Assembly (NCBI GenBank): GCA_007127335.1
Contig: SKZO01000074.1
Coordinates: 1 to 40,618, forward strand
Origin: Spirochaetales bacterium
GTDB taxonomy: Bacteria; Spirochaetota; Spirochaetia; DSM-27196; SLST01
DNA length: 40,618 nucleotides
Direction: 5' to 3'
Shown: positions 1 through 40,618 of the stretch, piece by piece
Layout: every line of letters begins with the position of its first letter
Position numbering within the stretch: position 1 is the stretch's first letter
The notes under the pieces: generated by a model
What the model saw: the letters and a program-made list of their open reading frames with translations, nothing else
What the model was told of the DNA's origin: nothing
Database searches by the model: none
Program-made: the position numbers and the translations under genes

Positions 1-1
1 G

Positions 2-409
2 GCGCTCGAGGCGCTCGAAGAGGTGGGCATGGCCGAGTTCGCCCACCGGCAGATCAGCCGCCTCTCCGGCGGCCAGCAGCAGCGCATCTTCCTCGCCCGT
101 GCGCTCGTGCAGGATGCCGACCTCTACTTCATGGACGAACCCTTTGCCGGGGTCGACGCGGGAACCGAGAAGGCGATTATCGCGATCCTGCAGCGGCTGC
201 GTGAGCGGGGCAAGACCGTCTTCGTCGTCCATCACGACCTCGAGACGGTCCGCGAGTACTTCGACTACCTCGTCATGCTCAACATGCGGGTCGTCGCTGC
301 CGGGCCGGCCCGTGACGTCTTCACGTCGGAGAACCTCAGACGCACCTACGGCGGGCGGCTGACCCTGCTCGACCGCGCGGTTGACGCGATTGGAGGGTCG
401 AGCTCGTGA
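2..409 (+). CDS. Metal (Mn/Zn/Fe) ABC transporter ATP-binding protein, 5'-truncated by window edge
   Basis: ABC signature [15 protein letters not shown], Walker [15 protein letters not shown]-loop VHHDL; reading frame open to the window start; followed directly by two ABC-3 type permeases. Confidence 0.93.
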
Positions 410-1743
410 TGACGGACCGGTTCATGCGCGTCCTGACGCTTGCCGACTACAACACACGGATCGTGATGTTCGGGACCGTCCTGCTCGGGATCGCGGGCGG
501 CGTGATCGGTACCTTCCTGTTGCTGCGTCGACGCGCCCTGCTGGCGGACGCCGTGAGCCACGCGGCGTTGCCGGGCGTGGCCGGGGCATTTCTCGTTGCG
601 GTCGCGATGGGAGTGGACGCCCGCAGTCTCCCGCTGCTCCTCGCCGGGGCGCTCGTGTCCGGGCTGCTGGGCATGGGATGCGTGATGCTGATCACCCGCT
701 TCACCCGACTCTCGCAGGACGCCGCGCTGGGGATCGTGCTGAGCGTCTTCTTCGGGTTCGGCGCTGCGCTTCTGGGAATCGTGCAGAAGATGCGTGGGGC
801 ACAGGCGGCCGGGCTCAACTCGTTCATCTATGGCTCTGCGGCGTCGATGATCCGGACCGACGCTCTTCTGATCGGGCTTGCGGCGGCCGTCGTTATCGTG
901 GTAGCGGCACTCCTGTTCAAGGAGTTTCGCCTTCTCACTTTCGACGCGGCGTTCGCCGCCGTCGACGGCTGGCCGGCCGGGCGTCTCGATCTCCTGCTGA
1001 TGTCGCTCGTCGTCGCGATCACGGTGCTCGGGCTTCAGGCGGTGGGCATCGTGCTCGTCATCGCGATCCTGATCGTCCCCGCGGCCTCCGCCCGCTTCTG
1101 GACCGAGAGCCTGCGCGTCATGGTGCTCGTGGCGGCACTGATCGGGGCCGTCGGGTCGTATCTGGGCACGGCGATCAGCGCGCTCGCGCCGCGCCTGCCC
1201 GCAGGCGCGGTGATCGTCGCCGCGCTCGGGACCCTCTTTCTCGTGAGCTTCCTCTTCGGCGGCAGTCGAGGCGTGGTTCGCGCGGTGATCACGCGCGACC
1301 GTGCCATCCGAAGGACCGTCCGGCAGAACCTGCTGCGGATGCTCTATGAGTGCGAGGAGTCCGGAATGGACCACGATGCCGACGAACAAATGCGCTATCT
1401 GTCCGCCTCCCGCCGGTGGACCGCCGCGCGGCTGCGCTCTGCGCTGGGCCGGCTCGAGCGCGAAGGGCTCGTGTACCGGGTTCCCGGTGAGCCGTGGCAG
1501 CTGACGCGTACCGGGCGCTACGAGGCAATGCGCGTCACCAGGAATCACCGGCTGTGGGAAGTCTACCTGCTCGAGTACGCGGATACCGCCGCGGCTCATG
1601 TCGACCAGGGGGCGGACTACATCGAACATGTACTCGGGGACGCGCTCGTCGCCGAGCTCGAAGAGGCGGTACCCGGATACGGCAGGACTCTGCCGCCGAG
1701 CCCTCACTCCCTCGTGCAGGACGAACAGGGAGGCGCCTCGTGA
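406..1743 (+). CDS. Metal ABC transporter permease (ABC-3 family) with C-terminal DtxR-like winged-helix/metal-binding domain
   Basis: N-terminal ABC-3 permease ([41 protein letters not shown]); C-terminal [26 protein letters not shown]...[19 protein letters not shown] resembles DtxR/MntR; 4-nt overlap with upstream ATPase gene. Confidence 0.93.
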
Positions 1744-3047
1744 TCTGGACCTCGCTCGACTCCTGGATCGTGATCGCGGCCGCGCTCGCCGGCGCCTCCG
1801 CCGCTCTCGTTGGAGCCTTCCTCGTGCTGGAGAAGATGAGCATGATGGGCGATGCGATCAGCCACGCCGTTCTGCCGGGCATCGCGATCGCCTTCATCCT
1901 GACCGGGAGCAGGGTGGGCGGCCCGGTTCTCGTGGGCGCTGCAGGCTTCGGGGTTCTCGCTTCCATGCTCGTCCATGTCATTCGCCGCGCCGGACGGCTC
2001 GACGACGGAGCGGCCATGGGCGTGGTCTTCACCGTGCTCTTCGCAGTGGGGCTCATCCTGATCGAGCAGGCGGCCCGCCACGTGGACATCCACCCGGATC
2101 ACGTGCTGTTCGGCTCGGTGGAGCTCGTGCCGCTCACCGTCGTCGAAATTGGATCGTTGGTGATTCCCCGTGGGGTGGTAGTGCTCTCCGCCGTGCTCCT
2201 GGTCGATCTGGTGGTCGTGATCCTCTTCTTCAAGGAGCTGCGCCTCGTGACTTTCGACCCGGCGGTCGCCACCACGCTCGGGTTCAACGCAACGTGGCTG
2301 CACTACCTCCTGATGACGCTCGTGGCGCTGACCACCGTTGCCGCCTTTGAGGTAGTGGGGAGTATTCTTGTGATTGCGATGCTCGTCGTTCCCGCGGCGA
2401 TCGCGCATCTGGTCACTCGTCGGCTTGCACCCTTTCTCTTCGTCAGCGTGGGTTCGGCCCTCCTTGCCGCCGTTCTCGGGCACGTGGCGGCCATCACTAT
2501 ACCGCCGCGATTCGGCTTCGAAGACACCAGCACCGCCGGGACGATGGCGACCGTGCTCGGGCTGCTTTTCTTCGTCGCGCTGCTCGCCGCGCCGGAGCGC
2601 GGGTTGCTCACCAGGGCCTGGACGATGCTCTCGAGGCGGATGATCGTACGGACCCAGGATGTCCTCGGGCTTCTTGCGCGGGCATCCGAGCGTCCCGACC
2701 GCGACGGTCTCTCTCCGAGCGAGTTGCGCATGGCGCATCGGTCGCCTTTTGCCGGGCGAGCGACAGGTCTGTGGATCGGGCTCTTTCTTCTGCGTGTTCG
2801 TGGGCTCGTGCGCTCGGACGGCGGGCGGTACCATCTGACAGACCGAGGGCGTCCCGCAGCCAGGCGCGTCCTGCGCGTGCATCGCCTCTGGGAACGGTTC
2901 TTTCACGACGTCGGCAAGGTGAGGCTCGTCGATCTCCACCCGGCCGCCGACTACCTCGAGCACTACACCGATTCCAGGCTCCGTGACGAGCTGGAGAAGG
3001 AGTTCGCGGGAAGCGATACCGATCCGCGCGGAAATCCCCTGCCGTGA
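1740..3047 (+). CDS. Second metal ABC transporter permease (ABC-3 family) with C-terminal DtxR-like domain
   Basis: ORF track starts at 1494 but GTG at 1740 overlaps the upstream TGA and gives the usual N-terminus ([47 protein letters not shown]); C-terminus LTDRGRPAARRVLRVHRLWERFFHDV...AADYLEHYTDSRLRDELEKE. Confidence 0.92.
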   Translation: MIWTSLDSWIVIAAALAGASAALVGAFLVLEKMSMMGDAISHAVLPGIAIAFILTGSRVGGPVLVGAAGFGVLASMLVHVIRRAGRLDDGAAMGVVFTVLFAVGLILIEQAARHVDIHPDHVLFGSVELVPLTVVEIGSLVIPRGVVVLSAVLLVDLVVVILFFKELRLVTFDPAVATTLGFNATWLHYLLMTLVALTTVAAFEVVGSILVIAMLVVPAAIAHLVTRRLAPFLFVSVGSALLAAVLGHVAAITIPPRFGFEDTSTAGTMATVLGLLFFVALLAAPERGLLTRAWTMLSRRMIVRTQDVLGLLARASERPDRDGLSPSELRMAHRSPFAGRATGLWIGLFLLRVRGLVRSDGGRYHLTDRGRPAARRVLRVHRLWERFFHDVGKVRLVDLHPAADYLEHYTDSRLRDELEKEFAGSDTDPRGNPLP

Positions 3048-3077
3048 GGTCCGGCGGGCGAGCTACGCGGAGGGACC

Positions 3078-3836
3078 TTACGGCGACCGCCGCCTCGCCT
3101 CGCTCACGTACGCCGCTATCGCGTTCTTCGCGTCACGCAGACCAAAGCTCCGCACCGCGAAGCGCAGCCCCGCCGTCCGCCTGCTGAAGACGACGTGGTT
3201 GAAGTAGCGGACATAGACGTGTTCGCCTCCGTCGATGACAACGCGCTCGAGATACCATGCACCGTGGATGTCGGAGACCAGGGCGTCGTAGCTCTCGTTC
3301 AGTCGGAATACCAGGGCAAACCGGTCCTCGTCGATTCGCAGGACGACATGGCGGTTCTCGAACGACTGGTCGACTCTGAAGAAGAGGAACCCGGAGGAGA
3401 GTTCGACGTGCTGGAGCCACTCGGGCGGGTCACTGCCCGTCCGGCGGGCGCGGCTGCCCGCGACGTGCGGCACGAAGTTCTCATGACTGTCGAGGTCCGC
3501 GATCGTCTGCGCGAGCGTCTCAAAGCTCACGCGGTAGACGCCGTGGACGTCGCTCGAGACCGCCATGAAGGCGTCGTCGCCCGGATCCGTGTCAACGTCG
3601 TAGGCAATTGCCGCGGGACCATCAAGGAGCGCTCCGGCGTCGGTGTCAGCAGGCATGAACAGCGCGCGGTGCTCGGCCCGCTCGAGCCACGCGTCAAAGG
3701 TGCCGGCCTCCGCGGGCGGGGTCGCAACCGTCGCTGCGACGAGGGTCGCCGTCACAGAGACGGCCGCGACGAGAGTCGTGCCTGGCGCGCGCGCCCTCCG
3801 CCGCGGGTGCGCTGCATGGTGCGTGCGGTGCATCAT
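3078..3836 (-). CDS. Hypothetical exported protein
   Basis: 252 aa; N-terminal basic region then hydrophobic stretch ending AEAG; no family confidently recognised; overlaps the upstream methyltransferase gene by 4 nt. Confidence 0.7.
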   Translation of the reverse strand: MMHRTHHAAHPRRRARAPGTTLVAAVSVTATLVAATVATPPAEAGTFDAWLERAEHRALFMPADTDAGALLDGPAAIAYDVDTDPGDDAFMAVSSDVHGVYRVSFETLAQTIADLDSHENFVPHVAGSRARRTGSDPPEWLQHVELSSGFLFFRVDQSFENRHVVLRIDEDRFALVFRLNESYDALVSDIHGAWYLERVVIDGGEHVYVRYFNHVVFSRRTAGLRFAVRSFGLRDAKNAIAAYVSEARRRSP

Positions 3837-4657
3837 TGCTCCCGTCCTGCCGCGGCTCTGCCGACTTCGTAGAAGAGGATGCTCGCCGCGCAGGCGAGAT
3901 TGAGTGAGTCAACCCGGCCGCGCAGGGGAATCGCCACTACCTCGTCGACTACCTCCCGCAGGTTCGCGGACAGCCCGGTCGCCTCGTTCCCGAATACCAC
4001 GGCGAGCGGAGGCGACAGCCGCGCATCGCTCAAGGCGGTCGCGCCGCCCGAGTCGGTCCCGACGACCCGCAGCGGAGGGTTGCCGTCCCTCATGGTTTGG
4101 AGCCACGCGATGAGCCGTTTCGCCGACGGCTCGTGGACGACAGGGGTAGAGAAGCAGGCGCCAAGGCTCGCGCGTATGACCCGCGGGTCATAGATATCGA
4201 CGCCGTGTCCCGTAGTGACGACCGCGTGGATACCAAGGCCATCCGCTGACCGGACGAGCGAGCCGAGATTCCCGGGATTCGCGGGCCGATCGACGACTGC
4301 GACCGTGAAGTCTCTGCCCGGCACGATGTCCCGGAGCTCGCACCGCGGCCGTGCGGCGATGACGATGAGCTCCGATGGGTCCGCCCGGTCAGAGAGCCGC
4401 TCCATGAGATCCGGGGCGATCTCGTAGCCGGTCGCCGGTTCGAGACGATCGATCGTGTCAACCGTCCATCCGGAGAGTCGGGCCTTCCGCGGGAAGGCGA
4501 CTGCGTGGGTGGCAGGCTGTGAGTCTGCGAGCGCGTTGATTGGCGCGACTCCCTCCACGAAAATCGTGCCCCGCTTCGCCCGCTTCTGGCGATTATCACG
4601 CAGCGAGACGAGGACCTGAAAGATGTCATTCTCCGATGAGATCCGCTGCACCTTCAT
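3833..4657 (-). CDS. TrmH/SpoU-family RNA methyltransferase
   Basis: SPOUT motifs VDRPANPGNLGSLVRSADGLGI, VFGNEATGLS, IPLRGRVDSLNLACAASILFYE. Confidence 0.93.
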   Translation of the reverse strand: MKVQRISSENDIFQVLVSLRDNRQKRAKRGTIFVEGVAPINALADSQPATHAVAFPRKARLSGWTVDTIDRLEPATGYEIAPDLMERLSDRADPSELIVIAARPRCELRDIVPGRDFTVAVVDRPANPGNLGSLVRSADGLGIHAVVTTGHGVDIYDPRVIRASLGACFSTPVVHEPSAKRLIAWLQTMRDGNPPLRVVGTDSGGATALSDARLSPPLAVVFGNEATGLSANLREVVDEVVAIPLRGRVDSLNLACAASILFYEVGRAAAGREQ

Positions 4658-4735
4658 CGCGCCCCATCATAGTGATCACGGCCCCGGCCGTCGAGTCGAG
4701 CCATGAACGACTCCCTCCATGAACCGCTCGCGCCG

Positions 4736-4764
4736 TTGCCTGTTCAAGGAACCTGTGCTATCTT
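4736..4764 (+). promoter_or_regulatory. Putative sigma70-type promoter of the flavin-lipoprotein/rnf locus (-35 TTGCCT, 17 nt, -10 TATCTT)
   Basis: TTGCCT 4736-4741 and TATCTT 4759-4764, spacing 17 nt, about 35 nt before the preferred start at 4799. Confidence 0.4.
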
Positions 4765-4798
4765 GTCGGCAATAATTCCAGGAACTGGGGAGTTTCGA

Positions 4799-5863
4799 GT
4801 GATACCAAGACGTTTTTTGGCCGTCCTGGCCGTGGCTGGCACGATCGTACTGTTCGCTGCCTGCGAACCTGAGCGGGTTGTGATCGAAACCGGACCGGCG
4901 GGTTTTGCGGGGCGCCACGTGGGGTATTCCTGGTCCGGAGAAGCCAGGGGGACCGCCTTCGAGGACGCCGGGGCGTACATCGAGACGGTGTTGGAGCTGG
5001 ACGAGGACGCCAATATCCTCTCCGCGAGTATGCGATACTGGCAGCGTGTGGACGGCTTCTGGACGACGCGACAGAGCGGAAACGCGCTGGTGACCGTGGA
5101 TTTCTCCGTAGATCCCACCCCCGCCACGCTCAGCAGCCCCTTTGTTCCCGGAGACTCGATGTTCTCCATCTATACGGTGAACCTGATGTCTCTCTACGCG
5201 GTGGCGGTCGATGAAGACGGCACAGCGGCGGTCACCGTCGTCGAGCCGCTGACCCGGTACCGCTTCGAGATGAAGTTTCCGCCCGGATTCGACTATCGCG
5301 TGCAGATGAACGAGCTCACCCTCGGCAGTGGCCTCGTGGTTCCAACCGTGCGGACCGCCGGCGGGGCGTTTCTCTCTCCGGAGAGCTGGGACGAGCTTGC
5401 CGACAGGCACATCTTCGACCTGCACATGTACTCTCACGTTCTGAACGATGTCGGCGTCTTTGCGGATATCGACGGGCGTTCGAGCGTTCGCAACTTTCTG
5501 TCCTCGATGGGAGTCGGATTCGACGGTGATCGCCCCGTGGCCATGGCGCTGCAGTACGGGTACTTCGGTATCGGAGGCTGGAAGGGGAACTACGATGCGA
5601 TTGCGACCTACCTCGTTGGCAGGAACGCGCGCACGTTGACGTCGCTCGTCGACTGGTCTCCCGAGCGCTACCGGGCAGCGATCAACGACCTCAATCAGTT
5701 CGGTGTCGACGTCCCTACGGGAGCGACGCGAACCGTGCAGGACTCAGCCGACGGCATCTCCGGCGCGACCGTGCGGATGTCTCGGGAGTCGACCTCCTAT
5801 CAGCGGGCCCTCGTTGATGCGGGTATCCTCTCGGAGGATGATGTGATCGTCGGCAGGTTTTGA
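4799..5863 (+). CDS. Lipoprotein with C-terminal FMN-binding-like region (DVPTGAT and DGISGAT motifs)
   Basis: GTG start at 4799 preferred over 4703: gives VIPRRFLAVLAVAGTIVLFAAC, a lipobox-like signal, with GGGGAG upstream; two Dxx[ST]GAT motifs near the C-terminus; stop overlaps rnfC ATG. Confidence 0.8.
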   Translation: MIPRRFLAVLAVAGTIVLFAACEPERVVIETGPAGFAGRHVGYSWSGEARGTAFEDAGAYIETVLELDEDANILSASMRYWQRVDGFWTTRQSGNALVTVDFSVDPTPATLSSPFVPGDSMFSIYTVNLMSLYAVAVDEDGTAAVTVVEPLTRYRFEMKFPPGFDYRVQMNELTLGSGLVVPTVRTAGGAFLSPESWDELADRHIFDLHMYSHVLNDVGVFADIDGRSSVRNFLSSMGVGFDGDRPVAMALQYGYFGIGGWKGNYDAIATYLVGRNARTLTSLVDWSPERYRAAINDLNQFGVDVPTGATRTVQDSADGISGATVRMSRESTSYQRALVDAGILSEDDVIVGRF

Positions 5864-7197
5864 TGAGCGACCGCGTCAAGAGGTTCCCGATCGGGGGAAC
5901 GCACCTTCCCGAAGAGAAGGGGCTGACCTCAGAGTCTCCCATCGTCTCTCTGCCGCCGCCGTCGGAGGTTCTGGTGCCGCTCAAACAGCACATAGGGCTG
6001 CCGGTGCGTCCGGCAGTGGCGGTGGGCGATCGTGTTCACCCCGGCAGCCTGATCGGCGCCGAAGCGGACGGGCTGCGTGCGAGGGTGCACGCCGGCGTGA
6101 CAGGCGAAGTGGTGGATCTCACCGACGCGCCCCTCCCTGACGGGAGCAGGGTTCCCGCCGTCCGGATCCGGGTGGACCGGGGCTCGGGCGAGACGGCGCA
6201 GGATCTCGATCCGCTTGATGTTGATATGCTCGACGACGAGGCCTTTCGTGAAGCCGTGATCTCCCGCGTGGAGGAGGCGGGGATCGTCGGACTCGGCGGA
6301 GCAACCTTTCCCACGCACGTGAAGCTCGCGACGAGCGACAAGATAGACACGGTGATTGTCAACGGCGCCGAATGCGAGCCGTACATAACGGTGGACGACC
6401 GGTTGATGCAGGAAGAGGCGCAGAAGGTGTTTCGCGGGCTCGACATCGTCCGGAGGACCGTTGGCGCGGAGCGCGGGTTCGTGGCGTGCGAGACCAACAA
6501 ACCTGCGGCTCTCAGTCAGCTCCGCGAGATCGCCTCCGGCTTTCCCGGGATAGCGGCGCAGGCGCTCGATACCCGCTACCCGCACGGGGCCGAGAAGCAT
6601 CTGATCAAAGCCGTGCTCAACCGCGAGGTGCCCATGCGGGCTCTGCCCGGTGCCGTGGGCGTGCTCGTCAACAACGTTCAGACCGTCTGTGCCATAGCCG
6701 ATGCCGTTGATCGCGGCCGGGTACTTTACGAGCGGGTTGTCACGGTCAGCGGACACGGTGTCACGACGCCCCGGAACCTGCGCGTGCCGCTTGGCGCCGC
6801 GGTCTCCGACCTCATTGCCTTCTGTGACGGTCCGTCGGTCGATGAGCCTGCGGTCATCGTAGGAGGGCCCATGACCGGGATGCGGGTTACCGACCTTTCG
6901 ATTCCCGTGACCAAGGCAACGAGCGGGCTCATCCTGCTCACGGACTCCGAGTACCGCGGCAGTCAGCATATGGCCTGCATACGATGCGGACGATGCGTCG
7001 AGGTCTGTCCCATGTATCTGCCTCCAAACCGCATGACCGCCTACATCAACAACGACATGGTCGAGGAAGCGATAGGCGCGGGGCTCGACGCATGTATCCT
7101 GTGCGGTGCCTGCCAGTTCGTCTGCCCGTCGAAGCGACCGCTTCTCGAGTGGATCAACCAGGGTAAGGCCGCCATGGCCGCCAGACGCCGACGATAG
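5863..7197 (+). CDS. rnfC: Electron transport complex subunit RnfC
   Basis: GGTHLPEEKGLT, GLGGATFPTHVKL, VNGAECEPYITVDDRLM, two CxxCxxCxxxCP motifs (CIRCGRCVEVCP, CILCGACQFVCP). Confidence 0.95.
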   Translation: MSDRVKRFPIGGTHLPEEKGLTSESPIVSLPPPSEVLVPLKQHIGLPVRPAVAVGDRVHPGSLIGAEADGLRARVHAGVTGEVVDLTDAPLPDGSRVPAVRIRVDRGSGETAQDLDPLDVDMLDDEAFREAVISRVEEAGIVGLGGATFPTHVKLATSDKIDTVIVNGAECEPYITVDDRLMQEEAQKVFRGLDIVRRTVGAERGFVACETNKPAALSQLREIASGFPGIAAQALDTRYPHGAEKHLIKAVLNREVPMRALPGAVGVLVNNVQTVCAIADAVDRGRVLYERVVTVSGHGVTTPRNLRVPLGAAVSDLIAFCDGPSVDEPAVIVGGPMTGMRVTDLSIPVTKATSGLILLTDSEYRGSQHMACIRCGRCVEVCPMYLPPNRMTAYINNDMVEEAIGAGLDACILCGACQFVCPSKRPLLEWINQGKAAMAARRRR

Positions 7198-7207
7198 GGG
7201 TACGGTG

Positions 7208-8917
7208 ATGAACGAGAACGTCCGACGAGCCGGTCCGCACATCGAGAGCCGTGATTCGGTGCGTCGAAACATGTGGGAGGTGTCCGCCGCTCTGCTGCCG
7301 GCGATCGCGGCCGCGGCGCTCTTCTTTGGCCCGTACTCGCTCTACCTGATATTCGCCTCCGCGGTCGCGGCCGCGGTCTTCGAGCGCCCGTTCACTCCCG
7401 GTGGATTCTCCGTCAGGCAGCCGCTCGGCGACGGGAGCGCCTTCCTCGCCGGACTGCTCTTCGGCCTCACGCTCGCTCCCGGCACTCCCTGGTGGATACC
7501 ATTCTTTGGTGCTGTGATCGTGGTCTTCGTCGGGAAGCAGGCATTCGGCGGCATTGGACATAACGTGTTCAACCCCGCGCTCGTCGCGAGGGGCATACTC
7601 CTGCTCGCGTACCCGGCTCTCGTGACCGAATGGCGGGTGCCGCTTGACCACGATGTGGTGACCGCGGCGACTCCTCTCGAGGGAGCGGCTGTGTCGTACC
7701 TCGATCTCTTTCTTGGCAGCGTTCCGGGGAGCATCGGCGAGGTGTCCGCTCTCGCGCTTCTCATTGGAGGGGCCTATCTCATGGCCCGTGGGTTTGTCGG
7801 CTGGCGAATCACGCTCTCCTATCTCGGGGCCGCCGCGCTGACGGCCCTTGCGCTCGGGATTGACCCGCTGTTCACGATCCTTTCGGGGAGCATCATGTTC
7901 GCCGCGATCTTCATGGCGACCGATATGGTGACCTCGCCGGTCGGTCGTGATGCACGGCTCGTGTACGGAATCGGGTGCGGAGTTCTGACGGTCCTGATTC
8001 GCCGGTTCACCGTGTACCCGGAGGGTGTTACCTTCGCAGTACTGTTCATGAACGGGGTGACGCCGCTTATCGACGTCACGATCGTCAACCCGTTCTTCGG
8101 GCAGGCGGAGAAGCGGCGCCGACGCCTGTTCGCGATCTTCGCCGCGGTCGCCATTGTTGGGGTGGGCGCCGGCGTCGGCTTTGGCGCCTCGTCGCTGTCG
8201 GACTTCGCCGGCGCGTACTACGTTGACGGCACCGTGCGCCGTGACATTCGAGCCTTCTTCCCGGATGCGCGCTACGCGCTGCAGTATCCGGCCGCACGGG
8301 ACACCGTCTTCGCGGAGCAGGTCTACCGCCAGCGCGAGCCGGTCGGGTACCTCGTGTACTCATCGGCGCAGGGGTACCGCAGTGAGATACGTGTCGTGCT
8401 CGCTCTGGACATGGATGAGCGCATCATCGGGCTGCGAGTCGTCGAGCACGATGAGAGCGCCACGCTCGGCTCGCTCGTTCGACGGCCGTCGTTCCTGAAC
8501 CAGTTCCTTCGCCGTTCCACGGACGATCCGTCGGCGGTGGTGGAGACCCTTGAGGCGATCAGCGGGGCCACGGCATCGTCGCGGGCCGTGGCGCAGGCGG
8601 TGGAGCAGGGCCTGCTCTTCCGGACAGAGCCGGAGAGGCCGCGAGCCCGTCTCGAGCCGCCCGCGGACGGCGCCTTTGTCGGAACCGGAGGAGGGTACGG
8701 CGGTTCGATCCGGGTGCAGGTAACTGTCGAGGATCTGCGGGTCGCGTCAATAGAGGTGCTTTCACACTCCGAGACTCCGGACATTGGAGCACCGGCCCTT
8801 GGTCGCATCGCCGACTCGGTCGTCGCGGCTCAGAGTATGGACGTTGACGTGGTGTCCGGAGCGACCGCATCGAGTCGCGGCATTCTCGCCGCGATCGCCG
8901 ACGCACTCGGCCGGTAG
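7208..8917 (+). CDS. RnfD-RnfG fusion: RnfD/NqrB-like membrane domain followed by two FMN-binding-like domains
   Basis: RnfD features (GKQAFGGIGHNVFNPALVARG, MATDMVTSPV), then a TM helix and extracytoplasmic region with EAISGATASS and DVVSGATASS; ATG at 7208 preferred over ORF-track start 7106. Confidence 0.92.
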   Translation: MNENVRRAGPHIESRDSVRRNMWEVSAALLPAIAAAALFFGPYSLYLIFASAVAAAVFERPFTPGGFSVRQPLGDGSAFLAGLLFGLTLAPGTPWWIPFFGAVIVVFVGKQAFGGIGHNVFNPALVARGILLLAYPALVTEWRVPLDHDVVTAATPLEGAAVSYLDLFLGSVPGSIGEVSALALLIGGAYLMARGFVGWRITLSYLGAAALTALALGIDPLFTILSGSIMFAAIFMATDMVTSPVGRDARLVYGIGCGVLTVLIRRFTVYPEGVTFAVLFMNGVTPLIDVTIVNPFFGQAEKRRRRLFAIFAAVAIVGVGAGVGFGASSLSDFAGAYYVDGTVRRDIRAFFPDARYALQYPAARDTVFAEQVYRQREPVGYLVYSSAQGYRSEIRVVLALDMDERIIGLRVVEHDESATLGSLVRRPSFLNQFLRRSTDDPSAVVETLEAISGATASSRAVAQAVEQGLLFRTEPERPRARLEPPADGAFVGTGGGYGGSIRVQVTVEDLRVASIEVLSHSETPDIGAPALGRIADSVVAAQSMDVDVVSGATASSRGILAAIADALGR

Positions 8918-8926
8918 GGGGAGAGC

Positions 8927-9520
8927 ATGGTGCATGATCAATCGCTACGGATCGAACGAGTCGCTCTTCTCGGCCTGGTCACGCTGCTCGGCGCAACGGG
9001 CGACCTTGCGACGGCTCTGGCCGCACTAGGGATCTCTGCTGCTTCAGCGCTCGTGGTCTATGCCGCATGGGCGCTGGTGCGGCTTGCCGCGTCGATCCCT
9101 GCCGCCGCTCGATGGGCGGCGTGTTTCGCCGTCGGTTTCGCCGTCTCGTGGGCGCTTGCATCGGTTGTCCCTTACGTCGTGCCGATCCGCGACGGCGCGG
9201 TGCTCTTCCTCAGGATCGCGGGGCTGATGCCAATCGTCTACTACGCAGCCGGTGACGGCGCCACGGGCCGTGACGTCATCGTCTCGTGGGTACAGTTCGC
9301 CCTGCTCATGGCGGGCGCAGGCGTAGTGCGTGAGTTCTTCGGGCGAGGCGCGCTGCTCGGCTATCTGCCTGCGGGGAGCTTCACGATCCGCGCGGGCTTC
9401 CTCGCATCGCCGACAGGTGCGTTTCTGCTGGTTGCCACGGTCGTGCTCGCAGCCAGGATCGTCTCCGCAGCGCGTGCGAGACAGACGCCCGGCCGTGCTC
9501 AGGGAGGTGGCGATGAGTGA
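8927..9520 (+). CDS. RnfE-like integral membrane subunit (divergent, lacking conserved cysteines)
   Basis: Six-TM-like ~197 aa protein with VVREFFGRGALLGYLPAGSF resembling RnfE; position in rnf gene order. Confidence 0.82.
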   Translation: MVHDQSLRIERVALLGLVTLLGATGDLATALAALGISAASALVVYAAWALVRLAASIPAAARWAACFAVGFAVSWALASVVPYVVPIRDGAVLFLRIAGLMPIVYYAAGDGATGRDVIVSWVQFALLMAGAGVVREFFGRGALLGYLPAGSFTIRAGFLASPTGAFLLVATVVLAARIVSAARARQTPGRAQGGGDE

Positions 9521-10052
9521 CATTCCACGGGTCTTCCTGGACGCCATGCTGATCGAGAACCCGGTCGTGATGACATTCGTCGGGGCCCTCATCGCAGTGG
9601 TGCTTCCCCGTTCGGCTCGAAGCTCGTACCTGCCGGCTCTGCGATTCGCCGTGACCCTGTTTGTCGTTGGGATCGCAGGCGGCGGAATCGTGGCGGCCTC
9701 CTCGTCGACGGCGGCGCCGGCGGTCCACATCGTCGTGGGCCTCCTGGGGCTTGGATCGCTGCTCGCCGTCGGGGAGTTGCGTGGCGAATGGCTCGGGATG
9801 CCGCAGGCCGTGCTCGCGATGGCGCCGCTCGTGGGCGTGCAGATGCTGGTGGCGACCCGCGATGATTTCGGCCTCGTTGTTGCCGCAGCGGGAGGTAGCG
9901 CCATCGGGTTCGCCGTTGTGTATGTGCTCCTCGGCGCGATTCGTGAGTCATCGCGTATCTCGGAGACCACGGACACGTTCAAGACCAATCCGGTGGTGCT
10001 CTTCTCGCTCGCCGTTTTCGCGATCGCATTCGCCGGATTCCTGTTCTGGTGA
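9513..10052 (+). CDS. RnfA-like integral membrane subunit (divergent, no cysteine)
   Basis: LIENPVVMTFVGALIAVVLP in place of the RnfA NN-VL-GLCP segment; C-terminal GFAVVYVLLGAIRESSR...LFSLAVFAIAFAGF as in RnfA; ATG at 9513 overlaps upstream stop. Confidence 0.83.
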   Translation: MSDIPRVFLDAMLIENPVVMTFVGALIAVVLPRSARSSYLPALRFAVTLFVVGIAGGGIVAASSSTAAPAVHIVVGLLGLGSLLAVGELRGEWLGMPQAVLAMAPLVGVQMLVATRDDFGLVVAAAGGSAIGFAVVYVLLGAIRESSRISETTDTFKTNPVVLFSLAVFAIAFAGFLFW

Positions 10053-10089
10053 GTGGGTCCTCGTCTCTCATACCCAAGGAGTTGCTACC

Positions 10090-11094
10090 ATGGCAGATCC
10101 AGCGGCAGACCTTCGGACTGAATACCTCGGGCTCAGCCTGCGGAATCCCGTAGTCGCGTCGAGTTGCGGCATCACCGGCTCGCTCACCGGCGTGTGCCGG
10201 TGCGCGGAGGCGGGCGCCGGGGCGATCGTCCTCCAATCGTTGTTCGAGGAACAGATCGTCGCTGAGCTCGGTGGTGCGGCAGCCGGAGCGGGCGCCGCCT
10301 TTCCGGAGGAGGCGCGGGCGTATCTGCAGAGTCTTGCGCACGGCTGGGGCCCGCAACCCTATCTGAAGCTGATCGAGAATGCCAAACGCGCCGTTGACGT
10401 TCCCGTGATCGCGAGTGTGAACTGTACATCAGGTGACGCGTGGACGGACTACGCCTCGCAGATCGAATCCGCCGGCGCCGATGCGCTCGAGCTCAATATC
10501 GCGCTGATGCCCGTGGGCGCGGACGAGACGGCGGATGAGATCGAAGAGACAATGGCCTCGATCGTCCGTGCCGTTCGCAGGCAGACACGGTTGCCGATCA
10601 CCGTCAAGTTGGGTCCGTACTTCACCGCCCTGCCGCACGTCGTCTCCAGGATCGTCGACGCCGGCGCCGATGGCCTGGTTCTCTTCAACCGCTTCTACCA
10701 GTTCGACATCGACCCGGTCGCGCTCACGGCGGTTCCGGGAAACCGGTACAGCACCTCCAACGAGCTTCAGCTGCCGCTTCGCTGGGTGTCCATCCTCTCC
10801 CCCCGGGTGTCATGCGACCTTTCGCTGTCAACCGGAGTTCATACCGGGACGGACGCCGCGAAGGCAATGGTCGCCGGCGCCCGCGTCGTGCAGATTGCCT
10901 CTGCACTCTATACCAGGAAGATCGAGGCTCTCTCGGCCATCGTCTCCGAGCTGGACCGATGGCTGTGCGAGAACGGGTATGCCGGCGTCGGCGACGCGCG
11001 GGGGCGCTTTGCGACCTCCGGGCACTATCGTTCGAAGGATCTCGAGCGGCTGCAGTACATCAAGGCCCTGACGCGAGAGGCCGACGAGGGGTGA
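10090..11094 (+). CDS. Dihydroorotate dehydrogenase-like (FMN-dependent TIM barrel) protein
   Basis: YLGLSLRNPVVASSCGITGS, SIESAGADALELNI-type segment, ITVKLGPYFT, ADGLVLFNRFYQFDID, LSTGVHTGTDAAKAMVAGARVVQIASALY. Confidence 0.9.
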   Translation: MADPAADLRTEYLGLSLRNPVVASSCGITGSLTGVCRCAEAGAGAIVLQSLFEEQIVAELGGAAAGAGAAFPEEARAYLQSLAHGWGPQPYLKLIENAKRAVDVPVIASVNCTSGDAWTDYASQIESAGADALELNIALMPVGADETADEIEETMASIVRAVRRQTRLPITVKLGPYFTALPHVVSRIVDAGADGLVLFNRFYQFDIDPVALTAVPGNRYSTSNELQLPLRWVSILSPRVSCDLSLSTGVHTGTDAAKAMVAGARVVQIASALYTRKIEALSAIVSELDRWLCENGYAGVGDARGRFATSGHYRSKDLERLQYIKALTREADEG

Positions 11095-11160
11095 TGATCC
11101 GACACTCCTGTGGTACACTGGACCTCGCGGTTATCGCGAGCGATGCGCGCAGGAGGGCGG

Positions 11161-11892
11161 ATGAGCTGGTTCCAGGAGCTTCTCAATTCAGAGCAGTTCG
11201 TCCTCGAGTACGCTCTCAGGCTCTTCCTGACCCTCCTCGTGGGCGGGGCGATCGGGCTCGAGCGTGAGCGAAGCAACCAGGCGGCGGGTCTCCGGACCCA
11301 CATCCTCATCTCGCTCGGGGCGGCGGTCCTGATGATCCTCAGCATGTCGATGGCGGCAGGTCCGGATGGCGCCGGCGATGCGCAGGCGCTCACGCTCGGG
11401 CGGGGAGGTGATCCCGGGCGTATCGCGGCCCAGGTGGTGTCCGGAATCGGGTTCATCGGGGCCGGGACGATCATGAGGTTCGGCGGAAGCGTGCGCGGGC
11501 TGACGACCGCCGCGTCGATCTGGATTGCGGCGGCCCTTGGTCTCACGATCGGCGGTGGACTCTATTTCGTCGCTGCGACCGGCACGCTCATCACGCTCTT
11601 CGCGCTCACGTTTCTGAGTAAGGTCGAGCGGCGGATGTTCCCGGATCGAGCCTTCAAGACGCTTGAAGTCAACATCCGGGACACGAAGATCACAACCGAT
11701 GTGGTTCTGCCGATTCTCAGGAAGCACGGTATACATGTGAGTAACATTGACGTGACCCAGGCTCTTGAGAAGCAGACCGTGAAAATGAAGTTCCTCGTGA
11801 AGATCGCCGATACCACAAACATCCAGGCGCTCTATGAGGATCTCAACACGATCGAGCAGGTGTACCAGGTGAAGCTCGAACAGCCCTCCTGA
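11161..11892 (+). CDS. MgtC/SapB family membrane protein
   Basis: LLVGGAIGLERERSNQAAGLRTHILISLGAA, QVVSGIGFIGAGTIM, VRGLTTAASIWIAAALGL; ACT-like C-terminus. Confidence 0.93.
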   Translation: MSWFQELLNSEQFVLEYALRLFLTLLVGGAIGLERERSNQAAGLRTHILISLGAAVLMILSMSMAAGPDGAGDAQALTLGRGGDPGRIAAQVVSGIGFIGAGTIMRFGGSVRGLTTAASIWIAAALGLTIGGGLYFVAATGTLITLFALTFLSKVERRMFPDRAFKTLEVNIRDTKITTDVVLPILRKHGIHVSNIDVTQALEKQTVKMKFLVKIADTTNIQALYEDLNTIEQVYQVKLEQPS

Positions 11893-11911
11893 CCCGTCGT
11901 ATGACGCAGAT

Positions 11912-14329
11912 ATGAGCGAACGGCGACTGACCCAGCTTCTGCCGGTGCTCGCGCTCGGCTTCGCCGGCCAGATTGGACAGGTTGTCCTTCTACGCGAGTG
12001 TCTGATGGTCTTCCACGGGAACGAGCTCAGCCTTGGCATCATCCTTGGAGCGTGGACCGTCTGGGTGGGAATCGGCAGTCGGATCGCCGGGAGAGTGCGG
12101 GAACAGACCGACGAGGCGCTCGCTATGAGCGTGATCGCGGCGGCCGTTCTCGTGGTGTTCCCGGCGACGATCGTCGCGATTCGAGCCCTGCGGTCGTTCT
12201 TCCCGGTGCAGCCGGGGGCCTACCTCTCAGTCGTCGACATGCTCATCGCGGCTACCCTGGTGACCGCCCCGGTGGGCCTGCTCCTCGGTGCCCAGTTCGT
12301 CATGCTCGCCCGCGCCTGGCGGCGGCGCGACCGGGCCGCTGACACAGCGGCGGCGGACAAGACCTACGTCGCCGAAGCGCTCGGAAATGTGATGGGCGGA
12401 CTGCTCTTCGCCCTCCTTCTCGTACACCTGTTCGGCTCGTTTCACGCTGTGGTCGGCGTGGGGCTCGTCATGGCCGTTGCCGGTCTGCTGAGCTCTCAGG
12501 CTCGCAGGAGGCCTATCCTGTGGGCCGCTCTGATCGTCGGGATCGTGAGTCTGCCCGCGCTGCCGCTGCTCGACTCGTGGGGATATCAGCTGCAGTGGCG
12601 CACGCTCACCCCACGGCACGAGCTGGTGAGCGTACGCCACTCCCGTTACGGCGCCGTCAGCGTCCTGCGCCGGGAGGAACAGTACAGCTTCTTCCAGAGC
12701 GGCAATTTGCTGTTCTCGCTGGCCGGACTCGAGGCGTCGGACCCGGCCCTCGAGGAGCAGGATGCCGTCGTGTCCGCCCATCTTGCGATGGCGCAGCATC
12801 CGGGCCCACGCCGGGTGCTGCTCGTGGGAGGCGGAATGCGTGGCCTGCTCCGCGAGGTTGTCCGGTATCCGGTGGATCGCGTGGATTACATGGAGCTCGA
12901 TCCCGTCGTCACCTCGACCGCCGTCGAGTACGCCGGCGAGCAGACCCGCCGAGCTCTCGAGCGAGAGAATGTGGTACTGACGCACGGGGACGGCAGACTC
13001 CTGCTGCGTCAGACCGACGAACGGTACGACCTGGTTTTCGTCGATGCGCCCGATCCGTCGACGGCGGTGCTCAATCGTTACTACACCGTTGAGTTCTTCC
13101 ACGAGGTGGCCGATCGCCTCGCGGAAGACGGCGTGCTTGTCATCACTGCCGGCTCGACTGCCGACGCGAGGGGGATCGAGATCGCCAACCGGAACGCAAC
13201 GATCTTCCACACCCTCCGCCGCGTGTTCGCGCACGTGCTCGTCGTGGGAGAGCGGAACCTGCATTTCTTCGCGACCAACTCGCCCGGCACGATATCAGAG
13301 GAGGCGGCCGTCCTGATCGCTCGCTATCATCGTTCCGGCGTGGCGACTCCCGGGTTCTCTCCCCGCCAGTTCGACATCCTGCTCGAACCGGGACCGCTGC
13401 GGCGCATCAACTGGATCCTGCGCCATCACGGGCGCTCCGACGACGCACACCTGTCGGCCCCGGACACGGGGCCGCTGTTCGCTCCGGCCGTCGCAGAACA
13501 GGAGCTTGGGGAGCCCGCTCTGCCGTCTGTGTACGAGCGGTACTTCATTAACTCCGACTTCCGTCCGATTGGTTATGTGCATACGCTTGCGTACTGGAAC
13601 CAGCTCACCAGGGCGGCTCACGCCGACGCTCTGAGAGCCGTGCTGCGTACCAGGCCGTGGTGGATCGTCCCGCCCGTGGCTATCGCGCTCCTGCTCGCGC
13701 TGCTGGTCCCGCTTCTGCGACCCGCATCCCCGCAAGCCACGGTTGGGCGGTACCCGCTTCTGTTTGCGGTGTTCACGACGGGCCTGTCAACGATGTCGCT
13801 GCAGGTTGCCTTACTCTTCGGTTTCCAGTCGGTCTACGGATTCGTGTACGAGATGGTCGGTCTGATCGTCGCCGGGTTCATGGCCGGTCTGGCGCTCGGC
13901 GCCTGGTGCGTCCACCGCTACGTGCGTGACCGCGCGAACCCGCGACTGCTGATGGGAGTGCAGCTCACGATTGCCATCTGCGCCGCGCTCATCGCGCTCG
14001 CACTGCCCGCAACGGCCGGCGTCGAGTCGGCGGCGATTCGTTTCGCCTTCTTCCTTCTCGTGACCTTTGCCGCGGGCTTTCTCAACGGCGTCGACTTCCC
14101 CATCGCGGTCGCCCTCTGCCTGAAGACCGGCGGTCGTGCCGAACGTGCGACCGGGACGGTCTACGGACTCGAGCTCTTCGGCGCCTGCACCGGATCGCTC
14201 ATCGCGGGGATCGTCGTCGCTCCCGTGCTCGGTATCGTAGCGGCCTGCCTGCTCGCCGCCATTGCCAACGGCACCGCGTTTTTGGTACTCCTGATAGGGA
14301 GGATGGTACATGCAGTACGAGAGGTCTGA
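11912..14329 (+). CDS. Multi-TM protein with central spermidine synthase-like domain
   Basis: Hydrophobic helices at both ends; central SpeE-like Rossmann fold (YGAVSVLRREEQYSFFQSGNLLFS, VLLVGGGMRGLLREVVRYPVDRVDYMELDP, HGDGRLLL, YDLVFVDAPDPSTAVLNRYYTVEFF). Confidence 0.9.
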   Translation: MSERRLTQLLPVLALGFAGQIGQVVLLRECLMVFHGNELSLGIILGAWTVWVGIGSRIAGRVREQTDEALAMSVIAAAVLVVFPATIVAIRALRSFFPVQPGAYLSVVDMLIAATLVTAPVGLLLGAQFVMLARAWRRRDRAADTAAADKTYVAEALGNVMGGLLFALLLVHLFGSFHAVVGVGLVMAVAGLLSSQARRRPILWAALIVGIVSLPALPLLDSWGYQLQWRTLTPRHELVSVRHSRYGAVSVLRREEQYSFFQSGNLLFSLAGLEASDPALEEQDAVVSAHLAMAQHPGPRRVLLVGGGMRGLLREVVRYPVDRVDYMELDPVVTSTAVEYAGEQTRRALERENVVLTHGDGRLLLRQTDERYDLVFVDAPDPSTAVLNRYYTVEFFHEVADRLAEDGVLVITAGSTADARGIEIANRNATIFHTLRRVFAHVLVVGERNLHFFATNSPGTISEEAAVLIARYHRSGVATPGFSPRQFDILLEPGPLRRINWILRHHGRSDDAHLSAPDTGPLFAPAVAEQELGEPALPSVYERYFINSDFRPIGYVHTLAYWNQLTRAAHADALRAVLRTRPWWIVPPVAIALLLALLVPLLRPASPQATVGRYPLLFAVFTTGLSTMSLQVALLFGFQSVYGFVYEMVGLIVAGFMAGLALGAWCVHRYVRDRANPRLLMGVQLTIAICAALIALALPATAGVESAAIRFAFFLLVTFAAGFLNGVDFPIAVALCLKTGGRAERATGTVYGLELFGACTGSLIAGIVVAPVLGIVAACLLAAIANGTAFLVLLIGRMVHAVREV

Positions 14330-15455
14330 TACGGATCGGCGAGACTTCCTGAAGGCGGGGGCGGCAGGCGCCTGCGCGCTTGCGCTCGCCGGGCTTTTCG
14401 GTGCGCCGCGTCGCGGTCAGGCGCAGTCGGCCGAGTTCGGGCTCATCCGCCGCAAACGCTCTCCGTGGTTCCGCAGACACGATGCACGGCATCTGGAGTG
14501 TACGCTCTGTCCAAAGCGGTGCCGAATCGCGCCCGGGCGCCGCGGCGTGTGTCGTGTGCGCGAGAATCGTGGCGGAGAGATGTACACGATGGTGTACGGA
14601 AACCCCAGCCTCGTCCAGATCGACCCGGTGGAACGCAAGCCATTTTACCATGTCCTCCCGGGAACCCGGGCGCTCTCGGTTTCCACGAGCGGCTGCCCTC
14701 TCGAGTGCGCGTTCTGCGAGGTGTGGGACATGGCGCTCGTTGATCCGGAGGAGGTGCACGCCTACGATCTGCCGCCGGAGGAGGTGGTCAGGCAGGCGCA
14801 GGCGATGGGCGCGCGGTCGGTGAGTTACGCATTCGGCGAGCCGGTTGCCTTTTTCGAGTTCATGTACGAGACCGCGCGACGCACACGCAGCGCCGGGCTG
14901 CTGAACCTGGTTCACACGAGCGCCTACATCGAGCGCGAGCCGCTCAAACAGCTCGCGGCTACGATCGATGCGGTGAATGTAGACCTGAAGAGCTTTGATC
15001 CGGAATTCTACCGTGACCTCTGCGGAGGCGAGCTGGAGCCCGTGCTCGAGAGTCTGCGGCTGCTCGCCCGCGCCGGTGTGCACATAGAGATCACCAATCT
15101 CCTTATCCCCACCCTGAACGACGACGATGCCCTCATACGGCGAATGGTTCGCTGGATTCGAGACGAGCTCGGACCCGAGGTGCCGCTGCACTTCGCCCGT
15201 TTCTACCCGCTCTACAAACTCGCGAACCTCCCGCCCACTCCCGTCTCAACGCTGAACCGGGCCCGGACTATCGCGATGGACGAGGGACTGCCTTTCACCT
15301 ACGTCGCGAAAGTCACCGGGCATGAAGGCGAGAACACCTTCTGCCCATCCTGTGGCGAGAAGGTCATTGAGCGGCTCGGGTTCGTGATCGAGGCGGTACG
15401 GATGAACAGCGGCGCCTGTGCCTCCTGCGGCGCCCGGATTGGTGGTCTGTGGTGA
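14310..15455 (+). CDS. Radical SAM protein (AmmeMemoRadiSam-type) with N-terminal Tat signal
   Basis: DRRDFLKAGAAGACALALAGLFGAP Tat leader; CTLCPKRCRIAPGRRGVCRVR; CPLECAFC cluster motif; C-terminal CPSC/CASC zinc ribbon. Confidence 0.92.
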   Translation: MQYERSDTDRRDFLKAGAAGACALALAGLFGAPRRGQAQSAEFGLIRRKRSPWFRRHDARHLECTLCPKRCRIAPGRRGVCRVRENRGGEMYTMVYGNPSLVQIDPVERKPFYHVLPGTRALSVSTSGCPLECAFCEVWDMALVDPEEVHAYDLPPEEVVRQAQAMGARSVSYAFGEPVAFFEFMYETARRTRSAGLLNLVHTSAYIEREPLKQLAATIDAVNVDLKSFDPEFYRDLCGGELEPVLESLRLLARAGVHIEITNLLIPTLNDDDALIRRMVRWIRDELGPEVPLHFARFYPLYKLANLPPTPVSTLNRARTIAMDEGLPFTYVAKVTGHEGENTFCPSCGEKVIERLGFVIEAVRMNSGACASCGARIGGLW

Positions 15456-15476
15456 GTGCGGTTGGAGTCAGCGCGG

Positions 15477-16565
15477 TCAGCTTCGTCTGCGGAAGACCTG
15501 GTAGTTTGATAGCGAACGCGAATCCAGGTTCGTAAGTCCTGCCGCCTGTGCGTGATCGATCGCTTCAATGAACTCTTCGCGGGTGATTGCCCTGGCAATC
15601 TCTGGATACTCGAACGCCCGGTGATCGACGCGATACTGCGCCATGATGTTGAGGTACGTGTCTGCCGGCAGATTCTGCGCGATCCACTCGATAACCTTGT
15701 CCGTGTCTGCCACATTGTTCGGCATCACGAGGTGGCGGATCATGAGCCCCCGTCTGGCCACGCCGTTCGGGTCGGTTTCCACCGTGCCGACCTGACGGTG
15801 CATCTCGAGGATGGAGGCCTTCGCCATCTCCGGGTAGTCCGCGGCGGTGCCCAGGTAGGTCTCCGACTGGTTTCCGTCCATGAACTTCAGATCCGGCAGG
15901 TAGATGTCGACGACTCCGTCGAGCAGGCGCACGATCTGCGGAAGCTCGTAGCCGCCGGTATTGTAGCATAGCGGCGTTCGAAGCCCTTTCTGCATAGCGA
16001 TGCGGGTTGCGCTGAGGATGTGGGGCATGACGTGTGTGGGCGTGACGACATTGATGTTGGGGCAGCCATTGCGCTCGAGGGCAAGCATCATGTCGGCGAG
16101 CTGGTCGTCGGTGCGCTCCCGTCCGCGCCCCTCGTGGGCGATCGGCCAGTTCTGGCAGAACACGCAGCGGAGATTGCAGTTCGAGAAGAAGACCGTTCCG
16201 GAGCCTGCGCGGCCGACGAGCGGAAGCTCCTCCCCGAAGTGCGGCTGATACGAGTACACGGCAACCTGCCTGGGGGCGCGACAGATCCCGGTCTCCCCGC
16301 GCAGGCGGTTGACCCCGCATTGGCGCGGGCACAGATCGCATCGCTCGAGATGGCTGTACGCCTGCTCAACCCGAGCCGCGAACTCGCCGCGCCGCTCGAG
16401 CTCAACGTATGCCGGCTCCCAGGTACCGGGTTCCCGCGGGGTCGATTGAGTGGTGGAGTCGGTGCCCGGCGCAACGGGCCGCTCCGGTGAACCCTGCGCC
16501 CGCAGCAGAACCGATCCGCCGGCAAGAGCCATACCAGTGAGAAAAGCCCGACGCGATACCTTCAT
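15477..16565 (-). CDS. Radical SAM protein (PflA-like) with N-terminal Tat signal
   Basis: SRRAFLTGMALAGGSVLLRAQG leader; CDLCPRQCGVNRLRGETGICRAP; FFSNCNLRCVFCQNW (CxxxCxxC). Confidence 0.92.
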   Translation of the reverse strand: MKVSRRAFLTGMALAGGSVLLRAQGSPERPVAPGTDSTTQSTPREPGTWEPAYVELERRGEFAARVEQAYSHLERCDLCPRQCGVNRLRGETGICRAPRQVAVYSYQPHFGEELPLVGRAGSGTVFFSNCNLRCVFCQNWPIAHEGRGRERTDDQLADMMLALERNGCPNINVVTPTHVMPHILSATRIAMQKGLRTPLCYNTGGYELPQIVRLLDGVVDIYLPDLKFMDGNQSETYLGTAADYPEMAKASILEMHRQVGTVETDPNGVARRGLMIRHLVMPNNVADTDKVIEWIAQNLPADTYLNIMAQYRVDHRAFEYPEIARAITREEFIEAIDHAQAAGLTNLDSRSLSNYQVFRRRS

Positions 16566-16598
16566 TTTCGCCTCCTGATCCGCCGTCCGTTCCCAGGG

Positions 16599-17579
16599 TC
16601 ACCACTGCAGCTTGAAGAAGTTTCCCTGATCCGCGTATCCGGCGGTCAATGCTTCCATCCTCTCCATCTGTTCGGACTCGAACGGTGTGAACCTGCGCGC
16701 GATATCCACGTTCTCCTCGAGCTCGCGGATCGTCGAAACCCCCACGATCGCCGTGCTCACCGGAAACGAGAGCGTGTACCCCAGTGCCTCCTCCATCGAG
16801 GTGATCCCGCCCTCGCGGAAGATCCTCCCTACCGCGGCGACCTTCATGGCGATGATCCCCATCTCCCTCGCCGTTGCCTCCTGCAGCAGCTCCGTCTGAA
16901 AGGGGCGTATGTGGAGGTCGGCCGCATTGAGCGACATGAGCAGGCAGTCGAACGGGTGCTCCCGGATCGCGCGGAGCAGAACGCCCGGGTCTCGGTGTCC
17001 GCTGATGCCGGTGAAGCGGATCGTGCCGTCGGCCCGCAAGCGCTCGAGCGCCTGTACGGCTCCTCGATCGCCGAGAGCCTGCGTCACATCCGATTCAGTG
17101 CGCACATTATGGACCTGGTAGAGGTCGATGTGGTCTGTCTGCAGGCGTGCAAGCGACTGCTCGACGAGCCTCATCGTCCCGTCGTAGCTGCGGTCGTGCG
17201 TCTTCGTCGCGAGGAACACCTCATCTCGACGCCGTGCCATGACCTCGCCGATGTTCGACTCGCTGCCGCCGCCGCCGTACCGGGGAGAGGTGTCTATGTA
17301 GTTCACTCCCAGATCCAGAGCGCGGTCGATGATGGCGATTGCCTCGTCGCGGCGATTGCGCATCTGCACCGTGGCCTCGCCGCCAAGACTGAACGCCTTG
17401 ACGGTGACCCCGGTCTTCCCGAGCCGGCGAGCCTGCATTGGGGCGCCGCCGCGGTCCCGGTTCTCCGATCCCCCGCCCGACCCGCGCGCCCATGCGCCGG
17501 ACGCAGGAATACCGAGCGCAGCCGTGGTAACGGCTACTCCCTTGAGAAAATCGCGCCGGTTGATGCGTCGGTCAGTCAT
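16599..17579 (-). CDS. Aldo/keto reductase with N-terminal Tat signal
   Basis: NRRDFLKGVAVTTAALGIPASGAWA leader; AKR motifs GVNYIDTSPRYGGGGSE, FLATKTHDRS, DLYQVHN. Confidence 0.93.
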   Translation of the reverse strand: MTDRRINRRDFLKGVAVTTAALGIPASGAWARGSGGGSENRDRGGAPMQARRLGKTGVTVKAFSLGGEATVQMRNRRDEAIAIIDRALDLGVNYIDTSPRYGGGGSESNIGEVMARRRDEVFLATKTHDRSYDGTMRLVEQSLARLQTDHIDLYQVHNVRTESDVTQALGDRGAVQALERLRADGTIRFTGISGHRDPGVLLRAIREHPFDCLLMSLNAADLHIRPFQTELLQEATAREMGIIAMKVAAVGRIFREGGITSMEEALGYTLSFPVSTAIVGVSTIRELEENVDIARRFTPFESEQMERMEALTAGYADQGNFFKLQW

Positions 17580-17641
17580 GCACTCTCACCATCAAGGTAT
17601 CATTGGAGTGTTCGGTTCGCAACCGCTCAGTATCATTTTGG

Positions 17642-17671
17642 TTGACCTGGTTCACGCCGGCCGCGTATATT
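17642..17671 (+). promoter_or_regulatory. Putative sigma70-type promoter (-35 TTGACC, 18 nt, -10 TATATT)
   Basis: TTGACC 17642-17647, TATATT 17666-17671, within an AT-richer stretch upstream of the solute-binding protein gene. Confidence 0.55.
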
Positions 17672-17710
17672 TATGCTCCAAACGTCTATTAATTTCTAAA
17701 TGGAGGGATT

Positions 17711-19282
17711 ATGCGTAACAGTCAGAGAACGTACCTGTTCGGACTGGTCATCGTCTCGATGATTGCCCTGGCCGCATCGCCGCTCTTCGCGACGGGCACC
17801 GCTGAAACGGCGGCGGTTCGCGACACGCTGACGATCGCGATTGGAGCCGAGCCGGAATCGCTCGATCCGGTCAAGATGACCTCGGCGCCCGCGGCGACCG
17901 TGGGTGAGCACGTGGTTGAGCGGCTCATCTACATGGAGGAGGACGGCAGCCTCACGCCGATGCTGGCTACAAGCTGGTCGGCGAACGAGGACAGCACCGT
18001 CTGGACCTTTCAGATTCGCCAGGGAGTCACGTTCCACGACGGGACGCCGCTGAATGCGGAAGCGGTCCGGATGAACCTCACGCGGTTCGTCGACCCGGAG
18101 GTCGGCGCCGCCTATGCCTTCCTGCTCGGAAGCGTGCAGGAGATCAGGACGACCGGCGAGTACACACTCGAGATCACTCTTGGGCAGCCCTTTGCACCGA
18201 TTCTCTCGCACCTGTCTCACAGCTTCATCGGCATCGTGAGCCCGCGACAGATCGAGAACCTGGGCCCGGCCGACACCTTTGAGAATCCCGTCGGCACCGG
18301 CCCCTACGTGATGGATCGATGGAGCCGCGGCGACAGCATCCGGCTCAGCCTCAACGAGAACTACTGGGGCGACACGCCGCGCATTCCGAACCTCGTCTTC
18401 AACTTCATTCCTGAGGAATCGGCGCGAATCGTCGCACTCGAGACGGGAGAGGCCGACGCGATCATGGCCGTGCCGCCGCAGGACGTTCCGCGGCTGCAGC
18501 GCGATCCGAACATCGACGTCGTGTTCCAGTCCAGCGTGCGTACGATCTACATTGGCTTCAACAATGTGCGTGAGCCGTTCGACAACCCGCTCGTGCGGCG
18601 GGCCCTGAATCATGCGGTAGACAAGCAGGCGATCGTCGACTCGATCTTCGACGGAAATGCCTTCGTGCTCGACGCTCCGGTCGTGGATGCGGTCTTCGGA
18701 CACGCGTCGGTCGGTCCCTTTGAGTACGATCCGGACCTCGCGCGCGAGCTCCTTGCGGAGGCCGGCTTCCCGGACGGGCTTTCAATGTCGCTGCACCACC
18801 CGACCGGCCGGTACCCGCTGGACGCCACGGTCGCCGCGGCGGTTCAGTCGATGCTCGCCGAGGTGGGCGTAGACGCACGGCTCGAGACCCGTGAGTGGAC
18901 GAGCTACCTGCAGTTCACCGGCCAGCCGCCCGAGCAGGCCGAATACGACAGCTACCTGCTCGGATGGGGTACCGTAACTCTCGACTCGGACTACGGTCTG
19001 TACGCGTTGCTGCACACTCGCCAGTGGAACCCGGACGGCAACAATCGCAGTTTCTACAGCAACGAGCGCGTGGACGAGCTTCTTGATGCTGCCCGGATCG
19101 AGACCAACCCGGATGTCCGGACCGAGACGTACGCCGAGGCGATGCAGCTGATCTGGGACGACGCGCCGTGGATCTTCCTCTACAGCGCCGGGCAGATCAA
19201 TGCGGTTCGCTCCAATGTGGAAGGACTCATCCACCACCCGCTTGAGAATCTCAGCGCGTGGGACGCCTACTTCGTCGACTGA
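17711..19282 (+). CDS. ABC transporter substrate-binding protein, family 5 (peptide/nickel type)
   Basis: Signal peptide; LTIAIGAEPESLDPVKMTSAPAATVGEHVVERL, VTFHDGTPLNAEAVRMNLTRF, GTGPYVMDRWSRGDSIRL. Confidence 0.95.
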   Translation: MRNSQRTYLFGLVIVSMIALAASPLFATGTAETAAVRDTLTIAIGAEPESLDPVKMTSAPAATVGEHVVERLIYMEEDGSLTPMLATSWSANEDSTVWTFQIRQGVTFHDGTPLNAEAVRMNLTRFVDPEVGAAYAFLLGSVQEIRTTGEYTLEITLGQPFAPILSHLSHSFIGIVSPRQIENLGPADTFENPVGTGPYVMDRWSRGDSIRLSLNENYWGDTPRIPNLVFNFIPEESARIVALETGEADAIMAVPPQDVPRLQRDPNIDVVFQSSVRTIYIGFNNVREPFDNPLVRRALNHAVDKQAIVDSIFDGNAFVLDAPVVDAVFGHASVGPFEYDPDLARELLAEAGFPDGLSMSLHHPTGRYPLDATVAAAVQSMLAEVGVDARLETREWTSYLQFTGQPPEQAEYDSYLLGWGTVTLDSDYGLYALLHTRQWNPDGNNRSFYSNERVDELLDAARIETNPDVRTETYAEAMQLIWDDAPWIFLYSAGQINAVRSNVEGLIHHPLENLSAWDAYFVD

Positions 19283-19299
19283 GGTCGAAAGCCTTCAAT

Positions 19300-19327
19300 C
19301 CCGGCCCTTCGCGGGCCGGGTTGTTTT
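19300..19327 (+). terminator. Intrinsic terminator-like hairpin between substrate-binding protein and permease genes
   Basis: CCCGGCCC-TTCGC-GGGCCGGG followed by TTGTTTT. Confidence 0.75.
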
Positions 19328-19346
19328 CTGATCGGGAGATCGCCAC

Positions 19347-20282
19347 TTGTACCAGTACATCGTGCGACGGTTGATGCTCACGATACCCGTCGTGATCGGC
19401 GTGTCCATCATCGTGTTCGCCATCATCAGGATGATTCCCGGCGATCCGGCGCGTGCGATGGCCGGGGTCAACGCGACCCCTGAGTTTATCGAACAGGTTC
19501 GCGTTCGCCACGCCCTCGATCAACCGCTCCACGTTCAGTATGGTCGCTTCATGGTCAACCTGGTCCAGGGCGATCTGGGTCGCTCGATCTTCAGCGGACG
19601 ACCGGTGACGACCGAGATTGGTGAACGCTTTCCCAGAACGCTCCTGCTGGCGACCGTGGCACTTGTGATTGCGACGATAATCGGCGTATCAGCCGGCATC
19701 GTGTCCGCAACAAAGCGTAACTCGGTGTTTGACAATGCGAGCATGCTCGTCGCGCTTGTTGGAGTCGCTGCGCCGGTCTTCTGGATGGCGCTGATGCTCC
19801 AACTCCTCTTTGCGGTTCAGCTGCGCTGGCTGCCGGCGACCGGGATCGGCGCGGTGCGACACTTGGTGCTACCGAGCATCACGCTCGGTACCGCAAGCGC
19901 GGCGCTCATGGCGCGGATCACCCGGTCGAGCATGCTCGACGTTCTGCGTCAGGACTATATCACGACGGCTCGATCCAAGGGGCTCGGCGAACGGATCGTC
20001 GTCTACAAGCATGCGCTGAAGAACGCGCTGATTCCCGTAGTGACCGTGCTCGGACTGCAGTTCGGGATTCTGCTTGGCGGGGCCGTGCTGACCGAGACGG
20101 TCTTCGCCTGGCCGGGCGTCGGGCGTCTGCTCGTGGATGCGATCCTGCGGCGCGACTACCCGATCGTCCAGGGGACGGTGATGCTCCTCGCCTTCCTCTT
20201 CGTGATCATCAACCTCGTGGTCGACATCGCATACGCGTTCCTTGATCCGCGGGTCCACTATCGTTCCGAGAGCGGAGAGTGA
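19347..20282 (+). CDS. ABC transporter permease (DppB/OppB family)
   Basis: MYQYIVRRLMLTIPVVIGVSIIVFAIIRMIPGDPA; LRQDYITTARSKGLGERIVVYKHALKNALIPVVTVLG; TTG start. Confidence 0.94.
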   Translation: MYQYIVRRLMLTIPVVIGVSIIVFAIIRMIPGDPARAMAGVNATPEFIEQVRVRHALDQPLHVQYGRFMVNLVQGDLGRSIFSGRPVTTEIGERFPRTLLLATVALVIATIIGVSAGIVSATKRNSVFDNASMLVALVGVAAPVFWMALMLQLLFAVQLRWLPATGIGAVRHLVLPSITLGTASAALMARITRSSMLDVLRQDYITTARSKGLGERIVVYKHALKNALIPVVTVLGLQFGILLGGAVLTETVFAWPGVGRLLVDAILRRDYPIVQGTVMLLAFLFVIINLVVDIAYAFLDPRVHYRSESGE

Positions 20283-20283
20283 G

Positions 20284-21168
20284 ATGAGGAACGTCGACCT
20301 GACCGCAGAAGGAATGCCGCGCAAGAAGACGAGCGAGCTTCGTGAGGTCTTTCGCCACCTCGTGAGGAACCGTGCAGCCGTCGTCGGTCTCACCATCATA
20401 GGTCTGTTCGTGGTGGTGTCGGTCTTCGCGCCCGTCTTCGCGACGCACGACCCGCTCGCCGCGAATCTCGGCAACCGGCTCCAGCCGCCGAGTCGCGAGC
20501 ACCTGCTCGGCACCGACGAGCTCGGTCGTGATTTGCTCAGCCGGATGTTCTACGGCGGCAGGATATCGCTCAACATCGGGATCATCTCGGTCCTCATCGG
20601 CGTGCTCATAGGCGTGCCCATTGGCGCGGTCAGCGGGTACTTCGGCGGAAAGCTCGACATCATCACGCAGCGCTTCATCGACATCATGATCGCCTTTCCC
20701 GGTATACTGCTCGCGATCGTCGTGGTGACCGTCCTTGGAGTGGGCGTAGAGAACGTGATGATCGCTACGGGGATTGCGAGCGTACCCATCTACGCCCGGC
20801 TCGTGCGCGGGTCGGTGCTCTCGATCAAGGAGCAGAGCTACGTCGCGGCGGCCCGCGCCGCGGGCCTTGGGGACGTCCGGATCATCTTCCGGCAGATACT
20901 GCCGAACTGCCTCGCTCCCATCATCGTACAGAGCACCTTTCAGATCGCGACGTCCATTCTGTGGGCGGCGGGCCTGGGGTTTCTGGGCCTGGGGGCCCAG
21001 GCGCCTACGCCCGAATGGGGCGCGATCCTCAGTAACGGGCGTGCGTACATACGTACCGCGCATCATCTCACGACCTACCCGGGACTCGCGATCCTTCTCA
21101 TGGTGCTCGGGTTCAACCTCGTGGGCGACGGGCTGCGCGACGCGCTCGACCCGAAGACCCGGTCATAG
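20284..21168 (+). CDS. ABC transporter permease (DppC/OppC family)
   Basis: FRHLVRNRAAVVGLTIIGLFVVVSVFAPVFA, HLLGTDELGRDLLSRMFYGGRISL, YVAAARAAGLGDVRIIFRQILPNCLAPIIV; ATG at 20284. Confidence 0.94.
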   Translation: MRNVDLTAEGMPRKKTSELREVFRHLVRNRAAVVGLTIIGLFVVVSVFAPVFATHDPLAANLGNRLQPPSREHLLGTDELGRDLLSRMFYGGRISLNIGIISVLIGVLIGVPIGAVSGYFGGKLDIITQRFIDIMIAFPGILLAIVVVTVLGVGVENVMIATGIASVPIYARLVRGSVLSIKEQSYVAAARAAGLGDVRIIFRQILPNCLAPIIVQSTFQIATSILWAAGLGFLGLGAQAPTPEWGAILSNGRAYIRTAHHLTTYPGLAILLMVLGFNLVGDGLRDALDPKTRS

Positions 21169-21173
21169 TAGCC

Positions 21174-22214
21174 ATGGAACCACTTGTAGAGATACGAAAC
21201 CTTCGCACGAGCTTCAGAACTGAGGACGGTACCGTCAGGGCCGTCGACGACGTCTCGTTCGACATTGGCCGGGGCGAGGTGGTGGGGCTCGTGGGCGAGA
21301 GCGGATGCGGCAAGACCGCCGTGTCGCTGAGCATCCTGCAACTGCTGCCCACCCCGCCGGCGGTCATAGAGGGTGGCGAGATACGGTTCGGTTCGCGAGA
21401 CCTGCTCAAACTCTCGGGCGAGGAGATCCGCCGGATCCGGGGCAATGAGATCGCGATGATCTTCCAGGAGCCCATGACGAGCCTCAATCCTGTCTATACG
21501 ATAGGTGACCAGCTGATGGAGACGATTCAGCTGCATCAGAGGTTGGACACCCACGCGGCTCGCGCGCGGGCGATCGAGATGCTCAAGCTGGTGGGGATTC
21601 CCCGGGCCGACGAGGTCATGGGCGAGTATCCACACCGCTTCTCCGGTGGGATGAGGCAACGCGCGATGATCGCGATGGCACTGAGCTGTGACCCGAAACT
21701 GCTGATCGCCGACGAACCAACGACGGCACTCGATGTCACGATTCAGGCGCAGATCCTCGAGCTGATGCATGAGCTGCGCGAACGGATCGGGATGTCGATC
21801 CTGTTCATAACGCACGACTTGAGCGTTATTGCCGAGATGGCTGACCGCGTCGTCGTGATGTATTCCGGCAAGCTCGTTGAGCAGGCCGACGTGCAAACGC
21901 TCTTTCTCTCGCCCGAGCACCCCTACACGAAGGGCCTTATCGGTTCGCGTCCGAGCATAGACGAGGACGACTCTGCCGTACCGGCTGAACCCGGCCTGCG
22001 ACGTCGGCTTCCCTTCATCAGGGGCAGCGTTCCCAACCCGCTCCACATGCCCGGCGGCTGTCCGTTCCACCCGAGGTGTGATTACGCGATGCCGGTCTGT
22101 GGGACCGAGATGCCGCCCCGAACAGAGCTCAGGGAGGGTCACGACGTGCGCTGCTGGCTGCATGAGAGTCCGGACAGCGTGGCGCGGGCGGACGAACCGG
22201 AGGTGCGATCATGA
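21174..22214 (+). CDS. Peptide/nickel ABC transporter ATP-binding protein (DppD/OppD family)
   Basis: Walker A GESGCGKT, signature FSGGMRQRAMIAMAL, Walker B LLIADEPTTALD, C-terminal CPFHPRCDYAM. Confidence 0.95.
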   Translation: MEPLVEIRNLRTSFRTEDGTVRAVDDVSFDIGRGEVVGLVGESGCGKTAVSLSILQLLPTPPAVIEGGEIRFGSRDLLKLSGEEIRRIRGNEIAMIFQEPMTSLNPVYTIGDQLMETIQLHQRLDTHAARARAIEMLKLVGIPRADEVMGEYPHRFSGGMRQRAMIAMALSCDPKLLIADEPTTALDVTIQAQILELMHELRERIGMSILFITHDLSVIAEMADRVVVMYSGKLVEQADVQTLFLSPEHPYTKGLIGSRPSIDEDDSAVPAEPGLRRRLPFIRGSVPNPLHMPGGCPFHPRCDYAMPVCGTEMPPRTELREGHDVRCWLHESPDSVARADEPEVRS

Positions 22215-23206
22215 GTGCGCCAGCAGTCGCCGATGTCCCGGTACTCTCGGTTCGCGATCTGAAGAAGTACTTCCCTATTCGAACCGGTGTCCTGAGCCGC
22301 GTGAGCGGTCATGTGAAGGCGGTCGACGGTGTCACCTTTGACATACAGGCCGGCGAGACCTTTGCGCTCGTGGGGGAGAGCGGATGCGGGAAGAGTACGA
22401 CCGGCCGCGCGATTCTCCGTCTCACCGGCGCGACCGATGGTGAGGTCTACTACCAGGGTGAGGACGTGCTCGGGGCGTCAGGCGAAAGGATGCGCAGACT
22501 GCGAAAGGCGATGCAGATCGTCTTCCAGGATCCGTACAGCGCGCTGAATCCACGGAAGACCGTTGGCTCGGCGATTGGTGAGATCCTGCGCGTGCATCGG
22601 ATGGCGTCCGGCGCGGAGTCGCGGGAGCGCGTGGAGGAGGTGCTCGTGCGCTGCGGACTGGAGGCGTATCACAGCTACCGCTATCCGCACGAGTTCTCCG
22701 GCGGCCAGCGCCAGCGCGTGGTGATTGCCCGGGCCCTGGCGCTCGATCCACGGTTCATCGTTGCCGACGAGCCCATCTCCGCGCTCGATGTCAGCATACA
22801 GAGCCAGATCATCAACCTCCTCGAAGACCTCCAGGACTCGTTTCAGTTGACCTATCTCTTCATCAGCCATGATCTGAGCGTGGTCCGCCACATGGCCGAC
22901 CGGGTAGGAGTCATGTACCTGGGGAAACTCGTCGAAGTCGCCGAGAAGCGCGAGTTCTACCGGGAGCCGCTCCATCCGTACAGCCAGGCGCTGCTCTCCG
23001 CGATACCGGTGAGCGATCCCACGGTCAAGAAGAAACGGATCATCCTGCAGGGGGACGTGCCGAGTCCCGCGAACCCGCCTGCCGGGTGTCCCTTTCACAC
23101 GAGGTGTCCGTATGTGATGGACGTGTGCCGCACCGTGCCGCCTGCGCTCCTGCAGACCGAGACGGGGCACTCCGTTGCCTGCCACCTGGTCCATCCGGTC
23201 ACGTGA
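22211..23206 (+). CDS. Peptide/nickel ABC transporter ATP-binding protein (DppF/OppF family)
   Basis: Walker A GESGCGKST, signature FSGGQRQRVVIARAL, Walker B FIVADEPISALD, C-terminal CPFHTRCPYVMDVC. Confidence 0.95.
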   Translation: MSAPAVADVPVLSVRDLKKYFPIRTGVLSRVSGHVKAVDGVTFDIQAGETFALVGESGCGKSTTGRAILRLTGATDGEVYYQGEDVLGASGERMRRLRKAMQIVFQDPYSALNPRKTVGSAIGEILRVHRMASGAESRERVEEVLVRCGLEAYHSYRYPHEFSGGQRQRVVIARALALDPRFIVADEPISALDVSIQSQIINLLEDLQDSFQLTYLFISHDLSVVRHMADRVGVMYLGKLVEVAEKREFYREPLHPYSQALLSAIPVSDPTVKKKRIILQGDVPSPANPPAGCPFHTRCPYVMDVCRTVPPALLQTETGHSVACHLVHPVT

Positions 23207-23409
23207 GCCGTTCCGATCACCGTCCTGAACATCCCGAGCGCGGCGAACGTGCCGAACGCTCCGGCCGGCCACCGAGCACCTCACGCCGGGGAGGCGACAC
23301 CCTCGCGTGGCTCTGCGCGGCATTCCAGGTCATCGGCCCCGTGCTGCTCGTGCTGATCCTCGTGATTCTCCTCGCGTACGGACTGATTCACCTGCTCTTC
23401 CTGAGGTAG
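23203..23409 (+). CDS. Small single-TM hypothetical protein
   Basis: GTG at 23203 overlaps the upstream TGA (GTGA); ~68 aa with C-terminal hydrophobic helix FQVIGPVLLVLILVILLAYGLIHLLFLR. Confidence 0.45.
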   Translation: MSRSDHRPEHPERGERAERSGRPPSTSRRGGDTLAWLCAAFQVIGPVLLVLILVILLAYGLIHLLFLR

Positions 23410-23429
23410 ACTCAGGGCAGGTCGTCTCG

Positions 23430-23912
23430 CTATGCGGGATCCCGAATCGTGCAGTGCCTGCAGTTGGCTTCATTCCGGCTGCAGAAATACCCGATCTTCT
23501 CGTCCCACCGAATCCGTTCGTACGGGCACTCTTCGTAGTAGTGAACGAAATTGAGCAGACGGTCGAAGACCTCCTCAGATATCCGGTGCTCCATCTGACA
23601 CGCCTCAGATTCCGCGATGGACTTCTCCACGCCAAGGACCTTGACGAAGAAATCGCGAAGCGCATCGTACTTTTGCATGATCTGCTCGGCAGCTTCGAGC
23701 CCCTGTGGGGTGAGCGTCACGATATCATAGGGGGCGTAGTTGATGAGCTCGAGCTTTGACAGAGTCCGAAGGGCTGCGGAGACCGACGATGGGATGACGC
23801 CGAGCTCGTGGGCGATATCGGTGACGCGCGCCGCGCGTTTGCGCTGCTCCACGAGGTAGATCGCCTTGAGGTACATCTCCATGCTTTCGGTCAGATGAGC
23901 AACGTCAGCCAT
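23430..23912 (-). CDS. DtxR-family metal-dependent transcriptional regulator
   Basis: MADVAHLTESMEMYLKAIYLVEQ, HTH VTDIAHELGVIPSSVSAALRTL, LTPQGLEAAEQI, EACQMEHRISEEVFDRL; start at 23912 preferred. Confidence 0.93.
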   Translation of the reverse strand: MADVAHLTESMEMYLKAIYLVEQRKRAARVTDIAHELGVIPSSVSAALRTLSKLELINYAPYDIVTLTPQGLEAAEQIMQKYDALRDFFVKVLGVEKSIAESEACQMEHRISEEVFDRLLNFVHYYEECPYERIRWDEKIGYFCSRNEANCRHCTIRDPA

Positions 23913-24966
23913 GGGCCTCTCCCGGCACCAGCGCCGCGCTTCCATTCATGTCCCGCAGGACGACCGCCGGTTCCCGCGCCATGAGTCGGACACGTTGGCC
24001 GGGGTAGAACGAGTGGGTGTACTCCGTGTGCGCGATGATACTGCGGTCCTCGTACCTGACACGGTAGGTCAGATCGTGGCCGCGAAACTCCCTCGCGACG
24101 ACTTCGCCCTCGAGCTCCCCTCCGCACCCCTTGGTGAGCACGATGTGTTCGGGCCGCAGGGAGAGGAGAACCCGGCCGTGCGCCGCCGGCCTGATCGAGA
24201 GAGCGCCCATCGACGTCCGCGCGATCTCGCCATCTGCCTCGCCCTCGAAGAGGTTTGAGCGCCCAAGGAACTGGGCGACGAACGCGGTTCGCGGATGATG
24301 GTACACCTCTTCCGGTGTTCCCACCTGCTCTATCTTCCCGGCGTTCATTACCGCCAGACGATCGCAGAACGACAGCGCCTCCTCCTGGTCGTGGGTCACC
24401 AGAATCGCGTTCAGCCCCTGCTCCTTCAGCAGCGCCCGAACCTCGCGTCGCGTGGCGTCTCTGAGCGCGACATCCAGGTTCGAGAACGGCTCGTCCATCA
24501 GCAGGAGCTGAGGATCGGCGCCGAGCGCCCGTGCGATCGCAACTCGCTGCTGCTGCCCCCCCGACAGCTCGTCGGGCATGCGCTGGTCGACCCGGGTGAG
24601 TCCCACCATCCGCAGGAGCTCGGCGGCGCGTTTCTCGCGCAGCCGCGCCGGAGTGCCTCTCATGGCGAACATGACGTTCCGGAGTACCGAGAGATGGGGA
24701 AAGAGCGCATAGTCCTGAAACACGAAGCCCACATTCCGGCGTTCAGGAGGGAGCGAGACGACTTCCCGCTCGCGAATGAGTACTGTTCCGTTGTCCGGAG
24801 ACTCGAACCCCGCGATCATGCGAAGGGTCGTCGTCTTCCCGCAGCCGCTCGGGCCCAGGAGACCGAAGATCTCGCCGGGTTCGACGCGGAAGCTCACCGA
24901 GTCCACGGCCGGATGCGTCATGCCGGCGAAGCGTCGCGTCATATCTCTCACTTCAAGTACGTGCAT
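23905..24966 (-). CDS. Iron(III)-type ABC transporter ATP-binding protein (FbpC-like)
   Basis: Walker [39 protein letters not shown]-terminal TOBE-like region. Confidence 0.93.
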   Translation of the reverse strand: MHVLEVRDMTRRFAGMTHPAVDSVSFRVEPGEIFGLLGPSGCGKTTTLRMIAGFESPDNGTVLIREREVVSLPPERRNVGFVFQDYALFPHLSVLRNVMFAMRGTPARLREKRAAELLRMVGLTRVDQRMPDELSGGQQQRVAIARALGADPQLLLMDEPFSNLDVALRDATRREVRALLKEQGLNAILVTHDQEEALSFCDRLAVMNAGKIEQVGTPEEVYHHPRTAFVAQFLGRSNLFEGEADGEIARTSMGALSIRPAAHGRVLLSLRPEHIVLTKGCGGELEGEVVAREFRGHDLTYRVRYEDRSIIAHTEYTHSFYPGQRVRLMAREPAVVLRDMNGSAALVPGEAHG

Positions 24967-24967
24967 C

Positions 24968-26560
24968 TCATTCCTTTCCTTCGTGCCGGAGCAGCAGACC
25001 TACGAAGAGACTCGAGAACAGAACGATCGCCGCAGCGTACGGCGCGGCCTCAACATGCATCGCCTCGGATGTACGGCTGAACACGGCGACCGACAGCGTG
25101 ACGTATCCGGTGGGTGCAAGCAGAAACGCGATCGGCAGCTCCTTCATCGCGATGACGAAGACGAGCCCCACTGACGCGAGTACCCCCCGACGGAGCAGCG
25201 GCAGGACCGTGCGGGCGAAGGCCGGCAAGGGCGACAACCCGAGTGACCGTGCCGCCTCCTCCAATCGCCGGGGCGCCTGCAGGAGCGCCGAGCGAATTGG
25301 TCCTATGGCGAGCGCGAGGAAGCTGATAACGTACGCTACGATCAGGAGCGGCAGGCTCTGATAGAGCGGACGCAACAGACGCAGCGAGAAGAAGACCATC
25401 GCGAGCGCGAGCGAGAGCGGCGGCAGCGCGTATCCCACGTAGACGAGTCGTTCTGCCGTGCGGGACAGCGGTGACGGGTGACGAACCCTGAGGTAGGCGA
25501 TCGGAATCGCGACCAGGACGGTGCATATGGCGGCCGGTGCTGCGGCGCCCGCTGATGCGAGAAAGGCCTGACCCACGCGTCCGAGCTCCCCCCAGGGTGG
25601 ACGAAGGCTGAGCCAGTAGGCGAGCATGCCGAAGGGGAGGCCAATGGCGCCCGCCGCGATCAGCGCAATGAAGACGAGCGCCGGGATCTTCCAGGCGCGA
25701 AGCCGGATCCGGCGCAGGCTGCGGGCGACTCCGGTGCCTGTCCGGGCGTACTTCGCGCTTCGCAGCAGGCGACCTTCGAGCAGGACCGGCACCATTGCGA
25801 GGGCAAGAAGCATGAGCGACAGCCAGGCCGCGTAGGTGCGGTCGAACGCCCCGGAGTACTGGGTGTAGATCGCGTAACTGAAGACTTCGTAGCGCATGAG
25901 CGCGATCGCGCCAAAGTCTCCGAGCACGTAGATCGCGACGATCAGCCAACCGGAGAAGAGCGCCGGAGCGAGATGGGGGAGGATGACCCGGTACAGGACC
26001 CCTCCGTGACCGTATCCCATGCTTCGTGCGCTCTCCTCAAGACTCGGGTCCATCCCGGCGAGCGCCGCACGGACGTTGAGGAAGACATAGGGGAAGCAGT
26101 AGAGGGTGAGCGCCGCCAGGGCACCCCAGTAGCCGGACGGGCGTGCGACCACGATGCCGAACACTCCGGCGAGGAACCCATGGTTTCCCCCAAGGCTCAG
26201 CAACGCGAACGCCATGACGTAGCCCGGGACCGAGAGCGGAAGCACCCCCAGGAAGGTCACGACGCGCGCCGCCGGAACATCGGTGCGGACTACCAGCCAG
26301 GCAAGAGGGAGCGCAATGAGCGTGGTCGCGCCTACCACGCCTCCGGTCAGAAGGAGCGTATTGCCCAACAGCTCGAGGTTGCGCCGCCGCAGCACGAGCG
26401 ACGCGAGTGTCGCCGCATCTGCCTCCGTCGCTCGCACGACGAGATAGACGAGCGGGACGAGCATGACGACGGCGACTGCGGCCGGGGCAACGAGCAGGTA
26501 CCACGGCGGGCGGTCGTGTTCCGCCGGCAGCGGTCGCGCTGCTGATAACGCGTCGGTCAT
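24968..26560 (-). CDS. Iron(III)-type ABC transporter fused permease (FbpB-like)
   Basis: 530 aa, about 12 TM helices with two permease halves (EESARSMGYGHGGVLYRVILPHLAPALFSG; EEAARSLGLSPLPAFARTVLPLLRRGVLASV). Confidence 0.93.
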   Translation of the reverse strand: MTDALSAARPLPAEHDRPPWYLLVAPAAVAVVMLVPLVYLVVRATEADAATLASLVLRRRNLELLGNTLLLTGGVVGATTLIALPLAWLVVRTDVPAARVVTFLGVLPLSVPGYVMAFALLSLGGNHGFLAGVFGIVVARPSGYWGALAALTLYCFPYVFLNVRAALAGMDPSLEESARSMGYGHGGVLYRVILPHLAPALFSGWLIVAIYVLGDFGAIALMRYEVFSYAIYTQYSGAFDRTYAAWLSLMLLALAMVPVLLEGRLLRSAKYARTGTGVARSLRRIRLRAWKIPALVFIALIAAGAIGLPFGMLAYWLSLRPPWGELGRVGQAFLASAGAAAPAAICTVLVAIPIAYLRVRHPSPLSRTAERLVYVGYALPPLSLALAMVFFSLRLLRPLYQSLPLLIVAYVISFLALAIGPIRSALLQAPRRLEEAARSLGLSPLPAFARTVLPLLRRGVLASVGLVFVIAMKELPIAFLLAPTGYVTLSVAVFSRTSEAMHVEAAPYAAAIVLFSSLFVGLLLRHEGKE

Positions 26561-26563
26561 TAT

Positions 26564-27610
26564 CTACAGCAGCCCGGCTTCCCGCAGGAGCGAGAGCGTG
26601 CCCTCGAGATCCTCCAGGGCGTCCAGGTCGACCTGCGGACTCGAGTCGAGCAGCGTCTGAAAACTCTCGAGCCGCTCGTCGGGCTCGACATTGGCGAGCA
26701 CCGGATACTCGTAGACCGTCCCGGTGAAGTAGGCCTGCGCCTCGCTCGAGAGCAGGAACTGCGCGAACTCGAGCGCTTCGTCGGTGCGACGGCTCGCGCT
26801 CAGAACGCCAATACCTGCTATGTTCACCAGGTTTCCGATATCGTCGTTCGAGAAGAAGCGCTGGGCGACCGGGTAGTCGGGATCGTTCGCAGTGAATCGG
26901 AGCAGGTAGTAGTTGTTCACCAGCGCGAAGTCGATCTCACCGGCGGCGATTGCCTCGACCTGCGTCGTGTTGTTCCGGTAGGCCTGGACATCGTTTGCCT
27001 GCATTGCGCGGAGCCAGTCGCCGGTGGCTTCATCGCCGTGCACGACGCGCATCGCGGTCACAAAAGCCTGGAACGAGCCGTTTGTCGGCGCCCAGCCGAC
27101 CCGGCCGCGATACTCGGGAGCGACAAGATCGAACACGCTCTCCGGGTACTCCGCCTCGTCCACACGGCCGGGCGAGTAGGCGAGCACTCGGGCGCGGCCG
27201 CTTGTTGCGAGCCACTGGCCGGTGGTGCTGCGGTAGATGTCCGGCAGGTTGTCGTACAGGTGCTGCGGCAGCGGTGCGAGCAGGCCCGCCCCCGCGAGCG
27301 CCCCGAGCGCCCCGGCGTCCTGTGCCCAGAAGAGATCGGCCGGCGTGCGCGCACCCTCTTCGGCGAGCAGGACGGCGAGCTCCGCGGTGCCCGCGTAGCG
27401 GATGCTCACGCGGATTCCGGTCTCGGACTCGAACGACTCGACAAGGGGCGCCACGAGCGACTCACCACGGCCGGAGTATATCGTGAGCTCCCGCTGCACC
27501 GGCTCTGCGGCCCCTGGTTCCGCTCGTCCTGCCGCAAGAAGCGGCAGTGCGGCGAGAGTCAGCAGCATGAGCGTTGCAATCCGTCTTCGTAGAACAGGAG
27601 AAAACACCAC
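26564..27610 (-). CDS. Iron(III)-type ABC transporter substrate-binding protein (FbpA-like)
   Basis: Signal peptide; ELTIYSGRGESLVAPLVESFESETGIRVSIRYAGTAELAVLLAEEG; TYR-rich region FALVNNYYLLRF; AAGGAGG upstream of GTG start. Confidence 0.93.
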   Translation of the reverse strand: MVFSPVLRRRIATLMLLTLAALPLLAAGRAEPGAAEPVQRELTIYSGRGESLVAPLVESFESETGIRVSIRYAGTAELAVLLAEEGARTPADLFWAQDAGALGALAGAGLLAPLPQHLYDNLPDIYRSTTGQWLATSGRARVLAYSPGRVDEAEYPESVFDLVAPEYRGRVGWAPTNGSFQAFVTAMRVVHGDEATGDWLRAMQANDVQAYRNNTTQVEAIAAGEIDFALVNNYYLLRFTANDPDYPVAQRFFSNDDIGNLVNIAGIGVLSASRRTDEALEFAQFLLSSEAQAYFTGTVYEYPVLANVEPDERLESFQTLLDSSPQVDLDALEDLEGTLSLLREAGLL

Positions 27611-27630
27611 GTATGGCCTCCTTACATGAG

Positions 27631-27675
27631 TGGTATTCTCATAATAGTAGTACCAGACACAAGCTTTGGCGTCAA
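27631..27675 (-). promoter_or_regulatory. Putative fbp operon promoter with overlapping dyad
   Basis: On the minus strand TTGACG (27675-27670) then TACTAC/TATTAT region inside dyad TGGTACTACTATTATGAGAATACCA (27655-27631). Confidence 0.45.
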
Positions 27676-27805
27676 GCGCAAAAAGTTAGATATTTAAAAC
27701 AATTCCAGGCCGAGGCCCGAAATGCGGAGGTGCCGGCATCAAGACAAGACACTGGACACTTGTAGATACATTTAGTTACCTTCCGCTCAGCGGCAGGAGG
27801 AGAGT

Positions 27806-29263
27806 ATGGCGAAGCACAGCCACGACGTGATCATCGTTGGGGGAGGCGCCGGCGGGTTGACGGCTGCCGTCGGGTGCGCGCAGCTTGGGATGAAGACCGC
27901 CCTCATCGACAAGGAGCGGCTTGGCGGGGACTGTCTGCACTACGGGTGCGTGCCGTCCAAGTCGTTGCTGAAGGCGGCTTCGGTCTATCGCTCGATGGCG
28001 GATGCCGGACGCTACGGGCTGCCGTCGGTCGAGCCGCCTCCGGTCGACCTGTCCGCGGTCAACGCGCGCGTCGCGAAGGTGATCGCTGCGATCGAGGTGC
28101 ACGACTCACCGCAACGGTTCCGGTCGCTCGGGGCCGAGGTCTTCCTTGGCAGAGCGGAGTTCTCCTCACCGCACGAAGTCGTCATTGACGGCGAGACGCG
28201 GCTGTCCGCGCCGTCGGTGATCCTCGCGACCGGAAGCTCGCCGCGGGCGATCCCCTTCGAGGGTATAGAAGAGGCCGGGTATATCACCAACGTCGACGCC
28301 TTTTCGCTGCCCGCCCTGCCGCGGAGGATCGCGACCATCGGCGCCGGGCCAATCGGCGTCGAGCTCAGCCAGGCGTACCGGAGACTCGGCGCCGAGGTGA
28401 CGATCCTCGACCTCGCGCCGCAGGTTCTGCCGCGCGAAGACCCGGACATGGCCGCTTTCGTCGAGGAGCGGCTCACCGCGGAGGGCGTATCGTTGCGGCT
28501 TGGGTCCACGGTCGCACGCGTCGAGCGCAGCGGATCGGTGAAGAAGATCCATGTCACGCGATCCGACGGCGTCGACGAGGTGCTCGAGGTGGACGAGATT
28601 CTGATGGCCGTTGGGCGTCAGGGGAACACGTCGGGGCTTGCCCTGGAGAACGCGGGCGTAACGGTCGAGAAGAGCTTCGTCGTAGCCGACGCGAAGCTGC
28701 GCACGAGTCAGCGTCACATTCTCGCGGTGGGCGACGTCAACGGACGGTACCAGTTCACGCATGTTGCCGGCGCCGAGGGAAGCCTCGCGGTACGCCGAAT
28801 CGCGCTTCACGCGGGCGGAACGATGGACTACCGCGCCGTTCCCTGGTGCACGTATACCGATCCCGAGCTCGCGTCGGTCGGGTACAACGAAGCTTCAGCG
28901 AAGGCGGCGGGGATCGACTACGACACGATCGTGCAGCCGTTCGGCTCCACCGACCGGGCACAGGCGGAGGGCGAACCGGCGGGACGGATGAAGATCCTGC
29001 TCGACCGAAAGGGCCGTGTGATAGGGACGCAGATCGCCGGGTATCACGCGGGCGAGCTGCTCGTACCCTCGCTCTTCGCCGTAGGCAAGCGCTGGAAAGC
29101 CGGGGCAATCATGGGCCCCATCTACCCGTATCCCACCCTGTCCGAGCTCCACAGGAAGGCGGTGTCGACCCGGATGGCCCCACGCCTCTTCAATAACCGG
29201 GTGCGCCGGCTGTTGCGGCTACTCTTCCGCTACCGTGGAACGGCCGGGACGACCGAGGCATAG
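27806..29263 (+). CDS. Pyridine nucleotide-disulfide oxidoreductase (mercuric reductase/dihydrolipoamide dehydrogenase-like)
   Basis: VIIVGGGAGGLTAA, redox-active GGDCLHYGCVPSKSLL, TIGAGPIGVELSQAY, HILAVGDVNGRYQFTHVAGAEG. Confidence 0.94.
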   Translation: MAKHSHDVIIVGGGAGGLTAAVGCAQLGMKTALIDKERLGGDCLHYGCVPSKSLLKAASVYRSMADAGRYGLPSVEPPPVDLSAVNARVAKVIAAIEVHDSPQRFRSLGAEVFLGRAEFSSPHEVVIDGETRLSAPSVILATGSSPRAIPFEGIEEAGYITNVDAFSLPALPRRIATIGAGPIGVELSQAYRRLGAEVTILDLAPQVLPREDPDMAAFVEERLTAEGVSLRLGSTVARVERSGSVKKIHVTRSDGVDEVLEVDEILMAVGRQGNTSGLALENAGVTVEKSFVVADAKLRTSQRHILAVGDVNGRYQFTHVAGAEGSLAVRRIALHAGGTMDYRAVPWCTYTDPELASVGYNEASAKAAGIDYDTIVQPFGSTDRAQAEGEPAGRMKILLDRKGRVIGTQIAGYHAGELLVPSLFAVGKRWKAGAIMGPIYPYPTLSELHRKAVSTRMAPRLFNNRVRRLLRLLFRYRGTAGTTEA

Positions 29264-29272
29264 GAGAAGGAC

Positions 29273-30004
29273 ATGGCACAACGCTCAACCACCAGGATCA
29301 TTCTGTTCGCAGTGCTGCTCGCCGGGCTCGTCACCGCAGGATTTCTGTTTGACGTGGGAATCCACCTGCGCGCCTTGCTCGCCTGGGTCCATGACCAGGG
29401 CGCCGTGGGAGTGCTCATCTTCGGTGCGGTCTACATCGCCGCGACCGTCCTCTTCGTCCCGGGTTCAATCCTCACGCTCGGCGCCGGGTTCATCTACGGC
29501 GTTGTGTGGGGTTCCATCTACATCTCGATCGCCTCGACGATAGGAGCGACGGCGGCCTTTCTCGTGGGCCGATACTTCGCGCGCGACTGGGTCGCCTCCA
29601 GGGTCGCGGGCAACGAGCGGTTCGCCGCGATCGACCGGGCGGTCGGGCGCGAAGGATGGAAGATCGTCGGGCTCACACGGCTGAGCCCCATCTTTCCCTT
29701 CAACCTCCTGAACTACGCGTACGGGCTGACGAAGGTGAGCCTGCGCGACTTCTTCTTCGCCTCATGGATCGCGATGTTCCCCGGAACCGTCATGTACGTC
29801 TACATTGGCTCGCTCGCCGGGAACCTCGCCACACTTGGCGCGCAGGAGCGCGCCCGAACACCGCTCGAGTGGGCGCTGTACGCGCTCGGGCTGGTGGCCA
29901 CCGTTGCCGTGACGATCTTCGTAACCCGTCTCGCCCGCCGGGCGCTGGCCCGGGAAGTTGACCGTGTGGAGGACCCCGCCGCTCCGGTGAGGCCCGGGGT
30001 GTAG
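29273..30004 (+). CDS. VTT/DedA-like membrane protein (TVP38/TMEM64 family)
   Basis: FVPGSILTLGAGFIYGVVWGSIYISIASTIGATAAFLVGRYFARD, GLTRLSPIFPFNLLNYAYGLTKVSLRDFFFASWIAMFPGTVMYVYIGS. Confidence 0.94.
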   Translation: MAQRSTTRIILFAVLLAGLVTAGFLFDVGIHLRALLAWVHDQGAVGVLIFGAVYIAATVLFVPGSILTLGAGFIYGVVWGSIYISIASTIGATAAFLVGRYFARDWVASRVAGNERFAAIDRAVGREGWKIVGLTRLSPIFPFNLLNYAYGLTKVSLRDFFFASWIAMFPGTVMYVYIGSLAGNLATLGAQERARTPLEWALYALGLVATVAVTIFVTRLARRALAREVDRVEDPAAPVRPGV

Positions 30005-30036
30005 CCGTTCGCCCGGTACACCGCTACACTTGGCCG

Positions 30037-30891
30037 ATGAAGCCACGAGTTGTCGTAACCGGCGCCTGCGGGCGCATCATTGAGCGCGTACTCCCCGGCC
30101 TGGCCGCGGAGTTTGATCTCACGCTCGTCGATATTCGGGACACCGATTTCAACGGCAATCCGGTCGAGGGCGTGCACAAGATCGATCTGCTCGACAACGA
30201 CCGGACCGCATACCGTGATCTCTTCCGCGGGCATGAGGCCGTGATCCACTCCGGATTCGTGCGCTCGCCCAAGGGCGGGAGGGCAGGGACCGACGCAGGA
30301 TCGGAGACCTTCTGGAACGAGTACGACAATGTCCGCATGGCCTACAACGTGATGCAGGCCTGCGTTGAGGCCAGCGTGCCTCGGGCGGTCATCGTAAGCT
30401 CGAACCACGCTGCCGACTTCTACGAGCCGCTGATCCACTCGAACGACGTCCTTGGTGTGACGCCGGAGATGGCCCCGTACTCGGACAACTACTACGGATG
30501 GGCGAAGATCAGCTACGAGGCGCTCGGGTTCCTGTTCGCGACCGGCAGGCAGAACGACGGTGTGCGCCTGGAGAACGTGCAGCTGCGGATTGGCGCGCCG
30601 CGCGATACGGATCTGGACGATATCGCCCCGGGTGAGATCACCCGGATGCGCCGGGCGCTCGGCGCGTACATCAGCACGCGAGATGAAGTACAGCTGTTCG
30701 TGAAGAGCGTCGCCGCGCGGGATATCACGAATGAGCACGGCATTCCCTTCCAGGTCTTCTACGGTATCAGCGCGAACAGCACCCGGTTCTGGGACATCTC
30801 CAATGCGAAGCGGGTCATCGGTTACGAGCCGCAGGACGATGCAGTCGTCGTGTTTCGCGATCAGATCGCCCGGATCACCGCGGGAGCGTAG
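30037..30891 (+). CDS. NAD-dependent epimerase/dehydratase (uronate dehydrogenase-like)
   Basis: VVVTGACGRIIERVLPGL, EAVIHSGFVRSPKGG, YYGWAKISYEALG (YxxxK). Confidence 0.88.
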   Translation: MKPRVVVTGACGRIIERVLPGLAAEFDLTLVDIRDTDFNGNPVEGVHKIDLLDNDRTAYRDLFRGHEAVIHSGFVRSPKGGRAGTDAGSETFWNEYDNVRMAYNVMQACVEASVPRAVIVSSNHAADFYEPLIHSNDVLGVTPEMAPYSDNYYGWAKISYEALGFLFATGRQNDGVRLENVQLRIGAPRDTDLDDIAPGEITRMRRALGAYISTRDEVQLFVKSVAARDITNEHGIPFQVFYGISANSTRFWDISNAKRVIGYEPQDDAVVVFRDQIARITAGA

Positions 30892-31677
30892 ATGCCGGTT
30901 CTCGTATCAGAGCTCAATCCGTTCGGCGGCCGGATCATCGACGACGCGCAACTGCCGGAGAGCGCGGAGCAGTTCGCCGCGGATCTCGACGAATCGCTCG
31001 ACGCGTGGCAGTCCGAAGGAATCAAGGTCGTGTGGCTGCAGCTGCCAATCGCGCGCTCGTCTCTTGTGCCGGCAGCTGTCGCCGCCGGATTCGTCTACCA
31101 TCACGCCACCGAGCACTGGCTGCAACTGACCGTTACCCTCGAGCAGGGCTCATATGTGCCTCCCTTCGCTACCCACTATGTGGGAGCCGGCGGCGTGGTG
31201 ATCGACGATCAGCGGCGTCTGCTCGTGATCCAGGAACGGCACCACCGGCGTCGCCACTACAAGCTGCCCGGAGGAGCGCTCCAGCCCGGGGAACACCTTG
31301 TTCACGCGGTGGTGCGGGAGGTGAGGGAAGAGACCGGAATCCACACCGAATTCCTCTCACTCGTGTGTCTTCGACATTGGCACGGGTACCGGCACGGGAA
31401 GTCGGACATCTACTTCGTCACGCGCCTGCGCCCGCTGACCCACGACATCACGCTCGATCCGCATGAGATAGCCGAGTGCTTCTGGATGCCGGTCGACGAG
31501 TACCTTACCCACCCGGACACGCACGACTTCAACCGTAGGATCGTCGCCGCGGCGCTCGATGTGGAACGGACCGAGCGAGCCGGCTTCCCGGTGCTGCGGT
31601 CCGAAACGCTTCCTGACTACGGAACGCCGGAGACGCACGAGCTCTTCTTCCCTCAGTCGGGCGACCCTCGCTCGTGA
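30892..31677 (+). CDS. NUDIX hydrolase with N-terminal pre-NUDIX-type extension
   Basis: NUDIX box GGALQPGEHLVHAVVREVREETGI; N-terminal region with FVYHHATEHWLQLTVTL. Confidence 0.92.
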   Translation: MPVLVSELNPFGGRIIDDAQLPESAEQFAADLDESLDAWQSEGIKVVWLQLPIARSSLVPAAVAAGFVYHHATEHWLQLTVTLEQGSYVPPFATHYVGAGGVVIDDQRRLLVIQERHHRRRHYKLPGGALQPGEHLVHAVVREVREETGIHTEFLSLVCLRHWHGYRHGKSDIYFVTRLRPLTHDITLDPHEIAECFWMPVDEYLTHPDTHDFNRRIVAAALDVERTERAGFPVLRSETLPDYGTPETHELFFPQSGDPRS

Positions 31678-33053
31678 GTCGGCGTGGCGTCGAAGGCAGG
31701 TTCGTACACCTTCAGCATTTCGCTCTTCCCCTTGACGCTCGCGGCGAAACCCTTGCGCCAGCTGAACAGCGATCTGGTGGCTTTGTACGTCTGTTCGGAG
31801 ACGAGTACGGAGGTTCCCGCCGTCTTGTTCAGAGCCTCGATGCGCGATGCGGTGTTCACCGTGTCGCCGATCGCCGTAAACTCGCGCTTCTTGGGGAAAC
31901 CGAGCTCCCCCATGATGACCGGACCGCTGTGGAGCCCGATGCCGATCTCGAATACGTGGTGGTACCGATCGCCGAGGAAACGGTTGAAGCGGCCGAGCTC
32001 GCGCAGCATCGCCGCGGACGCCCGCACTGCGAGAACCTCATGGGGCTCGCTCACGCTCCGGTCAAGGCCGAATATCGCCATGATGCCGTCGCCCATGTAC
32101 TTGTCGATGTAGCCGCCGTGCGCATCGATCGCCGCGCAGATCGCATCGAAGTAGCGGTTGAGGATGTGGATCACGTCGTAGGGCAGGGCGTGCTCTGAAA
32201 ATTCCGTAAATGATCGGATGTCGGCGAAGAGCACGGTCGCCTCGACCTCCCGGCCGACGGCCCCGCTGCTGCCGCGGCCCTGCTGGATCGCCTCTGAGAC
32301 GTCGAGCTCGTCGAGTACGAGGCGCCGCAGCACCAGGTCGCCGGTCGTCGTCGTCTGGCAGGCGAGGCGGACGTCTGGGGAGAATCCCTTGACAGTCGCA
32401 AGGCGGGTTTCTCGCGCGTTTCGCGGACGGCAATGCTCGAGTCCCTCTTTCACGAGCACGCGGCAGGTCGAGCATCGGGCCCGGCCGCCGCAGACATGCA
32501 TGTGGTCGATTCCGGCCGAAAGCGACGCCTGGAGAAGCGGGATGTCCGACGACGACTCGACCTTCTTGTCGCCCTCGAAGTCGAGCGTCACGGGTACGAC
32601 CTCCGAGTCGCCATGCTCATCAATGGCCCCTGCGAATACCGGTTCCGGCGGTTCCGGGTGGACGAACCGTTCGAGGTACCGGATCGACAGGTTGCCGATT
32701 TCCTCAACGCTCGTCTCTCCCTCGGGCCCTCCGCAGGAGCCGTTTGCGCAGAAGTACGCCGAATTGTATCGGCTGCACTGGTCGTAGAGTGGGCAGGTCA
32801 CGCAGTTGCAGCCGCGGCGAGTGATCTCTTTCCTGCTCTTTCCGCCGGCGCAGTAAAGCGCCTCTCCCATGACTCCCGGGTAGCTCGGACAGGTCCCGCA
32901 GTTGCGTCCGCAGATAAGCATGTTCGTGAGGTTCATGGCGATCGTCGGATGCGCAGCGCCTGTGCGCATCCGTTCCTTGCCGAGCATGGGGGCTCGCATC
33001 CGATCCTTGAGCGCCTTTGGAATCAGATCAAGCATCGCTATCGCCAGTTTCAT
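31653..33053 (-). CDS. Class III adenylate/guanylate cyclase with N-terminal cysteine-rich domain and [2Fe-2S] ferredoxin domain
   Basis: CGRNCGTCPSYPG and CNCVTCPLYDQC (DUF2769-like); ferredoxin CGGRARCSTCRVLV...RLACQT; cyclase ATVLFADIRSFTEFSE, DKYMGDGIMAIFG, FTAIGDTVNTASRIEAL; ATG at 33053 preferred over 33341. Confidence 0.92.
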   Translation of the reverse strand: MKLAIAMLDLIPKALKDRMRAPMLGKERMRTGAAHPTIAMNLTNMLICGRNCGTCPSYPGVMGEALYCAGGKSRKEITRRGCNCVTCPLYDQCSRYNSAYFCANGSCGGPEGETSVEEIGNLSIRYLERFVHPEPPEPVFAGAIDEHGDSEVVPVTLDFEGDKKVESSSDIPLLQASLSAGIDHMHVCGGRARCSTCRVLVKEGLEHCRPRNARETRLATVKGFSPDVRLACQTTTTGDLVLRRLVLDELDVSEAIQQGRGSSGAVGREVEATVLFADIRSFTEFSEHALPYDVIHILNRYFDAICAAIDAHGGYIDKYMGDGIMAIFGLDRSVSEPHEVLAVRASAAMLRELGRFNRFLGDRYHHVFEIGIGLHSGPVIMGELGFPKKREFTAIGDTVNTASRIEALNKTAGTSVLVSEQTYKATRSLFSWRKGFAASVKGKSEMLKVYEPAFDATPTHERGSPD

Positions 33054-33175
33054 CGCGGAGTCATCCTCCCGCCGCCAGCATACCGGAGAGCCGCCGTCGG
33101 GTGCAAGAAGATGGTTGTTTCTGCAAGTAACATGAGCCGGAAATCCGACGGCGGGTCCACAGTGGGTTCGGTTGC

Positions 33176-33204
33176 TTGATCGGTCCACACTGCAAGCATA
33201 TATT
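33176..33204 (+). promoter_or_regulatory. Putative sigma70-type promoter (-35 TTGATC, 17 nt, -10 TATATT)
   Basis: TTGATC 33176-33181 and TATATT 33199-33204, spacing 17 nt, upstream of marR-like gene. Confidence 0.5.
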
Positions 33205-33212
33205 CTACGATT

Positions 33213-33746
33213 GTGACACATCGATCCGCCGGATGCCTGCAACGTTCCTACAAGAAGAAGCCGCGGCGCCCGGGCTCGGCCTCGCACGAGCATCTGCGTC
33301 CAAGACCCTCGACGAAACCGCGCGTACGGGGCCTCGAGCACATCACAGATACCTGTCCCGGGTACAATCTAGGCAAGGCATACAAGCGAGTCACGCGCGA
33401 GTTCGAGAAGGAGTTCCGCTCGAGCGATCTCACGCTCGCGCAGTTCGCCCTGCTCGTGAACATCGGTCGCGATGAGCCGGCCTCCGGGTCGGACGTAGCT
33501 CTCCGGCTCGGGTCGGATCTCAGCACCGTCTCACGGACGATCGAGCTGCTCGTGACCCGTGGCTTCGTGGCCCAGGAACGCGGCGAGGATCGTCGCGTCC
33601 GGCTGTACCGGCTGACCGCAGAGGGACGCGCGGCGCTGGCCGAGGCGATCCCGAAGTGGCGGCGGGCACGGTACCAGGTGCTTTCCCGCCTCGACCATCG
33701 GTCGTGGCGCCGGACGTTGCGCCAGCTTCGGGCGCTTGCGTCCTGA
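33213..33746 (+). CDS. MarR-family transcriptional regulator
   Basis: LTLAQFALLVNIGRDEPASGSDVALRLGSDLSTVSRTIELLVTRGFVAQERGEDRRVRLYRLTAEGRAAL; exact start uncertain (GTG at 33213 is the ORF-track start). Confidence 0.88.
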   Translation: MTHRSAGCLQRSYKKKPRRPGSASHEHLRPRPSTKPRVRGLEHITDTCPGYNLGKAYKRVTREFEKEFRSSDLTLAQFALLVNIGRDEPASGSDVALRLGSDLSTVSRTIELLVTRGFVAQERGEDRRVRLYRLTAEGRAALAEAIPKWRRARYQVLSRLDHRSWRRTLRQLRALAS

Positions 33747-33866
33747 ACGGACCTGCCTTCGCCTTGCCGTACGCCGGCGACAGGACCGTACCAATGCACG
33801 GTAACGCCTCGTGGCATCGCCTCGTCTCATTGATGTATTCATCAAGGGTAACGCCGGGGCTTAGGA

Positions 33867-34187
33867 TCACAGTCCGAGTGCGAGCGAGAGGGCCACGGCT
33901 CCCACCGATCCTGCGACCACCAGAAACGGGTGACGCGCGGTCAACGCCAGGATCACTGCGGCCGCGATCCCGATCAGTGACAGGTCGATCCGGCCGTCGA
34001 CTGAGGTCAGACTCCCGGGGATCAGGAGGGCGCCGATCGCGGTGACGGGAACGAGCCGAAGGATCCTCATCTGCCGCCGGGACGGCGCGCGGCGACTGCG
34101 GGTGATGAGCGGAACGAGCCTTGGGACATAGGTGACGAGTGCCATACCCGCGATGATGAGAGTCACCTGCGTCATTCCGGGCTCCAT
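33867..34187 (-). CDS. azlD: AzlD-like branched-chain amino acid transport protein
   Basis: 106 aa, ~4 TM; LIIAGMALVTYVPRLVPL...RRQMRILRLVPVTAIGALLIPG; partner of adjacent AzlC. Confidence 0.88.
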   Translation of the reverse strand: MEPGMTQVTLIIAGMALVTYVPRLVPLITRSRRAPSRRQMRILRLVPVTAIGALLIPGSLTSVDGRIDLSLIGIAAAVILALTARHPFLVVAGSVGAVALSLALGL

Positions 34188-34846
34188 CCCGGGCTGAATC
34201 CAAAGAGCACTGCGACCGCCGGAATAGAAACGAGAAGCGAGATACCCACCGGAACCCCAAGGCCCTGGAGTCCCCAGTTCACGAGTCCGGCGGCAAGCGC
34301 CGGTGCGAGACAGGGGGGGGACCTCCGCAGGACGGGCACGATAAGAGCCACGAACATCGCGTAGAGGGCGATTCCCATCGCGCGCTCGAGTGACGGCGGA
34401 AGCAGTCCGCCAATCAGGTAGCCAACCACCGTTCCCCCAACCCAGCCTGTGTAGGCGAGGAGCTCGGTGACGAGGAGATCGGTGTCGCCGATGGCTCCCG
34501 GTTGCGACGCGGTGGCGGCGAACACCTCGTCGGTTATGCCGAAGGCAAGAATCGGTCGCGGAACCCGCGACCCATGGATGCGCTCCCGAAGCGCCAGAGA
34601 CATGACGAGGTGGCGAAGATTGAGAACCAGCGTGGCAAGGGTTACCGCGATCGCGCCCGCCCCCTGCGCGAGGAGCGACAGGGCCATGAACTGGCTGGCC
34701 CCGGCAAACACGAATACGGAGAACCCGGCCGTCGCGACGGCCGGAAGCCCCATTGCGCGTCCGCCGGCTCCGAAGGCGATCGCGATGAAAAAGTAGCCGA
34801 ACAGGATCGTCAGTCCGACTCCAACCGGCCCCCGCGTGGATCGCAT
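34172..34846 (-). CDS. azlC: AzlC-family branched-chain amino acid transport permease
   Basis: FSVFVFAGASQFMALSLLAQGAGAIAVTLATLVLNLRHLVMSLALRERI, FGITDEVFA. Confidence 0.93.
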   Translation of the reverse strand: MRSTRGPVGVGLTILFGYFFIAIAFGAGGRAMGLPAVATAGFSVFVFAGASQFMALSLLAQGAGAIAVTLATLVLNLRHLVMSLALRERIHGSRVPRPILAFGITDEVFAATASQPGAIGDTDLLVTELLAYTGWVGGTVVGYLIGGLLPPSLERAMGIALYAMFVALIVPVLRRSPPCLAPALAAGLVNWGLQGLGVPVGISLLVSIPAVAVLFGFSPGWSPE

Positions 34847-35242
34847 CTACCGCACCCGACCGCCGCGGGCGCGCACCAGTCGTTCCACGAGCTCATCAAC
34901 CGCCGCGTCATCATCATCTCCGGCGAGTCGGTTCGGTTTGACCGCACCACAGCCGGTGCACCGGTGCAGCACCCGCAGCTCCCCGTCCGTCGCGGCCCAC
35001 AGCGCGATCGGCTCCATGGGAGCCCGGCACAGCGAGCTGCGGTCCCCCGGATGGATGTCGACGTGCGCGCTCCACAGACAGAAGGGGCAATGGTTGCGCT
35101 GACTCGTGCCGAACGCGAGCTCCGGGACGACCCGACCGCAGTGGATGCAGGGAAACCCGGCATTGGCCCGCCCGGCGGAGTCAGGATCCCAGGCGGGTCG
35201 TTCGCTGCGTGAACCACGAGTCCCTCGTTTTGGTCTGCTCAT
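34847..35242 (-). CDS. RNHCP-domain zinc-ribbon protein
   Basis: FPCIHCGRVVPELAFGTSQRNHCPFCLWSAHVDIHPGDRSSLCRAPMEPIALW...VLHRCTGCGAVKPNRLAGDD; ATG at 35242 overlaps the rsgA stop by 4 nt. Confidence 0.88.
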   Translation of the reverse strand: MSRPKRGTRGSRSERPAWDPDSAGRANAGFPCIHCGRVVPELAFGTSQRNHCPFCLWSAHVDIHPGDRSSLCRAPMEPIALWAATDGELRVLHRCTGCGAVKPNRLAGDDDDAAVDELVERLVRARGGRVR

Positions 35243-36336
35243 CCGCCTCTGCTCCTGCGTCGCATTCTCGATGCCCGTGCGACCCGGCGAGCCGTCAGTC
35301 GATCCTGCTTCTCCCGGCGCTCGGCGGAGACCTGATGCTCCTTCTGCAGCTCGAGGTAGCTCAGGTACCGTTCCCGGGTGATGCGGCCGGATCGCACCGC
35401 CGCGCGGACGGCGCACCCCGGCTCGTCCTCGTGCCTGCAGTCGGAGAATCGGCAGTCGGCGGCTATCTCGTCGATCTCCGCGAACGCCGCCCCAAGCCGG
35501 TCGGTCGCGTCGGCTTCCGCCCAGAGCTGGACCTCACGGATGCCCGGCGTATCGATAAGGAGTCCGCCCTCAGGCAGCGCGTACACGCGTCGCCCGGTGG
35601 TCGTGTGACGACCCCTGCCGTCGATCTCACGGACGCTCGAGGTTCGGATTGCCAGTCCGGTGAGCCTGTTGATGAGCGTTGATTTGCCGCTCCCGGAGGA
35701 TCCTACGAGGACCGCGGTCGCGCCGCGCGGTATCCGCCGGTGAATGCTCTCGACTCCCTCGCCCGTGCGCGCCGACACCATGCACACGTCGATCCCCGGC
35801 AGTTCGGCCTCAATCGCCCTTCTCACGGCGGCCGCGTCTCGAATCAGGTCGCACTTGTTCAGCACCACGAGCGGGTGAACTCGCGGGTCGAGCGTGGCGA
35901 CAAACCGCTCGATCCTCCGCACGCTGAAGTCCCTGAGCTCGGTGCGCGCGGAGGCCTCCCGGGCGGCTGCAGGCGGAGCGGTCGTCACGATGAGTGCGAG
36001 ATCGACGTTCGCGCATACCACCTGCGCCGACGTGCGTCGTCCGGCCTCCATTCGCGCGAAGGCCGACCGGCGGGGCGCGATCGCCCGCACCGTCGTGCGG
36101 TGTTCGCAGTCGAGTGCGACGTAGTCACCCACCGCGGGCACCGGCTGTGAGCCGAGTCCGATGAGGTAGGCGAGGCGGCCGGAAGGTCGCGCGAGGGTGA
36201 TCCCCCGCGGTGAGACGACCTCGAGAATGGGCCCGTCCTGCGCGACGACACGGCCGAGCATGGCGTCGGCCCCGCCTATGTCCTCCATCTCGTCGATGTG
36301 AGGGTCACACGTGATGTCGTTCCAGTCGAGTTTCAT
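35239..36336 (-). CDS. rsgA: Ribosome small subunit-dependent GTPase A
   Basis: Circularly permuted GTPase: VLNKCDLI, GSSGSGKSTLINRL, DTPGIREVQLW, zinc motif CRFSDCRHEDEPGCAV. Confidence 0.95.
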   Translation of the reverse strand: MKLDWNDITCDPHIDEMEDIGGADAMLGRVVAQDGPILEVVSPRGITLARPSGRLAYLIGLGSQPVPAVGDYVALDCEHRTTVRAIAPRRSAFARMEAGRRTSAQVVCANVDLALIVTTAPPAAAREASARTELRDFSVRRIERFVATLDPRVHPLVVLNKCDLIRDAAAVRRAIEAELPGIDVCMVSARTGEGVESIHRRIPRGATAVLVGSSGSGKSTLINRLTGLAIRTSSVREIDGRGRHTTTGRRVYALPEGGLLIDTPGIREVQLWAEADATDRLGAAFAEIDEIAADCRFSDCRHEDEPGCAVRAAVRSGRITRERYLSYLELQKEHQVSAERREKQDRLTARRVARASRMRRRSRGG

Positions 36337-36409
36337 TGGGCGATCAGAGTGCCAAAGCTACCACCTCGGACGGGCTTGAGCAAGGCCGGCCGTGTCTGCA
36401 TCATGAGGT

Positions 36410-36964
36410 ATGACATGTGGCGATGGGCATGCGGAGGGGCGGGCCAGGGAGCGTTACGCCTACACCGCCTGCTACTGCGAGGAGAATATCTGGCACCTCG
36501 CGCGGCAGCGGATGGGCGAGCGCAGCGACCGCGGGGCCGTCGTGATGATCTCGAATCCGGCCCGGCGGGTCGCGCTCGCAGCGCAGAGGAGCGGCCATGG
36601 CGAGCTTCGCCTGACCGTCTGGGACTACCACGTCGTCTATGTGGAGGCCGGCGAAGTGTACGATCTTGACAGCACGCTCGCTCCGCCGGCTCAGGTACGG
36701 GCCTACGTCGCCGCGACCTTTCCCGCGGTCCACGCCGTACCCGGCCGCCCGTACCGTCCGGTCTTCTCCGTGCTCTCAGCCGAATCGTACCTCGAGGTGT
36801 TCAGTTCCAACCGCGAGCACATGCGTGATGCCGACGGGCGCTACCTCTCGCCGCCACCGCCATGGCCGCCCATATATCGCCCGGAGCGCGGGAACACGCT
36901 CTTCGCGCTGGTGGACGGGAAGCACGAGGCGGTTTCCTATGTCGGGAGTCGGTTCCCGGGCTGA
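36410..36964 (+). CDS. Protein N-terminal glutamine amidohydrolase-like (WDYHV/NTAQ1 family)
   Basis: YTACYCEENIWHLARQ, AVVMISNPARRVALAAQ, LTVWDYHVVYV, VYDLDSTLAPP, SVLSAESYLEVFSSNREHMRDADGRYLSPPPPWPPI aligns along its length with the remembered eukaryotic WDYHV1/NTAQ1 sequence. Confidence 0.92.
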   Translation: MTCGDGHAEGRARERYAYTACYCEENIWHLARQRMGERSDRGAVVMISNPARRVALAAQRSGHGELRLTVWDYHVVYVEAGEVYDLDSTLAPPAQVRAYVAATFPAVHAVPGRPYRPVFSVLSAESYLEVFSSNREHMRDADGRYLSPPPPWPPIYRPERGNTLFALVDGKHEAVSYVGSRFPG

Positions 36965-37818
36965 TTCATCCGCCTGGTCTCGCACTCAGGGCAGCCCGGG
37001 CGTCGGGTAATCCGGTCGCGGACCGCCGCACGCCACTCGTGCCCTTTCGAGCAGACCCACCACACCACGCGTTTGGAGACCGTCGAGACGTCGTGGGGAG
37101 TGAGCTCGCCGTTTCGCTCCCTGTGCCACTGTCGCGAGAGACCCCGCTCGTTGACCGCCAGTGAGCGTTCTTTCGTCACGCGCCGGCCGCTGCAGTAGGG
37201 ACATCCTGTCCCCAGGTGTGAGCGGCTGTTGATCGTCGCCCGCCACTGGTGTCCGTGCGGACAGCGCCACCATACCCTGTGCGCCGCCGCCGGAAAGACC
37301 GTTTCCGGCTTCAGGGGCCGGTTCCTCGTGGGGTGCCACTCAGCGGCCAGATCCGGGCGCAGCGCCGCGAGGTTGTTATCCTCCCCCAGGCGCCGGTGGG
37401 CACAGTAGGGACATCCCTTGCCCGACGTTCGCTCGTGCACCGGAGCCTGCCACTCGTGTCCCTTCCTGCATCGCCACCAGACGCGCTTCTTGGAGCCACG
37501 CGTGACGTCACGGGGCGTCAGCTCCCCGTTCCGCTCAGGATGCCACTCCCGCGCGACCCGCGGGAAGAGCTTCCGCAGCGAGTTATCGCGGTCCACCTTC
37601 TTGTTGCTGCAGTAGGGGCATCCGTTGCCTCCGAGCGTTCGGCTGTAGACCGGAGCCTGCCATTCATGCCCATGGGCGCATCGCCACCAGACGGTCCTGC
37701 CGGAAGCTCGGGCAATGTCGCGTGCCGTCAGGCCGCCGTTCTTCGTCGGGTGCCATTCGCGCGCGATCGCACGATGACGTGCGGCAAGCGACTGGGGAGT
37801 TCTCGTGGCTCGGACCAT
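36937..37818 (-). CDS. Protein with four tandem zinc-ribbon repeats (DUF4379-like)
   Basis: Four ~68-aa repeats: EWHP-x-x-NG-x-LT-P...VWWRC-x-x-GHEW-x-A-x-V...GCPYC. Confidence 0.9.
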   Translation of the reverse strand: MVRATRTPQSLAARHRAIAREWHPTKNGGLTARDIARASGRTVWWRCAHGHEWQAPVYSRTLGGNGCPYCSNKKVDRDNSLRKLFPRVAREWHPERNGELTPRDVTRGSKKRVWWRCRKGHEWQAPVHERTSGKGCPYCAHRRLGEDNNLAALRPDLAAEWHPTRNRPLKPETVFPAAAHRVWWRCPHGHQWRATINSRSHLGTGCPYCSGRRVTKERSLAVNERGLSRQWHRERNGELTPHDVSTVSKRVVWWVCSKGHEWRAAVRDRITRRPGCPECETRRMNQPGNRLPT

Positions 37819-37864
37819 ACCCTGTGGTACCAGCTTTTACCCGTTCTGTCGAGGACCGGCGTGG

Positions 37865-38890
37865 CTACGTCGTGAGAACGACTTTGCCCAGGTTCTTCCG
37901 TTCTTCGAGCATGCGGTGCGCCTCGCCGGCCTCTTCGAACGGTACTTCGGCTGCGATGACCGGCCGCAGATCACCGCGGGCCCAGCCCGTGATGATCGCG
38001 TCTCCCACGTCGCGCAGCCGGTCGATTTCGCTCCACAGATGTCCCAGGTTGAGCCCCGCGACCGACCAGTTGCGGTTGAGAAGCGTGAGGAAGCCTGGTC
38101 GCGGCATTGCGAGCAACGAGCGCAGGGTCCTCACGAGCGAACGGCGACCGCCACGAACCGGCTCGCTCAGGCCGAATGCGACGAGACGTCCGAGCGGCGC
38201 GAGGACTTTGAGGTCGAGCGCGAGGTTTCTGCCGCCCACCGGGTCGATGATTACGTGGACCCCCTCTCCGTCGGTCGCGGTGGTGACTCGTTCGACCCAG
38301 TCCTCGGTCCGGTAGTCAATGAGGTGCTCCACGCCAAGGAGTCTCAGCTGGTCGTGTTTCCATGCCGACGCGGTACCGAAAATGGTGGCCCCGATCGCCC
38401 TGCTGAGCTGGATCGCGGCGATCCCGACACCGCCCCCGGCGTTGTGAACGAGGACCCGTTCGCCCGCCACCAGATTCCCGAATCGCTCCACGGCAAGCGC
38501 GGCCGTGAAGTAGTTCACCGGCAGCGCCGCTGCCTCCGCGAAGCTCATCTCGTCGGGGATCGCAAAGACCTGGTTCACCGGGACGCAGACGCGGGTCGCG
38601 TACCCTCCGAACCGTGTGAGCGCGAGCACTCGTGTCCCCTCCGGCAGGCCTGCATCCTCGCCAACCTCCGGTCCCGTCCCGGCGATGGTGCCCGCGATCT
38701 CGTAGCCCACGACGCAGGGGATGGGCGGGGCGTCGGGGTACATGCCCATTCGAGCGAGTACGTCGGCGAAGTTGACCCCCGCCGCGTGTACGTCAATTGC
38801 GGCTTCGCCCGGCCCGGGGCCTGGGTCGTCGGCTTCCCGGACTTCGAGTACCTCGGGTCTGCCTGCTTTCGTGATCCAGATCTGTTTCAT
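37865..38890 (-). CDS. Medium-chain dehydrogenase/reductase (quinone oxidoreductase-like)
   Basis: AAGVNFADVLARMGMYPDAPPIPCVVGYEIAGTI, VLVHNAGGGVGIAAIQLSRAIGATIFGTAS, HVIIDPVGG. Confidence 0.93.
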   Translation of the reverse strand: MKQIWITKAGRPEVLEVREADDPGPGPGEAAIDVHAAGVNFADVLARMGMYPDAPPIPCVVGYEIAGTIAGTGPEVGEDAGLPEGTRVLALTRFGGYATRVCVPVNQVFAIPDEMSFAEAAALPVNYFTAALAVERFGNLVAGERVLVHNAGGGVGIAAIQLSRAIGATIFGTASAWKHDQLRLLGVEHLIDYRTEDWVERVTTATDGEGVHVIIDPVGGRNLALDLKVLAPLGRLVAFGLSEPVRGGRRSLVRTLRSLLAMPRPGFLTLLNRNWSVAGLNLGHLWSEIDRLRDVGDAIITGWARGDLRPVIAAEVPFEEAGEAHRMLEERKNLGKVVLTT

Positions 38891-38925
38891 TGTTCCATCA
38901 TACGGTATATTTGCGGCTCATTCAC

Positions 38926-40188
38926 ATGAGTACACGACGTCGGCACCCTCTCGTTGCATCACTTCTCGAAGCCCGCGGCAATCCACGCGCCTGCATGTAC
39001 ACCGAGCCCATGTGGGGTATACCGTTCAACCTCTACGCGCCGTTCGCGTCGGTGTACATGCTCGCGCTCGGGGTGAGCGAGCGGTCGATCGGGCTGATCG
39101 CGACGGTGGGTCTCGCGCTCCAGATCATCACCTCCATCCTCGGCGGACCAATCACCGACAAGCTTGGTCGTAAGCGCGCGACGCTCATCTTCGACATCCT
39201 TTCGTGGAGCATACCGACGCTGCTCTGGACGCTCGCGCGCAGCGAAACGTGGTTCTATCTGGCCGCGATCGTCAACTCCATGCTGCGGATCACGATGACC
39301 TCGTGGACCTGCCTCTTCATCGAGGACGCGCCGAAGCATCGCGTCGTGCATTTCTGGACATGGGTCCATATCGCCGGCATCGTCGCCGGCGTCGTCTCGC
39401 CGCTTGCCGGCCTCCTGATCGACCGGTTCGAGCTCATCCCCATGATGCGGATCTTCTACTTCATCACCTTTGTGTCCATGACGTCGAAGTTCGTGATCCT
39501 CAACATCTACGCGACCGAGACGAGCCAGGGCGAGATACGGCTGCGGGAGACGGCGAACGACTCGATCCTCTCGCTCGCCGGTGAACTGATTCGCGACGTG
39601 CCGCGCATCTTCCGGTCGCGGGGGACGCTCGTTGCGATCATCCTGCTCGCCGTGCATGCGATCTATATCACGATCCGGGGCACCTTCTTCGCCGTCCTGC
39701 TCGCCGAGGGGCTCTCGTTCACCGCCGCGGAGATCGGCCTCTTCCCGGCGCTGCGATCGATCATCATCCTCGCCGTGTTCTTCTTCGTCGTGCCGCGTCT
39801 CGATCAGGAGCGCCACGTCGGGTACCTGCTGCTCGGTCTCGTGACCACGATCGCTTCGCTCGTGATCCTCGTGCTCGCGCCCGTCCGCGGGATCGGGGTC
39901 GTCGCGCTCGCCACGGTCGTCGAAGCGTTGGGCGCGGGGCTCCTCGCTCCCTATCTCGAAGGCTTCGTGACCGCCATCGTCGACCCCCACCATCGCGCAC
40001 GCATCCTTGCGGTCGCCAATACCTTCGTCCTCGCGATCGCTTCACCTTTCGGCTGGATCGCCGGCATGCTGAGCGAGGCGGCGAAAGGGCTCCCCTTCGT
40101 CCTCGCGGCGTTGGTCCTCGTGATCGGCTCGGTGATAGCCGTCGCGCTCAATCCTGAGCGGCGAGGCGGAACGCAGGCGCCGGGGTGA
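38926..40188 (+). CDS. Major facilitator superfamily transporter
   Basis: ~12 hydrophobic segments; GGPITDKLGRKRATLIFDILSW; ATG at 38926 preferred over ORF-track start 38890. Confidence 0.9.
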   Translation: MSTRRRHPLVASLLEARGNPRACMYTEPMWGIPFNLYAPFASVYMLALGVSERSIGLIATVGLALQIITSILGGPITDKLGRKRATLIFDILSWSIPTLLWTLARSETWFYLAAIVNSMLRITMTSWTCLFIEDAPKHRVVHFWTWVHIAGIVAGVVSPLAGLLIDRFELIPMMRIFYFITFVSMTSKFVILNIYATETSQGEIRLRETANDSILSLAGELIRDVPRIFRSRGTLVAIILLAVHAIYITIRGTFFAVLLAEGLSFTAAEIGLFPALRSIIILAVFFFVVPRLDQERHVGYLLLGLVTTIASLVILVLAPVRGIGVVALATVVEALGAGLLAPYLEGFVTAIVDPHHRARILAVANTFVLAIASPFGWIAGMLSEAAKGLPFVLAALVLVIGSVIAVALNPERRGGTQAPG

Positions 40189-40424
40189 CGTTTCGGGCGA
40201 TGTGATGGCGCCGGGCTTTGCAGGGTATGCCTCCGAAACTGGATCGTTCTGGTCTACTCCTGTGACCCTGATCGGGTTGGCGAAATGGGATCGACTCAAC
40301 TCGAACTGATCGACCTACTGGGCAAACATTCGATCAGAACGTACGATGTACCTGGGAGACGATGGATGGACAAGGCAGAATTGCGGAGCCGGACTCAGGG
40401 AAGTGTAGTGCGACTACCTCCGGG

Positions 40425-40618
40425 TCATCTTTTCCCCGTCACCTTGATCACGTGATACCCGAACTGCGTACGGACCGGGTCGCTCAGGGAGCCTACGCCG
40501 AGCTTCCGGCAGGCGGTCTCGAACTCCTTGACCATCTTGCCGGGGCCGAACCAGCCGAGGTCGCCGCCGCTTGATTTGCTGGGGCAGGTCGAGTACCGGC
40601 GGGCCAGGTCCTCGAACC
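40425..40618 (-). CDS. Parvulin-type peptidylprolyl isomerase, truncated at window edge (C-terminal part)
   Basis: Translated by hand from reverse complement: [63 protein letters not shown]-stop; absent from the ORF track. Confidence 0.92.

Follow-up and report, generated by a model that had tools for sequence, protein, structure and literature searches.

An Rnf-derived operon of spirochaetes without RnfB and without the cysteine ligands of the RnfA/RnfE cluster: a possible one-armed electron export system

The window analysed here, a 40,618-nucleotide contig (SKZO01000074.1) of a Spirochaetales bacterium, carries a set of Rnf-derived genes from which RnfB is absent and in which the RnfE-like and RnfA-like membrane subunits have lost the ligands of their intramembrane [2Fe-2S] cluster. 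Such variant sets are extra, found beside the normal Rnf and Nqr pumps in some uncultured spirochaetes. We consider, with a probability of about 60%, that the variant is a one-armed Rnf in which electrons would travel from NADH through RnfC, RnfD and RnfG to periplasmic flavoproteins, RnfA and RnfE being retained as a redox-inactive scaffold.

The RnfE-like gene is located at 8927–9520 on the plus strand and is overlapped by the RnfA-like gene on the same strand (9513–10052, ATG start at 9513). A first-pass annotation of this DNA gave coordinates, reading frames and residues for both genes that are right. It had described a cysteine-free RnfA-like protein and an RnfE-like protein with one cysteine at another site, which is borne out on the translations and is general across orthologues; the single cysteine of the RnfE-like protein, C66 in WAACFAV, is distant from the cluster site. 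Pfam family PF02508 scores 23.6 bits with the RnfA-like protein, just under its cut-off of 23.8, and gives no match with the RnfE-like protein. Profile-profile comparison relates the variant E to canonical RnfE/NqrD (E-value 7.6e-17) and the variant A to canonical RnfA/NqrE (6.5e-15), crossed pairs being weaker than like with like, and comparison of the variant profiles with PDB chains gives 1.3e-11 for NqrD, 2.4e-11 for RnfE and 1e-12 for RnfA. The AlphaFold model of the RnfE-like protein (pLDDT 85.3) has RnfE/NqrD chains as its top fold matches in Foldseek, though the TM-score, about 0.6, is modest. By sequence and by the fold of the E model, both proteins belong to the Rnf-Nqr family (RnfA/RnfE, NqrE/NqrD), and the profile comparisons and the model rule out unrelated membrane proteins.

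The cluster of Acetobacterium woodii Rnf is held by C25 and C108 of RnfE and by C25 and C113 of RnfA (PMC11889175). In alignments with PDB chains, the RnfE columns are occupied by V18 and P102 of the variant, the RnfA C25 column by L26, and the RnfA C113 column by a one-residue gap at A104/P105. Alignment with characterised RnfA/RnfE and NqrD/NqrE thus leaves all four cysteine columns without cysteine, as had been proposed from the sequence. Position 102 of E is proline in 23/23 orthologues, position 18 is V, L, I or Y, and position 26 of A is L, T or S across its 23 orthologues. A cysteine placed elsewhere at the cluster site, which would have spoken for a retained cluster, was found in none of the 23 E and 23 A orthologues, either at the four ligand positions or in the adjoining columns. 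Canonical controls from the same phylum, a set that takes in the three other A/E pairs of the window's own genome, have both cysteines in 31/31 RnfE/NqrD and 27/27 RnfA/NqrE proteins. Misalignment of the cluster site is ruled out, as the profile-profile and PDB alignments are ungapped there save at RnfA C113.

The source genome is a draft of 3.86 Mb, 93% complete, and everything presented here derives from the sequences of draft genomes. E has orthologues in 24 of the 46 genomes of the order, spread over nine genera and six of the eight families, and the same cysteine-less pair, sought in other genomes, recurs among them. Within a sample of 395 genomes of the phylum, only two, both of the order, exceed 200 bits to the E profile; the next matches reach at most 58 bits, and those checked are canonical proteins with cysteines. 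A contig scan yielded one close relative, a MAG named 'Spirochaetaceae bacterium'. In the trees of E and of A, all variants fall on one side of a branch with support 100/100, although long branches make the details of both trees uncertain. Pairwise dN/dS among variants is 0.02–0.20, which indicates purifying selection. Wherever the contig extends far enough, the gene order is RnfD-RnfG fusion, then E, then A. An assembly error or a pseudogene is ruled out by 23 independent loci and by dN/dS values of at most 0.2. The first-pass annotation had spoken of coordinated loss and not decay, and the presence in six families, the single group per subunit in the trees and the purifying selection all support it.

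The RnfC gene (5863–7197, plus strand; TIGR01945, 458.5 bits) keeps the FMN/NADH domain and two [4Fe-4S] motifs, and its product contains GLGGATFP, NGAECEP, CIRCGRCVEVCP and CILCGACQFVCP. The next gene (7208–8917, plus strand) encodes an RnfD-RnfG fusion with two FMN_bind domains (PF03116, 311 bits; PF04205 in two stretches; TIGR01946, 245.8 bits). It has the D motif VVTAATP (residues 152–155) and the G motif SGAT at residues 452–455 and 550–553. The RnfD flavinylation motif is kept in most variant members, as are Asn and Asp motifs of RnfD that resemble riboflavin contacts, and RnfG is multiplied across variants, with 2–5 FMN domains fused to RnfD. A search for RnfB finds it neither in the window nor in any sampled variant locus, while the same query does recover it in the canonical operon of the same genome (L051). 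To our knowledge, RnfB is the only donor to the A/E [2Fe-2S] cluster of Rnf. Behind the variant lies a dihydroorotate dehydrogenase-like flavoprotein gene (10090–11094, plus strand; NF005741, 371.8 bits), found in the same place in 10 of 23 other sampled loci and a candidate for a link to the complex. RnfC precedes the RnfD-RnfG fusion in the sampled loci except in one family of the order, f7. The variants of this family (L044:3268-9062, L054, L056 and L045) comprise E, A and an RnfD to which two to five FMN domains are fused, the multiplication reaching four or five in this family; they are without the variant RnfC and adjoin TatC, TatA-like and MobA-like genes. In L045, the place of RnfC is occupied by a 413-residue protein with several 4Fe-4S domains (4128–5366, minus strand). 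Electron entry in family f7 must therefore differ.

Upstream of RnfC, the gene at 4799–5863 (plus strand; alternative upstream start at 4703) encodes a lipoprotein of no known family, with the lipobox FAAC and two [ST]GAT motifs near its C-terminus. It has no match in Pfam or NCBIfam and no useful match in PHROGs or the PDB, its predicted model has a pLDDT of 57, and its profile matches the RnfG domains weakly, the match being confined to the motif. The RnfG domains and the lipoprotein alike thus contain a flavinylation-like motif, [S/T]GA[S/T]. Of the 46 genomes, 17 encode the lipoprotein and 14 of these also carry the variant (P 0.002 by the hypergeometric test, with no correction for kinship); the co-occurrence extends to genomes where the two are unlinked, the lipoprotein lying on another contig in some. 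This protein is a candidate periplasmic electron acceptor. Near the variant operon of two other families, 421-residue lipoprotein-like proteins with FMN_bind matches (L035:7266-8528 and L038:3514-4776) are further candidates for the acceptor. ApbE gave no match in the window's draft genome and is present in 38 of the 46 genomes of the order; the missing match is probably a gap in the draft.

Several other genes of the window deserve mention. Two adjacent ABC-3 metal permeases (406–1743 and 1598–3047) are each fused to an iron-dependent-repressor C-terminal domain. A radical SAM protein of the AmmeMemoRadiSam type (14310–15455) and an aldo/keto reductase (16599–17579) both match a Tat signal, which is unusual for such enzymes. 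Between the MgtC gene and the radical SAM gene, an 805-residue membrane-spanning protein resembling spermidine synthase is encoded (11912–14329), in an arrangement conserved in two relatives.

In normal Rnf, electrons pass from ferredoxin to RnfB, to the A/E [2Fe-2S] cluster and to the FMN of RnfG, then onward to the FMN and riboflavin of RnfD, to RnfC and to NAD; the RnfC-RnfD-RnfG path is part of the solved Rnf structures and runs both ways (PMC11889175, PMC12174285). Rnf has two transmembrane arms, the first made of RnfB and the A/E cluster and the second of RnfD and RnfC. In the variant, the first arm would have been lost as a whole, with the second left intact. NADH would reduce RnfC, with a predicted content of FMN and two [4Fe-4S] clusters, and RnfC would reduce RnfD, likely carrying riboflavin and covalent FMN. 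Electrons could then pass to the fused and multiplied flavin domains of RnfG, from these to periplasmic flavin-carrying lipoproteins and from there to a further acceptor. RnfA and RnfE may have been retained without redox activity, serving as a scaffold or docking surface, a role for which NqrA, a redox-inactive descendant of RnfC, provides a precedent (PMC4014512). The cysteine loss makes sense in the light of the loss of RnfB, the fused and doubled RnfG and the flavin-type lipoprotein, none of which the first-pass annotation had mentioned for this pair, and the build-up of periplasmic flavin domains suggests outward flow. As far as its gene content tells, the complex probably only passes electrons from NADH inside to flavin proteins outside the cell. 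The first-pass annotation had concluded that electrons must cross the membrane differently or that the complex has another function. With one arm gone and the cofactor motifs of the RnfC-RnfD-RnfG arm intact, no new route across the membrane is needed, and the other function is the likelier. Against the one-armed reading, ApbE was not found in this draft, family f7 is without the variant RnfC, and the purifying selection on A/E is hard to explain by a scaffold role alone.

The alternative that survives best, though rather unlikely, is that Na+ or H+ is still pumped, the flow through RnfC, RnfD and RnfG being coupled via RnfD or via the cluster-free A/E. Earlier Nqr/Rnf models, discussed in PMC11889175, proposed that the ions pass through RnfD, and R67 of RnfE, which is required in A. 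woodii, corresponds to R62 of the variant E and is kept in 21 of 23 orthologues. However, Na+ binding in A. woodii needs reduction of the A/E cluster, and RnfD variants were without effect there (PMC11889175). Residues linked to Na+ handling in A/E are partly replaced in the variant, where neither E115 of RnfE nor T110 of RnfA has an equivalent. It is also unlikely that the cluster-free A/E itself forms the ion path, perhaps via RnfG docking, which would make the variant a cation pump of the Rnf family, for Na+ or H+, without an intramembrane metal centre.

We find it quite improbable that A/E hold another redox cofactor or a differently bound cluster, with the semicircular path kept and a different donor. 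The purifying selection on A/E would fit such a role, and so would the helix breaks that persist at both former cluster segments in the E model. Against it, no His, Met or Cys able to hold a substitute cofactor is invariant among the 23 orthologues each of A and E, which rules out a cofactor on such conserved residues; invariance is confined to Gly, Pro, Glu, Arg and Asn residues and the RnfE-type RE motif. A donor to A/E, whether RnfB or NqrF, is also missing from the loci.

Periplasmic donors could instead reduce RnfG, with RnfD and RnfC passing the electrons inward to NAD+, as the RnfC-RnfD arm does in the forward Rnf reaction, and exported redox proteins with Tat signals are encoded nearby in the window. 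Flavin donors are, however, usually too positive to reduce NAD+ unless energy is supplied, and the chain of flavin domains and lipoproteins resembles export systems. We therefore give inward flow little credence.

That the set is a spare, non-functional Rnf copy in a genome with three cysteine-containing A/E pairs is very improbable, given the intact motifs of RnfC, RnfD and RnfG, the dN/dS values and the stable gene order kept in six families of the order. The first-pass annotation had foreseen that a second, cysteine-containing pair might reveal the window's subunits as inactive paralogues; there are in fact three further A/E pairs in this genome, all with cysteines, but nothing shows the window's set to be inactive.

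One other set of the same genome (L053:9181-13069, contig C165) has the order RnfC-RnfD-RnfE-RnfA and all four A/E cysteines. No RnfB was found near it, nor an RnfG matching the window's RnfG domains. Its RnfC has NGCESEP in place of NGAECEP and is without the GxGG FMN motif.

The one-armed reading bears on the disputed Na+ pumping site of Rnf/Nqr, placed either at the A/E cluster (PMC11889175) or at RnfD/NqrB (earlier proposals discussed there). As the variant keeps RnfD and the flavin sites and is without the A/E cluster or its donor, it offers a natural experiment on where in Rnf the pumping takes place. Continued pumping would mean that the A/E cluster can be dispensed with, whereas electron export alone would strengthen the cluster-centred model. 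On the one-armed reading, evolution can split the two arms of Rnf and yet retain the A/E subunits. From its gene content, the variant is a candidate system by which these spirochaetes may send electrons into the cell envelope, and it would escape searches that use RnfB or PF02508 as markers.

Compared with Rnf (RnfABCDGE) of A. woodii, Clostridium tetanomorphum and Azotobacter vinelandii, the variant shares homologues in the order C-D-G-E-A, with C, D and G retaining their flavin and Fe-S motifs, but it is without RnfB and the A/E [2Fe-2S] ligands, carries a doubled RnfG as a fusion with RnfD and has an extra lipoprotein. RnfB and the A/E cluster are both defining for Rnf, and since the variant has neither, we do not count it among the Rnf complexes in spite of its Rnf-derived parts. 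Multi-flavinylated RnfG proteins with several FMN domains, as in the variant, occur in RNF clusters and are thought to give electrons a way to other extracytosolic acceptors (PMC8238504). Those clusters are defined by RnfB, whereas the variant has neither RnfB nor the A/E cluster and its FMN domains are fused to RnfD. As that survey called RNF by the presence of RnfB, systems of the variant type would not have been counted there. The one-arm Nqr/Rnf-like systems (Meheust et al. 2021, PMC8238504; Huang et al. 2024, PMC10979944) resemble the variant in having a single transmembrane path and in being thought to send NAD(P)H electrons to extracytosolic flavin domains, and the idea of one-arm export is therefore not new. 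These are two-subunit systems that pair an RnfG/NqrC-like protein with an RnfD/NqrB-like protein carrying a fused PF00175 NAD domain, and they are described as without RnfC, RnfA, RnfE and the RnfD flavinylation site, all of which the variant has; Pfam finds no PF00175 fusion on the variant RnfD, only PF03116 and PF04205. In the open-licence literature searched, as far as its text was available, we found no earlier report of cysteine-less RnfA/RnfE, nor of a one-arm form retaining RnfC and cluster-free A/E. A further parallel is Na+-NQR, whose proposed RnfB-less ancestor (Reyes-Prieto et al. 2014, PMC4014512) lost RnfB from a copied rnfCDGEA operon, like the variant, and which kept one subunit as a redox-inactive scaffold, as proposed here for A/E. 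The variant operon has no NqrF-type gene, and its first subunit is an RnfC with Fe-S motifs, not NqrA. In the evolution of Nqr, NqrF was added and the D/E cluster retained, and RnfC gave rise to NqrA by losing its cofactors (PMC4014512); in the variant, conversely, RnfC keeps its cofactor motifs and it is A and E that have lost theirs.
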